Assembly: GCF_030734285.1 (NCBI RefSeq)
Contig: NZ_CP132294.1
Coordinates: 3,100,001-3,164,000 of the forward strand
From: Natronococcus sp. AD-5
GTDB taxonomy: Archaea; Halobacteriota; Halobacteria; Halobacteriales; Natrialbaceae
Length of the DNA stretch: 64,000 nucleotides
Reading direction: 5' to 3'
Position numbers and translations under genes: made by a program. This document shows positions 1-64,000 of the stretch, piece after piece. The notes below the pieces were generated by a model. That model saw nothing but the letters and a program-made list of their open reading frames with translations, did no database searches and was not told where the DNA came from. Each line of letters opens with the position of its first letter. Within the stretch, counting starts at the first letter, position 1.

Positions 1-2652
1 TACTCGAGGCGTTGCGCGCCGGCGGTATCGACGTCGACGCCGCGCTCGAGACGGGCCAGCTCTCGATCCACACCGTCGAGGAGACCTACCTCGAGGGCGG
101 CGAATTCGAGGTCGACGAGGGGCGGACGCTCCTCGGGAGCGCCATGGAGGACGCGCTCGCGGCGTACGACGGGTTCCGCGTGACCGCCGAGGAGACGTGG
201 CTCATCGGCGACGGAGGGAGACACGAGGCGTTCATGGCGTGCGAATCGCACGTGAACGATCTCCTCGACGGCGAGAACGCGATGGCGCTCTGCCAGTACA
301 ACCGCGACGAACTCTCCCCGGAGATCATCGCGGACGCCATCCGGACTCACCCCTACCTCATCTACGACGGCACGGTCTGTCAGAACGTGTTCTACACCCC
401 GACGGAGGAGTACTTCGGCCCGACCGTCTGTCCCGCGATAACGAGCGCAAGCTGCAGACGCTGATCGATCGAACCGACGCCCGAACGAGCCTCGAGGCGG
501 ACGAGTGGGCGCAACGGCAGCTGTACGCGATCGTCGCGAACCCGCACTACTCGTTCGATAAGAAGGTGCAGAACCTCCTCGCGTTCGGCCGCACGGTGTT
601 CGACCTCGAGGTCGGAGGGATCGCTCGCGTCGATCCGGCCACCGACCTGTACCGGATCGAAGCGATCAACGGCGATCGCGCCGACCTCGAGCCGGGGACG
701 GAGCTGGCGCTGTCGGACACCTACTGTCGCACGGTCGTCGATAACGCGTCGGGCGACACCGTCCCGAAACCGACCGAGATTTCGCCCGCTGCCGGCGGGC
801 TTCCGGAGCATCCGAGCGCCGACGATCACGACGTCCGAACCTATCTCGGCACCTGTATCCCGATCGAGGGCGATCTCGATCGCGTCTTCTTCTTCACCTC
901 CTCCGATCCGTCGGCGGGCTCGTTCTCCGAGCGGGAGCGGACATTCCTGCGATTGATGGGCCAGTGGCTGAAGGACGAACTCGAACGCCGCCGTCACGGA
1001 CGGCTCCTGCGCGACCTCTACGAGACGACCGGCGATCCGCAGGCGTCGTTCAGCGCCAAGGTCGAGCGCCTGCTCGAGCTCGGCTGCGAGCGGTTCGGCC
1101 TCGACATGGCCGGGCTGAACCACCTGCCGGCGTGGGACGGCGCGTTCAAGCTGGAGACGGGCATCGGCCTCGGCGTCGACCCCGGCGAGGAGCTGTGGAC
1201 CGATCCGAGCGAGGGCTGTTTCTGTCGGCAGACGATCACGGCCGACGCGCCGGTCGAGATGACCGACGCGAGCGAGAGCGGGTGGGCGGACGATCGGATT
1301 CACCAGCAACTCGGGCTGACGAGCTACCTCGGCACGAAGGTTCGAGCGGCCCGACGCCGTACGGAACGCTCTGGTTCGGTAGCACGGAGCCGCGCGAGCG
1401 TCCGTTCTCGGAGGCCGAGCGCACGTTCATCGAACTGATGGGCCAGTGGGTCAGCTACGAGATCGAGCGGCGAGAGCACAGGCAGGCACAGGAGGAGCTG
1501 TACGAGATCACGGCCGACAGCGACCTCTCGTTCGACGAGAAGACCGAGCGATTGCTCGATCTGGCTCGCGAGCGGTTCAGCCTCGATATGGGGTTCTTCC
1601 TGGAGAAGGAGGGCGACCAGTTCCGAGTCGTCAAGAGCCGCGGGGTCGACCTGGAGGACGGCGTCGCGACGCTCTCGGCGTGTCCCAACCAGTACTGCAA
1701 GCAGACGATCACGCTCGACGCGCCCCTCGGCGTCGAAGACACCGCAGCCGCCGGCTGGGACGACGATCCGCTCTACCGGGAGCACGGCCTCGGCTGCTAT
1801 ATCGGCACGAAGATCACCGACGGGGACGGCGTCTACGGATCGGTGTGTTTCGCCGACAGCACCTCGAGAGAGCGGGAGTTCACCGACGCCGAGTACGCGT
1901 TCCTCGAGCTGATCGGGCAGTGGCTCAGCTACGAACTCGAGCGCTCCAACGAGCGCCTCGAGGAGTCGAACGAGCGCTTAGAGCAGTTCGCGTACGCGGC
2001 GTCACACGACCTGCAGGAACCGCTGCGGATGGTTTCGAGCTACCTGCGACTGCTCGAGAACCGGTACGAAGGCGACCTCGATGCGGAGGGCGAGGAGTTC
2101 CTCGGATTCGCCGTCGACGGCGCCGACCGGATGCGCGAGATGATCGAGGGGCTGCTCCGGTACTCGCGGGTCGAAGCGCGGGGCGAGCCCCTCGAGCCGG
2201 TCGACCTCCGCGACGTCTTCGAGGGCGCCCGCGAGGACCTCCGCGTCCAGATCGAGGAGACGGACGCGACCCTCTCCGTCGAGGACCTCCCGCGCGTTCG
2301 AGGCGACGCCAACCAGTTGCGCCAGGTCTTCCAGAACCTGCTCAGCAACGCGATCAAGTACAGCGGCGACGAGCCGCCGCGCGTTCACGTCAGCGCCGAG
2401 CGACGGGGCGATAAACGAGTCATTTCGGTTCGCGACGAGGGGATCGGCATCGCGCCGGACGAACAGGAGCGCATCTTCGACGTCTTCGATCGCCTCCACA
2501 GCCGCGAGGAGTACGACGGAACCGGCATCGGGCTCGCGCTGTGCGAGCGCATCCTCGAGCGCTACGGTGGCGAGATCCGGGTCGACTCCGAACCCGGCGA
2601 GGGGTCGACGTTCTCATTTACGCTACAGCCGCCGATCGAAAGCGAGTCGTAA
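1..2652 (+). pseudogene. MEDS-GAF-GAF-GAF sensor histidine kinase, two frameshifts, 5' end outside window
   Basis: A cytoplasmic-type signal-transducing histidine kinase whose beginning lies before base 1. Bases 3 to about 420 encode a MEDS-like (DcmR-type) sensory domain. Three GAF repeats follow at about 500-980, 1010-1460 and 1495-1950; each starts near LYE.T.D...F..K and ends near the repeated GQW...E.ER motif. Then come a HisKA segment (SHDLQEPLRMV, His codon 2005-2007) and a HATPase domain (NLLSNAIKY, DEGIGI, GTGIGLAL) ending at the stop 2650-2652. No transmembrane segment is visible. The reading frame moves twice, near 416-424 and near 1347-1355, each time as if one base were missing. 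Coding quality and domain order stay good across both breaks, so the gene is either a very recent pseudogene or intact with two sequence errors. No response regulator is adjacent, which is usual for haloarchaeal orphan kinases. The ligand cannot be inferred. Confidence 0.85.
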
Positions 2653-2670
2653 CGGAAGTCGGTCGGCCGT

Positions 2671-3075
2671 CTACTCCACTCTCGATCGGCTCGATCGCTC
2701 CGGTCGCGGATTGAGCAGACCGCCGACGGCCCCCGCGATCGCGCTCTCGAGCGCCATGATGAACGAAATGAGCACGGCCATCGCGAAGATTCCGAGGCCG
2801 GCAATTCCGGTGATCGCACCGCCGACGGGCCCGCCCACCCAGCCCGCGATGCCGACGACGGTGGCGATGAGTAGCCCGCCGATGATACCGCCGAGCGCCC
2901 CGGCGAGCAACCCGTGCCAGAACCCGCTTCCGAGGCCGCCGCCGGCGATGTAGCCGGCGACGAACCCGCCGATCAGTCCCGCGGCGAGCTGGCCGATCCC
3001 CGGCAGGGCGAGGCCGACGATCCCGAGGACGGTCGCGACGAGGAAGCCGATGATGACGGCGCGCCAGTTTGTCAT
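2671..3075 (-). CDS. DUF5518 family integral membrane protein
   Basis: A 134-residue, Gly/Ala/Ile-rich protein with about four hydrophobic segments and glycine-zipper-like stretches (GLIGGFVAGYIAGGGLG near residues 34-50), ending in a short Arg/Ser-rich tail. The pattern is typical of the DUF5518 membrane family that is abundant in Halobacteria; function unknown. I chose the ATG at 3073-3075 (MTNWRAV) because it matches the usual start of the family and because a TATA-like gcttatgg lies roughly 25-30 bases upstream. Longer in-frame extensions run into the divergent NOG1 gene. It converges on the histidine kinase with only 18 bases between the two stops. Confidence 0.8.
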   Translation of the reverse strand: MTNWRAVIIGFLVATVLGIVGLALPGIGQLAAGLIGGFVAGYIAGGGLGSGFWHGLLAGALGGIIGGLLIATVVGIAGWVGGPVGGAITGIAGLGIFAMAVLISFIMALESAIAGAVGGLLNPRPERSSRSRVE

Positions 3076-3127
3076 ACTTCGAGTTTGGTCTCGAGCGGCC
3101 ATAAGCCCTCGCCGCGTAACGAACGAC

Positions 3128-3136
3128 CTTTTATGA
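3128..3136 (+). promoter_or_regulatory. TATA box of the NOG1-type GTPase gene
   Basis: The sequence cttttatga is centred about 26 bases before the ATG at 3158. That is the normal TATA-to-start distance for a leaderless haloarchaeal mRNA, and it favours that ATG over the GTG six bases upstream. Confidence 0.55.
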
Positions 3137-3157
3137 TCGCGCGTCCTATCCGTGAAC

Positions 3158-4141
3158 ATGATTTTCGAAGACCTTCCGACGACGCCCACGTCGGAAGAGC
3201 TGATCGACAAGGCGTTTTCACGGGCGGCGCGGGCCGGCAAGGCCAAAGGCGGCCTCGAGGCCCAGCAGTCGATGCTCCAGACCGCGGCGAACATCATCTC
3301 GGACAACTTAGAGAACGTCGTTACGGCGTGGCCGGACTTCGCGTACGAGGACGACGTCCACCCGTTCTACTACGAACTCGCGGATGCAATCGTCGACGTC
3401 GACAAACTCCGCCAGAGCCTCTCGGAGACGATGTGGGCCAGCCGCAAGGCCCGCGAGATCCACGAGGAGTACCAGCCGAGACTGCGCAAGACGGACGTCG
3501 ACACCGCACGCAAACACCGTAAGCAGGCGTTCGCGCGGCTCGCGGACATCGTCGAGCAGATCGACGACGAACTCCTGTACATCAACGAGTCTCGCAACGA
3601 CCTGCGGGACCTGCCCGAGATCAACCCCGACGAGCCGACGATCGTCGTCGCGGGCTACCCGAACGTCGGCAAGTCCTCGTTCGTCAACGACGTCACGAAC
3701 GCCCGCGGCGAGACCGCCTCCTACCCGTTCACGACGAAGGGGATCGGCCTCGGCCACTTCGAACGCGATCACGTCCGCTACCAGATCGTCGACACGCCCG
3801 GACTGCTCGACCGGCCGCCGGAGGAGCGCAACGAGATCGAGTCCCAGGCGGTCAGCGCCATCGAGCACCTCGCCGACTGCATGCTCGTCGTGCTCGACCC
3901 CAGCGGCGAGTGCGGCTACCCCCTCGAGTCCCAGCTCGAGCTCCGGGACGCGATCGCCGCCCGGTTCGAGGAGGTCCCGGTGCTCACGATCGCGAACAAG
4001 GTCGACCGCGTCGAGCGCTGGAGCCGGGACGTCGAGCGCGACTACGAGATGAGCGTCGAGACCGGCGAGAACGTCGAGACGGTGCTCGAGGCGGCCGTCG
4101 AGGCGATCGACTACGAACCCGAGCTCCCGTTCGAAGAGTGA
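3158..4141 (+). CDS. NOG1-family GTP-binding protein (ribosome biogenesis)
   Basis: A 327-residue GTPase of the Obg/NOG1 lineage. An N-terminal helical NOG1 domain (residues about 1-150) precedes the G domain: G1 GYPNVGKSS, G3 DTPGL and G4 NKVD. Family members bind large-subunit precursors and act in 50S/60S ribosome maturation in the cytoplasm; substrate specificity in archaea is inferred from eukaryotic Nog1. Start: the TATA box at 3128-3136 favours ATG 3158 over GTG 3152, which would add two residues. The protein lacks the long C-terminal extension of eukaryotic Nog1, as is normal for archaeal members. Confidence 0.88.
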   Translation: MIFEDLPTTPTSEELIDKAFSRAARAGKAKGGLEAQQSMLQTAANIISDNLENVVTAWPDFAYEDDVHPFYYELADAIVDVDKLRQSLSETMWASRKAREIHEEYQPRLRKTDVDTARKHRKQAFARLADIVEQIDDELLYINESRNDLRDLPEINPDEPTIVVAGYPNVGKSSFVNDVTNARGETASYPFTTKGIGLGHFERDHVRYQIVDTPGLLDRPPEERNEIESQAVSAIEHLADCMLVVLDPSGECGYPLESQLELRDAIAARFEEVPVLTIANKVDRVERWSRDVERDYEMSVETGENVETVLEAAVEAIDYEPELPFEE

Positions 4142-4163
4142 TGCAGCACACGAGAGGGATACG

Positions 4164-4478
4164 ATGAACGGACCGGGAATCTTCTGGATGCTCCAGACCG
4201 CGGCGGGCCTCTCGATGGCCGGCCCGATGTTCGTCGTCGGAATCGAGTTCGTGCGCAACGGCCGACTCGTCGCCGGCGTCGGATTCTTCGCGCTCGGCGC
4301 GTTCGCGCTGTACTTTCCGACGTACCTCATCAATCGCATCGGCGGTCCCCGGACGTGGATCCGGCGGCGACTCGGACGCGGCGACGGCGAGTCGACCCGC
4401 GCGGATTCGAGCGCCGACGCCGGCGAGCAGGGCGATGGAGCGCGAAGTGCCGTCCTCGATCGGCTTCGCAACTGGTGA
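4164..4478 (+). CDS. Conserved haloarchaeal small membrane protein
   Basis: A 104-residue protein with two predicted transmembrane segments (residues about 7-28 and 34-56, ending in ALYFPTYLINRIGG), followed by a basic stretch (WIRRRLGRG) and an acidic, Ser-rich hydrophilic tail. The layout suggests both TM helices near the N terminus and a cytoplasmic C terminus held by positive charges. It starts 22 bases after the NOG1 gene on the same strand, so co-transcription is likely. No family with known function is recognised. Confidence 0.7.
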   Translation: MNGPGIFWMLQTAAGLSMAGPMFVVGIEFVRNGRLVAGVGFFALGAFALYFPTYLINRIGGPRTWIRRRLGRGDGESTRADSSADAGEQGDGARSAVLDRLRNW

Positions 4479-4505
4479 GGAACGTAACGGAGCCGATTGC
4501 AGCCG

Positions 4506-5798
4506 CTACTCCTCGAAGACCGCGATGTACCTGATCTCGATCTCGACCGGTTCGTTCGTGTGGCCGTCGATTCGGGCGCGGAGGTCGGAGGCGAGCCCCG
4601 GCGGCGCTTCGTCCGGGGGGCCGCCGATCGTGATGATCACCCGCTCGGGGCTCTGGAACGGATAGTCCTCGTCCATCACCACCTCGAATTCGAGCAGCTG
4701 GTACTGGGCGTACTCGTCCTCCTCGAGGACGAGCGCGGCCTCCTCGCGGGCGGTCTCCTCGAAGTTTCCGGCCTGGTAGGAGGAGTACGTGATCACGCCG
4801 AGGAACGCGGAGAAGATCAGGACGATCACGACGAGCCCGACGACTCGCTTCCGGACCCGTCGCTCCGTCTCCCCGAGTGCGAACAGGTTCTCGGGTCGAT
4901 AGCCGAGGTACCACAGGGTCAGCAGACCGGCGAGGTTCACCGAGAGGACGTTCACGAACACGAGCACCGTCGCGCCGATGGCCGCGTCGGGTCGACCCCA
5001 GGCCATGGCGACCCCCGCGGCTGCGGCGGGCGGAATCAGCGCCGCCGCGATCATGACGCCGACGAGCGCGACGGAGATCCCCGTCGCGATACTGACGATG
5101 CCGGCGACGCCGGCGCCGAGCGCGATCACGAGCGACAGTAAGTCCGGCGCGAGCCGTTCGGAAATCTCGCCGACCGCCGCGATGTTGAGTCCGGGCGGGA
5201 CGATGTTCGTCGTCTTGACGAGCCAGGCGAAGGCGGCCGCGGCGCCGATCGCGAGGATGATCCCGATGATCTGGTAGGTCATGCTCTCGACGAACAGTTC
5301 CTCGTCGTCGATCACCGAGCCGACGCTCGCACCCAGCGCCGGACCGATCAGCGGCGCGATCACCATCGAACCGACGACGACCGCCGGCGAGTCGAGCAAC
5401 AGCCCCGCCGTCGCGACGACCGAACTGATGATCGTCATGATCGAGTAGACGGCGAACGTCGGCGTCAACGACTCCGCTTCCGCCTGAAGCTCCTGTCGGG
5501 AGATGCGGTCCGATTCGACGTCGCCCTCCTCGTACTCCTCGCGCAACGCTTGGAAGCGGCGGGAGACGACGGTTTCCGCGTCGACGACGACCGTGTAAGC
5601 GTCCTCGTCGATACCCGCCTCCTGGAGGTCGTCGAGCACCGGTTCGACGGCCGGTGACGGCAGCGGGAAGTACACGACCGCCGTGTAGTCTCGACTGCTA
5701 TCCTCGTCGGTGACGACGTAATCGATCTCGCGATCGTCGAGCGTCTCGAGGATCGTCTGTCGCTTGCCCGTCGGAACCGTCAGCTGTACGAGCCGCAC
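4506..5798 (-). CDS. DUF389 / TIGR00341 family membrane protein
   Basis: A 430-residue protein. The N-terminal soluble domain (about 150 residues, starting MRLVQLTVPTGKRQ) is followed by a hydrophobic DUF389 core with several TM helices containing the signature GSMVIAPLIGPALGASVG and ending near RKRVVGLVVIVLIFSAFLG. A C-terminal soluble domain of about 100 residues follows. Members of this family occur in bacteria and archaea; no transport substrate or reaction is established. I chose GTG 5796-5798 because the conserved sequence begins there and a TATA-like gttatga lies about 30 bases upstream on this strand. Longer in-frame reading up to about 5987 is Arg/Ser-rich and unlike the protein. The gene is divergent from the RHH regulator. 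Confidence 0.85.
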   Translation of the reverse strand: MRLVQLTVPTGKRQTILETLDDREIDYVVTDEDSSRDYTAVVYFPLPSPAVEPVLDDLQEAGIDEDAYTVVVDAETVVSRRFQALREEYEEGDVESDRISRQELQAEAESLTPTFAVYSIMTIISSVVATAGLLLDSPAVVVGSMVIAPLIGPALGASVGSVIDDEELFVESMTYQIIGIILAIGAAAAFAWLVKTTNIVPPGLNIAAVGEISERLAPDLLSLVIALGAGVAGIVSIATGISVALVGVMIAAALIPPAAAAGVAMAWGRPDAAIGATVLVFVNVLSVNLAGLLTLWYLGYRPENLFALGETERRVRKRVVGLVVIVLIFSAFLGVITYSSYQAGNFEETAREEAALVLEEDEYAQYQLLEFEVVMDEDYPFQSPERVIITIGGPPDEAPPGLASDLRARIDGHTNEPVEIEIRYIAVFEE

Positions 5799-5978
5799 GT
5801 CCAGTGGGTGACGGCCCCTGGGGTCATAACTTCGGTCGCTTTCACTGCGCAGTAGGCCGATTTCACCCGCAAGTTCGCACAGTCCGCTGGATCGTTCCCG
5901 GTCGCGAGAAGTGGACGCCGAGCGGCGACCCGGATTCGGTGCGTGAACTATACCCGTCTCGCGTTCGTTCGACGCGCT

Positions 5979-6527
5979 ATGACCCACCGAGTGACGGTCT
6001 CGCTGGACGACGACGCTCGCGCGGCCCTCGAGACGCTCGGCGCCGAGACGGGAATGGGACAGAGCGAACTCGTTCGCCGCGCGCTCTCGTTTTACGCCGC
6101 GAACTTCGAGGCCGCCCGCGAACGACCCAGCGACAACCTAGAGCAGTACTACCAGATGCTCTCCTCGGGCGAGCACGTCCTCCTCGACGTGGACTTCTTA
6201 CACGCCTTCCTCGAACACTGCTACGCCGACGGCGATCCCGATCCGGCGTTCGTCGAGGCGGCCGATCGGGTCTCGGATTACCACGCCCGCGAGTACGAGA
6301 ACCGGTTCGCCGACGTCGGCGAACTCCTCGAGTGGCTCTCCTTCTGCGGATTCCTCGAGGTCCGCCACGAGGCGGGCGGGGTTTACCACGTCGTCTTTCC
6401 CTCGGAGGCGATCCAGTGGTTCATGACGCGCTTCATCGAGCGCAGCACCGCCTCGATGCCGACGGAGATCGAGATCGAACGGGGCGTTTCGAAGACGATC
6501 GTCGCCGAGCGGGCGAGCGACGAATAG
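5979..6527 (+). CDS. Ribbon-helix-helix (CopG/MetJ-type) regulator with C-terminal extension
   Basis: A 182-residue protein. Residues 1-45 form a ribbon-helix-helix DNA-binding domain: the strand HRVTVSLDDD, then helices around LETLGAETGMGQSELVRRALSFY. The remaining 135 residues are an acidic helical domain of the kind found in haloarchaeal RHH regulators and may dimerise or sense a signal. ATG 5979 is preferred because the RHH strand begins there and because aactatacc at 5946-5954 is correctly placed as a TATA box. It ends 123 bases before the NRAMP/hydantoinase operon and is a possible regulator of it; that link is inference from position only. Confidence 0.8.
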   Translation: MTHRVTVSLDDDARAALETLGAETGMGQSELVRRALSFYAANFEAARERPSDNLEQYYQMLSSGEHVLLDVDFLHAFLEHCYADGDPDPAFVEAADRVSDYHAREYENRFADVGELLEWLSFCGFLEVRHEAGGVYHVVFPSEAIQWFMTRFIERSTASMPTEIEIERGVSKTIVAERASDE

Positions 6528-6623
6528 TCGAGTTTACGGACGGTCGCGAGAGTTCATACGACTTCACACGCCGGTCGGCCGCAGCGCGCCGAGAGCGCGT
6601 TCGTATGATCCGTTCTCAACAAC

Positions 6624-6647
6624 CCTTATGCCGCTCTCCGAGAGCGG
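6624..6647 (+). promoter_or_regulatory. TATA box plus operator-like palindrome of the NRAMP-hyuAB operon
   Basis: The TATA-like ccttatg (6624-6630) lies about 24 bases before ATG 6651. It is immediately followed by a perfect inverted repeat, ccgctct-ccg-agagcgg (6631-6647), filling the space between TATA box and start codon. An archaeal repressor bound there would block preinitiation-complete assembly or initiation. The binding protein is unknown; the neighbouring RHH regulator is one candidate. Confidence 0.5.
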
Positions 6648-6650
6648 TGT

Positions 6651-7871
6651 ATGCGTACATCCAACATGGGTCTCATCGACAGGCTGAAAGCAGTCGGCCC
6701 GGGGGCGCTCGTCGCGGCGGCGTTCGTCGGCCCGGGGACCGTGACGACCGCGAGCGTCATCGGCGCGGAGTACGCGTACCTGCTGATCTGGACGATCGCG
6801 TTCTCGATTCTCGCGACGATCGTCCTCCAGGAGATGAGCGCGCGCCTCGGGCTGATCACGAAGGAGGGGCTCGGTGAAGCATTTCGAGACGAGTTCTCGA
6901 ACCCGATCGCGAGGGGTGCGACCGTCGTGCTCGTCGTGAGCGCGATCGGGATCGGGACGGCGGCGTTCCAGACCGGCAACATCGTCGGCGGCGCCGCCGG
7001 CCTGTCGACGATCACCGGCGTCAGTGAGAACGTCTGGGGGCCGCTCATCGGCCTCGTCGCCGCCGGCCTGCTGTGGACGGGGAACTACCAACTGATCGAG
7101 CGAGTGTTCGTCGGTCTCGTGGTCGTCATGGGACTTGCGTTCGTGCTCAACGCGATCGTGGTCCGGCCGGACCTCGGCACGCTCGGCGGCGGTCTCGTCC
7201 CGACGGTGCCCGAGGGCTCGGCGTACCTGATCGCCGGCCTCGTCGGAACCACCGTCGTCGGCTACAACCTGTTCCTGCACGCGAGCACCGTCCAGGAACG
7301 GTGGGACGGAGCGAGCGATCTGGCGGAGTGTCGCACCGACACGATCGCGATGATCGCCGTCGGCGGGATCATCACGGCCTCGATCGTGGTCACGGCCGCC
7401 GCGGTGTTCCCCGAGGGGACCCAGATCACCGACGTCGGCGAGATGGCGGACCAGCTCGAGCCGGTCTTCGGCGGCTACGCGCTCACGTTGTTCGCGATCG
7501 GCCTCTTCGCGGCCGGCTTTACGAGCGCGATGAGCGCGCCGCTGGCCGGCGCCTACGCGACCGCCGGCGCGCTCGGCTGGGACCGCGACCTGAAGTCGAC
7601 CCGGTTCCGGGCGGTATGGGGGACGATCCTCGGCGTCGGCATCGTCTTCTCCGCGCTCGACTACAACCCGGTCGAGGTGATCGTCTTCGCGCAGGTGGCC
7701 AACGGCCTCCTGCTCCCGATCCTCGCCGTCTTCCTCATCTCCGCGATGAACAACGACGACCTGCTCGGCGAGTACACCAACAGCGCGCTGCAGAACCTCC
7801 TCGGCGGGCTCGTCACGCTCGTCGTGATCGGCATCGGCGTTCAGACGCTCTACGACGTTCTGGTACTCTAA
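6651..7871 (+). CDS. NRAMP-family transporter lacking the canonical metal-binding motifs
   Basis: A 406-residue membrane protein with about 11 TM helices and overall NRAMP (LeuT-like fold) sequence. Canonical NRAMP metal transporters carry DPGN in TM1 and a Met-containing MPH motif in TM6. Here TM1 reads GPGT at residues 27-30 (AAAFVGPGTVTT) and the TM6 region reads VVGYNLFLHAS (from residue 202). The metal-coordinating Asp, Asn and Met are therefore absent while the fold markers NLFLH and VQERW remain. It is separated by 6 bases from hyuA, so the likely cargo is a substrate of that pathway (hydantoin, 5-oxoproline or a related imide) rather than Mn2+/Fe2+. An alternative start is ATG 6666 (MGLIDRL). 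Family confidence is high; substrate is inference. Confidence 0.82.
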   Translation: MRTSNMGLIDRLKAVGPGALVAAAFVGPGTVTTASVIGAEYAYLLIWTIAFSILATIVLQEMSARLGLITKEGLGEAFRDEFSNPIARGATVVLVVSAIGIGTAAFQTGNIVGGAAGLSTITGVSENVWGPLIGLVAAGLLWTGNYQLIERVFVGLVVVMGLAFVLNAIVVRPDLGTLGGGLVPTVPEGSAYLIAGLVGTTVVGYNLFLHASTVQERWDGASDLAECRTDTIAMIAVGGIITASIVVTAAAVFPEGTQITDVGEMADQLEPVFGGYALTLFAIGLFAAGFTSAMSAPLAGAYATAGALGWDRDLKSTRFRAVWGTILGVGIVFSALDYNPVEVIVFAQVANGLLLPILAVFLISAMNNDDLLGEYTNSALQNLLGGLVTLVVIGIGVQTLYDVLVL

Positions 7872-7877
7872 GCACGA

Positions 7878-9974
7878 ATGAACGACGCACACGACACACC
7901 GGAGAGACGAACAGCACCGAACCACGCCACTTCGGCGGTGACGGACGGCGGTACGGCCGCCGACCCGAGCGGCACCCGAATCGGCGTCGACGTCGGCGGC
8001 ACCTTCACGGACGTCGCGCTGTCGGTCGACGACAGCCTCGTCACGGCGAAGGTTCCCACGACCGCCGATCAGCACGTCGGCGTGCTCGAGGGGATCGCGA
8101 AGGCCTGCGAGCGGGCGGATATCGACCCAGCCGAGATCGACGCCTTCGCCCACGCGATGACCGTCTCGGTCAACGCCCTGCTCGAGCGCGGCGGCGCCCG
8201 AACAGCTCTGGTGACCACCGAGGGGTTCCGCGACGTCCTCGAGATCGGCCGCCAGGACCGGCCGGACCTGTACGACCTCGAAGCCGAGAAACCGGACCCG
8301 CTCGTCCCGCGACGACGGCGCTTCGAGGTCGACGAGCGGACCACCGCCGAGGGCGTCGAGCGACCGGTCGACCCCGAAGCGATCCGAGGGCTCGCGGGGA
8401 CCCTGCGGGAGCGGGACGTCGAGAGCGTCGCGATCTGCCTGCTGCACGCCTACGCCGATCCCGAGAACGAGCGCCGCGTCGCCGAAATCCTGCGCGAGGA
8501 ACTCGAGGTTCCGGTGTCGGCCTCCCACGAGGTGCTCGCGGAGTTCCGCGAGTTCGAGCGCACGTCGACGACGGCCGTCGACGGCTACGTCCGGCCCGCG
8601 ATCGATCGCTACGTCGGCCGGCTGGTCGACGAAGCAACCGAGCGGGGGATTCCGGCGCCGCGGATCATGCAGGCCAACGGCGGGACCGCCGACCCCGAAA
8701 CGGTTCGCGAGCACGCCGTGACGACGACCCTCTCAGGGCCGGCCGCGGGCGTCGTCGGCGCCGCCGCGACCGTCGGCGACGAGGACGTCGAGGGGCTCGT
8801 CACGTTCGACATGGGCGGCACCTCGAGCGACGTGAGCCTCGTCCGGGACGGCGAGGCGGAACGGACGACCGACGCCGAGATCGACGGGCTGCCGATCCGG
8901 ACGCCGATGGTCGACGTCAACACCGTCGGCGCGGGCGGCGGCTCGATCGCCTGGGTCGACGCCGGCGGCGCCCTTCGAGTGGGGCCGCGGTCGTCGGGCG
9001 CCGAACCCGGCCCCGCCTGCTACGGCCGCGGCGGGACGGAGCCGACCGTGACCGACGCCAACGTCGTGCTTGGCTACATCGGCCCCGAGACGGCGCTGGG
9101 CGGCGAAATGACCCTCGACGTCGAGGCGGCCCGCGACGCCCTCGAGCGCCTCGCGAACGAGGCCGACCTCGAGAGCGCGCTCGAAGCGGCTCGCGGCGTC
9201 TACCGGGTTGCAAACGCGACGATGACCCGCACGATCAGGTCGGTGACCGTCGAGCGCGGCCACGATCCCCGCGAGTTCGCGCTGGTCGCCTTCGGCGGCG
9301 CCGGCCCGATGCACGCCGCGGCGCTGGCCGAGTCGCTCGAGGTCGACCGCGTCGTCGTCCCGCGGCCCGGCGGCGTCCTCTCCGCGTTCGGGCTGCTCGC
9401 GGCCGACGAGAGCTACGACGCCGCCCGGACCGTCCGAACCCCGCTCGCCGAGGCCGATCCGGCGAATCTCGAGAGCGTCTACGACGACCTCGTCGCGGAC
9501 GTACTCGCAGACGCCTCCGCCCCCGAAGCGGCCTGGGTCGAACGCGCGGCCGACTGCCGGTACGCCGGCCAGAGCTTCGAGCTGACCGTCCCGGTCGACG
9601 GGTCGTTCGATCCGGACGCGGTCGGCGAGCGGTTCCACGCCGCCCACGAGCGGGCCTACGGCTACCGGATGGGCGAGGCGGTGGAGGTCGTCACCCTCCG
9701 CACGTCGGCGACCGTCGAGGGTGCATCGCCCACCGTTCGCCACGCCGGTTCCGGCGACGCGCGAATCGGAGCGCGGGAGGCGCAGTTCCCCGGCTACGGT
9801 GCACGGGAGACGGCCGTCTACGATCGCGACCGGCTCGAGCCCGGAACGACCGTCTCCGGACCCGCGGTTCTCGAACAGGCTGAGAGCACGACCGTCGTTC
9901 CGCCGTCGTGGACGGGCGAGGTGCTCGAAGACGGAACGCTCGTCATGACACAGAATAAGGACCAGAACCAATGA
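7878..9974 (+). CDS. hyuA: Hydantoinase/oxoprolinase subunit A (HyuA)
   Basis: A 698-residue member of the HyuA/5-oxoprolinase N-terminal family. An N-terminal extension of about 33 residues precedes the first nucleotide-binding strand GVDVGGTFTDVAL. Further signatures are GLVTFDMGGTSSDVSLV, NTVGAGGGSIAWVDAGG and GAEPGPACYGRGG. With HyuB it normally forms an ATP-dependent amidohydrolase that opens five-membered cyclic amides (5-oxoproline, N-methylhydantoin) or, in the related acetone/acetophenone carboxylases, activates a ketone. The sequence alone does not settle the substrate. Its stop overlaps the start of hyuB by four bases (ATGA), implying translational coupling. Confidence 0.9.
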   Translation: MNDAHDTPERRTAPNHATSAVTDGGTAADPSGTRIGVDVGGTFTDVALSVDDSLVTAKVPTTADQHVGVLEGIAKACERADIDPAEIDAFAHAMTVSVNALLERGGARTALVTTEGFRDVLEIGRQDRPDLYDLEAEKPDPLVPRRRRFEVDERTTAEGVERPVDPEAIRGLAGTLRERDVESVAICLLHAYADPENERRVAEILREELEVPVSASHEVLAEFREFERTSTTAVDGYVRPAIDRYVGRLVDEATERGIPAPRIMQANGGTADPETVREHAVTTTLSGPAAGVVGAAATVGDEDVEGLVTFDMGGTSSDVSLVRDGEAERTTDAEIDGLPIRTPMVDVNTVGAGGGSIAWVDAGGALRVGPRSSGAEPGPACYGRGGTEPTVTDANVVLGYIGPETALGGEMTLDVEAARDALERLANEADLESALEAARGVYRVANATMTRTIRSVTVERGHDPREFALVAFGGAGPMHAAALAESLEVDRVVVPRPGGVLSAFGLLAADESYDAARTVRTPLAEADPANLESVYDDLVADVLADASAPEAAWVERAADCRYAGQSFELTVPVDGSFDPDAVGERFHAAHERAYGYRMGEAVEVVTLRTSATVEGASPTVRHAGSGDARIGAREAQFPGYGARETAVYDRDRLEPGTTVSGPAVLEQAESTTVVPPSWTGEVLEDGTLVMTQNKDQNQ

Positions 9975-11635
9975 ACGCGAATCGGACCACCACCGACGAC
10001 GGAATCGACCCGGTCACCCTGGAAGTGCTGCGCAACCAGCTCGAGAGCGTCGCCGAGGAGATGGGCCAGACCCTGATCCGCGGGGCCTACTCGCCGAACA
10101 TCAAGGAGCGCCGCGACTGCTCGACGGCGCTGTTCGACGCCGAGGGGCGGATGATCGCCCAGGCCGAACACATCCCGGTCCACCTCGGGGCGATGCCGGA
10201 GGCGGTCGACGCCGTCCGCGAGTACGATCCCGAGCCCGGCGACGTGTTCGTCCTCAACGACCCGTTCGCCGGCGGCACCCACCTGCCGGACGTGACGATG
10301 GTGTCGCCGATCGCCCCCGCGGCCGAAGCGACGGGCGACGAGGACCGAGCCGACCGCGAGATCGTCGGCTACGCCGTCTCGCGCGCCCACCACGCCGACG
10401 TCGGCGGGATGGCCCCCGGCAGTATGCCGGCCGGCGCCCGCGAGATCTACCAGGAGGGACTCCGGCTGCCGCCGACCCGCCTCGTCGAGGACGGCGAGAT
10501 CCGCGAGGACGTCCGGGCGCTGCTGCTCGCGAACGTCCGCAATCCGCGCGAGCGCCGCGCCGACCTTCGCGCACAGCTGGCGGCGAACGACCGCGCCGCG
10601 GACCGACTCGCCGCGCTGTTCGACGAGCACGGCCGAGACACCGTCCTCGAGGGCTTCGAGGCCGTGATCGGCTACTCGGCCGAGCGAATGCGCGATCAGG
10701 TGCGGGACCTGCCCGACGGAACTTACGAGGCGACGGACGTCCTCGAGGGCGACGGCATCACGGACGAAGATGTCGAGATCGCGGTGGCGGTAACCGTCGA
10801 CGGCGAGGCGGTCGAGGTCGACTTCGCGGGGACGGCCGACCAGCTCGAGGGGAACCTCAACGCGCCCCTCGCGGTCGCGAAGAGCGCCGTCTACTTCGTC
10901 GTGCGCTGCGTCACGGACCCCGAGATCCCGCCGAACCACGGCTGTTACGAGCCCGTGAGCGTGCGCGCACCCGACGGCTCCCTCCTGAACCCGAACCCGC
11001 CCGCGGCCGTCGTCGGCGGAAACGTCGAGACCAGCCAGCGCGTCACGGACGTCGTCTTCGCCGCCCTCGCGGCCGCCGCGCCCGAGCGCGTCCCCGCCCA
11101 GAGCCAGGGGACGATGAACAACCTGACCGTCGGCGCCCGCGACGGTTCGTTCACCTACTACGAGACTATCGGCGGCGGGTTCGGCGCCCGGGCCAACGCC
11201 GACGGGATGGACGGCGTCCAGGTCGGGATGACGAACACGCTCAACACGCCCGTCGAGTCGATCGAGACGGAGTACCCGCTCCGCGTCGAGCGCTACGCCC
11301 TGCGACCCGACAGCGGCGGCCGCGGCGCGTTCCGGGGCGGCCTCGGCCTCGAGCGCTCCGTCACCGTCGAGAAAGACGCGACCGTCTCGCTGCTGACCGA
11401 GCGCCGCCGGCACGCGCCGAGCGGCGTCGCCGGCGGGGAGGCCGGCGCCCGCGGGGAGAACCTGATCGACGGCGAGTCGATGCCCGCGAAGACGACCGTC
11501 GACGTCGGTGCCGGAACGACGGTCACGGTCCGGACGCCGGGCGGCGGCGGTCACGGCGACCCCGCCGAGCGCAACCCGGAGGGGCTCGAGGAAGATCGCG
11601 CCGACGAGAAGATCACGTCGACGGACGATGACTGA
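9971..11635 (+). CDS. hyuB: Hydantoinase/oxoprolinase subunit B (HyuB)
   Basis: A 554-residue HyuB-family subunit. Landmarks are [20 protein letters not shown] near the N terminus, the run around [41 protein letters not shown] and [14 protein letters not shown], and the C-terminal glycine-rich [10 protein letters not shown]. The partner of HyuA, it supplies the amide-opening half of the complex, acting in the cytoplasm. The start overlaps the hyuA stop by four bases; the 3' end overlaps the next gene by eight bases. The Cys-rich C-terminal end seen in some carboxylase subunits is absent, which leans towards a hydantoinase/oxoprolinase role. Confidence 0.9.
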
Positions 11636-12353
11636 GACGGAGCCCGATCGACGCACACGGCTCGGGCTGGTCGTCCCCTCCTCGAACACCACGGCGGAGC
11701 CGGAGCTTCGCCACCACGGCCCCGGAGACGCGACCGTTCACGCGGCGCGGATGGCCCTCGAGTCCGTCACCGTCGACGAACTCGACGAGATGAGTCGCGA
11801 CGCGGTTCGCGCGGCGGAACTGCTCGGCCACGCCGACGTCGACGCGGTCGCCTACGCCTGCACGACCGGCAGCCTGATCCACGGGCCGGGGTTCGACGCC
11901 GAACTCGAGCGGAACTTGGAAGACGCGGCGGGCGTCCCCGCCGTCGCGACCGCCCGCTCGGTGTGTCGGGCGCTCGAGGCGCTCTCGGCCGACCGGATCG
12001 CCGTCGCCACGCCCTACACCGCGACGCTCGACGAGAAGGAGCGGGAGTTTCTCGAGGCGGCCGGCCTCGAGGTCGCGGCGATCGACGGTCGCGGGATCGA
12101 GGCGAACACGGAAATCGGGGCGCTCGAGGCCGCGGACGCGCGACGACAGGTGCTGGAGCTCGGCGATAGACTCGAGTCCGACGTCGACGCCGTCTTCGTC
12201 TCCTGTACGAACTACCGGTCGCTCGCGGCGGTCGCGGACCTCGAGGCCGAACTCGGCGTCCCGGTCGTCACGAGCAACGGCGCGACGCTGTGGGACGTCT
12301 GCCGAGCGGCCGACGTTTCGGTCGACGCGCCGAGCGCGCTCTTCGAACCGTAA
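11628..12353 (+). CDS. Maleate cis-trans isomerase-like / Asp-Glu racemase superfamily enzyme
   Basis: A 241-residue enzyme of the aspartate/glutamate/hydantoin racemase superfamily, closest in motif order to maleate isomerase and arylmalonate decarboxylase. It has an N-terminal RLGLVVPSSNTTAEPE loop, a first active-site Cys in AYACTTGS and a second in VSCTNYRS. The two-cysteine arrangement fits 1,1-proton-transfer or cis-trans isomerase chemistry. ATG 11628 ([10 protein letters not shown]) overlaps the hyuB stop by eight bases, so this is the last gene of the operon. In this context racemisation or isomerisation of a hydantoinase substrate or product is plausible; the actual substrate is unknown. 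Confidence 0.8.
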   Translation: MTETEPDRRTRLGLVVPSSNTTAEPELRHHGPGDATVHAARMALESVTVDELDEMSRDAVRAAELLGHADVDAVAYACTTGSLIHGPGFDAELERNLEDAAGVPAVATARSVCRALEALSADRIAVATPYTATLDEKEREFLEAAGLEVAAIDGRGIEANTEIGALEAADARRQVLELGDRLESDVDAVFVSCTNYRSLAAVADLEAELGVPVVTSNGATLWDVCRAADVSVDAPSALFEP

Positions 12354-12407
12354 CGGACCCGGCGAATCGCCGCTCTGCGGGCGATCCCCGCGAGCGACCG
12401 TCTCGCC

Positions 12408-12416
12408 ACTTATAAG
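12408..12416 (+). promoter_or_regulatory. TATA box of engB
   Basis: The sequence acttataag is centred 28 bases before ATG 12440, the spacing of a leaderless haloarchaeal promoter. Confidence 0.6.
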
Positions 12417-12439
12417 CCGCGACGCGACTACGGCTACAC

Positions 12440-13057
12440 ATGTTCGATACGCGTCCCGACCGCGAGGCGGAGGTCGCCCTCGTCGGCCGCTCGAACGTGG
12501 GCAAGTCCACGCTCATGCGCGAGCTGACCGGCCACACCTTCGACACCGGCGGCAAGCCCGGCGTCACCCGCGAGCCGAACCACTACGACTGGGCCCCCGA
12601 GGACTTCGTCATCACCGACCTCCCCGGCTTCGGGTTCATGAGCGGCGTCCACGAGGACCGCCGCGAGCAGATCAAGACCGACATCGTCCGTTACCTCGAG
12701 GAGTACGCCGACACCATCCTCGTCGGGATCCTCGTCGTCGACGGCAAGAGCGTCGTCGACATCATCGACCGCCACTCCGGCCCCGACGAGATCCCCTACG
12801 ACGTCGAGATGTTCCACTTCCTGCGCGAACTCGAGATCCCGACCGTCGTCGCCGTCAACAAGATGGACAAGGTCGACGACAGGGACGAGCGCCTGAACGA
12901 ACTCTGCGACCGGCTGGGGCTGCTCCCGCCGTGGAAACAGTGGCAGGAGACGATCGCGCCGATCACCGCCAAGCGCGGCCAGATCGGGCCGTTGAACGAG
13001 GCCGTTCGGACGCACCTTCACGAGCAGGAGCGGGACGATCTGTTCAAATTCTTCTAG
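12440..13057 (+). CDS. engB: EngB-type GTP-binding protein
   Basis: A 205-residue TRAFAC GTPase of the EngB/YihA family. The P-loop is [10 protein letters not shown] (residues about 16-25), the switch I Thr lies in GVTREPN, G3 is DLPGFG, G4 NKMDK and G5 near ITAKRGQ. Bacterial EngB assists late 50S subunit assembly and archaeal homologues are presumed to act similarly in the cytoplasm. The domain is nearly the whole protein, as usual. The TATA box at 12408-12416 supports this start. With NOG1 at 3.2 kb, this is the second ribosome-linked GTPase in the window. Confidence 0.9.
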
Positions 13058-13061
13058 GACC

Positions 13062-13270
13062 GAACTTTTACGCTGCGTGCGGTCGCGAAGCGACCGCACT
13101 CGGTAAAACTTCGATGAAAAGCACGCCTCCTTCCGTTCCGGCGTGCTTTGCACGCCTTCACATCAGTCGTCGGCCCGCTCGAGCGCGCCAGCGGCGCGCT
13201 CTCACGGTGAGCAGCGGTGAAATCCTGCCCTTCCCCGGGTTGCACGGCTCTCGCGATGCTCGAGCCGTGC
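13062..13270. repeat. Intergenic element built of successive hairpins
   Basis: This 311-base space after engB contains at least four strong inverted repeats in series. They are 13078-13086/13090-13098 (tgcggtcgc with a GAA loop), 13118-13127/13140-13149 (aaagcacgcc), 13181-13188/13194-13201 (gagcgcgc) and 13242-13250/13262-13270 (gcacggctc). A short palindrome, ctcac-g-gtgag, lies at 13201-13211. An outer ttttac (13066-13071) can pair with gtaaaa (13103-13108). No start codon or haloarchaeal coding bias is convincing in any frame. It resembles dispersed palindromic elements found between haloarchaeal genes, but the RNA or mobility status is not determinable here. Confidence 0.55.
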
Positions 13271-13368
13271 GCCGGCCGTCCTCGCTCCCGACCGTTCGCG
13301 CGTCGGGCCGTTTCACCGAACGGTAGTCGGCAGTGCCTTCTTGTCTCCATCCGTGATCAGCCTCGGTC

Positions 13369-13878
13369 ATGGTCGAACCCGGACGGATCGCGATCTGTCA
13401 CTACACCGGACGCATCGTCGACGGAGACGGGGTGGGCGAGCCCTTCGACACCACCGACGTCGACCTCGCGAGGGAAGCGGACATCTACCACGATCACCGC
13501 GACTACAAACCGCTCCGGATCCGCGTCGGCGAGGGCGAGGTCGTCCCCGGCGTCGAAACCGCCCTGCGCGACCTCGAGGCCGACCCCGACGAGCTACCCG
13601 TGGAGACGACGATGCGGCTCGAGCCCGACGAGGCGTTCGGCGAGCACGACGAGAGCCGCATTGTCGAGATTCCGGTCGACGAGATCGACGACTCGGCGGC
13701 CGAGGGAGCGCTCGAGCCCGAGACGCCGGTTCACACCGACGGCGGCGATACCGGCTGGATAACCGACGTCGACGGCGACACCGCCGCCGTCGACTTCAAC
13801 CACGAACTCGCGGGCGTCCCCGTCGAGATCGAGCTCGAGGTGCTCGAGGTGCGCGACGAACCGACGGAGAGCGAGTGA
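13369..13878 (+). CDS. FKBP-type peptidyl-prolyl cis-trans isomerase (SlyD-like)
   Basis: A 169-residue FKBP. The N-terminal strand is IAICHYTGRIVDG, the active-site region spans PLRIRVGEGEVVPGVETALRDL, and an inserted IF (insert-in-flap) chaperone domain of about 60 residues (AFGEHDESRIVEIP to GWITDVDGD) precedes the closing FNHELAGVPVEIELEVLEV. That order is the SlyD/archaeal short-FKBP plan: proline isomerisation plus holdase activity in the cytoplasm. The His-rich metal-binding tail of bacterial SlyD is absent; the C terminus is acidic instead. ATG 13369 is the only start consistent with the first strand. Confidence 0.9.
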   Translation: MVEPGRIAICHYTGRIVDGDGVGEPFDTTDVDLAREADIYHDHRDYKPLRIRVGEGEVVPGVETALRDLEADPDELPVETTMRLEPDEAFGEHDESRIVEIPVDEIDDSAAEGALEPETPVHTDGGDTGWITDVDGDTAAVDFNHELAGVPVEIELEVLEVRDEPTESE

Positions 13879-13982
13879 GTTGCCGCTGAGCGGACGGGTC
13901 GAGCGCGACGACTCCACTCGTCGCCGACGGCCGAGCGGGTCAGCACCGCACCGCGTTCGAACCGGCCGCAAACCGACCTCAC

Positions 13983-14492
13983 TCAGGAGGGAGACAGCCG
14001 TTTTCGCATTCTGAGCCCCGCGAGCGATACGTCGTCGGTCATCTCCAGTTCGACCGTCTCGTCGTCCTCGTATCCCTGCCGGCGGTAGAAGTCGATCGCG
14101 TGTTTCGACGCGACGAGGACGATCGCCTCGAGGCCCGCGTCGCGAGCGAGCCGCTCGAGTCGCTCGAGGATCGCGCGGCCGATCCCCTCGCGAACGGCGT
14201 CGGGGCGGACGAAGACGGCCACGATTTCGGCTGTCGACTCGTCGCGGCCGCTCGGGTCGCAGTCGAGCCAGCCGAAGCCGGCGAGCCGATCCCCGCGCTC
14301 GGCGACGACCACGCGAATCCCCGCGTCCGCCTCGTCGATCGGATAGCGCTCGGGATGGACGTTCGCGAGCCACGCCAGTACCTGCCGGTCGTCGTAGTCG
14401 CTCCCGCCGAGTTCGCGGACGGCCGCAGCGTGGACGTCGGCGATCGCGTCGGCGTCCTCCGGCGTCGCCTCCCGAACCCGCACGTCCGGCAC
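13983..14492 (-). CDS. GNAT family N-acetyltransferase
   Basis: A 169-residue GNAT-fold acetyltransferase beginning MPDVRVREATPEDADAIADVH. The acetyl-CoA-binding segment is VFVRPDAVREGIGRAILERL and the C-terminal motif is ASKHAIDFYRRQGYEDDETVELEM. GTG 14490-14492 is chosen because the first beta strand starts there and a stop codon-bounded upstream region offers no better start. It lies two bases after the end of the dehydrogenase gene on the same strand, so the two form an operon. The acceptor substrate is unknown. Confidence 0.8.
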   Translation of the reverse strand: MPDVRVREATPEDADAIADVHAAAVRELGGSDYDDRQVLAWLANVHPERYPIDEADAGIRVVVAERGDRLAGFGWLDCDPSGRDESTAEIVAVFVRPDAVREGIGRAILERLERLARDAGLEAIVLVASKHAIDFYRRQGYEDDETVELEMTDDVSLAGLRMRKRLSPS

Positions 14493-14494
14493 GC

Positions 14495-15424
14495 TTACAC
14501 GACCCGGTTGTGAAGCGGCTCGTCGTCCTCGAGTCGGCCGACGTTCTCGCGGACGATCTCGCCGACGTCGCGGAAGTAATCCCGCGTGTACGCCGCGCAG
14601 TGGGGCGTGACGATCACTTCGTCCATCCCCCACAGCGGCGACTCCTCGGGGAGCGGTTCGGTCTCGAAGACGTCCAGTGCCGCCCCCGCGAGGGCGTCGG
14701 TCTCGAGGGCGTCGATCAGCGCAGGTTCGTCGACCAACGGACCGCGACCGACGTTGACGAAGTAGGCGTCCTCCGCCATCGCGTCGAACGCCTCGGCGTC
14801 GAAGAGGTGGCGGGTTTCGTCGGTCAGCGGCAGCGTGACGATCACGAAGTCGGCGTCGGCGATCGCCTCGTGGAGGTCGTCGCTCGCGTAGATCCGCTCG
14901 AAGCCGGGGACCGGCTCTCCGGAGCGGCGAACGCCGGTCACCCGAACGCCGAGCGCGCCGAGGACCTCGGCGACGCCACCGCCGAGCGTCCCCGTTCCGA
15001 CGACGCAGGCCGTCGTCCCCGGCAGCGTGAACGCCTCGTCCCACTCGGGCCGCTCCCACCGTCGCTCCTGCTGGTCGGCGACGTGATCGTGCAATCGGCG
15101 GGAGAAGGCGAGCACGTATCCCGCGACCGTCTCGCCGACGGTGCGGTCGTGGATCCCCGTGCTGTTCGTGAGGATCACGTCGCGGGACTCGAACTCGTCG
15201 AACGGGAACCGGTCGACGCCGGCCTGGATCGAGTGGATCCACGAACACTCGAGGAAGGCGTCGCGGTGCTCGAGGGTGACGACCGCGTCGCAGTCGGCGA
15301 TTTCGTCGTCGCCGACGACGGCTACGTCGACGGGGAGAGCGGAGAGGTCGCTCGCGAGTTCCGACGGCGGAAACACCGCCGCGACCGAGTCGTGGACGCC
15401 GAGTCGCTCGAGGTCGAACTGCAT
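14495..15424 (-). CDS. D-isomer-specific 2-hydroxyacid dehydrogenase family protein
   Basis: A 309-residue NAD(P)-dependent dehydrogenase. The N-terminal catalytic half leads into SIQAGVDRFP and LTNSTGIHDRTVGE. The Rossmann motif is VVGTGTLGGGVAEVL. The catalytic set is visible as Arg in NVGRGPLVDE, Glu in ALDVFETEPLP and His in VIVTPHCAAYT. Such enzymes reduce 2-ketoacids or oxidise D-2-hydroxyacids. ATG 15424 (MQFDLERLGVHD) is preferred over an ATG ten codons upstream because homologous strand 1 begins there. It is first in a two-gene operon with the acetyltransferase. Confidence 0.87.
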   Translation of the reverse strand: MQFDLERLGVHDSVAAVFPPSELASDLSALPVDVAVVGDDEIADCDAVVTLEHRDAFLECSWIHSIQAGVDRFPFDEFESRDVILTNSTGIHDRTVGETVAGYVLAFSRRLHDHVADQQERRWERPEWDEAFTLPGTTACVVGTGTLGGGVAEVLGALGVRVTGVRRSGEPVPGFERIYASDDLHEAIADADFVIVTLPLTDETRHLFDAEAFDAMAEDAYFVNVGRGPLVDEPALIDALETDALAGAALDVFETEPLPEESPLWGMDEVIVTPHCAAYTRDYFRDVGEIVRENVGRLEDDEPLHNRVV

Positions 15425-15609
15425 GGCTGGCGGTACGGACGACTCGAGGTTCAACCTTGCTCTAGCGTCCGGTCGAAGCGGGTTCCGCTATACGTTTCGC
15501 GACCGACGGACGGCGTTCGCGAGACGACGGGCCGCCGGAGGAGTCCGAACCGGCGACTCCCGGGTGTGCGGGCAAGAACGGCTTCGTGCGACCGGCACTA
15601 TCCACGACG

Positions 15610-16455
15610 ATGAGTCCAACGTTTACCGACGACGACGTCGGCAAACCCGTCGAGACCGCGGACGGTGAGAAACTCGGCGTCGTCGCCGACGTCGACAGGG
15701 AGACTGCGTACGTCGAACCGGAGCGGCGGATCGCGGACTCGACCAGAGCCGCGGTCGACTGGGGGAGCGCGTCCGAGGATACCGTGGCGCTCGCGGGTGA
15801 CGCCGTCGACCGGGTGACCGACGACGCGGTCCGGCTCGAGCCTGGATTCCTCGAGGAGAGCACCACGACGGGGTCGGCGGACGAAGACGAAGCGGACGGG
15901 GGCCCGGGAGCGCGGGACGAGGCGGATACTCCGGGGGAACCGGCGGAGGCTATCGACGGCGGACCGGAGACCGACGCCGACGGATCGGACCTCGGATCCG
16001 AAACGGGCGAACCCGACGAGCCCGGTCCCGGAATGGACGACCTCGACGAGGAAGCGGACGGGCGTTCGCTGACGGACACGGCGCAGGAGATCGACGGAGA
16101 CGAAGAACGAGGCACCACCGGAGCCGAGGATCCGATCGAAGAGGTCGGCGGAACCGAGGACAGAGATCCGGTCGAGGAGCCCGAGTCCGACGAATCGGAG
16201 GGCCGGCGCGAACTCGAGGTCGATCCGACCGAACTGACGGACGACGATCCGGAAGTCGAGGTAAGGCCCGAGGAGGACGTCGGAGACCGAACGGGCGCGC
16301 GCGACGAGACCGTCCGTTCCGGGGGTCCGACGGCGGAGAGCGGAGCCGGGGAAACCGAGACGGGGTCCGAATCCGAGCGGGGAAGCGACGACGCGAGCGA
16401 AGACGGTAGCGAGCGGTCGGACGCCGAAGAACGGGATCGCGAGACGAACCGCTGA
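15610..16455 (+). CDS. PRC-barrel-like protein with long acidic disordered tail
   Basis: A 281-residue haloarchaeal protein. Residues about 1-80 resemble a PRC-barrel-type beta domain (DDDVGKPVETADGEKLGVV then VEPERRIAD and a second short barrel half). The remaining 200 residues are almost only Glu, Asp, Gly, Ser, Thr and Pro and are expected to be disordered. No signal peptide or TM segment is present. PRC-barrel proteins are often RNA- or membrane-complex-associated, but no partner is suggested by the neighbours. ATG 15610 follows a stretch with no plausible coding. Confidence 0.72.
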   Translation: MSPTFTDDDVGKPVETADGEKLGVVADVDRETAYVEPERRIADSTRAAVDWGSASEDTVALAGDAVDRVTDDAVRLEPGFLEESTTTGSADEDEADGGPGARDEADTPGEPAEAIDGGPETDADGSDLGSETGEPDEPGPGMDDLDEEADGRSLTDTAQEIDGDEERGTTGAEDPIEEVGGTEDRDPVEEPESDESEGRRELEVDPTELTDDDPEVEVRPEEDVGDRTGARDETVRSGGPTAESGAGETETGSESERGSDDASEDGSERSDAEERDRETNR

Positions 16456-16720
16456 CGGCGGCGCGAGTATCGGACGTCGCGGTCTCCGTAGAATTCCGCT
16501 CCGATCGACGGTGCACTATCGGTCCGGCGCGGTCGTGACACTCGTCAGTGTCGGACCAATCGTCGGAGTGAGGCGGCTCGGGGAAAATCCCTCGTCACAA
16601 GGGGCTCGGAGGGGGTAACTCTTCGTCACGGCCGCCACGTTCGGTTTTACGCCCGTCACACGCAAAAACCCCACGAACCGCTCGAGCGCACCGAAACTCG
16701 CCCCGAACGGACGCGGCGGG

Positions 16721-17278
16721 CTACCGGCCGCGTCCGTCTCGCCACTCCTCGCGGAGCAGTCCGTACCGGATCGTATCGCGGTACAGTCCGTCGACGAACC
16801 GATCCTTCCGGATCCGTCCCTCCTCCGCGAATCCGAGCGACTCGAGCAGGGCCCGCGACGCGTCGTTGAAGTCGTACGCCGCCGCGCCCACCCCGGGCGC
16901 GTCGTACGTCCGGAAGACGTAGTCGATCGCCAGGGAGACGGCTTCTGCGCCGTAGCCCTCGCCGTGAACCTCGGGAACGAGCCAGTAGACGAGCTCGGGT
17001 CGTCGCCAGTCTGCGTCCTCGACCGAGACGGCGCCGATCGGCCGAGTCTCGTCCGCCGCGGGAACGCCGGGATCGTCGGCGTCGTCGAGGCAGACGAGGA
17101 ACCGATCCGCGTCGTCGTCCTCGAGCCACGCCTCGAGTTGCTCCCGATTCTTCAGCGGCGTCCCGAGCGGATAGCGAAGTTCGGGATTGGCGTACGCGCG
17201 CTGCAGAAACGGCAGATCGTCATCCTCGAGCGTTCGCAGCGTGACCCGCTCGCCGCGCCGAACGCGTGCTCCTGGCAT
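16721..17278 (-). CDS. GNAT family acetyltransferase, RimJ/RimL-like
   Basis: A 185-residue acetyltransferase of the RimJ/RimL subgroup. It starts with GERVTLRTLEDDDLPFLQRA, carries YWLVPEVHGEGYGAEAVSLAIDYVF (acetyl-CoA loop, given here in part) and ends with the typical NDASRALLESLGFAEEGR and YRDTIRYGLLREEW. Family members acetylate N-terminal amines of ribosomal proteins or small amines. The 265 bases downstream, to the PRC-barrel gene, contain no gene, only a small palindrome gacact-cgtc-agtgtc near 16537-16552. Confidence 0.85.
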   Translation of the reverse strand: MPGARVRRGERVTLRTLEDDDLPFLQRAYANPELRYPLGTPLKNREQLEAWLEDDDADRFLVCLDDADDPGVPAADETRPIGAVSVEDADWRRPELVYWLVPEVHGEGYGAEAVSLAIDYVFRTYDAPGVGAAAYDFNDASRALLESLGFAEEGRIRKDRFVDGLYRDTIRYGLLREEWRDGRGR

Positions 17279-17330
17279 ACGTTGTCGTTGCTGACGGTCA
17301 GGAAAAGCGTTGTGTGCCGACGGACGCCGG

Positions 17331-18662
17331 TTACGCGTCCCGCCAGCCCTCGAGCGCGCGCAGTTCCTCGGCCACGTCCGCGACGTCTTCGGCCTCGAGC
17401 CGTCCGCGCTCGGTGGCGACCTCGGTCACGCAGTCGGCGGGTGTTACGTCGAAGGTCGGGTTGACGACGTCGATACCCGCCTCACCGTCGTACACCGCCG
17501 AACGATCGCCGGACTCGAGGTTCACCTCCTCGCGGGTCGAGATCTTGTCCGTGGCCGCGACGACCGTCACCGGCACACCTTCTCGGGCGGCGGCGATCGC
17601 GAGCGCCCGCGTTCCGGTCTTGTTCACGACGGCGCCGTCCGGACGGATCGCGTCCGCGCCGACGGCCACGCGGTCGACGTCCTCGCTCGCCAGCACGTGC
17701 GCCGCGGCCGCGTCCGTGTGCAGCGTCACGGAGCACTCGTCCGCCAGTTCCTCGGCGACCGCGACGCCTTCCCGGGCCGGTCGAGATTCCGCGACGAACA
17801 CCCGCGACGGCGAGTCGTCGCGGAGCGCCTCGAGGACGGTCCCCGATCGCGAGAGCGTCGCAATCGACCCCTCGAGCAGGTCGGCTGCGGTCCCCGCCGC
17901 CTCCTCGTCAGCCTCGAGCGCCCGGTCGATTCCCGCGAGTGCGGACTCGAGGACCGTGGGAGCGCCGGTCGGCGCCCGGTCCTCGTCCGCCGAGTCGCCA
18001 CCGGCGTCGGCCATCGCCCGGTTCACCCGGTTTCGAAGAACGGCCATCGAGGGCCGGGCCTCGAGCAGGCGGCCCGCGAGTTCGGCGAGTTCGTCCCGCT
18101 CACCCTCCGGGTCGTCGCCGTACTCGGCTCGTTCGGCAACCAGTAGTCCCGCGCGGTCGCGCAGCACCTCGAGCGCGCGGATCGACAGGTACGCGGCGCC
18201 GCGTTCGTCGTCGGCGGCGATCGAGCGGACCGTCGGCGCGACCCGCTCGTAGGCGGTCCACAGCTTCGGCACCGTCTCGCGGTCCGACTCGGGGTCGAGT
18301 ATCTCGGTCGGCGGAACCCACTCGAGCGCGTCGTGTTCCTCGCTCAGGTCGACGTCCCGATTCTCGCAGTCGAAGAGGGAGGGGTGGACGACCCACTCGC
18401 GCTCGAGGTCCGCGTCCGCGAACTCGACGGGGCGGCCCGAACGGACGAACGAAACGCCGTCCTCGAGGCCCGTTTCCTCGCGAATCTCGCGCCGGACCTG
18501 CTCGTCGGGATTCCCTTCGGCGAAGCCCGAGACGCCGCCCCACTGGCCCGCGTAGGTGCCGACGGCGTCGCTGCGGCGCAACAGCAGAACCTCGCCCCTG
18601 TTGCGGAGAAACGCGGTGACGACGTGGGTTCCGGCGTCCTCGCCGTTCGATAGCTCGCTCAT
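17331..18662 (-). CDS. NUDIX domain fused to eIF-2B alpha/beta/delta-like domain
   Basis: A 443-residue fusion. Residues about 10-140 are a NUDIX fold (TAFLRNRGEVLLLRRS, QWGGVSGFAEG), but the Nudix box is altered: the REIREETG core is present while the preceding GE pair is GN and the spacing is one residue short. Residues about 150-443 are an eIF-2B/ribose-1,5-bisphosphate isomerase-type Rossmann domain with VAVGADAIRPDGAVVNKTGT. The catalytic Cys of the isomerases (loop following LT.C/H) is replaced by Ser/Thr in SIATLSRSGTV, so isomerase activity is doubtful. A regulatory or sugar/nucleotide-phosphate-sensing role is possible. ATG 18662 (MSELSNGED) is preferred over the Arg/Pro-rich extension upstream. 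Confidence 0.85.
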   Translation of the reverse strand: MSELSNGEDAGTHVVTAFLRNRGEVLLLRRSDAVGTYAGQWGGVSGFAEGNPDEQVRREIREETGLEDGVSFVRSGRPVEFADADLEREWVVHPSLFDCENRDVDLSEEHDALEWVPPTEILDPESDRETVPKLWTAYERVAPTVRSIAADDERGAAYLSIRALEVLRDRAGLLVAERAEYGDDPEGERDELAELAGRLLEARPSMAVLRNRVNRAMADAGGDSADEDRAPTGAPTVLESALAGIDRALEADEEAAGTAADLLEGSIATLSRSGTVLEALRDDSPSRVFVAESRPAREGVAVAEELADECSVTLHTDAAAAHVLASEDVDRVAVGADAIRPDGAVVNKTGTRALAIAAAREGVPVTVVAATDKISTREEVNLESGDRSAVYDGEAGIDVVNPTFDVTPADCVTEVATERGRLEAEDVADVAEELRALEGWRDA

Positions 18663-18722
18663 GCGAGAGAGAACGATCGGGGGGAGGGAATCGCTTTCGG
18701 GACTCGACGTCCTCCGTCGTCC

Positions 18723-18972
18723 GTGGTCCGAGTCGCGAGCGTCAGCGACGCGCACGTTCCGTCGGAGATTCCCGAGCGGGTCGCCGACGAGCTCCGGCGA
18801 TCCGACCGCGCGATCCACGCCGGCGACTTCGACTCGAAACGGGCCTCCGACCGGATCGTCGACATCGCCGGAGAGGACCTGACGAGCGTGCGCAGGAACG
18901 TGGATTCCGCGAGCCTCGAGGTACCGTCGGCGGCGACGTCACCGTCGAGACGCGGACCGAGTGAGCGATGGC
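18723..18972 (+). pseudogene. Remnant of a YfcE/MJ0936-type metallophosphoesterase
   Basis: The reading from GTG 18723 gives VASVSDAHVP, then RAIHAGDFDSKRASDRI and EDLTSVRRNVDSASLEVPS. These are the opening metal-binding strands of YfcE-type phosphodiesterases (Asp-x-His and GD motifs). After VPSAAT the expected strand continues only in another frame (VTVETRTE, then a stop at 18970-18972). The later GNHD/GHTH-type motifs and about two thirds of the enzyme are missing. It is a truncated and frame-broken relic, too short to be active. Confidence 0.6.
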
Positions 18973-19039
18973 GACGAACCGGACCGGTCGAATGCTCCGG
19001 TGACGGTGCGTTTTTGACGACGGTCGCCCACCCTCCGGT

Positions 19040-19810
19040 ATGGAACTGCACGCAGTGCCGGACCTGCCCGAGATTCGGCCCGGCGACGACGTCGCCGCGC
19101 TCGTCGCGGATCGGGCCGACCTCGAGGCCGGCGACGTCCTCACCGTCGCGAGCACGATCGCCTCGAAGGCCGAGGGGCGGACGGCGAACCTCGAGGACTA
19201 CCCCGTCAGCGGCCGCGCGAAGGAGATCGCCGACCGGATCGGCGAACTCGCGGGCGAGGAGAAGGATCCCAGATTCGCGCAGGCGGTGCTCGAGGAGAGC
19301 ACCGAGCTGTTGATCGAGTGTCCGTTCATGCTGACCGAGACGCGTTTCGGTCACATCTGCGTCAACGCGGGGATCGACCGCTCGAACGTGCCGGATCACG
19401 ACATCCTGTTGCTCCCGCGAAAGCCGGCCGAGAGCGCCGAGCGGATCCGCGACGGCCTTGCAGCCCGCGGCCACGAGGACGTCGCCGTGATCGTCACGGA
19501 CACCTGCGGGCGGCCGTTTCGCCACGGCCAGCGCGGCGTCGCGCTCGGCTGGGCCGGCACGCCCGCGAGCCGGGACTGGCGCGGCGAGGTCGACCGCGAC
19601 GGGCACGAACTCGGCGTCACCGTCCAGTCGGTTGTCGACGAACTCGCCAGCGCCGCGAACCTCGTGACCGGCGAGGCGGCCGGCGGAACGCCCGCGGTCG
19701 TCGTTCGGGACTGGGAGTTCGGCGACCTCGAGGGGAGCGACGAACTGTTCAGGGACGTCGAGGACGACCTGGTTCGCCAGGCCCTGCGGGAGTGGAGGTT
19801 CGACTCATGA
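19040..19810 (+). CDS. cofE: Coenzyme F420-0:L-glutamate ligase
   Basis: A 256-residue CofE. It adds gamma-linked L-glutamate to F420-0, then usually a second, using GTP and divalent metal in the cytoplasm. Visible signatures are VLTVASTIASKAEGR near the N terminus, LTETRFGHICVNAGIDRSN, HDILLLP and VIVTDTCGRPFRHGQRGVALG. The length matches archaeal CofE; no FbiB-type nitroreductase domain is fused. A T-rich TATA-like tract at 19009-19016 is placed about 27 bases upstream. The stop overlaps the start of mer by four bases, coupling cofactor synthesis with an F420-dependent enzyme. Confidence 0.93.
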   Translation: MELHAVPDLPEIRPGDDVAALVADRADLEAGDVLTVASTIASKAEGRTANLEDYPVSGRAKEIADRIGELAGEEKDPRFAQAVLEESTELLIECPFMLTETRFGHICVNAGIDRSNVPDHDILLLPRKPAESAERIRDGLAARGHEDVAVIVTDTCGRPFRHGQRGVALGWAGTPASRDWRGEVDRDGHELGVTVQSVVDELASAANLVTGEAAGGTPAVVVRDWEFGDLEGSDELFRDVEDDLVRQALREWRFDS

Positions 19811-20826
19811 CCGCGGGACCCGGAGACGGCGAGATTACCTGGGGGATCGAACTCACGCCCGAGCACCCGCCGGATCGAATGGCCGACCTCGCGGCGCTGG
19901 CCGAAGCGGAGGGGTTCGACGTCGCCTTCGCGAGCAGTCACTACTTCAACCGCGATCCGTTCGTCGCGCTCTCGCGGATGGCCGACGCGACCGACACCAT
20001 TCGGTTGGGTCCGGGCGTCGTCAACCCGTACGACACCCACCCCGTGAAACTCGCGAGTCAGGCGGCGACGGTCGACGAGGTCAGCGACGGCCGCGCGGTC
20101 TTCGGCGTCGGCGCGGGCGACCGATCCTCGCTGGCGAATCTCGGCTTCGAACACGAACGCCCGCTCCGGCGGGTCCTCGAGACGTTCGACCTCGCGCGCG
20201 AGCTGTGGGCCGGCGAGACGGTTACCCACGATGGGACGTTCACCGCGCGGGACGCCTCGCTCAACCTCGACGCTCGCGAGGTCCCCGTCTACGTCGGCGC
20301 GCAGGGCCCGCACATGCTCCGGATGAGCGCCAAACACGCCGACGGCGTGCTGATCAACGCGGCCCACCCGGCGGACCTCGAGTGGGCCGCCGGCGAACTC
20401 GAGGCGGGACTGGACGAGCGACCCGACGATCGCGGTGCGTTCGAGGCGCTCGCCTTCGCGAGCGTCAGCGTCGCCGGCGACGAGTCCGAGGCCCGCGAGG
20501 CGGCCCGTCCGCCCGTCGCGTTCATCGTCGGCGGCGCGGCCGAGCCGGTGCTCGAGCGCCACGACATCGATCGCGACGCGGCGAGCGCGGTCGGCGACGC
20601 GGTCGAGCGGGGCGACCTGCGGGAGGCGTTCGACCGGGTCACGCCCGCGATGATCGACGCCTTCTGCATCGCCGGGACCACGGAAACGGTCGCAGACCGG
20701 TTCGACGCGGTGCTCGAGCACGTCGACGGCCTCGTCGCGGGCTCGCCGCTGGGGCCGGAGCTCGAGGACGCGATCGAACGGGCGAGCGACGCGATCGACC
20801 GCGTCGAGCGATCGCCGAGCGGTTAA
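19807..20826 (+). CDS. mer: F420-dependent methylenetetrahydromethanopterin reductase-like enzyme (Mer)
   Basis: A 339-residue member of the bacterial-luciferase-like F420-dependent oxidoreductase family, Mer subgroup. It has WGIELTPEHPPDRMADLAALAEA, FASSHYFNRDPFVALSRM, RLGPGVVNPYDTHPVKLA (F420-binding region) and PVYVGAQGPHMLRMSAKHADG. Mer reduces 5,10-methylene-tetrahydropterin to the methyl form with F420H2. Haloarchaea do not make methane, so a one-carbon role with a folate or pterin is inferred, as generally proposed for haloarchaeal Mer. ATG 19807 overlaps the cofE stop (ATGA). Confidence 0.88.
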   Translation: MTAGPGDGEITWGIELTPEHPPDRMADLAALAEAEGFDVAFASSHYFNRDPFVALSRMADATDTIRLGPGVVNPYDTHPVKLASQAATVDEVSDGRAVFGVGAGDRSSLANLGFEHERPLRRVLETFDLARELWAGETVTHDGTFTARDASLNLDAREVPVYVGAQGPHMLRMSAKHADGVLINAAHPADLEWAAGELEAGLDERPDDRGAFEALAFASVSVAGDESEAREAARPPVAFIVGGAAEPVLERHDIDRDAASAVGDAVERGDLREAFDRVTPAMIDAFCIAGTTETVADRFDAVLEHVDGLVAGSPLGPELEDAIERASDAIDRVERSPSG

Positions 20827-21017
20827 CTCGAGGTAAAGAGACTGCCGACGGCACCGAGGGTCAGCGCACCGAAGACGCCGAGCGAGAAAACGATGAGCAG
20901 CGTGCCGACGAGGATGAGCAGCGGCGCGAGTCCTTCGCCCACCGCGACGTCGGTGAAGAGTTCGTTCATCTCCCGGATGTTGTCCACGATGACGTTCAGC
21001 ACTACGGCGGATTCCAT
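20823..21017 (-). CDS. Small single-to-double-span membrane protein
   Basis: A 64-residue protein beginning MESAVVLNVIVDNIREMNEL and ending in two closely spaced hydrophobic segments (GLAPLLILVGTLLIVFSLG and ALTLGAVGSLF). It is convergent with mer and overlaps its stop region by four bases. Similar 60-70-residue proteins are widespread in haloarchaea, but I know no function. The coherent hydrophobic pattern and ATG start support a real gene. Confidence 0.6.
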   Translation of the reverse strand: MESAVVLNVIVDNIREMNELFTDVAVGEGLAPLLILVGTLLIVFSLGVFGALTLGAVGSLFTSS

Positions 21018-21136
21018 GCGTGGGAATTGCCACCGGTGGTACTTGGGGGTGCCGGTCCGGCCGGACGGGACGTACGGGCGAACGGGTGTGCGGCCACAGC
21101 AGAGCGACTAAGCCGTTGCCGTCCGTACGTCGGTTC

Positions 21137-21388
21137 GTGACCGACGACGCGACGCTCTCCGATTTCGAATCTTCGGCGGACAGCGACGAGCGAACGGCGC
21201 GCGACGACGCGGCGACGTCGGACGCGAATCGGGTATCGGACGGCTCGAGCGCGACCGAATCGGACGACGGAACGGCGCTATCGACCTACGCCTGGGGAGC
21301 GTACACCTGCGCCCGCTGCGAGACGACGACCGAACGAGCCTGGCGGGACGGCGGCGCGTTCGTCTGTCCCGACTGTAAGTCCTGGTAA
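21137..21388 (+). CDS. Small acidic protein with C-terminal zinc ribbon
   Basis: An 83-residue protein from GTG 21137: an acidic, Ser/Asp-rich N-terminal half of about 50 residues followed by a zinc ribbon (YTCARCETTTERAWRDGG, then FVCPDCKSW). The CxxC-x16-CxxC pattern matches a family common in haloarchaea, where such proteins are annotated only as DUFs. It may bind nucleic acid or a protein partner. The start is set by the beginning of acidic coding; upstream sequence in frame is Arg/Gly-rich noise. Confidence 0.68.
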   Translation: MTDDATLSDFESSADSDERTARDDAATSDANRVSDGSSATESDDGTALSTYAWGAYTCARCETTTERAWRDGGAFVCPDCKSW

Positions 21389-21429
21389 TTGCCAATTCGG
21401 GAGGAATTAGGGTGGTGATGCTCCCGAAC

Positions 21430-21438
21430 ATTTATATC
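21430..21438 (+). promoter_or_regulatory. TATA box of the cold-shock gene
   Basis: The sequence atttatatc lies 27-34 bases before ATG 21464. A gaggtg stretch at 21456-21461 could also serve as a ribosome-binding site on a short leader. Confidence 0.6.
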
Positions 21439-21463
21439 TCAGTCGTGGCTCTGTAGAGGTGCA

Positions 21464-21658
21464 ATGGCGAAAGGTACGGTCGCATTCTTCAACGACACTG
21501 GCGGTTACGGATTCATCGAAACCGAGGACGCGGACGAGGACGTATTCTTCCACATGGAAGATGTCGGCGGCCCTGACCTCGAGGAGGGCCAGGAGGTCGA
21601 ATTCGAAATCGTCGAAGCCGAGAAAGGGCCACGCGCGACCGACGTCGAACGGCTCTGA
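21464..21658 (+). CDS. cspA: CspA-family cold-shock protein
   Basis: A 64-residue single cold-shock domain. RNP1 is GGYGFIET and RNP2 is DVFFHMED, in the normal order on an OB fold (MAKGTVAFFND to RATDVERL). It binds single-stranded RNA/DNA as an RNA chaperone in the cytoplasm. Length and motifs match the haloarchaeal CspA family. The strong TATA box suggests high expression. The 244 bases that follow before moxR hold no gene; a TATA-like acatatagt occurs near 21828-21836. Confidence 0.93.
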   Translation: MAKGTVAFFNDTGGYGFIETEDADEDVFFHMEDVGGPDLEEGQEVEFEIVEAEKGPRATDVERL

Positions 21659-21902
21659 GGTGTATCGGCGGGAGGTATCGTTTTCCGATCATCGCTCGGG
21701 TAGTGGCGACGCTCGTTCTCGACGACGCGCGACGAATCTCGCTCGGTAGCGACTCGCACTGCGATCGGTGAACCGCCGGTTCAGCGTACGAGCACCGAAA
21801 ACTGATCGTCAACCTGATCGACACAAAACATATAGTTCTAACTCACAGATGACGTACTGATGAGCAATTCGGCCGGGTTCCCGCACACAGATCGTTCGAG
21901 CC

Positions 21903-22880
21903 ATGACTGACGCCAATCCGACATCCGCGACCGGTCGCGAGCCGCCCGCTCCGGACGCCCTCCCGGTATCGGCGATCGAAGCGCTCTGTGCCGACGTCGA
22001 GGTGAACGTCTCGCGCGTGATCGTCGGCCACGACGACGCGATCGAGCACGTGATCACGGCGATCCTCGGACGAGGGCACGTGTTGCTCGACGACGTCCCC
22101 GGCGTCGGCAAGACGATGCTCGCCCGCTCGCTGGCGAAGTCCGTCGACTGCACCTTTCGCCGGATCCAGTTCACGCCCGATCTCCTCCCCGCGGACGTGA
22201 CCGGCGTCAACGTCTTCAATCAGAAGACGCGGGAGTTCGAATTCAACGACGGCCCCGTCTTCGCCAACATCGTCCTGGGCGACGAGATCAACCGCGCGCC
22301 GCCGAAGACCCAGTCGGCGTTGCTCGAGGCGATGGCCGAAGAACAGGTGACCGTCGACGGGACGACGCGAGCGCTACCGGACCCGTTCACGGTCATCGCG
22401 ACGCAGAACGCCGTCGAGCCGAACCAGACCTACGAGCTCCCCTTCGCCGAGATCGATCGCTTCATGAAGAAACTCGAGCTCGGCTACCCCGACGTCGACG
22501 AGGAGACCGAACTGCTCGGACGGGCGGTCGGCCGCCATCCGATCGAATCGCTCGAACCGGTAACCGACCTCGAGACGCTCGTTCGCGCCCGCGAGACGGT
22601 CGCTCGCGTTCGCGTCGAGGAGCCGGTCCGCGAGTACGCGACGCGACTGGCGAGGTACACCCGCGAACACGCGCACATCGGGGCGAGCCCCCGGGCGACG
22701 ATCTCGCTGCTGCGAGCCGCGCAGGCCCGCGCGGTTACCGACGGCCGGGAGTACGTCATCCCGGACGACGTTCAGGCGGAGGCGCCCGTCGTGTTGAGCC
22801 ACCGCATCAAGACCGACAGTCGCGACCAGGGCGGGGCGTCGGTCGTCGAGGATGCACTCGAGTACGTCCGCGTCACATGA
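21903..22880 (+). CDS. MoxR family AAA+ ATPase
   Basis: A 325-residue AAA+ ATPase. Walker A is DDVPGVGKTML, Walker B is IVLGDEINRAPPKTQSALLEAM, sensor 1 lies in FTVIATQNAVEP and the C-terminal lid covers about residues 230-325. MoxR proteins act as chaperones for metal insertion or complex maturation, usually together with VWA or DUF58 proteins. Its last four bases overlap the following DUF58 gene, so the MoxR-DUF58-transglutaminase trio is a translationally coupled operon, an arrangement widespread in archaea and bacteria. Confidence 0.92.
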   Translation: MTDANPTSATGREPPAPDALPVSAIEALCADVEVNVSRVIVGHDDAIEHVITAILGRGHVLLDDVPGVGKTMLARSLAKSVDCTFRRIQFTPDLLPADVTGVNVFNQKTREFEFNDGPVFANIVLGDEINRAPPKTQSALLEAMAEEQVTVDGTTRALPDPFTVIATQNAVEPNQTYELPFAEIDRFMKKLELGYPDVDEETELLGRAVGRHPIESLEPVTDLETLVRARETVARVRVEEPVREYATRLARYTREHAHIGASPRATISLLRAAQARAVTDGREYVIPDDVQAEAPVVLSHRIKTDSRDQGGASVVEDALEYVRVT

Positions 22881-23944
22881 GACTCACGAGACGGGGGTGG
22901 AGCGTCGTCGCCGTCGTCGCGTTCGGCGTCGTAATGAGCTGGCAGTACGGTCCGCGATCGCTCAACGCCGTCGTCACGCCGCTGCTCGTCGTCCTGATCG
23001 CCGGCGCGCTCACGGCGGTCCGCGCCGACCGCCCGCGGGTCAGACGGCACTCCGTCGCCGACGGATTCATCGGCGAGCGTCGGACGGGAAGCGTCGCGGT
23101 CGAGACGGACTCGAGCGTGGCGGCGACCGTCCGGGACGACGTCGGCGACGGGCTCTCGGCGCCGGCCGCTACAGCGGAGACGACCCTCGACGGTGAAATC
23201 GCGTTCGAATACGAACTCGCGCTCGAGGAGCGGGGCGAACGCCGGATCGGACCGCTGTCGATCACCGTCCGGGACGTCTTCGGCCTCTGCGAGCGGCGGT
23301 TCGAGCACGAGGAGACGACGAGCGTCCTCGTCTACCCGCGCGTCTACGACCTGCGCGGGGGCGCGAGCCGCGACCTCGAGGTACTCGCCGGCGTCGCGAA
23401 GCGGGCGGACCGCGAGGAGTTCGACCACCTCCGCGAGTACCAGCGCGGCGACCCGCTCCGGGACGTCCACTGGAAGTCCGCCGCCAAGCGGCCGGGCGAC
23501 GAACTGGTCGTCAAGGAGTTCGCCGCCGACGAGACGACCGGTTCGGCGACGATCGCCGCCGAGTGCATCCCCGATCGCGAGGACGAACTGGCCGCAGCCG
23601 TCGCCAGCGTGGCGACCTACCTGCTCGAACTCGGCGTCAGCGTCGGCCTCACCGTCGCGGACGACGACCGTCCGCCGGGTGCCGGCCGCGAGCACCACCG
23701 GTCGCTCCTCCGCCTGCTCGCGCTCGTCGACGCCCGCGAACTCGAGGACCGGGACCAGGCGGACGCGGACGTGTTGATCCAGTCCGACGCGAACGGGACG
23801 GTGATCGTCGTCGACGGATACGAGATCCCGTTCGATCGGCTTCGCGGTATCGGGAACGACCGACGGGCCGGCGGGGCCGACCGAACCGGGTGGATCGACC
23901 GCGACGGTGAACCCGGAGACCGCTCGGCGGGGGTGGTCGCGTGA
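22877..23944 (+). CDS. DUF58 domain membrane protein
   Basis: A 355-residue protein with two N-terminal TM helices (residues about 9-25 and 32-48, including RSLNAVVTPLLVVLIAGAL), an extracytoplasmic beta-rich region, and the DUF58 signature EFDHLREYQRGDPLRDVHWK with KRPGDELVVKEF, leading into a VWA-like fold. It probably works with the MoxR ATPase just upstream. The start overlaps moxR by four bases and the stop overlaps the transglutaminase gene by four. Confidence 0.88.
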   Translation: MRLTRRGWSVVAVVAFGVVMSWQYGPRSLNAVVTPLLVVLIAGALTAVRADRPRVRRHSVADGFIGERRTGSVAVETDSSVAATVRDDVGDGLSAPAATAETTLDGEIAFEYELALEERGERRIGPLSITVRDVFGLCERRFEHEETTSVLVYPRVYDLRGGASRDLEVLAGVAKRADREEFDHLREYQRGDPLRDVHWKSAAKRPGDELVVKEFAADETTGSATIAAECIPDREDELAAAVASVATYLLELGVSVGLTVADDDRPPGAGREHHRSLLRLLALVDARELEDRDQADADVLIQSDANGTVIVVDGYEIPFDRLRGIGNDRRAGGADRTGWIDRDGEPGDRSAGVVA

Positions 23945-26220
23945 GCACGAAAGCGGACGCTCGCGAAAGCGGACGGACCGTCGGCGTCGATCTCGACGAG
24001 ACGATCGGTTCCGACCCGTTCCGCCCGATCGCACTCGGCTGCGTCGCGGTACTGATCGCGTCGTACGTCCACGTGCTGCGGGAGGTGACCCGAGTCGTCG
24101 GCGGAACCGAGTCGCTGCTGGTGCTCGTCGGCGCGATGGTCGTCGCGGCGACGGTACTCGCGCGAACGATCCGCCCCCGGACCGCGACGATCGCGGCTGC
24201 AGCGGCCTGTGTCGCCGGATTCGTCTACTACTTCGAGGCGACCGGCGCCGGCGTCGCCGTCGCGCTCGCAGCGAGCGGGACGGTCGCTTCCGACATCGTC
24301 GCGCTCGCGACCGGCCTCCCGCTCCTTCGCATGGTCGAGGTCGGCCTCTGGACGCTCGGGTTCGCACCCGGGCCCGCCTTCCTCTCGTGGTACCTCGCGT
24401 TACGCGGCCGATACGCCCTGAGCGTCGTCCCCGCGAGCGGCGCACTGCTGTTTCTCGTTCTCACGAGCGACGCGGGGACGACGGTCACCCTGATCGGGAC
24501 GGTCGGCGCGATCGCCGCCGTCGGCTTCGGCGAAGTCGAGCGCCGCGGCGGATCGGTCGCCCAGGCGGACTTACTCGCCGTGCTGTTCGCGGCGATCGTC
24601 GTGCTCTCGCTGTCGGTGACGGTCCTCCCCGGAAGCGAGAGCGCCCCGGCGTATGCCGGCGGCGACGGGACCCTCGAGGGAACGATCGACACCGCCGACG
24701 AGCAGTCGGGGATCGGCGGCCAGGTCGACCTCTCGCCGGAGGTCCGGTTCACGGTCGCGGCCGAGGAGCACTCCTACTGGCGAACCGGCGTCTACGATCG
24801 CTTCACCGGCGACGAGTGGGTCCGGTCGGGCCAGCTCGAGGAGTACGACGGGTCGATCGACGCCCCGCCGGGCGAGTACGAAACGACCACGCAGCGGATC
24901 ACCGCCGAAACCGAGCTGGGGGTTCTCCCCGGCGCACCGCAGCCGGTCGAACTCGACGGGCCGCCGGTCAGATACGCGGAGGTCTCGAGCCACGGGCAGC
25001 CACAGCCGGCCGATACGCTCGTCGAGGGGGACCGGTACACCGTCGAGAGCGCGGTGATCGATCCCGATCCCCACGAACTCCGGGCGGCGGGGACGAACTA
25101 CCCCGACCGCGTGGTCGACAGACACGACTACCTGCAGACGCCGGAAGACACCTCGAGCGAGTTCGAGGAACACACCGCGAACGTGACCGAAGACGCGGAG
25201 ACGCCCTACGACGCGGCCGTCGCGATCGAGCGACACCTTCGCTCGTCGAAAGGGTACTCGCTCGAGGTCGACCAGCCCTCGGGTAACGTCGCCGAGGAGT
25301 TCCTGTTCGAGATGGACGAGGGCTACTGCGTCTACTTCGCGACGACGATGGTCCAGATGCTGCGGAGCGAGGACATCCCGGCCCGGTACGTCACCGGCTA
25401 CACCACCGGCCAGCAGGTCGGCGACGACAGGTACGTCGTCCGCGGGCTGGACGCCCACGCCTGGGTCGAGGTCTACTTCCCCGACCACGGCTGGGTCGCC
25501 TTCGAGCCGACGCCCGGCGACGCCCGCGAGGACGTCCACGACGACCGGCTCGAGCAGGCCCGCGAGGACGGTCGCGACGACGTCGACACGGAGGAAAGCG
25601 AGGGCGTTCCGATCTCGGACGACGATGACGAGCGAGACGACGAGGACGAGCGAGACGACGAGGACGAGCCGAACGAGTCCACCGACGACGAGGACGAGCG
25701 GGAGCGAGACGGCGAAGACGAGCCGAACGAGTCCACCGACGACCGGAGCGACGACGGATCCGGCGTGGCCGGCGGGGGCGGTGACGGTGACGACGGCCGC
25801 GATCCGAGCGAACTCGTCACGATCACGCGCGAGCAGCTCGCGATCGGGTTCGTGGCCTTCGTCGGACTGGTTGCCGGGATCCGTCGAACCGACGCGACGA
25901 CGCGGGCCCGACGAGAGTTCCGGCTGTACTGGCACGGACGTCAGGGCGGCCCGAACGAGGACGCCCGCCGCGCGTTCCGTCGACTCGAGCGGCTGCTCGC
26001 ACGGGAGTACCGGCCCCGGCGTCGCGCGGAGTCGAGCCGTCGGTACCTGGCCGCGCTGTCGGCCGACGGGGAGGTCGATCCGCGCGCGAAACGGGTCGCG
26101 GAGGCTTACGAGCGGGCGATCTACGGCGGCGGCGTCGATCGCGACGAGGCGGACGACGCGATCGCGATCGTCGACGACCTCGCTCGAGAGCGACTGCCGA
26201 TCGTTCGTCGGTTTCGCTAA
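23941..26220 (+). CDS. TgpA-like membrane transglutaminase-domain protein
   Basis: A 759-residue membrane protein. About six N-terminal TM helices (residues 30-230) precede an external domain containing a transglutaminase-like fold: Cys463 in DEGYCVYFATTM and His506 in LDAHAWVEVYF, with the third position Glu in AFEPTPGD, as often in this branch. A highly acidic, repetitive linker (about residues 545-615, with DEDEPNESTDD twice) leads to a further TM helix near 625-642 and a DUF4129-like C-terminal domain. The expected action is at the outer membrane face on proteins or cell-wall glycoprotein, possibly as a protease or transglutaminase. It is the last gene of the MoxR operon. Confidence 0.87.
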   Translation: MSTKADARESGRTVGVDLDETIGSDPFRPIALGCVAVLIASYVHVLREVTRVVGGTESLLVLVGAMVVAATVLARTIRPRTATIAAAAACVAGFVYYFEATGAGVAVALAASGTVASDIVALATGLPLLRMVEVGLWTLGFAPGPAFLSWYLALRGRYALSVVPASGALLFLVLTSDAGTTVTLIGTVGAIAAVGFGEVERRGGSVAQADLLAVLFAAIVVLSLSVTVLPGSESAPAYAGGDGTLEGTIDTADEQSGIGGQVDLSPEVRFTVAAEEHSYWRTGVYDRFTGDEWVRSGQLEEYDGSIDAPPGEYETTTQRITAETELGVLPGAPQPVELDGPPVRYAEVSSHGQPQPADTLVEGDRYTVESAVIDPDPHELRAAGTNYPDRVVDRHDYLQTPEDTSSEFEEHTANVTEDAETPYDAAVAIERHLRSSKGYSLEVDQPSGNVAEEFLFEMDEGYCVYFATTMVQMLRSEDIPARYVTGYTTGQQVGDDRYVVRGLDAHAWVEVYFPDHGWVAFEPTPGDAREDVHDDRLEQAREDGRDDVDTEESEGVPISDDDDERDDEDERDDEDEPNESTDDEDERERDGEDEPNESTDDRSDDGSGVAGGGGDGDDGRDPSELVTITREQLAIGFVAFVGLVAGIRRTDATTRARREFRLYWHGRQGGPNEDARRAFRRLERLLAREYRPRRRAESSRRYLAALSADGEVDPRAKRVAEAYERAIYGGGVDRDEADDAIAIVDDLARERLPIVRRFR

Positions 26221-26271
26221 CCGACTTCGCCCTCAAAAAGAATCGCAAGACGTGATGTAGGTCCCGATAGT

Positions 26272-26280
26272 GTTTAATAT
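26272..26280 (+). promoter_or_regulatory. TATA box of the SUI1/eIF1 gene
   Basis: The sequence gtttaatat is centred about 28 bases before ATG 26305, matching a leaderless promoter. Confidence 0.55.
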
Positions 26281-26304
26281 GCCCATTTCGTACCATCGGA
26301 TGTA

Positions 26305-26598
26305 ATGTCGGAAGTCTGCTCGACGTGCGGGCTGCCCGAGGAACTCTGCGTCTGCGAGGACGTGGCCAAGGGCCAACAGCAACTCAACATCCGCATTGAC
26401 GAGCGCAGATACGGAAAAGAGGTAACGATCATCGAAGGATTCGATCCGAAGGACGTCGACCTGGACAGTCTCTCGTCGGATCTCAAGTCCAAGTTCGCCT
26501 GCGGCGGCACCGTCGAAGACAGCCAGATCGAACTCCAAGGCAATCACTCCGGCCGCGTCGAAGACTTCCTTCGGGATCGCGGCTTCAACGTCGCCTGA
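26305..26598 (+). CDS. Translation initiation factor aIF1 (SUI1 family)
   Basis: A 97-residue SUI1/eIF1 protein. The N-terminal Cys-rich knot is [16 protein letters not shown] and the SUI1 fold carries [11 protein letters not shown] and the conserved [20 protein letters not shown]. It acts at the P site of the 30S subunit to secure start-codon selection. The length is standard for archaeal aIF1. It stands alone with its own promoter and converges on the rhodanese gene across a 138-base space that holds nothing recognisable. Confidence 0.95.
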
Positions 26599-26736
26599 GC
26601 CCGCGATGATCTGAGACGACTTCCGAACCACGGTCGCGGCGCGCACCGCTTCTTCAGCCATCATCGGTTTTCACGCTCGCGAGCGGCGGGATCGGTGATC
26701 GAAGCGAGAACGGGCGTCGCTCCGAACGGCGCTCGC

Positions 26737-27105
26737 TCAGAACGGGGATTCGGCGTTCGCGGATTCGTCCGCGTCGGGCTCCTCGTCGCGAACGAGCCCG
26801 TACTTCATGCCGTACTCGTCCAGGCCGCCTTCCATGCTCTCGACGCGGGCGTCCGCGGTTCCCTCGTAGGAGCCGATGAGCTGGGCCGCCTGGACGCTCG
26901 CCTTGCCGTGGGGACAGACGGTGACGATGTGATCCCGGCCCTCGAGTTCGTCGATGCGGCCCGTGAGTTCGTGGAACGGGAGGTTTTCGCTGCCGGGAAT
27001 GTGGCTGTGCTCGAAGCTTCGTTCGTCGCGGATGTCGACGACGTGAACGTCCGTGCCGTCGTCGAGGAGTTGCTTGACCTCGTCGGTCGAGATTTCGCCG
27101 TCCAT
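26737..27105 (-). CDS. Rhodanese-like domain protein
   Basis: A 122-residue single rhodanese domain: HVVDIRDERSFEHSHIPGSENLP, the active-site loop VTVCPHGKAS with the persulfide-bearing Cys, and ARVESMEGGLDEYGMKYG. Such domains transfer sulfane sulfur to acceptors, for example in cofactor or tRNA thiolation. The acidic C-terminal tail is a haloarchaeal feature. It lies 73 bases after an NAD-dependent epimerase gene on the same strand; no sulfur-relay partner is adjacent. Confidence 0.9.
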   Translation of the reverse strand: MDGEISTDEVKQLLDDGTDVHVVDIRDERSFEHSHIPGSENLPFHELTGRIDELEGRDHIVTVCPHGKASVQAAQLIGSYEGTADARVESMEGGLDEYGMKYGLVRDEEPDADESANAESPF

Positions 27106-27178
27106 GTCTCGCGGTTTGGGCCGCCGCGCGAATAAGCCCCACGGGTCGTCCCCGTCCCCGGTGCGTCGACGCTCGAGC

Positions 27179-28204
27179 CTACCGTACCGCCGTTCGGGCG
27201 GTCGACTTACCGTCGGACTCGGGCCGGTCCTGCCACTCGTATCCGGTCCGCGTCTCCCGGAGACGGCCCCGATCGAGCCACCGGTCGACGACCGCCGCCA
27301 GCCCCTCCTCGACGGTCGGGTACTGCGGGTTCCAGCCCACCGTGCGGGTGAATCGATCGTTAGTCGTCGGAAAGTCGTTCGTCAGCAGTCCGACGACGTC
27401 CCTTCCGACGATCGGCCGAGCGAGCCACCCGGGAATCCGTCGCGGCGCGCCGGCCTCGAGCACATCGGCGAACGTCTCGAAGAACGTCGCCGTCGTCACC
27501 GGTCGCTCGTCGACGACGTGGTAGGTGCCGGTCGCGCCCGCCTCGATCGCCGCCGCCATCGCGCGCGCCGCGTCCGTCGCGTGGATCGCGGAGACGAGCG
27601 TCTCGGTTCGGCCGAGCGGCCCGCCGCCGACGATCGGGAGGCGACCCGCGAGCAGCCGGCGACCGAACAGGTGCGTCTGCGTCGACGCCGGTCCGTAGAA
27701 CAGCCCGTATCGGAGGATCGTCACGTCGAAACCGTCGTCCGCAGCGGCGCGGAGCAGTCGCTCGGTCTCGACGGCGGACCGGGTCGTGCGGTCGGCGGCA
27801 GGCGGATCGCCGACGGCGACCGCACCTCGACCTCGGCGACGGTACGCCCAGACGACGCTCGGAAAGGCGAGCCGATCGACGCCGACGGCATCGGCAACCT
27901 CGAGGAGGTTCCTGGCGCCCTCGAACCGGACGCGGTCGTTTCGCCGCCAGTCGGTAGCGGTGGGTTTCGGTCCGGTCGGGATCCGCGTCGCCGCGTGGAC
28001 GATTACGTCCGCGTCCGCCGCGCCCGCTTCGAGGGAATCCGTCGCGAGAACGTCACCCCGATGCGGGACGCCGCCGGCGCGTTCGACGCGTCGATCGCCT
28101 CGTTCGTCGCGCGCGAGTCCGGTCACGTCGTGGTCGCGGTCGACGAGTTCTCGGACGAGCGGCCGGCCGAGGTCGCCGGTCGCTCCGGCTACGAAGACGT
28201 GCAT
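27179..28204 (-). CDS. NAD-dependent epimerase/dehydratase family protein
   Basis: A 341-residue extended short-chain dehydrogenase/reductase. The N-terminal dinucleotide motif is VFVAGATGDLGRPLVREL. The usual catalytic Tyr-x-x-x-Lys is not intact: the equivalent stretch reads SVVWAYRRRGRG, so the lysine is missing and the protein is an atypical SDR that may bind NAD(P) without classic epimerase chemistry. HVVDERPVTTATFFETFADVL and a C-terminal ETRTGYEWQDR follow. ATG 28204 (MHVFVAG) is chosen at the first strand; the longer in-frame start at 28225 adds seven unlikely residues. Confidence 0.8.
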   Translation of the reverse strand: MHVFVAGATGDLGRPLVRELVDRDHDVTGLARDERGDRRVERAGGVPHRGDVLATDSLEAGAADADVIVHAATRIPTGPKPTATDWRRNDRVRFEGARNLLEVADAVGVDRLAFPSVVWAYRRRGRGAVAVGDPPAADRTTRSAVETERLLRAAADDGFDVTILRYGLFYGPASTQTHLFGRRLLAGRLPIVGGGPLGRTETLVSAIHATDAARAMAAAIEAGATGTYHVVDERPVTTATFFETFADVLEAGAPRRIPGWLARPIVGRDVVGLLTNDFPTTNDRFTRTVGWNPQYPTVEEGLAAVVDRWLDRGRLRETRTGYEWQDRPESDGKSTARTAVR

Positions 28205-28288
28205 GCGCGACCCTTCGACCGGCAACGGATTGATACTGGTCCCTCGACCGCGAGGGGCTCTCGTTCGGCCGCTCGAGCGAACGGCTCG

Positions 28289-28855
28289 TCAGAGCAGCCC
28301 GTCCTCCTTCGCGAGCAGCAGTCCCGTCAGGGTCGCGTCGTTCGCCGGTTGTTCGCGGGCACGCTCGAGCGCGTCGTCGACCGGCACGGTCGTCACTTCG
28401 AGGAACTCGTTGCCGTCGAGTTCGCGCTCGCCGGGCTCGAGCCCCTCGGCGTAGACGACGGCTCGATCGTGGCGGAGCACGCCGGTCGCCACGGCGTACT
28501 CCTGGAGCAGCGCCGTGCTCGAGGGGCGAAACCCGGTCTCCTCCTCGAGTTCGCGCGCGGCGGCCCGCGTGTAAGATTCGCCGTCCTCGACGATTCCTGC
28601 GGGGAGCTCGAGGTGGGTCTCGCGGATCGTCGGGCGGTACTGCTCGACGAACAGTAACTGGTCCTCGTCGTCCGCATCCTCGAGTACCCCGGCGTCGATT
28701 CGGGCGACCACGACGACCGCGGGCGGCAGCTCGGCCCAGTAGTAGCGTTTCTCGCTCCCGTCCGGCTGCGCGAGCCGATCGTAGCCGCCGTCGTACCAGG
28801 GCGTCTCGTACTCGGTCACTTCCTCCAGTAACTCCCAGTCGTCGAGGTCGGTCAT
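28289..28855 (-). CDS. NUDIX hydrolase, ADP-ribose pyrophosphatase-like
   Basis: A 188-residue NUDIX enzyme with a perfect Nudix box starting GIVEDGESYTRAAAREL and continuing EEETGF (residues about 96-118). It is preceded by LLFVEQYRPTIRETHLELPA, the pattern of ADP-ribose/nucleoside-diphosphate-sugar pyrophosphatases. The reaction would be hydrolysis of an X-linked nucleoside diphosphate. It is divergent from a second NUDIX gene whose start lies about 107 bases away. Confidence 0.88.
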   Translation of the reverse strand: MTDLDDWELLEEVTEYETPWYDGGYDRLAQPDGSEKRYYWAELPPAVVVVARIDAGVLEDADDEDQLLFVEQYRPTIRETHLELPAGIVEDGESYTRAAARELEEETGFRPSSTALLQEYAVATGVLRHDRAVVYAEGLEPGERELDGNEFLEVTTVPVDDALERAREQPANDATLTGLLLAKEDGLL

Positions 28856-28962
28856 GGTGGGTGGCTGCGTTCTCGAGCGTGTAATAGGTGCCGTCTCGGT
28901 CGCCCGTTCCGCTGAAATCGACGATCAACGGCCCTTCTGCCACGATCTGCTACAGTCGAAAC

Positions 28963-29451
28963 TTGTTCGACGACATCGTCCCCGATGCGCCGCGGGAACG
29001 ACGGACGATCCGCGTATCGAGGGCGGAGTTCGAATCGTTTCGGGAGTGGGGGATCGACGGCACCGGACTGACCGCCGCGGCTCGCGTTCGCGACCCCGAC
29101 GGGCGGATCGCGCTCGTCGAGAATCGGTGGTCCAACGGCTGGATACTGCCCGGCGGCGCGGTCGAGCCGGGCGAACGACTTCGAGAGACTGCGCGGCGCG
29201 AAATCCGCGAGGAAACCGGATTGGCCGCGGTGGTCGAGGAACCGCTCGTCGTGCTCGAGCAGACGTACGTCTCGAAACCCGACGGGGAACAGTTCGCCGC
29301 GGCGTACGCGGTCTACAGGGCCAGCGCCGACGGCGCGATTCCCGCTACCCGTGAGTTAGGGGTGACCGAAGACGAGATCACGGCCGCGCGGCGGTTCGAA
29401 ACGCTGCCGGACGAATTTCACGACGGCGAACTGCTCCGACAGTATCTGTAA
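28963..29451 (+). CDS. NUDIX hydrolase, second divergent copy
   Basis: A 162-residue NUDIX protein if started at TTG 28963 (LFDDIVPDAPRERRTIRVS). The Nudix box runs from GAVEPGERLRETARREIREE to TGL, with the Glu and Arg positions intact. An in-frame GTG at 28888 would add 25 residues, but they are basic/Ser-rich, unlike haloarchaeal protein, and would leave only 32 bases between divergent starts. TTG is therefore favoured, although the start is uncertain. The sequence is not close to the adjacent ADP-ribose-type copy, so this is not a recent duplication. Substrate unknown. Confidence 0.8.
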   Translation: MFDDIVPDAPRERRTIRVSRAEFESFREWGIDGTGLTAAARVRDPDGRIALVENRWSNGWILPGGAVEPGERLRETARREIREETGLAAVVEEPLVVLEQTYVSKPDGEQFAAAYAVYRASADGAIPATRELGVTEDEITAARRFETLPDEFHDGELLRQYL

Positions 29452-29486
29452 GGGATCGGTAATCGGCGCCGCTGCTCTCGTTCCGT

Positions 29487-29909
29487 TCAGTCCGACTCCT
29501 CGAGGAACTCCCGGTAGATCCGGCCGAACGCCTGCCGTCGCAGCGTGGCGACCGCAGCGTCTTCTTCCTGCTGGAAGGTCGCCGCGACGGCGTCGCCCGT
29601 CGGGCCGGCGTGCCAGACGACGCGGTCGACGCGCTCGTGGCCGACCTCGGTCACGTCGCCGTCGTAGGACTCGCGCCACTCCTCGTACTCCTCGCGGGAG
29701 CCGACGGTAACTTCGAGGAGACTCGCGAACAGCGCGTCGCGAGCGGTCTCGACGACGTCGCCGGTGACGCGCTCGCCGTACTCCTCGCGGTCGAACTCCA
29801 TGGATTTCGCGACCTCGCGGACGACCGTCTGCGCCGCGGGGCCGACCGACTCGTACGTCTCGCGTGCCTCCTCGGGCGACTCGAACGTGAACGTCCCCAC
29901 CGTGTGCAT
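29487..29909 (-). CDS. DUF5809 family protein
   Basis: A 140-residue acidic soluble protein: HTVGTFTFESPEEARETYES, AAQTVVREVAKSMEFDREEY, ETARDALFASLLEV and the C-terminal LRRQAFGRIYREFLEE. It matches the haloarchaea-specific DUF5809 family as I remember it. No function is known. It lies 25 bases after the DUF5810 gene on the same strand; the two families are commonly neighbours, suggesting a shared role. Confidence 0.78.
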   Translation of the reverse strand: MHTVGTFTFESPEEARETYESVGPAAQTVVREVAKSMEFDREEYGERVTGDVVETARDALFASLLEVTVGSREEYEEWRESYDGDVTEVGHERVDRVVWHAGPTGDAVAATFQQEEDAAVATLRRQAFGRIYREFLEESD

Positions 29910-29934
29910 ACGCGATCGGTCGGCCGGCGGGCAG

Positions 29935-30360
29935 TTACGCGTTTTCGTTTTCGTCTCCGGTTCCGTTCGTCCCCGCTTCGTCCGCTTCGTCCGGAGAGTC
30001 GTCGCCGGACGATTCCATCCGACGGGTCAGCTCGCGCGCCTCCTCGAGCACGCTCTCCGCCTCGGCCGTCATCGTCCCGCGTCCCGGCTGGCGGCTCTGG
30101 CGGGCGAGTTCGTCCTCGAGTCCCTGCGGACGGCCGCGATCGTGTGCGCGGCCGTCGAACTCCGGCGTCTCGATTTCGGTCGCGTGCTCGCTGACGATCT
30201 CGCCGAGCTCCTCGGGGCCGCAGTCGGCCCAGTCGGGGGCGTGCTCCTCGAGCCAGGCCTCGTGGTCCCGGCGTCCGAGCGAGGCGGTGACGGCGAGGTG
30301 GTTCGCGAGGTGGACCGCGTCGGCCTCTTCGGCGTCACAGACCGGGCAGACGTATCCCAT
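29935..30360 (-). CDS. DUF5810 zinc-finger-like protein
   Basis: A 141-residue protein beginning MGYVCPVCDAEEADAVHLANHLAV. The CxxC followed by His-x3-His forms a C2H2-like zinc site at the N terminus, then HEAWLEEHAPDWADCGPEELGE and an acidic, Asn/Asp/Glu-rich disordered tail. It matches the haloarchaeal DUF5810 family. ATG 30360 starts exactly at the zinc motif; the longer reading to 30411 is not haloarchaeal in composition. It is upstream partner of DUF5809. Confidence 0.78.
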   Translation of the reverse strand: MGYVCPVCDAEEADAVHLANHLAVTASLGRRDHEAWLEEHAPDWADCGPEELGEIVSEHATEIETPEFDGRAHDRGRPQGLEDELARQSRQPGRGTMTAEAESVLEEARELTRRMESSGDDSPDEADEAGTNGTGDENENA

Positions 30361-30407
30361 GGGCGGCTGTACGAACGCTGACGGTAAAACGTCCCCGCAC
30401 CCGCGGC

Positions 30408-30887
30408 TCACTCGAGTTTTCGGATCATCACGATCGCGTCCTCGTCGTCGTAGTATCCCGGGACCCGTCGAAGCGGCTCGAAGCCGAACGTCCGGTAGAG
30501 GCGCTTCGCGCTGTCGTTCGACTCCCGGACCTCGAGTTTGACCGAATCGGCGCCGCGCGCCGCGAGGACGGGGAGTACCCGCGATAGCAGCGCGGAGCCG
30601 ACGCCCGCACCGCGCCGGTCGGGGTGGACGGCGATGTCCTTGATGTGACCGAGATCGCGGCCGTAGTTTCGCGTCACGTCGGCGATGACGTATCCCGTGA
30701 TCTCGCCGTTCTCACCGGTTGCGACGAGGAATCCCGGGTCGCCGATAAATCGATCGAACGCGTCGTAGGGCCAGGGCTGGGCGAACGACGCGTTCTCGAT
30801 GCGAACGATCGCCAGCAGGTCCGCGCGCTCCGCGGGCCGGATCGAGAACCCGCCGTCATCGCGACTCGTCGGAGCCGGGGTTGTCAC
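30408..30887 (-). CDS. rimI: RimI-type protein N-alpha-acetyltransferase
   Basis: A 159-residue GNAT enzyme with the RimI/Ard1 pattern: IRPAERADLLAIVRIENASF, FIGDPGFLVATGENGEITGYV, HIKDIAVHPDRRGAGVGSALL (acetyl-CoA loop RRGAGVG) and LEVRESNDSAKRLYRTFGFE. Archaeal members acetylate N-terminal Ser/Ala/Thr/Met of many proteins cotranslationally; N-terminal acetylation is common in haloarchaea. The start is the ATG at 30887. It stands 48 bases upstream of DUF5810 on the same strand. Confidence 0.87.
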   Translation of the reverse strand: MTTPAPTSRDDGGFSIRPAERADLLAIVRIENASFAQPWPYDAFDRFIGDPGFLVATGENGEITGYVIADVTRNYGRDLGHIKDIAVHPDRRGAGVGSALLSRVLPVLAARGADSVKLEVRESNDSAKRLYRTFGFEPLRRVPGYYDDEDAIVMIRKLE

Positions 30888-30936
30888 ACCTGCGTCTATC
30901 GAGCCGAGCCGTAAAAGAAGTAGCGTCGGTCCCGAG

Positions 30937-31254
30937 TCAGACGCGCTCGAGGCGATCGATCTCCTCCCTCGACCAGTCGTAGAAGTGCATGTCGGTGTGT
31001 TTGAGCGCGTCGACGCACTCGTTGTGCTGTTGCCGGGCCTCGTCGACCAGCGGGTCGTTCGGGTTGTTCTCGATCCACTCGCGCAGTTCCGCGAGCGACC
31101 CGGGCGAGTAGGTGTCCATCCGGTCCTGGTGTTTCAGGATCTCGACTTTGCGATCCTCCTGGCGCAGCGTGCGCACGAGCGCCCAGGCCGGGATGCCCCA
31201 GAACGCGAGCAGGGCGAACGCGAGCATCCCGACGACTTCGGCGGTCAGCGCCAT
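30937..31254 (-). CDS. Membrane-anchored partner of the NSS transporter
   Basis: A 105-residue protein with one N-terminal TM helix (VVGMLAFALLAFWGIPAWALV), then a charged cytoplasmic domain: LRQEDRKVEILKHQDRMDT, SPGSLAELREWIENNPNDP, HNECVDALKHTDMHFYDWS. Its start overlaps the transporter stop by one base (TGATG), so the two are translationally coupled. Several bacterial NSS transporters have very short single-helix partners; this one is longer and carries a soluble domain. No named family is recognised. Confidence 0.72.
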   Translation of the reverse strand: MALTAEVVGMLAFALLAFWGIPAWALVRTLRQEDRKVEILKHQDRMDTYSPGSLAELREWIENNPNDPLVDEARQQHNECVDALKHTDMHFYDWSREEIDRLERV

Positions 31255-32744
31255 CAGTCGTCACCCCCCGTCACGCCGGCCGTGTCCGGTCGGCCGCCGC
31301 GTCCCTCGAGGACGGACATGAGCGCGTAGCCGATGATCGGGAACAGCACGAGCACGAGCATGCCGCCGATCATCTCTCGACTGCCGAAGTCTTCCCAGGC
31401 GTAGTACGCCATGATGAAGATCATCACGGCCGGGATGACGTACTTGACGACGGGGTTCCACCAGCGACCGATGTGGATGCCGGCGTTCTGATTGACCGCG
31501 AGCAGGCGCAGCCGTTCGGGGCCCATCACCCAGCCGATGACCCCGATGATCGCGAGCGTCGCCAGGGGGAGCCCCCAGTTCCCGAAGACGAAGTCGAGGT
31601 AGTCGAGAACCTCCACGGAGTACGCGCTCGGCAATCCGAGCAGCCAGATGCCGCCGCAGACGCCGAGAACCGTCTGCGTTCGGGTGAACCGCGTCTCCTC
31701 GGCGAGCGTGGTGACGCTCACTTCGGTGATGAGCAGTCCGGACGTGAACGTCGCGAGGAAGAAGCCGACGAAAAAGAGGATCGCGACGATCCCGCCCAGG
31801 GGAATCTCGGGGAACACCTGGACGACCGAAACGAACGCGAGCCCCGCTCCGACGTCGGGTTCGATGCCGACGGCGAAAACGATGGGGAAGATCGCGAGCG
31901 CCGCGAGGATGCCGACGCTCGACTCGCCGATCGCGGTGAACACCCCGCCGCCGAGGGGCACGTCGTCGTACTCCCGAAGGTAGCTTCCGATCGTCAGCGC
32001 GATCCCCCAGCCGAGGCCGGTCGAGAACAGCGCCTGGCCGAGGGCGGCGATCCAGGTCTCGCTTCGAACGAGGTACTCCCACCGGACCGTGAACGCGAAG
32101 GCCAACCCGTCGGTCGCGCCCTCGAGCGTCAACCCGCGAACGGCCATGATGACGAGCGCGATCACGAGCGCCGGGACGGCGTAGACGACGACGCGCTCGA
32201 CGCCGCGCCGGATCCCGAGCGCGAGCACCGCCGCGATCGATCCCATCACGACCGTGTGGAGCCCGATCATCAGCGCCGCATTGTCGAAGAGGCCGGTCAT
32301 GAACGGTTCGGCCTCGAACCCGGGCGCCGTGAACGTAAACAGGAGCGAGTGGACCGCGTAGTACAGCGTCCAGGCGATCACCGGCGAGTAGTACGACATC
32401 AGCGCGACGTTTACAAGAAGGACGACGACGCCGAACCCGACCATTCCTCCGCGTCCGACGACGTCGCGAAACGCGCCGATGACGCCCTTGTTCGTGTACC
32501 GACCGAGGGCGACCTCGGCCATCAACCCCGGCACCGCGAGCAGAAACAGGAGCGAGAGGAACGCGAGGACGAACGCGCCGCCTCCATTGTTTCCCATCAC
32601 GTACGGGAACCGCCAGATGTTTCCGGCGCCCACCATGGCGCCGATCATCGCCATCAGGAACCCGAACCGCGTCCCCCACTCCGCTCGAGCCGTTTTGGTT
32701 GGAACGTCTGCCATCGCGGGATCACCGGTATCAACGATACCCAT
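31254..32744 (-). CDS. Sodium-dependent transporter of the NSS (SNF) family
   Basis: A 496-residue secondary transporter with about 12 TM helices and the NSS hallmark in TM1, GAMVGAGNIWRFPYVMGNNG, followed by GLMAEVALGRYTNKG. NSS proteins co-import amino acids or amines with Na+, fitting a saline habitat; the substrate is not deducible. ATG 32744 (MGIVDTGDPA) is used; ATG 32714 (MADVPTKTA) is an equally reasonable start. An AT-rich stretch upstream (32757-32800) carries weak TATA-like signals on this strand. The 3' end is coupled to the 105-residue partner. Confidence 0.9.
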   Translation of the reverse strand: MGIVDTGDPAMADVPTKTARAEWGTRFGFLMAMIGAMVGAGNIWRFPYVMGNNGGGAFVLAFLSLLFLLAVPGLMAEVALGRYTNKGVIGAFRDVVGRGGMVGFGVVVLLVNVALMSYYSPVIAWTLYYAVHSLLFTFTAPGFEAEPFMTGLFDNAALMIGLHTVVMGSIAAVLALGIRRGVERVVVYAVPALVIALVIMAVRGLTLEGATDGLAFAFTVRWEYLVRSETWIAALGQALFSTGLGWGIALTIGSYLREYDDVPLGGGVFTAIGESSVGILAALAIFPIVFAVGIEPDVGAGLAFVSVVQVFPEIPLGGIVAILFFVGFFLATFTSGLLITEVSVTTLAEETRFTRTQTVLGVCGGIWLLGLPSAYSVEVLDYLDFVFGNWGLPLATLAIIGVIGWVMGPERLRLLAVNQNAGIHIGRWWNPVVKYVIPAVMIFIMAYYAWEDFGSREMIGGMLVLVLFPIIGYALMSVLEGRGGRPDTAGVTGGDD

Positions 32745-32982
32745 CACCGTATAGATGTGTCATATGGTAACATGAATTATCGGGATAACGACTGATTTCT
32801 TATCCATCGTCCGACGGACAGTTATCGTCCGCGGAGTACGTTCGATTACGTGAATTGTCGAAGTGCGATCGTCAGAGATAAACGAGGCATCAGCGCTCGA
32901 CTATCGGTTCCACTTCGTAACTGCCGCCACCGCAGGCGCGGCGTTCACCCGTCGAACACGGAAAAACTAGGGACGGACTCCC

Positions 32983-33105
32983 TTACTCTTCGTCGTCTTC
33001 GTCGTCTTCGTCGTCTTCGTCGATCGTAGTCGTCGGTTCGGCAGATTCACCCCCGCCGTACTGCGTCTGTTCGTCGTCGTCGTTGTCGTCGTTGTCGTCG
33101 GCCAT
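32983..33105 (-). CDS. Tiny highly acidic protein downstream of the DUF892 gene
   Basis: A 40-residue peptide: MADDNDDNDDDEQTQYGGG, then ESAEPTTTIDEDD and an Asp/Glu tail. More than half of its residues are acidic, partly from GAC/GAA trinucleotide runs. It begins five bases after the DUF892 stop, so it is probably co-transcribed. It has a proper ATG and stop, but its low complexity means its status as a functional protein is unproven. Confidence 0.5.
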   Translation of the reverse strand: MADDNDDNDDDEQTQYGGGESAEPTTTIDEDDEDDEDDEE

Positions 33106-33110
33106 AGCGT

Positions 33111-33605
33111 TCACTCCGCGGGGATCGCGTCCATCTCGAAGGCCTCGGTCAGTTCCTTCAGTTCGTCGAGCGCGTCCTGTTCCTCCCGGAGGTTCTCCTC
33201 CAAGAGGTCGGCCGCGTCGTCCATTCCGAGCTGATCCGCGAGCGGGATCAGGTTCCCGTAGGCGGCGATTTCGTAGTGTTCCGTCTTCTCCGCCGCGGCC
33301 ATGTTGTGGTAGTCGAGCACCTCCTGGGACGGATCCTGCTCGGTGAACTCCTCGTACTCTTGGATCAACCCCTCGATCCCTTCGCACTCTTCTTTCTCGG
33401 GCGGCTCGCCGAACATCTCGAAGACGTCCTTGAGCCGGTCGATATGGCCCTGGGTCTCTTCGCGGTGTTCGGCGAACGCCCGGGCGATCTCCTCGCGTTC
33501 GGTGTTCTCCTCGAGTTCCTCGAGCGCATCGAGCAACTCGTGTTCCGCGTGGTAAATGTCCTCGAGACCGTGCTCGAACAGATCGTGGATGGTGTCGACG
33601 CTCAT
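33111..33605 (-). CDS. YciE/DUF892 ferritin-like protein
   Basis: A 164-residue four-helix ferritin-like protein of the DUF892 (YciE/YciF) family. Helix 1 is TIHDLFEHGLEDIYHAEHEL, with Glu/His ligand candidates in EDIYHAEH; helix 2 is EIARAFAEHREETQGHIDRL; later come AAAEKTEHYEIAAYGNLIPLA and LEENLREEQDALDELKEL. Such proteins can hold a di-iron centre and are often stress-linked. ATG 33605 (MSVDTIHD) starts the first helix. It is divergent from the DUF2267 gene, which belongs to another stress-associated family. Confidence 0.87.
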   Translation of the reverse strand: MSVDTIHDLFEHGLEDIYHAEHELLDALEELEENTEREEIARAFAEHREETQGHIDRLKDVFEMFGEPPEKEECEGIEGLIQEYEEFTEQDPSQEVLDYHNMAAAEKTEHYEIAAYGNLIPLADQLGMDDAADLLEENLREEQDALDELKELTEAFEMDAIPAE

Positions 33606-33788
33606 GGTTCGACCAGCAGTGGCTCCGCCATCCGGGAGAAAAAGTCGCGTCCCTGCGAGGGCAGGCGGATCCGCGAGCGACACGGGGAGCGGTTTTTCAA
33701 CCGGCAGAAGACGGTTCCGCTGCTACGGCACCGGTCGATGCATCGTCGAAAGGCCGTCCGGTCCGGGCTACGCGCGCCGGTGATTCGA

Positions 33789-34493
33789 GTGACCACGGAT
33801 TCGACCGACCTCCTCGAACGAATCGCATCGACCGATCCCGTCGACTCGACCGAGACCGCACGCGAGGGCGTCGAGGCGACGATGGAGACGCTCGGCGAGC
33901 GGATCACCGACGGCCAGGCGGAGGATCTCGCGGCGACGCTTCTCGACGTCGCCGCCGAACCGCTTCGAGAAGCGCATCCGCGGGAGGCGGAGGAGTTCTC
34001 GCTCGCCACGTTCGTCGCCCGCGTCGCCGAGCGAACGCCCGTGACGGACGACGCTGGCGACCCCATAGAGCCCGTCGATCTCATCCGCGCAGTACTGACT
34101 GGCGTCGGGACGGCGGCCGACGACGCCGAACTCGAGCGCACGCGAGACCAGCTTCGCGATGAGTTCGGCGTCGTCTTCGAGCCAGGCCGGTTGTTGGACG
34201 CCGAGGAGTTCCACGAAACCGTCGCGGAACGACTTCTCGACGGCGTCGACGCCGACCCCAGGACGGCGACCGACGCGACGCTCCGGACGCTCGCCGACCG
34301 CATCACCGGCAGGCAGGCCGTCGACCTCGCGCTGTATCTCCCGCGGGCCGTCCGACGGCCGCTTATCGACACGGACGAGGACGTCCGCGAGTTCGGCCGG
34401 GAGGAGTTTCTCGAGCACGTCGCGACGCGGGCCAACGTCGCGGAGAGCGACGCGGCAGACCTGGCGCGAGCAGTGTTCGACGCGACCCCGTGA
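33789..34493 (+). CDS. Protein with two tandem DUF2267 domains
   Basis: A 234-residue acidic, helical protein built of two related halves. ATMETLGERITDGQAEDLAA in the first corresponds to ATLRTLADRITGRQAVDLAL in the second; each is followed by a segment like AEEFSLATFVARVAERTPV / REEFLEHVATRANV. This is the DUF2267 duplication. The domain occurs in stress-related and envelope proteins; biochemical function is unknown. GTG 33789 (MTTDSTDLLE) is chosen because upstream in-frame sequence is Arg-rich and non-haloarchaeal. Confidence 0.8.
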   Translation: MTTDSTDLLERIASTDPVDSTETAREGVEATMETLGERITDGQAEDLAATLLDVAAEPLREAHPREAEEFSLATFVARVAERTPVTDDAGDPIEPVDLIRAVLTGVGTAADDAELERTRDQLRDEFGVVFEPGRLLDAEEFHETVAERLLDGVDADPRTATDATLRTLADRITGRQAVDLALYLPRAVRRPLIDTDEDVREFGREEFLEHVATRANVAESDAADLARAVFDATP

Positions 34494-35097
34494 GTCTGCG
34501 GCCGGCGAGGAACTCGAGAACGTTCATACGCAACTCCCTCGCGAGTTCGACGACCTCTTCGACCGGTAGTTCCCGCACTCGAGATCACGCCCGTTATCCA
34601 TACGCGTCACGAGAATGCGAACGATCTGACACGTGAGGCGCACCACGGGTTCCGAACGGCGCACGGTCTACCGGCCGTTTTTGCCACACGGCAAAAGCGC
34701 GACTCGCGACGGTTCCTGCAAGGGCGTTTTCGTCCGCTGGTGAGCGATCGTCCACCCGCTTGCGCCGAATTCGGAGAGACGAACGAACGACTCGAGGGCT
34801 CGCCGTATCCGCTGAACGTCCGAAACGACCGTCCCGACAGTCCGAACACACCGTCTGACCGTGCAGTTACCGGATAGATTCGACTCAACGAAATAGGTAC
34901 AGCGGGCTCGTTAGAGGGCGATCCGTCCGAAGGAGGGCAGTCTCGAGAACGGCTGCGTCGGCGAAACCGCGCCGCTCCGGCGCGAGTCGAGTACCCGTGC
35001 CGTCCGAGATAACGGCAGAACTCACCTGTAGGACAGAGCACGGGTATCGCTTGCGGGCGAAGCGCCACTTATCCCCTCGGACTCCGAAGGGATTTCC
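34494..35097. other. Gene-poor spacer
   Basis: No reading frame of about 600 bases here has haloarchaeal codon or amino-acid bias on either strand. Visible structure is limited to a perfect short hairpin ttttgcc-acac-ggcaaaa at 34679-34696, which on the plus strand starts with a T run and could act as a terminator or operator, and a TATA-like cttatcc about 25-30 bases before the small gene at 35098. Confidence 0.5.
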
Positions 35098-35235
35098 ATG
35101 ACTGACGCGGTCGAACGCACAGCAGGGACGTCCGAGGAAGACGACGAGCGCGACGACGCCCACCTCGACGATATCGAGGAAGGGGCCGGCTGCACGGAAA
35201 TCTGGGAACATCTCGCGGAGAAACGCGGCCAGTGA
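35098..35235 (+). CDS. Conserved-looking small acidic protein, 45 residues
   Basis: From ATG 35098 to TGA 35233-35235: an N-terminal acidic half (SEEDDERDDAHLDDIEEG), then AGCTEIWEHLAEKRGQ. The ending DDIEEGAGCTEIWEHL with a single Cys resembles small haloarchaeal proteins I remember as common in Natrialbales and relatives. A TATA-like element sits at the right distance, and a T6 run at 35262-35267 follows as a possible terminator. Function unknown. Confidence 0.62.
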   Translation: MTDAVERTAGTSEEDDERDDAHLDDIEEGAGCTEIWEHLAEKRGQ

Positions 35236-35292
35236 GAGGAACGCCGCGCCCTAGCATCGCCTTTTTTGACCGCGCCCTCCCTACCACGAACC

Positions 35293-35988
35293 ATGACCGA
35301 CAACCGGCCCCGCGAGAACGCACGCGACCGCGACGAACGCGGTCGATACGTTCCCACTGACCGTGAATCGCCCGTCGGCGCCCCCGTCATCCGAGGCGAC
35401 GAATCGGTCACCGGAACGCACGCACGCGAGGCCGTCCAGTTCGATCCCGACGATCCAGACAGCCTCGCCGACGCCGCCGAAACCGTCCGCCAGTTCGCCA
35501 GCGGCGAGATCGCCGACGACCACCTCTACATGCTTCGCGGCGCTGCCGCCTGTGCCGCACTCGTCCGCGGAGAAGGGTCGTATAAGGCCGCGGCCGAGCG
35601 CGCCGGCGGAGACGCGACCATCTCGTTCATTCGGAAGTGGGCCCGCGTCCACGACCTGCCGCGGTCGGTTCGCAAACAGGTCGCGCTCGGTCAGATCGCA
35701 CCGACCGCCGCCAAACACATCGCTCGCGTCGGCGGCGAAGCCCGTCTGCTTCTCGCCTGGGCGACCCTCGACGGCGACCTCACCGTTCGCGAGGTCCGCA
35801 GCGTCGCCAGCGCCGTCAACGACGATATCCCCATCGAGCAGGCACTCGAGGAGTACGGCGTCGAACTCGGGCAGCTCGACGTGACGCTCTCACCCGCCAC
35901 GTACCGCGATCTCCGACGTCGCGCTTCCATCGAGGACCTCGACCCCGGCGAACTCGTAACGACCGCGCTCGAAGAATACCTCGAGTAA
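35293..35988 (+). CDS. Haloarchaeal DUF7119-like protein, possible ParB-like HTH
   Basis: A 231-residue protein: a basic/acidic N-terminal tail (NRPRENARDRDERGRYVP), then a helical core with YMLRGAAACAALVRGEGSYK, SFIRKWARVHDLPRSVRKQV, GQIAPTAAKHIARVGGEARL and DLTVREVRSVASAVNDD. The run from APTAAKHIARV to LTVREVRSV resembles the HTH and following helix of ParB-type proteins, which suggests DNA binding, but this is only my reading. The family corresponds, from memory, to DUF7119. ATG 35293 gives the compact start. Confidence 0.72.
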   Translation: MTDNRPRENARDRDERGRYVPTDRESPVGAPVIRGDESVTGTHAREAVQFDPDDPDSLADAAETVRQFASGEIADDHLYMLRGAAACAALVRGEGSYKAAAERAGGDATISFIRKWARVHDLPRSVRKQVALGQIAPTAAKHIARVGGEARLLLAWATLDGDLTVREVRSVASAVNDDIPIEQALEEYGVELGQLDVTLSPATYRDLRRRASIEDLDPGELVTTALEEYLE

Positions 35989-36054
35989 TCCGGCGTCGTA
36001 TCCCAAACGGAGAAAGAAACGTTTAACCACTACTCACCGATAGTAGGAAACGGA

Positions 36055-36128
<74 letters not shown>

Positions 36129-36132
36129 TGTT

Positions 36133-36162
36133 CTCGCCGCGATCAAATCCGCAAGCGGCGAG
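36133..36162 (+). terminator. Hairpin directly after tRNA-Lys
   Basis: A perfect 8-base stem ctcgccgc/gcggcgag (36133-36140 and 36155-36162) with a 14-base loop begins five bases after the tRNA 3' end. It could protect or end the tRNA transcript. No T run follows, so termination is only a suggestion. Confidence 0.4.
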
Positions 36163-37418
36163 CATCGGAGCCGAAACGGTTTGAATCAGACCGATGTTCG
36201 GCGAGCAGGGCGAGCAGATTCTTGGACGTGGTCCATAATCGCGCCCATCGCGCCCAGCCCGCTTCTACAAGGACCAGTTCGTGGCGAGCAGAGCGACCAA
36301 TAGTGGGACACGTTGCTCCGACCGTGGCGTAACCAACGGCCCTGATCCACAGTCCTCTCCTTTGGTCAGTCCCGGTAGCCAACGGATCTGCTACGCCTGG
36401 TGGCCACCAGGGATAGCCGAGTCGAGTTGGAAAAGAGAGGGCCAAAATCGGACTGCTCACGACACTGAGTGCCGTGATCCTGACCTCTAGAACGAACGCA
36501 GTATCAGGGATACCAATACAATTAGGAAGCAGAGTTATTTTCCAATGGGTGATACGGTAAAATGCAGTTAACTCCATTGACAGTCACACTGTGATCTCAT
36601 CGGCGTGGCTCAACGCCGGAGATCACGTTTTCGAAACCTACACTCTCTAGACAGGAGTCTGGAAACCTGAACGCTCCGATTCGTGATTACGGACGTATCG
36701 CGACCGGAATATGTACTATCAGGATCGGTTGAGCGTCCGCGGCGTACTCAAACTCCTCCCCAGCGGTTTCGGACGCCCTCGCCTCCGCCTGAGAGCCCGC
36801 GAATAGTGACGCGAGGCGTTCTCGAGCGACTCCATCAAACAGCCGAACGAAATGATTTGCTGTTCGAAATGCGAGTTCGCGAAGCCGCCTCCGCCCAGTT
36901 GCTCCAGAAACGAACGAGAGCATCGAGTAACACGTTTTTACCGTTATCAGAAGTAGGACAGAGAACTCATAATTAGTTTTTATCGGCGGCTCTTCGGTAC
37001 CGAGCAACGCCTCACTCGATAGTCGACGAGGTCTGTGGAGGATCCACCCGACGTTCGCGGGGATCTCAGGGTCTCGCTATCGCTCGAAGTTTTGGACGAT
37101 CTGGGAGATCACAGAAACCTCCGGTCGACGCTTACCGACTGCCCGTCGACATCGGGCCGATCGCCGTCTGGAACTAGCATCGTCTCGGTTCGTGCCTCTC
37201 CCTCTGGCACAGGATTGACGCGTAGACCGTGTTCTTCGCATCGTCCTCGATCGAGGATTACTCGATAGTGTATCGGCGAGTACCGTTGGGAGATAGGTTT
37301 CGAATATGATATTTCTGGATTGGACCGATACACCCCTTTGCTTCGCGTAGAGAGATGTGACTCTTCGATATCGAAAGCAGCCCTCATAACCGAGTTGAAT
37401 TGTAAAGAATATAGGGTA
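36163..37418. other. AT-richer, gene-free stretch with one long hairpin
   Basis: About 1.25 kb with markedly lower GC than the surroundings and no confident gene. A 36-base hairpin at 36591-36626 stands out: gtgatctc pairs with gagatcac and cggcgt with acgccg, with a two-base bulge and six-base loop, followed by gtttt. Two short minus-strand segments look weakly coding and may be gene relics: about 36720-36930 (LRELAFRTANHFVRLFDGV) and 37109-37250 (TETMLVPDGDRPDVDGQSV, ending at a stop). I recognise neither. There is no copy of the tRNA-Lys 3' end, hence no attachment-site evidence. Confidence 0.5.
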
Positions 37419-37494
37419 AGCCAAGGGCCGGATTTGAACCGGCGGTGGGCGGCTCTGCAGGCCGCTGCGTTCGGCCGGACTCTGCCACCTTGGC
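37419..37494 (-). tRNA. tRNA-Cys (anticodon GCA)
   Basis: A 76-base cloverleaf on the minus strand: acceptor gccaagg with ccttggc and discriminator T(U), anticodon arm gcggc-ctgcaga-gccgc with GCA, and T-arm gccgg-ttcaaat-ccggc. It is the distal tRNA of the haloarchaeal rRNA operon. A gtttaaac at 37521-37528 upstream of it could be a separate TATA box. Confidence 0.95.
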
Positions 37495-37641
37495 GCGGTT
37501 CAGTGTTATCACTGCGTTCGTTTAAACATAGCGGTACAGACCAGCTACGAGCTGAAGTCGGTACACTGGCCGACCGTCTGAAATGTGAGAAACCCCACAT
37601 ATAGCTGGTGCTACGTGTAGGGTGAAAGTCTGAGTATGAGT

Positions 37642-37763
37642 GGGGGCGGCGAATCGGAGTTTCCAGAGGCTCGCGCACTCCAGTACTGACCGACACGCAG
37701 GCGGGCTTATCTTCCGTGTTCGGGATGGGTACGGGAGGAACCCCGCCGCTGTGGCCGCCGTAA
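37642..37763 (-). rRNA. 5S ribosomal RNA
   Basis: On the minus strand the sequence opens ttacggcggccacagcgg and contains the loop B/C stretch cccatcccgaacacggaag and the 3' gattcgccgcc that closes helix I. The length of about 122 bases and the position after 23S match archaeal 5S. Ends are estimated from helix I pairing. Confidence 0.93.
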
Positions 37764-37811
37764 CGCCGATCGACGGAATCGAACCGTCGCCAAACCATAA
37801 TCGGTGGCTCT

Positions 37812-37859
37812 GACCGTGTGTGCGTGTAGTCCAGTTCGCGCCTGGACCCGTTGCCGGGT
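37812..37859 (-). repeat. 3' arm of the 23S rRNA processing stem
   Basis: These 48 bases are nearly the reverse complement of 40839-40886 on the other side of 23S (ggacccgtt.ccgggt, gtgtagtccag and gaccgtgtgt are shared). In the primary transcript the two arms would form the long helix, with an interrupted middle around ttcgcg, that archaeal bulge-helix-bulge endonuclease cuts to free pre-23S. Confidence 0.85.
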
Positions 37860-37882
37860 ACCAGATCCGAATGCGGTATGAA

Positions 37883-40797
<2,915 letters not shown>

Positions 40798-40838
40798 TTC
40801 GTCGGATCTGAGTTACACCAGAGGTGCAACTATTAGTG

Positions 40839-40886
40839 ACCCGGGAACGGGTCCAGTGGACGCCTGGACTACACGTACACACGGTC
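40839..40886 (-). repeat. 5' arm of the 23S rRNA processing stem
   Basis: It is complementary to 37812-37859 over most of 48 bases. See the 3' arm for the pairing; the mismatched middle (aggcgtccac against the ttcgcg side) would provide the bulges. Confidence 0.85.
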
Positions 40887-40991
40887 TCATCTGCACGCCG
40901 GTAGACGGCCGGCCTGCATTAACCCTTCCCAGCCACACTTGCGCGGGCTGGTGCATCGGTTTCGTTCGGATTAGATCGAAGGAGCGTGTCC

Positions 40992-40999
40992 CACTTAAG
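40992..40999 (-). promoter_or_regulatory. Spacer promoter between tRNA-Ala and 23S
   Basis: On the minus strand gaagatcgtgccccttaagtg resembles in part the main rRNA promoters upstream of 16S, in particular the one at 43024-43029 that reads gatccgttgcccttaagtg. Spacer promoters ahead of 23S are known in Halobacterium. The position is about 195 bases before the 23S start. Confidence 0.55.
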
Positions 41000-41028
41000 G
41001 GGCACGATCTTCGACCCGCTCCGAGTGA

Positions 41029-41100
41029 TGGACCCACAGGGATTCGAACCCTGGGCATCCTCCTTGCAAAGGAGGCACTCTACCGCTGAGCTATGGGCCC
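41029..41100 (-). tRNA. tRNA-Ala (anticodon TGC)
   Basis: A 72-base cloverleaf in the 16S-23S spacer: acceptor gggccca with tgggtcc, discriminator A, anticodon arm cctcc-tttgcaa-aggagg region with TGC, and T-arm cccag-ggttcgaat-ccctg type. Ala(TGC) in this spacer is the norm for haloarchaea. Confidence 0.95.
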
Positions 41101-41102
41101 AC

Positions 41103-41146
41103 CCCGCTGTAATCACGATCGCGATTATGATTGTGATCACAGCGGG
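41103..41146 (-). other. Long hairpin between 16S trailer and tRNA-Ala
   Basis: The sequences cccgctgtaatcac (41103-41116) and gtgatcacagcggg (41133-41146) pair over 13 of 14 positions around a 16-base loop that itself contains the palindrome atcgcgat. It lies directly 5' of tRNA-Ala in the transcript and probably guides processing on the tRNA side. Confidence 0.6.
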
Positions 41147-41155
41147 AACGAAAGT

Positions 41156-41211
41156 GTTAGCCTTGGTAGTTCAAAGGTGCCCGGTCGGCCCGTGATGGGT
41201 CGAACCGAACG
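41156..41211 (-). repeat. 3' arm of the 16S rRNA processing stem
   Basis: Two perfect segments, 41156-41172 (gttagccttggtagttc) and 41198-41211 (ggtcgaaccgaacg), pair with 42833-42849 and 42792-42805 upstream of 16S. The unpaired or partly paired middle would form the bulges of the bulge-helix-bulge site. Confidence 0.88.
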
Positions 41212-41254
41212 TAGACGCGTGGTGAGCCACCCCGTCGGGGTGGTCTCGGTCAGT

Positions 41255-42724
<1,470 letters not shown>

Positions 42725-42791
42725 GCTCTTCCCCCAAAGTGGGGGAGGTTGGCGGAGTATGTACGGATACACACTCACTTGCTATGGTCCA

Positions 42792-42849
42792 CGTTCGGTT
42801 CGACCGCGATCGCAGACCGATCGGGCGTCACCGAACTACCAAGGCTAAC
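42792..42849 (-). repeat. 5' arm of the 16S rRNA processing stem
   Basis: Segments 42792-42805 and 42833-42849 are exact reverse complements of 41198-41211 and 41156-41172 across the 16S gene, giving a stem of 31 perfect pairs plus partial pairing between. Confidence 0.88.
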
Positions 42850-42927
42850 ATCAGATCCCATCTGTACGGCGGACCGCAGGGGTAGGATCCTCATTTCCTT
42901 CGGACGTATTCGTAATCCCCGAGGAGT

Positions 42928-43314
42928 ACTTAACCCCTTCGGAGTCGAAGTCGTCCGAGATGACGGAGCGAGTTGAACGCCCCGTCGATCACGTGTTGTG
43001 TCACATCCGAATCCCCGTATACACTTAAGGGCAACGGATCGTCCCCACGCCGAAAACCGCACCCGGCGAGGGTGTTTGCGATCCGTTCAGAGTGCCCAGC
43101 CACGTATAAGGGCATTGGATCGTCGCGACCGGCGAAGCCGGCCACGAGCACATCCACAGCCGAATACCCTCGTACGCATAAGACCGTCGGATCGAACCGA
43201 CGGTCGGGGGAACGGATACGTTACCTGCCTCCGTACCGGGGAACGGCCGGAGGGAACGTAGCGGTGTGCGCCACGTCGTTCGCATTAGTATCGAGTGCCG
43301 GGTGCATATATAAG
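42928..43314 (-). promoter_or_regulatory. Array of five tandem rRNA promoters
   Basis: Read on the minus strand, five TATA-like boxes occur in series upstream of 16S: near 43305-43314 (cttatatatg), 43176-43182 (cttatgcg), 43104-43110 (cttatacg), 43024-43029 (cttaagtg) and 42928-42934 (gttaagta). Each has a related element just before the box (ttcgacgg, ttcgatccgacgg, cgatccaatgc, cgatccgttgc, ttcgactccgaag), and three have ggggattcgg-like sequence about 12 bases after it. Spacings are about 131, 72, 80 and 96 bases. Multiple tandem promoters before 16S are known for haloarchaeal rRNA operons. The 350 bases from 43315 to 43663 hold no gene. Confidence 0.75.
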
Positions 43315-43663
43315 GCCGTCGAACTGGAGAAGGGTCGGAACCCGATACCATACCACGATTTTTCATCGGAAGTCATTGCTATGACACGTATAAAACATAC
43401 CGGCCGCTCGAGCCCCCAATCCCTGGCCAGAATATCGCGCGGGCGGAGGTCGGCCGTTCATTCCACCCTCGCAGGTGCGGTCGGACCGAATGATACCCGC
43501 GCGTTCGCACTCGAGCGCGCACGCGCAAGAAGGCTTCGAGTCGCGAAACGAGGGACGGGTGCGGCCGTCGCCGCTCGAGAGTCACCGACTCGGGCCGTCG
43601 CGCGTTGGGAGTTCACGTGCGCATCGATGCCGATAAACCACCTGCGTTACAACGGAAAGACGA

Positions 43664-44041
43664 ATGGTCCGGGACCCGATCACTTCGGAATCATCACCGT
43701 CACCGGAAGTGATCTGTTCTGCGCTCGACGACCCCGACTGCCGGGAGATCATCCGGAACCTCGAGGAACCGATGACGGCGTCGGAGCTCAACGCTCGGTG
43801 CGAGATCCCCCAATCGACGCTGTATCGAAAACTCGAGATACTGACCGACTCGACGTTACTCGAGGAGTCGACAGAGATCCGTCGTGACGGTCACCACGCG
43901 AGCAAGTACTCGATCGCGTTCGACGAGATTACGCTCGCACTCGACGACGACCGGTCGCTGTCGGTCGAGATCGAACGCCCGGCTCGAACAGCGGACGAAC
44001 GACTCGCCGAACTGTGGTCTGAGGTGCGAAAGGAGACATGA
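43664..44041 (+). CDS. Winged helix-turn-helix transcriptional regulator
   Basis: A 125-residue protein with an ArsR-like winged HTH: CSALDDPDCREIIRNLEEPM, then TASELNARCEIPQSTLYRKLEIL as helix-turn-helix and an R-rich wing (EIRRDGHHASKYSIAFDE). It has a C-terminal dimerisation helix. A TATA-like gataaac at 43632-43638 fits ATG 43664. The stop overlaps the next gene by four bases, so it probably acts with, or controls, that membrane protein. It is divergent from the rRNA promoter array. Confidence 0.8.
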   Translation: MVRDPITSESSPSPEVICSALDDPDCREIIRNLEEPMTASELNARCEIPQSTLYRKLEILTDSTLLEESTEIRRDGHHASKYSIAFDEITLALDDDRSLSVEIERPARTADERLAELWSEVRKET

Positions 44042-44331
44042 GGCTACCACTGACTGGACTGGAAATCGCGCTCGCACTGGCAGTTGTCAAGACGCTCGTT
44101 CTCATCGTCGGGAGCGTGATCACGTACTTCGCGTTCAAAGCGTACCGACGAACGCGGCAGCCGGCGCTGGGGTACCTCGCGGGCGGCTTCGGGATCGTTA
44201 CGCTCGGGTTCGTCCTGGCGGGGGTCCTTCACGAGATCCTCGGCGTCTCGCTCGAGACGGGCGTCCTTCTGGAGAGTTTGCTCGTCCTCGCGGGCTTTCT
44301 CGTCATCGCCTACTCGCTGTACGTACAGTAA
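44038..44331 (+). CDS. DUF7521-like three-helix membrane protein
   Basis: A 97-residue membrane protein with three TM helices: LEIALALAVVKTLVLIVGSV, LGYLAGGFGIVTLGFVLAG and LLESLLVLAGFLVIAYSLYV. A short basic loop (FKAYRRTRQPALG) lies between helices 1 and 2. Such proteins next to an HTH regulator are a recurrent haloarchaeal pair (DUF7521 from memory). Function unknown; a membrane signal feeding the regulator is conceivable. Confidence 0.72.
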   Translation: MRLPLTGLEIALALAVVKTLVLIVGSVITYFAFKAYRRTRQPALGYLAGGFGIVTLGFVLAGVLHEILGVSLETGVLLESLLVLAGFLVIAYSLYVQ

Positions 44332-44354
44332 TCGCGGCTTACCCGAGAGGGCGG

Positions 44355-44700
44355 TCAACCGCCGTATCCCGTGTCGTCCACGAGTTCGGCGAACTCCTCG
44401 CTTACCATCGCTTCCTCGTAGACGATGGCGGTCGCCATGTCACTCGGATAGGCGTCCTCGGTCGGGACGCGGTGCACCTTGTGGCAGTGCGCCGGATAGA
44501 TGCCGGGATCGGCGTCGGCCTCGAGTTCGATCGCGTATCGTTCGGCGGGAGCCACGTTGATCACGTCCTCTTCGTACCGAGCGGATTCGGGAATCGGCGA
44601 GCCGTCCTTCACGCGATAGATCGGACCGGGTACCGACGGCTCGAGGTCGTCGGCCTGCCGGTTCGTACAAAAATCTACGTCCTTCGGTCCGGACGCCGGC
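44355..44700 (-). pseudogene. C-terminal remnant of a multicopper oxidase
   Basis: The open frame reads GPKDVDFCTNRQADDLEPSV, GPIYRVKDGSPIPESARY, then GIYPAHCHKVHRVPTEDAYP and DMATAIVYEEA, ending YGG and a stop. HCHxxxH followed by Met ten residues later is the type-1/type-3 copper motif at the very end of multicopper oxidases. The other three-quarters of the enzyme are missing: the frame closes at a stop within the lpdA 3' end, with no start codon before the GTG at 44612. It is therefore a relic of deletion or of an insertion of the downstream block. Confidence 0.7.
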
Positions 44701-44706
44701 AGCGGG

Positions 44707-46170
44707 TCAGCGATTCAGCGTGTGAATCGCGTGGCCGAGCGCGTTCTCGGCGGCCTCCATCACTGCCTCCGAGAGCGTCGGGTGGGTGTGGACCGTCGAC
44801 GCGACGTCCTCGAGGGTCGCGCCGAGTTCGATCGCGAGCCCGAGCTCGGCGATGAGTTCCGACGCTTCGGGGCCGACGATCTGTGCGCCGAGCACGTAGC
44901 CCTGGTCGTCGTCGGCGACGATTTTGACGAAGCCGTCCGACTCGCCGGTGGTCAGCGCACGACCGCTGGCACGGAACGGGAACTTCCCGACGACGGTCTC
45001 GAAGCCGGCCTCCTCGGCCTCGGATTCGGACATTCCCACGGTTCCGATCTCGGGTTCGGTGAACACCGCCGCGGGCATCGCCTGGTAGTCGATCGCGGAC
45101 GGCTCGCCGGCGATCACCTCGGCGGCGACCTGGCCCTCCGTGCTACCCTTGTGGGCGAGCATCGGTTCGCCGGCAACGTCGCCGACGGCGAAGATGTGTT
45201 CGACGTTCGATCGCGCGCGCGAGTCGGTCTCGACGAAGCCCTTGTCGTCCGTCTCGACGCCGGCTTCCTCGAGGTCGAGCGTGTCCGAAACCGGCTCGCG
45301 ACCGATGGCGACGAGCACCTTCTCGGCGTCGAGTTCGAGCGCCTCGTCCTCAACGGCCTCAGCCTGACCACCGTCGGCTGCAGCCTGCCCGGCCGGCTCC
45401 GCGACGACCTGAATTCCGTCGCCCGTCTCGGACCACCCCGAGGCCGTATAGCCGAAGCGGAAGTCGATCTCGAGTTCGTTCGCGCGCTGCTTGACCGGCC
45501 GTTTGAGATCGTCGTCGTATCCCGGCAAGATGCCGTCGAGCATCTCGATGACCGTCACGTCGGTGCCGAGCTTGGCGTAGACGCCGGCCAGCTCCATCCC
45601 GATGTAGCCGGCGCCGACGACGACCAGCGAATCCGGGACGGACTCGAGCGCCAGCGCCTGCGTCGAGTCGAGCACCGGTTCGTCGCCGTAGTCGAATCCG
45701 GGAATCTGGATCGGCCGCGAGCCGGTCGCGACGATGGCGTGTTCGAACTCGAGGGTCTCGGAGCCCTGTCCTTCGCCGCTGTGGGAGACGCGGACGGTAT
45801 TTTCGTCGGCGAAGCGGGCGGTTCCCTCGAGCAGGTTAACGCCGTTTGCCTTGCAGAGCTTCTCGACGCCGCCCGTGAGCTGGCCGACGACGTCGTCCTT
45901 CCAGTTCATCATCTTGGCGAGGTCGACCGCCGGGTCGGCGTGGATCCCCATCTCCTCGGCGTTGCCAGCCTCGTGGGCGACGTCGGTCGCGGTGATCAAC
46001 GCTTTCGAGGGGATACAGCCGTAATTCAGGCAGGTTCCGCCGTAGGCGTCCTTTTCGACGAGCGTTACGTCCAGGTCGAGCTGTCCGGCCCGGATCGCGG
46101 CCACGTAGCCGGCGGGTCCGGCGCCGATGACCAGCACGTCCGTGCCGGTGGTGACATCTCCGACGACCAT
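44707..46170 (-). CDS. lpdA: Dihydrolipoyl dehydrogenase (E3)
   Basis: A 487-residue flavoprotein disulfide reductase. The FAD motif is VLVIGAGPAGYVAAIRAGQ, the redox disulfide GGTCLNYGCIPSK, the NAD motif VVVGAGYIGMELAGV, the second FAD motif NVEHIFAVGDVAGEP and the dimer-interface His in STVHTHPTLSEAVMEAA. It reoxidises dihydrolipoyl groups on E2 with NAD+. An Ala/Glu-rich insertion near residues 258-272 is unusual but lies in a surface loop. It is last in the E1 alpha-E1 beta-E2-E3 operon, 37 bases after E2. Confidence 0.95.
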   Translation of the reverse strand: MVVGDVTTGTDVLVIGAGPAGYVAAIRAGQLDLDVTLVEKDAYGGTCLNYGCIPSKALITATDVAHEAGNAEEMGIHADPAVDLAKMMNWKDDVVGQLTGGVEKLCKANGVNLLEGTARFADENTVRVSHSGEGQGSETLEFEHAIVATGSRPIQIPGFDYGDEPVLDSTQALALESVPDSLVVVGAGYIGMELAGVYAKLGTDVTVIEMLDGILPGYDDDLKRPVKQRANELEIDFRFGYTASGWSETGDGIQVVAEPAGQAAADGGQAEAVEDEALELDAEKVLVAIGREPVSDTLDLEEAGVETDDKGFVETDSRARSNVEHIFAVGDVAGEPMLAHKGSTEGQVAAEVIAGEPSAIDYQAMPAAVFTEPEIGTVGMSESEAEEAGFETVVGKFPFRASGRALTTGESDGFVKIVADDDQGYVLGAQIVGPEASELIAELGLAIELGATLEDVASTVHTHPTLSEAVMEAAENALGHAIHTLNR

Positions 46171-46207
46171 TAGTTCGGTTCCTCACTCGGTAGTGTACTA
46201 AGGTTCA

Positions 46208-47857
46208 TCATTCGAGCAGTAGTAGTTCGGGGTTCTCGAGGTACTCCATCACGGTGTTGGTAAACTGTGCGCCGATCGCGCCGTCGATCAGCCGGTGGTC
46301 GAACGACAGCGACAGCGTCATCATCGAGCGCGGCTCGATCGACTCGGTGCCGTCCTCGTCGGTGACGACGCGCGGTTTGCGCTTGATCTCGCCGATCGCG
46401 AGGATCCCCGCCTCGGGGTAGTTGATGATCGGCGTGGCGTACTCGCCGCCGATCCCGCCGATGTTCGTGATCGTGAACGTCGAGCCCTGGAGTTCGCCGG
46501 GGCTGATCGAGCGCTCGCGGGCCTTCTGGACGAGTTCGTTCATCTCCGAGGACAACTGGAGGAGCCCCTTCCCGTCGGCGTTGTCGACGACCGGGACCAT
46601 CAGTCCGACGTCGGTCGCCGTGGCGACGCCGACGTTGTAGTAGTCGCGGTAGACGACCTCGTCGTTCCCCTCGTCGATCACCGCGTTCATCTCGGGGTAC
46701 TCCTTCAGCGCCGCCGTCACGGCCTTCATGATGAAGGGCATGTAGGTGAGGCGGATCCCCTGCTCCTCTGCGCGGGGTTTGAGCCGCTCTCGCGCCTCGA
46801 CGAGTTCGGTCACGTCGACCTCGTCGTGGTGGGTGACGTGGGGCGCGCTGTACTTCGACTCGACCATCGCGTCGGCGATCGTCTTGCGGACGCCGCGGAA
46901 CGGCTCCCGGCGCTCGCGCTCGCCGGGCGCGAACTCGGTCCCCTTCTCGGCCTCGCCGACCGGTTCGCCGGCCTCGAGCGCTTCCGCGTCGGCCTCCTGC
47001 GCCCGTTGCTGGGCCTCGGCGTACTCTCGGACGGCGTCGGGCGTGACGAACGCCTCGCCGTCGCGCTCCTCGGTCGCGGGGACGGCGTCGATGTCGACAC
47101 CCTCCTCCTTGGCGAGTCGTCGAGTCGCGGGCGCCGCAAGCGTCCGGTCGCGGTCGGCCGACTCGGCCTGAGCCGGTGCAGCCGTCGTCTCGGTCGTCTC
47201 CGTCGCGGCCGCCGGTTCCCGCTCGGCCTGACTCGAGCCCGCGGCCGCTTCCGACTCGGGTTCGGGCTCGGCGGTCGCCGCCGTCGATTCGGCCGCCTGC
47301 GACGGCTCCGACCCGCTCGCCGCGGCCTGCACGTCGGCCGCGGTGATGCGACCGCCGGGGCCGCTGCCCTCGAGCCTCGAGAGGTCGATCCCCTCCTCGC
47401 GGGCCATCCGGCGCACGCGCGGGGGCGCGAAGACGCGGTCTTCGGGCGGCGCGACCTCGCCGGTTTCGGCGCCGGTCGCACCGGCGTCGCCGGCGGGCTC
47501 GCCCTCCGGCACCTCCCGAGCCTGGTCCGGCGAATCGACTCCCGCCGGCTCGCTCGCCCGTTCTTCCTCGGAGGTGGTCGGCTCGGTCGCCGCTGTGGAT
47601 TTCGGTTCGCCCTCCTCCCCTTCCACGTCGAAGGTCACGAACACCTCGCCGACGGGGATGACGTCGCCCTCCTCGTAGTGGCGCTCGCGAACCGTCCCGT
47701 TGATCGGCGCGGGCACCTCGACGAGGGCCTTGTCCGTCTCGACCTCGGCGACCGGCTGGTCCTCGCTGACCGTCTCGCCTTCCTCGACCAGCCACGAGAC
47801 CAGTTCGCCCTCGGCGACCCCTTCGCCGACGTCCGGGAGTTTGAACTCGCGTACCAT
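46208..47857 (-). CDS. 2-oxoacid dehydrogenase E2 (dihydrolipoamide acyltransferase)
   Basis: A 549-residue E2. The lipoyl domain covers residues 1-77 with the lipoylated Lys43 in ETDKALVEV. A Glu/Ala/Thr-rich linker leads to a peripheral-subunit-binding domain at 142-177 (FAPPRVRRMAREEGIDLS...GPGGRIT). A second PSBD-like segment occupies 239-279 (LAAPATRRLAKEEGVDID) but lacks the GxGxxGR loop. The catalytic domain (about 330-549) ends with LSLSFDHRLIDGAIGA, containing the active-site His. ATG 47857 is one base from the E1 beta stop. The complex would convert pyruvate or a branched-chain/other 2-oxoacid to acyl-CoA; its substrate is not evident. Confidence 0.92.
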   Translation of the reverse strand: MVREFKLPDVGEGVAEGELVSWLVEEGETVSEDQPVAEVETDKALVEVPAPINGTVRERHYEEGDVIPVGEVFVTFDVEGEEGEPKSTAATEPTTSEEERASEPAGVDSPDQAREVPEGEPAGDAGATGAETGEVAPPEDRVFAPPRVRRMAREEGIDLSRLEGSGPGGRITAADVQAAASGSEPSQAAESTAATAEPEPESEAAAGSSQAEREPAAATETTETTAAPAQAESADRDRTLAAPATRRLAKEEGVDIDAVPATEERDGEAFVTPDAVREYAEAQQRAQEADAEALEAGEPVGEAEKGTEFAPGERERREPFRGVRKTIADAMVESKYSAPHVTHHDEVDVTELVEARERLKPRAEEQGIRLTYMPFIMKAVTAALKEYPEMNAVIDEGNDEVVYRDYYNVGVATATDVGLMVPVVDNADGKGLLQLSSEMNELVQKARERSISPGELQGSTFTITNIGGIGGEYATPIINYPEAGILAIGEIKRKPRVVTDEDGTESIEPRSMMTLSLSFDHRLIDGAIGAQFTNTVMEYLENPELLLLE

Positions 47858-47858
47858 G

Positions 47859-48845
47859 TTAGAACTCCACCGCGTCCCGGATCCCGTCCTCGACGCGGGC
47901 CGGTTCCGGCAGGTAGTAGTCCTCGAGCGCGTACAGCGGGAACGGCGTGTCGAATCCCGTGATGCGCTCGACCGGTGCTTCCTGGTAGAGCAGCGCCTCC
48001 TCCTGTATCGTCGCGGCGATCTCGGCGCCCAGGCCACCCGTCTTGGGCGCCTCGTGGACGACCGCCGCGCGACCGGTCTTCTTGAACGACTCGACGATGG
48101 TCTCCTCGTCGAGCGGCGACAGCGTCCGCAGGTCGACGACCTCGACGTCGATTTCGCCCGCGAGGTTCTCCGCGGCCTCGAGCGTCGGCCGAGTCATCGC
48201 ACCCCACGTGAAGACGGAGATGTCCGATCCCTCGCGGCGGACGGCCGCTTCGCCGATCGGGACCTCGTAGGGTTCGTTCGGGACTTCCTCCCGGAACGCG
48301 CGGTAGATGAGTTTCGGCTCGAGGAAGATCACCGGATCCGGCGAGCGGATCGCGCTCGTCAGCAGCCCCTTCGTGTCGTAGGGGGTCGACGGGATGACGA
48401 CTTTGAGCCCGGGCTGGTGGGCGAACATCGCCTCCGAGGACTCGGAGTGGTGTTCGGGCGCGCGGATGCCGCCGCCGTAAGGCGCGCGGACGACCAGCGG
48501 GCACGAGTATCGACCGCGCGAGCGCGTCCGCAGGCGCGCGGCGTGGGAGACGATCTGGTCGAACGCGGGGTAGATGAAGCCGAGGAACTGGATCTCCGGC
48601 ACCGGTCGCATCCCGTAGGACGCCATCCCGATCGCCGTGCCGACGATCCCCGACTCGGCCAGCGGCGTGTCGATGACCCGGTTCTCGCCGAACTCCTCGT
48701 ACAGTCCCTCGGTGGCGCGGAAGACGCCGCCGTTCTTGCCGACGTCCTCGCCCATGACGACGACGTCGTCGTCGCGTTCCATCTCGCTGTGCAACCCGTC
48801 CCGGACCGCCTGTACCAGCGTGAGATTTTCGGATTCTGCAGCCAT
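47859..48845 (-). CDS. 2-oxoacid dehydrogenase E1 beta subunit
   Basis: A 328-residue transketolase-type beta subunit: LTLVQAVRDGLHSEMERDDD, MGEDVGKNGGVFRATEGLY, DTPLAESGIVGTAIGMASYG, RAPYGGGIRAPEHHSES and the C-terminal ITGFDTPFPLYALEDYYLP. With E1 alpha it makes the thiamin-diphosphate alpha2beta2 decarboxylase. Start ATG 48845; the E1 alpha stop is three bases upstream, and E2 begins at its own stop, so the four genes form one unit. Confidence 0.94.
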   Translation of the reverse strand: MAAESENLTLVQAVRDGLHSEMERDDDVVVMGEDVGKNGGVFRATEGLYEEFGENRVIDTPLAESGIVGTAIGMASYGMRPVPEIQFLGFIYPAFDQIVSHAARLRTRSRGRYSCPLVVRAPYGGGIRAPEHHSESSEAMFAHQPGLKVVIPSTPYDTKGLLTSAIRSPDPVIFLEPKLIYRAFREEVPNEPYEVPIGEAAVRREGSDISVFTWGAMTRPTLEAAENLAGEIDVEVVDLRTLSPLDEETIVESFKKTGRAAVVHEAPKTGGLGAEIAATIQEEALLYQEAPVERITGFDTPFPLYALEDYYLPEPARVEDGIRDAVEF

Positions 48846-48848
48846 GTC

Positions 48849-49958
48849 TTACTCCTCCAGTAGCGCGTCGTCGCCATGGCGCTCGCGAATCGATTCGAAC
48901 CACTCGAGCTGTTCCTGTAATCGTTTGGGCATTCCCTCGTAGACGTGCGCGAAGATCTCCTCCGGATCGGGACGCTCGACCGACTCCGCGGCGTCGATGG
49001 CGTCGGCCACGTCCTCGTGGATCCGGCTCTCGATCGCGTCGACGCGCTCGTCGTCGAGGATCCCGTTGTTGCGCAGGAACGTCTCCATCCGCGGAATCGG
49101 ATCCTTCTGCTTCCAGCGTTCGACCTCGTCGTCGTCGCGATAGACCGAGGGGTCGTCCGCCGTCGTGTGCGCGCCGAAGCGGTACTGGATCGCTTCGATG
49201 AGCGTCGGTCGAAGCTCGCCCTCGTCCGGGTCCTTGGCCTTCTCGACGGCGTCGCGAGTGACCTTGTAGACCGCGAGCGGGTCCATCCCGTCGACCTGGA
49301 CGCCCTCGAAGCCGTAGGCTTCGGCCTTCTGGGCCAACGTGTCGCTCGCGGTCTGGCGCTCCCGCGGAACCGAGATCGCCCACTGATTGTTGTTACAGAA
49401 AAAGACGCTCGGCGTGTCGAAGACGCCGGCGAAGTTGAGTCCCTCGTGAAAGTCCCCTTCGCTCGTCGCGCCGTCGCCGAAGTAACAGAGGAACGCCTTC
49501 TCCTCGCCTTTCAGGCGGGAGGCCCACGCCGCGCCCGTCGCGTGCGGGATCTGGGTGGCGATCGGAACGGCCACGGTGAAGATGTTGGCGCCCTCCGGGA
49601 TCTGATTGCCCCGTTCGTGACCCATCCAGTACAGCAGGGTGCGCTTGAGCGACATCCCGCGAACGAGCGCGGAGCCGTGCTCGCGGTAGCTCGGGAAGAG
49701 CCAGTCGCCGTCGTCCAGCGCGTGTGCGCTGCCGATCTGGGCGCCTTCCTGGCCGGACAGCGGCGGATACGTTCCCATCCGACCCTGGCGCTGCAGGCTC
49801 ACCGCGCGCTCGTCGAAGTGGCGAACGAGCCGCATCTGCTCGTACATCTCGACGAGGCCGTCCTCGGAGAGCTCCGGCACCTCGGCGCCCTCGAGGACGC
49901 GTCCGGCGTCGTCGAGAATCTGTACTCGTTCCTCGGGGTCTCGTTGTATCGTACTCAC
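48849..49958 (-). CDS. 2-oxoacid dehydrogenase E1 alpha subunit
   Basis: A 369-residue thiamin-diphosphate-binding alpha subunit: [38 protein letters not shown], the ThDP motif [20 protein letters not shown]...[10 protein letters not shown] and [11 protein letters not shown] (phosphorylation-loop equivalent). GTG 49956-49958 ([15 protein letters not shown]) is taken as start because the conserved sequence begins there and an AT-rich promoter-like region with ctatttac and ctttaac lies just upstream (49990-50030). The 290 bases between this gene and lipA hold no gene, only this promoter region. Confidence 0.93.
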
Positions 49959-50248
49959 GGGTGAACCCACCTGTACATACCCTAACGAATTATCGCTCGC
50001 GTTAAAGGATTTTCGTAAATAGTTTACTATCAATGAGATTCTTGCCCGACATACCAGGAGTGTTCGACGAACCGCTTTCGAACCGATCGATCGTCCGAAA
50101 GCGAAGGGGCGGGCGGCGACTTCACGAAATATACGTAAATAAATTATCGGAATACTGGACGGGCGGTCGGTCTCGGGCCGAATTCGAAACCGCAGACCGC
50201 GAACTCGCTCGAGTCGGCAAACGCGACGGGCAGAAATTCGCTCTCCGT

Positions 50249-51217
50249 TCACTCGGCCGGTTCCGTCGGCGACTGCGATTCTGACCGCGCGTCGCGGCGC
50301 GCCTCCGCCACGCTCTTGCCTTCCCGCAGGATGGCGTCGACGAAGAGTTCGCCCGCCTTGTACGACGAGCGCACCATCGGGCCGCTGGCGCAGTAGAGGA
50401 AGCCGAGTTCCTCCTCGGCGACCCGCCGCCACGTCTCGTACTTGTCGGGGTGGTCGTAACGCCGGACCTCGAGGTGGTTTCGCGAGGGCTGGAGGTACTG
50501 GCCCAGCGTGACGACGTCGACGCCGCGCTCGCGACAGTCCGCGAGCGTCTGGTACACCTCGTGGTCGTACTCGCCGTGGCCCAGCATGATCGAGGTCTTG
50601 GTGTAGGTGTCCGACTCGCGCTCGACCTGCTCGAGCACCCCCAGGCTCTGTTCGTACCCCGCGCGACGGTCCCGAACCGGGAACTGGAGCCGTTCGACGG
50701 TCTCGACGTTGTGCGCGATGACGTCCGGCTCCGCGTCGATGATCTTCCGCACGAGCCGGTCCTCGCCCCGGAAGTCCGGAATCAGCACTTCGACGAGGAT
50801 GCCGGGGTGGCGATCCTTGATCTCGCGGATCGTCTCCGCGAAGTGACCCGCCCCCTGGTCGGGGAGGTCGTCCCGGTCGACGCTCGTGAGGACGACGTAG
50901 TCGAGGCCGATCTCGGCGACGGCGTCGGCGACGTTCGCGGGTTCGTCGGGATCGAGCGGCTCCATCCCGCCGGTCCGGACGTCGCAGAAGTTACAGGCTC
51001 GAGAGCAGCGGTCGCCCATCAGCATGAACGTGGCCGTCCCGCCCTCGCCGTCGCCCGTCCCGGCGCCGCCCGACCAACACTCTCCGAGGTTCGGACAGTT
51101 GGCCTCCTCGCAGACGGTGTGGAGGTTCCGCTCCCGGAGGGTCTCCCGGATGTCGGTGAACTCCCGACCCGACGGGGGTCGCATCTTGAGCCAGTCGGGC
51201 TTTCGAGCGCTGCTCAT
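50249..51217 (-). CDS. lipA: Lipoyl synthase
   Basis: A 322-residue radical-SAM enzyme that inserts two sulfurs into octanoyl-lysine on E2 or GcvH. The auxiliary cluster cysteines are C36, C41 and C47 ([12 protein letters not shown]) and the radical-SAM cluster is C71, C75, C78 (CSRACNFC). [20 protein letters not shown] and SIMLGHGE also match LipA, as does the C-terminal VRSSYKAGE with its conserved Arg-Ser-Ser. An acidic, Ser-rich tail is added. Its location just upstream of the E1-E2-E3 operon on the same strand fits supply of lipoate to E2. Confidence 0.95.
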
Positions 51218-51285
51218 ACCACGAATGTGGCGGTCCGGAGGGAAAAATAGTTGCGATCGGGCACCCCCGCGTTACGTTCCATATA

Positions 51286-51300
51286 ATAGAAATATTTATT
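51286..51300 (+). promoter_or_regulatory. AT-rich promoter core of the MATE gene
   Basis: Within the 110 bases between divergent lipA and the MATE gene, the sequence agaaatatttatttt lies about 28-42 bases before ATG 51328 and contains a good TATA box (atttatttt). Confidence 0.55.
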
Positions 51301-51327
51301 TTACTGATCAATAATCGTGGGTACGAG

Positions 51328-52728
51328 ATGTTCGACCTCGACCGCGAGGAGATCACGACGGGGTCCATACCGAAGGCGCTCGCGATCCTGGCCGCACCGT
51401 TGCTCGTTCAGAATCTGGTCCAAGTACTCCAGCAGGTCGTCGACACGCTCTGGCTCGGTCGGTACAGCCTCGAGGCGGTCGCCGCGGTCGGGTTGACGTT
51501 CCCGCTCATGGGGCTGCTGGCCGCGGTCTCGGTCGGTGCGAGCGTCGGAACCCAGGTACTCGTCTCCCAGCGCGTCGGTGCGGGCGAGGGAACGATCGCC
51601 CGCCGCGCGGCGGCGAACGGGATCGTCGTCGGCTTCATCGCCGGGGGACTCGTCGGGTCCGCGGTCGCGTACTTCGCGGCCGACATCGTCGGCGCCTTCG
51701 GCGCGGGCGAGGCCGTCACCCGGTACGCCGCCGCGTACCTCGCGGTCGCCGCGCTCGTGTTCCCCCTCCTGAGTGCGAGCGGATGCCTCGAGTCGAGCTT
51801 TACGGGCTGGGGGGACACGCGAGCGGCCCTCTACATCAACGTCGTAGCCGTCGGCGTCAATATCGTCCTCGATCCGTTCCTGATCTTCGGCTGGTGGCTG
51901 TTTCCCGAACTCGGCGTCGCGGGCGCGGCGCTGGCGACGGGGATCGGGTACGGCTTCGGCTTGCTGTTCGGACTCGGAATGGCGCTGCGAGGGCGCGACG
52001 ACTTCGTTCTCTCGCGGGACGTCTGCGAGTTCGACCCCGAGGACTGTCGCGAGATCGTCGACATCGGCTGGCCGACCGCCGGCCAGTACGTCGCGAGCCA
52101 GTCCGCACGCGTCGGGATGGTCTGGATCGTCGCGATCGTCGGCGGCGCGACGGGACTGGCGGCGTACACGATCGGCGCCCGGGTCGCGACGATCTCGTTC
52201 GTCCCGGCGATAGGACTCCAGCAAGCCGCACAGAGCATGGTCGGCCAGAACCTCGGGGCGGAACTCCCCGAACGGGCGCGACGGACGACCTGGGTCGGCG
52301 TCGGCATCGCGAGCGTCTGTCTCACCGTCGTCGGAGCGGTCCAGCTGGCGATTCCCGAAACGCTGTCGGTGATGTTCGTCCCCGACGCGTCGCAAGCCGA
52401 GGTGGCGGTCGCCGCCGACTACCTCCGAATCCTCGCGTACGGCTACTGGGCGATCGGGGCGACGTACCTCCTCCAGGCCGGGTTCAACGGCGCGCGGCGG
52501 ACGCGGACGAGCCTGGTCGCGACCCTGCTGCAGTACTGGATCATCCGGTTGCCGGTCGCCCTCGGCGCGGCCTACCTCCTCGAGATGGGCGTCAACGGCG
52601 TCTTCTGGGGCGTCACGATCTCGAACATCGTCGCCGCCGTCGGGCTCGGCGCCTACTACTGGTACGAAACCGAGGGCGGGATGAACGTCCGAGCCGTCGA
52701 AACTGCGGCGTCGGAGCCGGCGGACTGA
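51328..52728 (+). CDS. MATE family efflux transporter
   Basis: A 466-residue transporter with 12 TM helices in two related halves. The N-terminal half opens ITTGSIPKALAILAAPLLVQ, with VVDTLWLGRYSLEAVAAVG, the MATE signature region. The second half opens near DCREIVDIGWPTAGQYVASQ. MATE proteins export drugs, dyes or metabolites in exchange for Na+ or H+. The NorM/DinF-type pattern is clear, but the cargo is not. An AT-rich promoter precedes it. Confidence 0.9.
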   Translation: MFDLDREEITTGSIPKALAILAAPLLVQNLVQVLQQVVDTLWLGRYSLEAVAAVGLTFPLMGLLAAVSVGASVGTQVLVSQRVGAGEGTIARRAAANGIVVGFIAGGLVGSAVAYFAADIVGAFGAGEAVTRYAAAYLAVAALVFPLLSASGCLESSFTGWGDTRAALYINVVAVGVNIVLDPFLIFGWWLFPELGVAGAALATGIGYGFGLLFGLGMALRGRDDFVLSRDVCEFDPEDCREIVDIGWPTAGQYVASQSARVGMVWIVAIVGGATGLAAYTIGARVATISFVPAIGLQQAAQSMVGQNLGAELPERARRTTWVGVGIASVCLTVVGAVQLAIPETLSVMFVPDASQAEVAVAADYLRILAYGYWAIGATYLLQAGFNGARRTRTSLVATLLQYWIIRLPVALGAAYLLEMGVNGVFWGVTISNIVAAVGLGAYYWYETEGGMNVRAVETAASEPAD

Positions 52729-52790
52729 GTCGAACGTCGGTATCGATTCGCCGCGACAGCTTTACGGCGAAGAACGGAATAACAAGCGGC

Positions 52791-53309
52791 ATGCCTCCCT
52801 CGACGCCGAGCTGGCTCCACCTCTCGGACGACGAACGGATCGTCTGGGAGAGCCGGCCCCACCCGATCACGATGGGCATCAGGATCCCGGTCGCCCTGCT
52901 GCTCGTCCTCGGCGGGTTCGGACTCGCCGGCTGGAGCGCGACCGACGGCGCCGGTGCGCTCACCTACATCGGGGTCGCGCTCGCGCTCGTGGGCGCGGTC
53001 GTTGCGTTCGTCCAGTACATCTTCTGGCGGAACACCCGCTACGTGATCACCTCCGCGGAGCTGTACAAGAAACACGGCGTCGTCTCGCGGAACGTCACCC
53101 AGTTCCGACTCGACCGGGTCCAGAACACGACCCTGGAACAGGACGCGATCGGCCGACTGCTCGGATACGGCGACCTGACGGTCTACACCGCCGGCTCCGG
53201 CGATCCGGAGCTCACCTTCGAGCGGACCCCTCGACCGGAGCGGGCGGGCAGCGCGCTCTCGGATCAGCTCAACGAAGCCGTCGACGGGACGCGGAGCCGG
53301 TCCCCGTGA
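52791..53309 (+). CDS. PH (bPH2/DUF304) domain membrane protein
   Basis: A 172-residue protein: an N-terminal WLHLSDDERIVWESRPHPI, two TM helices (about residues 28-48 and 55-75: IPVALLLVLGGFGLAG and YIGVALALVGAVVAFVQYIF), then a bacterial PH-like domain (RYVITSAELYKKHGVVSRN, FRLDRVQNTTLEQDAIGRLL, YGDLTVYTAG). Such YdbT/DUF304 proteins are membrane anchored; function mostly unknown. ATG 52791 begins 62 bases after the MATE gene. Confidence 0.85.
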   Translation: MPPSTPSWLHLSDDERIVWESRPHPITMGIRIPVALLLVLGGFGLAGWSATDGAGALTYIGVALALVGAVVAFVQYIFWRNTRYVITSAELYKKHGVVSRNVTQFRLDRVQNTTLEQDAIGRLLGYGDLTVYTAGSGDPELTFERTPRPERAGSALSDQLNEAVDGTRSRSP

Positions 53310-53379
53310 TCCACCCCGTCACGGAGCGGACAGGTCGCGAAGGAAACGCCTTTCACTCCGCACTGCCCGTTTCAGTCTG

Positions 53380-55740
53380 ATGGAGGTCGCCGAGGTTTTA
53401 CCCGAGTTCGCCGACGCCTTCGCCTTCGAGCAGTTCAACCGGATGCAACGCGAGGCCCTGCCCGCGTTGCTCGAGCGCGAGGAGAACGTGGTCGCGAGCG
53501 CGCCGACGGCCTCGGGCAAGACCGCGCTCGCGGAGCTGGCGATCTGCAAGGCGCTGGCCGACGGCGGCACCGCGCTCTTTATCGCCCCCCTGCGGGCGCT
53601 GACCAACGAGAAGGAAGACGACTGGGACCGCTTCGAGGAACTCGACTACTCGGTGTACGTCGTCACCGGCGAGCGCGACCTCAACCCGCGACGGGCGCGG
53701 CACGCGGACATCCTCGTGATGACCCCCGAGAAGCTCGACTCGGCGACCCGGAAACACGACTCGCGGCGCTACGACTTCGTCACCGACATCGACGTCTGCG
53801 TCATCGACGAGGTACACCTGCTCGACGCCGACCGCCGGGGGTCGGTGCTCGAGGTGACGATCTCCCGGCTGCGCCGGCTCTGCGATCCCCGGATCGTCGC
53901 GCTCTCGGCGACGATGCCGAACGTCGACGACGTCGCGGCGTGGCTCGACGCGCCCGACGAGACCACCTTCGAGTTCGGCGACGACTACCGGCCCGTCGAC
54001 TTGAACGCCGGCGTCAAGACCTACACGCACGGCGAGAACTCCTTCGCGGACAAGTACCGCCGACTGTACCGCGCCCTCGATCTCGCGGAGCCGCACCTCC
54101 GCGAGGACGGCCAGTCGCTCGTCTTCGTCGCCTCGAGACAGGACACCGTCCAGGCGGCGAAGAAGGCCAGAGACGAGATCGCCGAGCGCGACGTGCCGAT
54201 GGGCGCCCGCGGCGACTACGACTTCCACACCGACTCGAAGGAACTCGAGAACGACACCCTCCGCAACTCCGTCCTCGACGGCGTCGCCTTCCACCACGCG
54301 GGACTCTCGAAGAACGACCGCGACCTCGTCGAGGAGTGGTTCAAGGAGGGGCGCGTCGAACTGCTGTTCTCGACCTCGACGCTCGCGTGGGGCGTCAATT
54401 TGCCCGCGCGCTGCGTCGTGATCCGAGACACGAAACTCCACGATCCGCTCGAGGGCGAGGTCGACATGAGCCCGCTCGACGTGCTCCAGATGCTCGGCCG
54501 CGCGGGCCGGCCCGGCTACGACGACGTCGGCTACGGCTGGGTGGTCTGTGACACCGCCGAGGCCGACAAGTACCGCCGGCTGCTGCGCGACGGCAAGGAG
54601 ATCGAGTCCCGCCTCGCGGAGAGCTTAGAGACCCACCTCAACGCCGAGATCGCGATGGGAACCATCACGGACTTAGAGGACGTGATGGACTGGCTCGAGA
54701 CGACGTTCTACTACGTTCGCGGGCAGTCACAGCCCGAAGAGTACGACTTCCCGAACCTCCGGGGGCGCGTCCGGGACTGTCTCGAGGACCTGGTCGAGCG
54801 CGGCTTCGTCACGATGGGCGAGTCCGGCGACCTCTCGATCGAGGCCGCGCCGCGGGGGATGCTCGCCTCGAAGTACTATCTCCGGCTCGAGACGGCCGCC
54901 TCGTTCGCGGAGCTGTGCGACCGGATGAGCGACGGCGAACCGCTCGAGACGGCGGATATCCTCGGGGCCGTCGCGACCGCCGCGGAGTTCGACTCGGTGT
55001 CGGCCCGCCAGGCCGAACGAGACGCAATCGGCGCGGTGCTGGTCGGGCAAGAGACGGGCGACCTCGAGCCGGGCGAGCGGAAGGTGCTCGCGATCTTGCG
55101 CGGCGCAGCGAGCGGCTCCGTCCCGCCGGAGCTCAGAAGCGACGCCTGGGTCATCCGCCGGAACGCGACGCGGCTCGTCTCCGCGCTGGGGGCGTTCCTC
55201 GACCGGCTGGCGGGCCCCCACGCCGCGAACCTCGCCAGGCGCGTCGAGGCCCGGATCGAGAACGGCGTCGCCGAGGACGCGGTCGGGTTGACCGCGATCG
55301 ACGGCGTCGGTCCCGGCCGGGCGAGCAAGCTCTCGAAGGAGGGACTGTCGACGCCGGGCGACGCCGTCGACGCCGGCGTTTCCGGACTGGTCGACGCCGG
55401 CCTCTCGGAGGGCGTCGCCGAGCGCGTCTACGAGGGCGCGCAGTCGCTCCCCGCGGCCGAACTCGAGTGGGGCGCCTTCCCGGAGACGGTCGGCGTCGGC
55501 GAGAACGACGTCTGCGAGGTCACCGTTCGCAACGTCGGCGAGCCCGCGCGGGCCGGCATTCGCGTCACGGTAAACGGCGTCGAGATGACGAGCGCGAACA
55601 CCTACCTGCGCGATACCGAGACCGTCCCCGTCGGCGTCTTCGGCGCGGACGCGGACGAACTCGAGTTTACCGTCAGCGTCGCCTTCCCCGAGGAACCGCT
55701 GGTGCCGCTCGAGGAGCGACGGACGGTCGACGTCGTCTGA
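53380..55740 (+). CDS. Ski2-like superfamily 2 DEVH-box helicase
   Basis: A 786-residue helicase. Motif I is APTASGKT (preceded by a Q-like FNRMQREALPALL), Ia APLRALTNEK, II IDEVHLLDA, III LSATMPN, IV-V ATT-type VELLFSTSTLAWGVNLPAR and VI LQMLGRAGRPGYDD. A winged-helix/Sec63-like helical part (about 480-640) contains VGPGRASKL, a helix-hairpin-helix. The last 100 residues form a beta-sandwich-like extension. It is related to Hel308 and Brr2/ASH-Ski2 helicases and probably acts on DNA repair or RNA structures; the exact subgroup is uncertain. Confidence 0.88.
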   Translation: MEVAEVLPEFADAFAFEQFNRMQREALPALLEREENVVASAPTASGKTALAELAICKALADGGTALFIAPLRALTNEKEDDWDRFEELDYSVYVVTGERDLNPRRARHADILVMTPEKLDSATRKHDSRRYDFVTDIDVCVIDEVHLLDADRRGSVLEVTISRLRRLCDPRIVALSATMPNVDDVAAWLDAPDETTFEFGDDYRPVDLNAGVKTYTHGENSFADKYRRLYRALDLAEPHLREDGQSLVFVASRQDTVQAAKKARDEIAERDVPMGARGDYDFHTDSKELENDTLRNSVLDGVAFHHAGLSKNDRDLVEEWFKEGRVELLFSTSTLAWGVNLPARCVVIRDTKLHDPLEGEVDMSPLDVLQMLGRAGRPGYDDVGYGWVVCDTAEADKYRRLLRDGKEIESRLAESLETHLNAEIAMGTITDLEDVMDWLETTFYYVRGQSQPEEYDFPNLRGRVRDCLEDLVERGFVTMGESGDLSIEAAPRGMLASKYYLRLETAASFAELCDRMSDGEPLETADILGAVATAAEFDSVSARQAERDAIGAVLVGQETGDLEPGERKVLAILRGAASGSVPPELRSDAWVIRRNATRLVSALGAFLDRLAGPHAANLARRVEARIENGVAEDAVGLTAIDGVGPGRASKLSKEGLSTPGDAVDAGVSGLVDAGLSEGVAERVYEGAQSLPAAELEWGAFPETVGVGENDVCEVTVRNVGEPARAGIRVTVNGVEMTSANTYLRDTETVPVGVFGADADELEFTVSVAFPEEPLVPLEERRTVDVV

Positions 55741-55762
55741 GACGGACCGATCGCGTTTCGGG

Positions 55763-56162
55763 TTAGTTTCCGAACTCCTCCTGTCGCTCCAGTTCCAGCC
55801 GTTGACGGCCGATCACCAGCGAATCGGGGATATCGGTCGCGATCGACTGCAACGCGTCGAAAACGACCGCGACTTCGTCGAACTGGGGACCGCGGGACGC
55901 GACCAGCGGCTCTCGTTCCCGGTCGACGAACTCCCGGTCGGCCAGCATCGGGAGGTGGCAGTGGTGTAGTTCCCGCCGAAGCCCCTCCGGGTCGACGGGG
56001 ACGTTGGAGGTTACCGCACTTTCCGGCAAAGGAACCGTCTGGTCCGGTGGAGCATCCAGCGGCGAGAGGATGAGTTGACGGCGCGGTTCCGCCGAGAGGG
56101 CCTCGAAGACGCGATCCCACCCCCGCGCGTCGTCCGTTCTCGACCCGCGCGTCCAGTCCCAT
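55763..56162 (-). pseudogene. DUF7344-like regulator with single-base frameshift
   Basis: ATG 56160-56162 starts MGLDARVENGRRA. After the C5 (G5 on this strand) run at 56120-56124 the sequence continues one frame over as GWDRVFEALSAEPRRQLILS and LRRELHHCHLPMLADREFVD, to a stop at 55763. Joined, the product is about 132 residues and matches the haloarchaeal DUF7344 HTH-like family (LxxxLxHxHLPxLxxxxxVxxD pattern). A good TATA box, tttata (complement of 56190-56195), lies about 28-30 bases upstream, so expression signals are intact. One extra base in the G run explains the break. Confidence 0.75.
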
Positions 56163-56360
56163 TGTCCCGGAGACTCGCAGTACCCCGGTATAAATCAGTA
56201 GCTAACAACAGAATTTTCAATTCGTGCTCGGCGAGCACCCGTAAATACAAAATATTCCGGATAACGCGACGATCCGGCACCACAATAGCGGAGATAGCTG
56301 TTAGTGCGTTTGGGCTACCCGGTTCGCGAACGGTTCGCGATCTCGGATCGGCGTATCGGA

Positions 56361-57017
56361 CTACCCGTCTTCGACGAGCTCGAGCACCGTCTCGCGCAGT
56401 TCCGCGGGCGAGTCGACGACCTCGTCGGCCGGCGAGAGATCGATGTCGCCGTGGGCGTCGATCCGGTAGGCGACGACGATCGCTCCCGCGCGATCCGCCG
56501 CCTCGATTCCGTTTTCGGAGTCCTCGACGACGACGCACTCGTCGGTCGGAACGCCGATCTCGGCGGCGGCGTACTCGAAGACGTCCGGTTCCGGCTTGCT
56601 CGAGCCGTCGATCTCCTCGGCGCTGATCACGCGGTCGAACTCGCCCTCGAGGCCGAAGCGCTCGAGCACCATCCCGATCCAGTCGTGCGGCGAGGAGGAG
56701 ACGACCGCCGTCGGCAGGCCGCGTTCGTCCAGTTGCGCGAGGAGGTCGGAGGTTCCGTCGAGTAACTCGACGCGCTCCGTGTAGAGCTCCTCGGCGGCCG
56801 CCCTGAACCGGTCGAGGTACTCCTCGCGCGAGATGGCGGTTCCGTACTCCTCGTCGAGGTAGTCGTAGATCTCGCGGTAGTTCATCCCGGTCACTTCGGC
56901 GACGTCGACGTCCTGGTCGGGGACGGCGGCGGGGAGGATCTCCTCCCGTTCGAACTCGACCCAGTAATCCTCGCTGTTGACGAGTACGCCGTCCATGTCG
57001 AACAAGACTGCACTCAT
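56361..57017 (-). CDS. HAD superfamily hydrolase, beta-phosphoglucomutase-like
   Basis: A 218-residue HAD phosphatase. Motif I is LFDMDGVLVNSEDYW (nucleophile Asp and DxD type), motif II VVSSSPHDW, motif III Lys in SSKPEPDVFEYA and motif IV VVVEDSENGIEAADRAG. The helical cap lies between motifs I and II, as in the beta-PGM/phosphoglycolate-phosphatase group. ATG 57017 (MSAVLFDMDG) is chosen; the longer start at 57059 adds 14 unlikely residues. Substrate unknown. Confidence 0.88.
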   Translation of the reverse strand: MSAVLFDMDGVLVNSEDYWVEFEREEILPAAVPDQDVDVAEVTGMNYREIYDYLDEEYGTAISREEYLDRFRAAAEELYTERVELLDGTSDLLAQLDERGLPTAVVSSSPHDWIGMVLERFGLEGEFDRVISAEEIDGSSKPEPDVFEYAAAEIGVPTDECVVVEDSENGIEAADRAGAIVVAYRIDAHGDIDLSPADEVVDSPAELRETVLELVEDG

Positions 57018-57066
57018 GTACGTCGGGCTACCGGGGACGGACGTATAGCCGTTTGGCAATCGGTCG

Positions 57067-57663
57067 TCAGCCGAAGACCTCGCCGCGGCGCTCGTGTTCC
57101 ATCTCCTCCTCGACCGCCTCGGCGACCTCGGCGCCGAACTCGCGCTCGAGCAGCCACAGCGCCAGGTCGATCCCCGCCGTGACGCCGCCCGCCGTGAGGA
57201 CGTCGCCGTCGTCGACCACGCGCTCTTCGACCACGTTCGCGGCGGACTCCCCGAGATCGTCGATCGCGACCTGGTGCGTCGTCGCGGGCCGGCCCTCGAG
57301 CAGCCCCGCTTCGGCCAGGATCATCGCGCCGGTACAGACCGAGGCGACCGTCGCACCCGCGGTGTACCGCTCGTCGACGACGCCCGGCAGAACGCCGTCC
57401 TCGACGGCGGCTCGAACGCCCTCGTTCGCGGTCGTCCACCCGCCGCCGGGAACGATCAGCAGATCCGGATCGCCGAGCGTACCCTCCGGTTCGACCCGAA
57501 GGTCGTGACTCGCGGTGACGAGATCGGTCTCCTCGAGCGTGACCAGCCGCGTCTCGATCGACGCGCCGGCCTCCGCGCCGGTCACGAGGACCTCGTAGGG
57601 TCCGATCGCGTCGAGTTCGTCGAAGCCGTCGAACAGCAGTATCTCTGCGGTAACGTCCACCAT
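57067..57663 (-). CDS. DJ-1/PfpI family protein
   Basis: A 198-residue class I glutamine-amidotransferase-like protein of the DJ-1/PfpI group, with AEILLFDGFDELDAIGPYEV near the start, LLIVPGGGW, the nucleophile elbow VASVCTGAMILAEAG (Cys) and HQVAIDDLGE...VLTAGGVTAGIDLAL. Relatives include isonitrile hydratases, protease-like and chaperone/deglycase proteins; the AIGPYEV and GGVTAGIDLAL segments are closest to the isonitrile-hydratase/GATase1_DJ-1 type. ATG 57663 (MVDVTAEIL) is the natural start. Confidence 0.85.
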   Translation of the reverse strand: MVDVTAEILLFDGFDELDAIGPYEVLVTGAEAGASIETRLVTLEETDLVTASHDLRVEPEGTLGDPDLLIVPGGGWTTANEGVRAAVEDGVLPGVVDERYTAGATVASVCTGAMILAEAGLLEGRPATTHQVAIDDLGESAANVVEERVVDDGDVLTAGGVTAGIDLALWLLEREFGAEVAEAVEEEMEHERRGEVFG

Positions 57664-57875
57664 GTACGGTACGTCCGCGCCCTCGTAGAAACGTATTTTG
57701 CCGGCGCGGCTCGGGGTGCGCGATCCGTCCGCAAACCCGCTGTTTCGGAAGACGACGAGACTGCCCGGACCGAACCGACCGGCAGGGTCCCGGCGACGCG
57801 GGCCGGTAGAACGGCTTCGAATTCGATAGACCGGGTTTATCGCACTGTGGGGCGTCCGTGCCACGGGGACTACGA

Positions 57876-58663
57876 ATGACCACATCCGAAGAGAACGAAG
57901 GATCCGTTCCGTCCGAACGGTATTTCTCGAACGTCGGGGCCGTCGCAGCGATTCTGGGACTCGTGATCTACGTCGTATCGGCGGTACTGCACCCGTGGAC
58001 GCCGCCGCACGAGACGGAGGCGGCTTTCGCGGACTACGCCGCCGAACCGAACTGGGTGCTCGCTCACCTGGGCGAACTCCTCGGGATCCTGTTGATGTGT
58101 GCCGCCGTCATCGCCCTGACCTGGCGGCTCCGCAGAGGCGTCTCCGGAGTGTGGGCGATCCTCGGCGGTGCTGCGATGGTGGCCTGTGCGAGCGTCTACG
58201 CCGTCTTCATCGCGGTCGACGGCGTCGCCCTCGGGATCCTGGTCGGTCGGTGGGCGCAAGCGGGACCGGAACGACAGGAACTGCTGTACGAGACCGCCTT
58301 CGCCGTTCGACAGATCGAAGCCGGACTCTTTAGCGTCCAGTGGCTGCTGTTCGGCGTCGCGGCCGGGCTCTTCGCGGGAGCGTTTTTCACCGGTGCTCGG
58401 ACGGCGTTTCGGCTGGGCTGGCTGAGCGGCATGGGCTGGCTGAGCGTCGGCGCCAGCATCGGAGCGCTCTCCTTCGGCATCGTCCAGGCGCAGACCGCGG
58501 GTTCTCCGACGCTTCGATGGCCTTCCAGACCGGACTGTACTTCGGCGTAGCGTGGATCGCCGCCGTCGGGGTATTCCTCTACCGGCGTCCGGTACACGTC
58601 GATATCCCAGACGAACGCCCACGCGGGGAGGACGACGATCAGCGTCACGATCCCGTCGGTTGA
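57876..58663 (+). pseudogene. Multi-TM membrane protein interrupted by a frameshift
   Basis: From ATG 57876 (MTTSEENEGSVPSERYF) the protein has about five TM helices (VGAVAAILGLVIYVVSAVLH, LGELLGILLMCAAVIALTW, AILGGAAMVACASVYAVFI, WLLFGVAAGLFAGAFF, GWLSVGASIGALSFGIV). After the short G run at 58499-58501 the sequence continues one frame over as FSDASMAFQTGLYFGVAWIA (a sixth helix) and RRPVHVDIPDERPRGEDDDQ to a stop at 58661-58663. A single missing G accounts for it. It resembles DUF4386-like haloarchaeal membrane proteins. Function unknown. Confidence 0.65.
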
Positions 58664-58820
58664 AACGCCGAGATCGATTTGAGCCGGATCGGGAGATCGG
58701 TGGCAGTAGTCGCGACACGGAGTCACCCCGAGAGGAGTGCCGTCGAGGCCGCCGGGCGTGGGCGCGACGAAGCCGACCTTCGAGAGCGCGGCCACGAGGA
58801 TCGCCTCCGCGAGGGGAAGG

Positions 58821-59633
58821 TTACGCTCGGTCCGCCAGCGCGTCCCGACCGATCTCGAGGAGCGCGTCGAACACCGCGTCGTTGCCGGCGGCGACGAACC
58901 AGCGCTTGCCGCGCTCGGTCTCGAGGCCGCTCTCGGCGGCGAACAGCTCGCCGAGCAGCTGCTCCTCCCGATCCGGGCGGTAGCAGACGACGCCGTCGAG
59001 TCGGCCGCGAGCGAGCAGTCCCCAGTGCACCGTCGGACTCCAGCTCTCGAGGCGGCGCTTGCACCGTTCCTCGATGGCCCGATCGATCGTCGCTGAAACC
59101 GCCGCCCGGTCGGGCCGTCGCTTCACGTCGTGGCCGATGACCGACGCGACGGTCGCCGTCGACGGGGCCGCGTCGCCGTCGGCCCGCACGGGCCGCCCGT
59201 TGTACCGGACCCCGCCGTCTCGCCGCCCGACGTACAGGTCGTCGAGCAGCGGAACGTAGACGACGCCGAGGACGGGGTCGTCGCCCTTGAGGACCGTCGC
59301 CGCCGAGGCGAACGACGGCAGCCCCGACTCGAAGTTGTTCGTCCCGTCGAGCGGGTCGACGAGCCACTCGTACGCTCCGTCCCCCTCGTGCACGCCCGAC
59401 TCCTCGGCGCGGATCCGGTGGTCCGGAAACCGCGACCGAATCGCCTCGAGCATCCGGCGCTCCGATCCGGTGTCGGCGCTCGATTTGACGTCGTGCTCGA
59501 GGCGATCGACCTCCGTATCCCCGGCGCGATAGGCGTCGCGCAGGTGTCGACCGCCGGCGGTACAGGCCTCGATCGCGGTCGTCTCGACCTTCGAGAGCGA
59601 ATCCATAGCTCGCGTCCATCGAGTGTCATTCAT
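58821..59633 (-). CDS. Inositol monophosphatase family protein
   Basis: A 270-residue Mg2+-dependent phosphatase of the IMPase/FBPase superfamily. The metal site appears as RAEESGVHEG, VDPLDGTNNF (DPxDGT) and, near the C terminus, the RGRLDGVVCYRP region replacing the usual WDxAAG. The third metal-site motif is therefore altered: the Trp-Asp is not evident, which may change activity or specificity. Start taken at ATG 59633 (MNDTRWTRAM); ATG 59606 (MDSLSKVET) is an alternative. It is divergent from mazG by 62 bases. Confidence 0.8.
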   Translation of the reverse strand: MNDTRWTRAMDSLSKVETTAIEACTAGGRHLRDAYRAGDTEVDRLEHDVKSSADTGSERRMLEAIRSRFPDHRIRAEESGVHEGDGAYEWLVDPLDGTNNFESGLPSFASAATVLKGDDPVLGVVYVPLLDDLYVGRRDGGVRYNGRPVRADGDAAPSTATVASVIGHDVKRRPDRAAVSATIDRAIEERCKRRLESWSPTVHWGLLARGRLDGVVCYRPDREEQLLGELFAAESGLETERGKRWFVAAGNDAVFDALLEIGRDALADRA

Positions 59634-59695
59634 CTTGAACGTTTCCCTCCGGGACGCTTCGAATCGTTCTTTGGCCGGCTCTCGCCTCGTACCGT

Positions 59696-60004
59696 ATGGA
59701 CGAAACCCAGCGGCGAGTCGCGGAGTTCGTCGAAGCACACGACCTCGAGACGCCCCCCGAATACGGGCTGCTTGACCTCGTCTCGGAGGTCGGGGAACTC
59801 GCGAAGGACGCGAACGAGACGACCGACTACGGCGCGTCACCGGACGAGCTGTCGATCGAGTCGGACGAACTCGGCGACGCGCTGTTCGCGCTGCTGGCCG
59901 TCGCCGACGCCCTCGAGATCGACGCCGACGCGGCGCTCGAGGAAGCCCTGGAGAAGTACGAGCGGCGGCTGGACGAGCGCGGAGCGCCGGGATCCGGAGA
60001 GTAA
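59696..60004 (+). CDS. MazG-like nucleotide pyrophosphohydrolase
   Basis: A 102-residue all-alpha NTP pyrophosphatase. The helical motif LLDLVSEVGELAKDANE with the EExxE-type metal site is followed by ELGDALFALLAVADALEID (D and E ligands) and a short acidic tail. It would hydrolyse (d)NTPs to NMPs as house-cleaning. The single short domain matches MazG-like proteins of archaea. It is convergent with the S-adenosylhomocysteine hydrolase gene, 50 bases between stops. Confidence 0.87.
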   Translation: MDETQRRVAEFVEAHDLETPPEYGLLDLVSEVGELAKDANETTDYGASPDELSIESDELGDALFALLAVADALEIDADAALEEALEKYERRLDERGAPGSGE

Positions 60005-60054
60005 GACGCGGGGACCGGGTCAGAGAGCGGGATCGCCCTCGACGTCGAGGGCGA

Positions 60055-61302
60055 TCAGAACGCGCTGTCGGGGTGCTCCCACTCCTCGTAGTACTCGCGC
60101 TGGCGCTCGGTGAGTTCGTCGACCGCCACGCCCAGCGTCTCGAGCTTTCGGAAGGCGACCTCGCGGTCCAGGCGGTCCGGCATCGCGTACAGCCCCGGCG
60201 CGAGCTTCTCGCCGCGGCCGTCCGCGAGCATGTCGCGGGCGGCCTCGAACATCATCGCGAACGTCGTGTCCATCACCTCGGCCGGGTGGCCGCTGCTGTG
60301 CGGACCGGTGAGGTTCACGAGCCGCCCCTCCGCGAGCAGGTTGATCCGGCGACCGTCGGGCAGGTGGTAGCGGGTGACGCCGTCGCGGGGTTCGGTAACG
60401 CGCTCGGCGGCGTCCTCGAGGTCGGCGACCGCGATCTCGACGTCGAAGTGGCCGGCGTTCGCGAGGATGACGCCGTCCCGGAGGTCGTCGAGGTGTTCGC
60501 CGCGGATCACGTCGCGGTTCCCCGTCGACGTGATGACGTAGTCGGCCTCGGCGGCGGCCGTCGCCATGCTCTCGATCCGGTGGCCGTCCATGTGGGCCTC
60601 GAGGGCCTTCCGCGGATCGACCTCGGTGACGATCGTCTGCGCGCCCATGCCGCGGGCTTTGCGCGCGATGCCGCGACCGCAGTAGCCGTACCCGCCGACG
60701 ACGACGGTCTTGCCCGAGAGCATCGTGTTGGTCGTGATCATCACGTTCGACAGCGAGGACTCGCCGGTGCCGTGGACGTTGTCGAAGTAGTGCTTCATCG
60801 GCGTGTCGTTGACGCCGTACACCGGGAACTCGAGGACGCCGTCGTCCTCCATGGCCTCGAGGCGGGTGATCCCGGCGGTGGTCTGTTCGCCGCCGCCGAT
60901 CACCTCGCGGGCGATCTCGGGGTGGTCCGCGTGGACCTTCGCGATCAGTTCGCAACCGTCGTCGAGGATGAAGTCGGGCTCTTCCTCCAGCAACGCGTGC
61001 TGACCGTCGGCCCACTCGTCCTCGGTCATGCCGGCCTCGACGAACGTCGCGATGCCGTCCTGGTCGCGGAGCGCGTCGACCACCTCGCCTTTGGTGCTGT
61101 AGGGCTCGCTGCCGGTCACGAGGACCTCGGCCCCCGCGTCGCGCAGGGTCTCGATCAGGACTCCCGTCTTCTGCTCGAGGTGAGAGGCCAGCGCGATACT
61201 GTACCCCGAAAGCGGCCGGTCGTCGCCGTACTCGTCGGCGAGCGATCGAAGGATGGGCGTGTAGTCGCGCGTCCAGGCGAGCGGATCGGGTTGGTCTGAC
61301 AT
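60055..61302 (-). CDS. ahcY: S-adenosylhomocysteine hydrolase
   Basis: A 415-residue NAD-dependent enzyme converting S-adenosylhomocysteine to adenosine and homocysteine, or an inosylhomocysteine-type analogue as in some archaea. Landmarks are GYSIALASHLEQKTGVLIET, VLVTGSEPYSTKGEVVDAL, YGVNDTPMKHYFDNVHGTGES, the NAD loop VVVGGYGYCGRGIARKARGMG and GHFDVEIAVADLE. C-terminal YYEEWEHPDSAF replaces the bacterial KPDHYRY, normal for archaea. ATG 61302 has a TATA box at the expected distance (complement of 61328-61336). Confidence 0.94.
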   Translation of the reverse strand: MSDQPDPLAWTRDYTPILRSLADEYGDDRPLSGYSIALASHLEQKTGVLIETLRDAGAEVLVTGSEPYSTKGEVVDALRDQDGIATFVEAGMTEDEWADGQHALLEEEPDFILDDGCELIAKVHADHPEIAREVIGGGEQTTAGITRLEAMEDDGVLEFPVYGVNDTPMKHYFDNVHGTGESSLSNVMITTNTMLSGKTVVVGGYGYCGRGIARKARGMGAQTIVTEVDPRKALEAHMDGHRIESMATAAAEADYVITSTGNRDVIRGEHLDDLRDGVILANAGHFDVEIAVADLEDAAERVTEPRDGVTRYHLPDGRRINLLAEGRLVNLTGPHSSGHPAEVMDTTFAMMFEAARDMLADGRGEKLAPGLYAMPDRLDREVAFRKLETLGVAVDELTERQREYYEEWEHPDSAF

Positions 61303-61327
61303 ATCGTGGCTAACGGCGGCACACCAC

Positions 61328-61336
61328 TATAAATCC
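61328..61336 (-). promoter_or_regulatory. TATA box of ahcY
   Basis: On the minus strand gatttatag lies about 26-34 bases before ATG 61302, a standard leaderless haloarchaeal promoter. Confidence 0.6.
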
Positions 61337-61410
61337 CGCCGGCGCTCGGTACGGTCTCTAAACGGCGTCACGGCGGAGATTCCACCGCGACGAGGGGCAT
61401 CGAGAGTCAC

Positions 61411-62196
61411 TCAGACGGTCCCGTACCCCTGCAGCCGGATCGAGACCGACGCGACGGCGAGCGCGAGACCGAAGGCGGCGATCGCCCAGTCGACCGCCTC
61501 GAACGGTTGTTTGTTGTAAAACGAGCGCTCGCCCCGGGTGTCGAAGCCGCGGGCCTCGAGGGCCATCGCCTGCGTCTGCACGTTCCGGATCGCGGTCATG
61601 AACACCGGGATCAGGAGCGGCACGTAGCTCCGAAGCAGGGCGATCGGGTTGTTTCCGCCGACCTCGTGGCCGCGCGCGGCCTGGGCCTGTCGAACCGTGT
61701 TGGCCGAGCCGAGGAACGTCGGGAAGAGCCGCAAGGCGGTGCCGACGGCGAAACAGAACGCGTACGGGACGCCGAGCGATCGCATCCCCGCGACGATCTC
61801 CTCGTTGGAGGTCGTCGTCACGAACAGCAGGCCGCCCACGATGAACGCCGCGATCCGCTGCGACCGCCCGAGCGCGAACAGCACCTCCCGTTCGGTGATC
61901 GAGCCCAGCGGCGTCGCGAGCAGGACCTCGCCGCCGGGTTCGGTAAACGCCGGCCAGACGGCGAACCCGACGAGGAACAGCGCCACGACGATAAACGAGA
62001 GTCGCTTGAAGTTCGGCCAGCCGCCGACCGCCACGAGCGCCAGGAACGACGCCGCGAGCGGGACGAACACCCACAGCGGGTCTCCGAAGACGTAGGCCGT
62101 CACGAAGACGCCCGTCAGCAGCCCCATCTTCGAGCGCGCGTTCAGCCGGTGGAGGAACGTGTCGCGATCGACGTACAGCGACGGCGACGAACTCAC
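61411..62196 (-). CDS. ecfT: ECF transporter transmembrane subunit EcfT
   Basis: A 261-residue CbiQ/EcfT subunit with about six TM helices in the N-terminal part (GLLTGVFVTAYVFGDPLWVF and following) and the cytoplasmic coupling helices carrying the Ala-Arg-Gly motifs: QAQAARGHEVGG and QAMALEARGFDTRG. EcfT links substrate-binding S components to the ATPases for vitamin or metal uptake. Its start overlaps the stop of the ATPase gene by four bases. The S component must lie beyond the window's right end if it is in this operon. Confidence 0.92.
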   Translation of the reverse strand: MSSSPSLYVDRDTFLHRLNARSKMGLLTGVFVTAYVFGDPLWVFVPLAASFLALVAVGGWPNFKRLSFIVVALFLVGFAVWPAFTEPGGEVLLATPLGSITEREVLFALGRSQRIAAFIVGGLLFVTTTSNEEIVAGMRSLGVPYAFCFAVGTALRLFPTFLGSANTVRQAQAARGHEVGGNNPIALLRSYVPLLIPVFMTAIRNVQTQAMALEARGFDTRGERSFYNKQPFEAVDWAIAAFGLALAVASVSIRLQGYGTV

Positions 62197-64000
62197 GCGT
62201 CCTCACCCCCGGTCCCGTCGTCGGCGCGTCCGCCGTCGGTGCGGCTGTTGGTGCTCGACACGTCTCCGCCCGCCACGGATTCGTCGGACCGGTCTGCGTC
62301 GCCTTTCGCCGCTCGCGAGCCGTCGAGCCCCGCGACGACCTCGTCGACCGAGAGCGCGGGCAGCGCGTCGTCCGGCCCGAACTCGGCCGCCAGCCGGTTC
62401 GAGAGCGCGACCGGCTGCGGGGGTTCGAGTTCCCACCGCTCGAGCAGCGACTCGTCGGCGAACAGTTCCCGCGTCGGGCGGTCGAAGACCTTCTCCCCGT
62501 CGGCCATCACGACCGTCCGCGGCGCGTAGCGGGCGACGGTGTGCATGCTGTGCGTGACCATCGCCACGGTCACGCCCGTCTCCCGGTTGAGGCGGGCGAC
62601 GAGATCCATGAACCGGTCGCGCTGGGTCGCGTCGAGCCCGGTCGTCGGCTCGTCGAAGACGATCGCGTCGGGGTCGGTCGCGAGGATCGACGCCAGGGCG
62701 ACCCGCTGGCGCTGTCCTTTCGAGAGGGCGAACGGATCGGCGTCCTCCAGCCCGTCGAGTTCGACCGTTTCGATCGCATCGGCGACCGCCCGCTCGAGTT
62801 CGTCGCCCGCCATCCCGAAGTTCCCGGGGCCGAACGCGACCTCTTCGCGGACGGTGTCGGCGAAGATCTGGTGATCGGGGTTCTGGAAGACGTAGCCGAC
62901 CGAGCGGCCGACCTCGCTCATCGAGCGTTCCGCGACCTCCCGTCCGCGCCAGCGCGCGCTCCCCGCGTCGGGTTCGAGCAGCCCGTTCAGGTGCTTCGCG
63001 AGGGTCGTCTTTCCGCTGCCGTTGTGGCCGACGACCGCGACGACTTCCCCCTCGCCGATCGCGAGGTCGACGCCGTCGACCGCGCGGACCGTCTCCCGGT
63101 CGGTCTCGTACTCGTGGACGACCCCCTCGAGTTCGAACACCGGATCGCCGGTGTCCCGCCCGGTGTCGGCGGGAGCGCCGGGGAGCGCCTCGCCGCGGCG
63201 GGCGGGCGGCGTCCAGGTGAGGCCGCGATCGGCGACGGCGTCGACGGCCTCGTCGGGAAAGAGCGGCAGTTCCTCGCGCGACCAGCCGAGTCGGTCGAAT
63301 GTCTCGACCACCGGCGGCACGGCGACCCGCGCGCTCCGAAGCGCCTCGACGTCGGTGAACACCTCTCGAGCCGAGCCCTGACGGTACACTCGCCCGGCGC
63401 GAAGCAAGACGGCGTGATCGGCCAGCAGCGCCTCCTCGATCTCGTGAGTGACCAGCACGATCGTCTCCGGCCCGGCCCACCCCTCGGGGGCGCTCGAGCC
63501 GTCGGCGTCCGCGAGCGAGCGAACGACCGACAGCGTGTCGTGGCTCCCCGCGGGGTCGAGGTCGCTGGTCGGTTCGTCGAGCAACAGCACGTCGGGCTGG
63601 TTCGCGACGACGCCCGCGAAGACGAGTCGCTGCTTCTGACCGCCCGAGAGGGCGTCCGGCGGGCGTCTCCGCTCGAGGTCGCCGAGTCCCACGACCTCGA
63701 GCGCGTGGTCGATTCGGGGATCGATGTCGGCCGGCGGGACGGCGAGGTTCTCGGGGCCGAACGCGACCTCGCTCTGGACGCTCGTCCCGAACAGCTGCGC
63801 CTCGTAATCCTGTAGCACCATCCCGACGTCGGCGGCCATCTCCGGGACGCGCGCCGTCGTCGCGTCCCGGCCGAGAACCTCGACGCTGCCCGCGAAGGAA
63901 CCGGTGATGAAGTCCGGGATGATCGCGTTGAACGTCCGCAACAGCGTCGACTTGCCGCCGCCGCTGGCGCCCATCACTACGGTAAAAGATCCGGCGGCGA
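62193..64000 (-). CDS. Fused double ABC ATPase of an ECF transporter, 5' end outside window
   Basis: At least 602 residues reading off the right edge, with two complete ABC cassettes in one chain. First: Walker A GASGGGKST (63950-63980), Q-loop VLQDYEAQLF, signature LSGGQKQRL, Walker B VLLLDEPTSDLD. Second: Walker A GHNGSGKTTL, Q-loop VFQNPDHQIF, signature here LSKGQRQRV, Walker B AIVFDEPTTGLD. This corresponds to EcfA1-EcfA2 fused, as in many archaeal ECF systems. The C-terminal 60 residues are an acidic disordered tail. The start codon is not in the window. It energises EcfT, which follows directly. Confidence 0.92.
   Translation of the reverse strand, partial: AAGSFTVVMGASGGGKSTLLRTFNAIIPDFITGSFAGSVEVLGRDATTARVPEMAADVGMVLQDYEAQLFGTSVQSEVAFGPENLAVPPADIDPRIDHALEVVGLGDLERRRPPDALSGGQKQRLVFAGVVANQPDVLLLDEPTSDLDPAGSHDTLSVVRSLADADGSSAPEGWAGPETIVLVTHEIEEALLADHAVLLRAGRVYRQGSAREVFTDVEALRSARVAVPPVVETFDRLGWSREELPLFPDEAVDAVADRGLTWTPPARRGEALPGAPADTGRDTGDPVFELEGVVHEYETDRETVRAVDGVDLAIGEGEVVAVVGHNGSGKTTLAKHLNGLLEPDAGSARWRGREVAERSMSEVGRSVGYVFQNPDHQIFADTVREEVAFGPGNFGMAGDELERAVADAIETVELDGLEDADPFALSKGQRQRVALASILATDPDAIVFDEPTTGLDATQRDRFMDLVARLNRETGVTVAMVTHSMHTVARYAPRTVVMADGEKVFDRPTRELFADESLLERWELEPPQPVALSNRLAAEFGPDDALPALSVDEVVAGLDGSRAAKGDADRSDESVAGGDVSSTNSRTDGGRADDGTGGEDA

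Follow-up and report, generated by a model that had tools for sequence, protein, structure and literature searches.

In the window, i.e., the 64,000-bp stretch of Natronococcus sp. AD-5 DNA analyzed here, an NRAMP-type transporter gene, the hyuA and hyuB genes, and an Amdase-family gene are preceded by a gene for a CopG/RHH-type protein and by a short tandem repeat (Table 1). The transporter gene ends 6 nt ahead of hyuA, and overlaps of 4 nt and 8 nt join hyuA to hyuB and hyuB to the Amdase-family gene, respectively; the 6-base gap and the overlaps given in a preliminary description of this DNA can be read directly from the ORF coordinates. The same description let the unit start at position 6624. 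That position falls within a conserved promoter-like stretch, CTCAACAACCCTTAT, whereas the transporter starts at 6651 (possibly at 6666) and the unit itself begins upstream, with the CopG/RHH gene. Both this gene and the tandem TTCAYA repeat had been overlooked.

Table 1. Features of the locus, in window coordinates
Feature	Position	Strand	Basis or role
CopG/RHH-type DNA-binding protein, 182 aa, probable local regulator	5979..6527	+	Pfam RHH_1
Tandem repeat TTCATACGAC-TTCACA (two TTCAYA, 10-bp period)	6553..6568	+	Candidate operator for the RHH protein
NRAMP-fold transporter lacking metal ligands (GPGT / TTVVGYNLFLHA)	6651..7871	+	Pfam, AlphaFold model, motifs, trees; proposed 5-oxoproline importer
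HyuA, ATP-binding subunit, hydantoinase/5-oxoprolinase family	7878..9974	+	Pfam Hydant_A_N and Hydantoinase_A
HyuB, metal-site subunit of HyuAB	9971..11635	+	Pfam Hydantoinase_B, 696 bits
Amdase/maleate-isomerase-superfamily enzyme, 241 aa	11628..12353	+	PF17645, 125.8 bits

The transporter (406 aa) belongs to the SLC11/NRAMP superfamily by its family profile (Pfam Nramp PF01566, 324.6 bits vs. a cut-off of 29.8) and by its Nramp LeuT fold. The best structural match of its AlphaFold model (pLDDT 92, pTM 0.90) is DraNramp (Z 48.6, rmsd 2.5, 374 residues); BfraNramp scores Z 45.7, and the amino-acid carrier AdiC is far lower (Z 30.1). Helix breaks in the model occur at GPGT and V203, as expected of unwound TM1 and TM6. 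While fold and family profile are thus those of canonical NRAMP/MntH proteins, the canonical metal ligands are absent. In the alignment with DraNramp, EleNRMT, and BfraNramp, the Asp and Asn of the TM1 motif DPGN are replaced by G and T, giving GPGT at residues 27–30 (numbered from the ATG at 6651; TM1, FVGPGTVTTAS), and ATVMPH in TM6 is replaced by TTVVGY (TM6, LVGTTVVGYNLFLHAS), so that VGY stands for MPH; the TM3 glutamate (E134 of DraNramp) corresponds to N110. The loss of DPGN and of the TM6 Met site, noted in the preliminary description, is evident from this alignment. G27, P28, G29, N110, V203, and Y205 are invariant in 49 clade members; of these, G27, V203, Y205, and N110 take the places of the canonical D, M, H, and E. 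GPGT is unchanged in every intact haloarchaeal ortholog. Nor is an alternative acidic ligand conserved in the TM1 or TM6 site of the 49 clade members.

HyuAB belongs to the hydantoinase/oxoprolinase family (PF05378 and PF01968, PF02538). HyuA retains two phosphate motifs and an adenosine motif (DVGGTFTD, DMGGT, GAEPGP), and HyuB has D49, H104, D107, and H140 at the positions of D41, H99, D102, and H124, the four metal ligands essential to caprolactamase. With these ATP motifs and metal-ligand residues in place, the enzyme looks catalytically competent. The relatives of HyuAB include 5-oxoprolinases, hydantoinases, and caprolactamase, and family membership leaves the substrate unfixed, hence the conversion of 5-oxoproline to glutamate is a predicted activity. 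The ATP and metal site residues are common to HyuAB, caprolactamase CapAB, and the hydantoinase/5-oxoprolinase (OPLAH) family, but with 502 and 280 bits, HyuAB scores far lower than the 1000 bits that NCBIfam NF050156 and NF050157 each demand of a caprolactamase, and identity with CapAB was rejected.

The fourth gene had been assigned to a racemase family. Its product is no canonical racemase and falls into the Amdase family (PF17645), together with arylmalonate decarboxylase, maleate isomerase, and EutA. Residues C78, C193, N20, Y130, and N160 are kept in 44 homologues and are identical in maleate isomerase 2xec, so that at the level of sequence the protein has the two catalytic cysteines and the Asn/Tyr/Asn set of that enzyme, whereas the residues following C78 are unlike those of 2xec. 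Scores for arylmalonate decarboxylase and EutA (118 and 107 bits) are below the NCBIfam cut-offs (225 and 318), and neither identity was accepted. We predict that the protein is an accessory racemase or isomerase. The plasmid surroundings of its relatives, a mixture of ABC transporter, ectoine, and SLC13 genes, gave no further information.

Orthologs of the transporter (54–93% identity) were identified in 85 of 292 sampled haloarchaeal genomes, the next NRAMPs being only about 33% identical. Sixty ortholog loci were fetched, which together with the window makes 61 loci, all from related organisms and hence non-independent. In 58 of them, representing ten family-level groups, hyuA immediately follows the transporter, and 59/61 loci contain both hyuA and hyuB. 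As for the exceptions, L054 is rearranged, L079 lacks hyuAB and has its transporter interrupted by TGA, and L075/L107 lacks hyuAB and has an IS6 transposase nearby, yet the RHH gene is retained there. Chance adjacency of transporter and hyuA is rejected (58/61 vs. 0/12) by a control set of haloarchaeal loci with other NRAMPs: none of these 12, of which five belong to the genome that contains the window, has hyuA, hyuB, pxp, Amdase, or RHH genes within about 18 kb. The random gene neighborhood in relatives that the preliminary description had allowed for was therefore not observed.

The core that recurs in varied surroundings, on plasmids as well as on chromosomes, consists only of the RHH gene, the transporter, hyuA, and hyuB. 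The Amdase-family gene was found in 45 and not found in 16 of the 61 loci, and the haloarchaeal surroundings of the operon show no recurring carbamoylase or amidase gene, nor any other recurring downstream gene. The locus can also contain a glutamate dehydrogenase gene, of which there are two dissimilar kinds (about 50% mutual identity): one is situated ahead of the RHH gene in three Haloarcula-type loci, and the other separates the RHH gene from the transporter in L072. These two independent insertions fit glutamate as the product of the pathway.

The RHH gene is the same-strand neighbor just upstream of the transporter in 51/61 loci. Its product has an N-terminal RHH domain (RHH_1, 31.4 bits vs. 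a cut-off of 20.5) and a C-terminal part without assignment. An array of two or three TTCAYA units with a 10-bp period lies between the two genes in 36/61 loci; 49 of 50 matches have one orientation, and they are situated about 75–125 nt ahead of the transporter start. The motif was derived from the same loci on which it was scored, and its definition is thus post hoc, yet the contrast with the controls is large (0/5,544 control tiles). The site listed in Table 1 is the sole match within the window, and the genome contains one further match. Short tandem repeats suit RHH proteins, and the array is probably the operator of this one.

A profile scan of 84,980 species genomes yielded at least 590 relatives of the transporter clade, of which the best 80 were taken. 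In 33 of these 80, the locus contains pxpA and usually pxpB and pxpC, the genes of the prokaryotic 5-oxoprolinase PxpABC. In 29 of the best 80 (Bacteroidota, Gammaproteobacteria, Bacillota), the distance from the transporter to the start of a downstream pxp gene is at most 172 nt, and pxp genes are close to the transporter in one Actinomycetota locus. Of 20 genomes in which the relative has no pxp gene next to it, 19 contain pxpA at another place, a count uncorrected for the general frequency of pxpA in those orders. In two Bacteroidota loci, the transporter is instead followed at a distance of about 20 nt by a single 1252-aa HyuA-HyuB fusion, 34–38% identical to HyuA and HyuB of the window. 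PxpABC is unrelated to HyuAB and represents a different protein family. The transporter clade is coupled to both, and their known substrate overlap is 5-oxoproline, which points to this compound.

In the broad tree (126 rows), the GPGT clade is apart from canonical NRAMPs, EleNRMT, and the GPGF-type/MumT clade, although the deep order is uncertain due to long branches. The GPGF-type group is represented by five proteins including MumT, the sequences of YcsG and PxpT being absent from the tree. These five, with the motifs GPGF(L/I)TQT and GGTVGGY, group together with support 100, well away from the clade of the window, and most of them are pxp-linked; neither motif of this PxpT/YcsG/MumT type occurs in the window transporter. 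In a 75-row tree, the haloarchaeal transporters constitute one clade (100/99), with pxp-linked Bacillota nearest to it, and the hyuAB-linked pair from Bacteroidota is placed among pxp-linked Bacteroidota. Two partner changes are required in 200/200 bootstrap trees, and a single clade of hyuAB-linked transporters is rejected (AU p 0.028). Hence the enzyme was most probably swapped twice, in haloarchaea and in Bacteroidota, while the transporter stayed. As the haloarchaeal loci are related, the evidential strength resides in these two partner switches rather than in the counts. The ligand-less clade is thus linked to pxpABC (33 of the best 80) and to hyuAB, and the earlier supposition that such NRAMPs were paired independently more than once with ATP-dependent lactam-opening enzymes agrees with the two switches and the pxp linkage.

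Based on linkage and sequence, we consider it probable that the locus is an uptake-and-ring-opening unit for 5-oxoproline (pyroglutamate). The transporter, with Gly, Thr, Val, and Tyr in its LeuT-fold site in place of the Asp, Asn, Met, and His of NRAMPs, would import 5-oxoproline, both the substrate and the direction of transport being predictions. HyuAB would open the lactam ring with ATP, with glutamate as the putative product. The Amdase-family enzyme would play an accessory part, perhaps racemizing D-5-oxoproline or D-glutamate, and the RHH protein would probably control transcription via the TTCAYA repeats just ahead of the transporter. The preliminary description had proposed a branch of NRAMP without metal ligands working with ATP-dependent lactam-opening enzymes, and this part is upheld by the hyuA linkage in haloarchaea (58/61) and the pxpABC linkage in bacteria. 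Its first choice of pathway, imide or hydantoin utilization, has to be revised: the coupling to pxpABC, the lack of a recurring carbamoylase, and the two glutamate dehydrogenases make 5-oxoproline the better guess. For the same lack of a carbamoylase, a hydantoin pathway with that enzyme was rejected.

Experimental precedents exist for such a pairing. The NRAMP-type proteins PxpT of Corynebacterium glutamicum and YcsG of Bacillus subtilis are required for 5-oxoproline use (PMC13274462), and they adjoin an ATP-dependent 5-oxoprolinase, as the window transporter adjoins a probable one; for them, the evidence for uptake is genetic. The statement in the preliminary description that ycsG sits beside the 5-oxoprolinase genes was correct, but the substrate of YcsG is disputed in the literature, as the protein was also renamed MntG and reported to import Mn2+ (PMC10448178). 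The window transporter differs from these proteins in belonging to another NRAMP clade (19% identity with the YcsG model 9a52 over 387 residues vs. at least 41% within its own clade) and in having HyuAB, not PxpABC, as its partner. A recent phylogeny describes as "entirely uncharacterized" most of the NRAMP-related groups that lack metal ligands, one of which contains YcsG/MntG, and our literature search found no paper joining NRAMP, hydantoinase, and operon.

An operon for a different cyclic amide (hydantoin, an imide, D-5-oxoproline, or another lactam) seems to us possible but unlikely. On this reading, the transporter clade would be broad for lactams, the haloarchaeal enzyme would have shifted its substrate, and the Amdase-family protein would be a racemase as in classical hyu operons. 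The HyuAB family does include hydantoinases and caprolactamase, the nearest PDB match of HyuA is an N-methylhydantoinase, and no NCBIfam cut-off fixing the substrate of HyuAB was reached, which we count against 5-oxoproline. We also count against it the presence of a racemase-type gene in 45/61 loci, as such a gene is superfluous for L-5-oxoproline; on the other hand, it was not found in the remaining 16. A further point for another amide is that pxpA is present in 21/85 transporter-positive haloarchaeal genomes, including that of the window, which has a full pxpABC set. Transporter and pxpA co-occur above expectation (21/37 pxpA genomes, odds ratio 3.9, uncorrected for kinship), hence a plain genomic replacement of PxpABC by HyuAB is not the whole story, and HyuAB may handle another substrate, be it a lactam or a stereoisomer. 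Against a different amide stand the association of this transporter clade with pxp genes, which points to 5-oxoproline, the glutamate dehydrogenase insertions, and the absence of any recurring carbamoylase, amidase, or other downstream gene near the operon.

That the transporter instead carries a divalent metal, Mn2+ or Mg2+, as a cofactor of HyuAB or PxpABC appears improbable. The idea has been proposed for MntG and for MumT of Acinetobacter baumannii, a reported Mn importer encoded in the mum operon with homologs of PxpA and PxpBC, a putative hydro-lyase, and a biotin carboxylase. HyuB needs a metal, and the two pxp-linked NRAMP-type proteins are reported to raise cellular Mn, which counts against 5-oxoproline, as does TM3 position 107, a Glu in most clade members and a Gln in the window transporter. 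EleNRMT, an SLC11 protein likewise with a non-canonical motif, carries Mg2+. However, MumT (motifs GPGF / GGTVGGY), for all its likeness in operon context, belongs to a separate clade. So does EleNRMT, which moreover retains the TM1 aspartate that the window clade lacks, and the invariance of G27, N110, V203, and Y205 without any conserved acidic residue in TM1 or TM6 argues against a metal site. We give hardly any credence to inherited haloarchaeal synteny without functional coupling. The sampled organisms are indeed related, and flanking clusters are also common to close relatives, but only the four-gene core recurs, in different surroundings on plasmids and chromosomes, and bacterial relatives have an analogous enzyme at the same place.

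The 5-oxoproline assignment, if true, would mean that the name "Nramp family divalent metal transporter" is wrong for many proteins and that haloarchaea possess a 5-oxoprolinase operon under a dedicated regulator and operator. The clade keeps its transporter and swaps two unrelated ATP-dependent oxoprolinases, which argues for an organic substrate from genome evidence alone, and the question is directly testable in the cultivable haloarchaea Haloferax mediterranei (ATCC 33500) and Haloarcula hispanica (ATCC 33960), both of which possess the operon. At least two deeply separate clades, GPGT and GPGF (MumT/YcsG), are coupled to oxoprolinases. From this we speculate, with considerable doubt, that the transport of lactams (5-oxoproline) is an ancient trait of the NRAMP superfamily, and that canonical metal transport could have derived from organic-solute carriers, not the reverse.

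The window transporter scores 100 bits against the NCBIfam model NF037982 (cut-off 50 bits) and thus passes as a divalent metal transporter, a name that is probably a misannotation extending across the whole clade. The window's genome carries seven NRAMP-family genes; none of the five paralogs examined (L035–L039) has DPGN in TM1, the motifs found there being the unusual GPAT, GPGS, GSGS, and GAGS.

The mum operon of Acinetobacter baumannii was published as the "manganese and urea metabolism" operon. Its enzymes are homologues of PxpA, a putative hydro-lyase, PxpBC, and biotin carboxylase, i.e., the same set as in 5-oxoprolinase operons, and a 5-oxoproline role is a candidate function of its transporter MumT that deserves a test. 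Two further NRAMP-type proteins were observed on plasmids. The Lactiplantibacillus plantarum plasmid (L116) is mobilizable and bears a full pxp operon together with its GPGF-type NRAMP. The Neorhizobium protein (L102), encoded after a dihydrodipicolinate-synthase-family gene, possibly represents a further non-metal branch.

Coordinates of the features discussed
Locus	Position	Strand	Feature
Window	6651-7871	+	transporter
L117	4707-10911		mum locus
L116	2428-8702		complete pxp operon with GPGF-type NRAMP
L102	4810-7197		dihydrodipicolinate-synthase-family gene and NRAMP-type protein without ligands (GPGN / TNFSIN)
L212	6932-8185		glutamate dehydrogenase gene

Among the orthologous haloarchaeal loci, glutamate dehydrogenase genes adjoin the operon or lie within it in L212 and L072 (in the latter, 5' of the transporter), and the two are different paralogs. 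Other copies of the locus are in decay: in L079, a TGA interrupts the transporter and hyuAB are absent; L075/L107 have lost hyuAB, with an IS6 element close by, and retain the RHH gene and the transporter.
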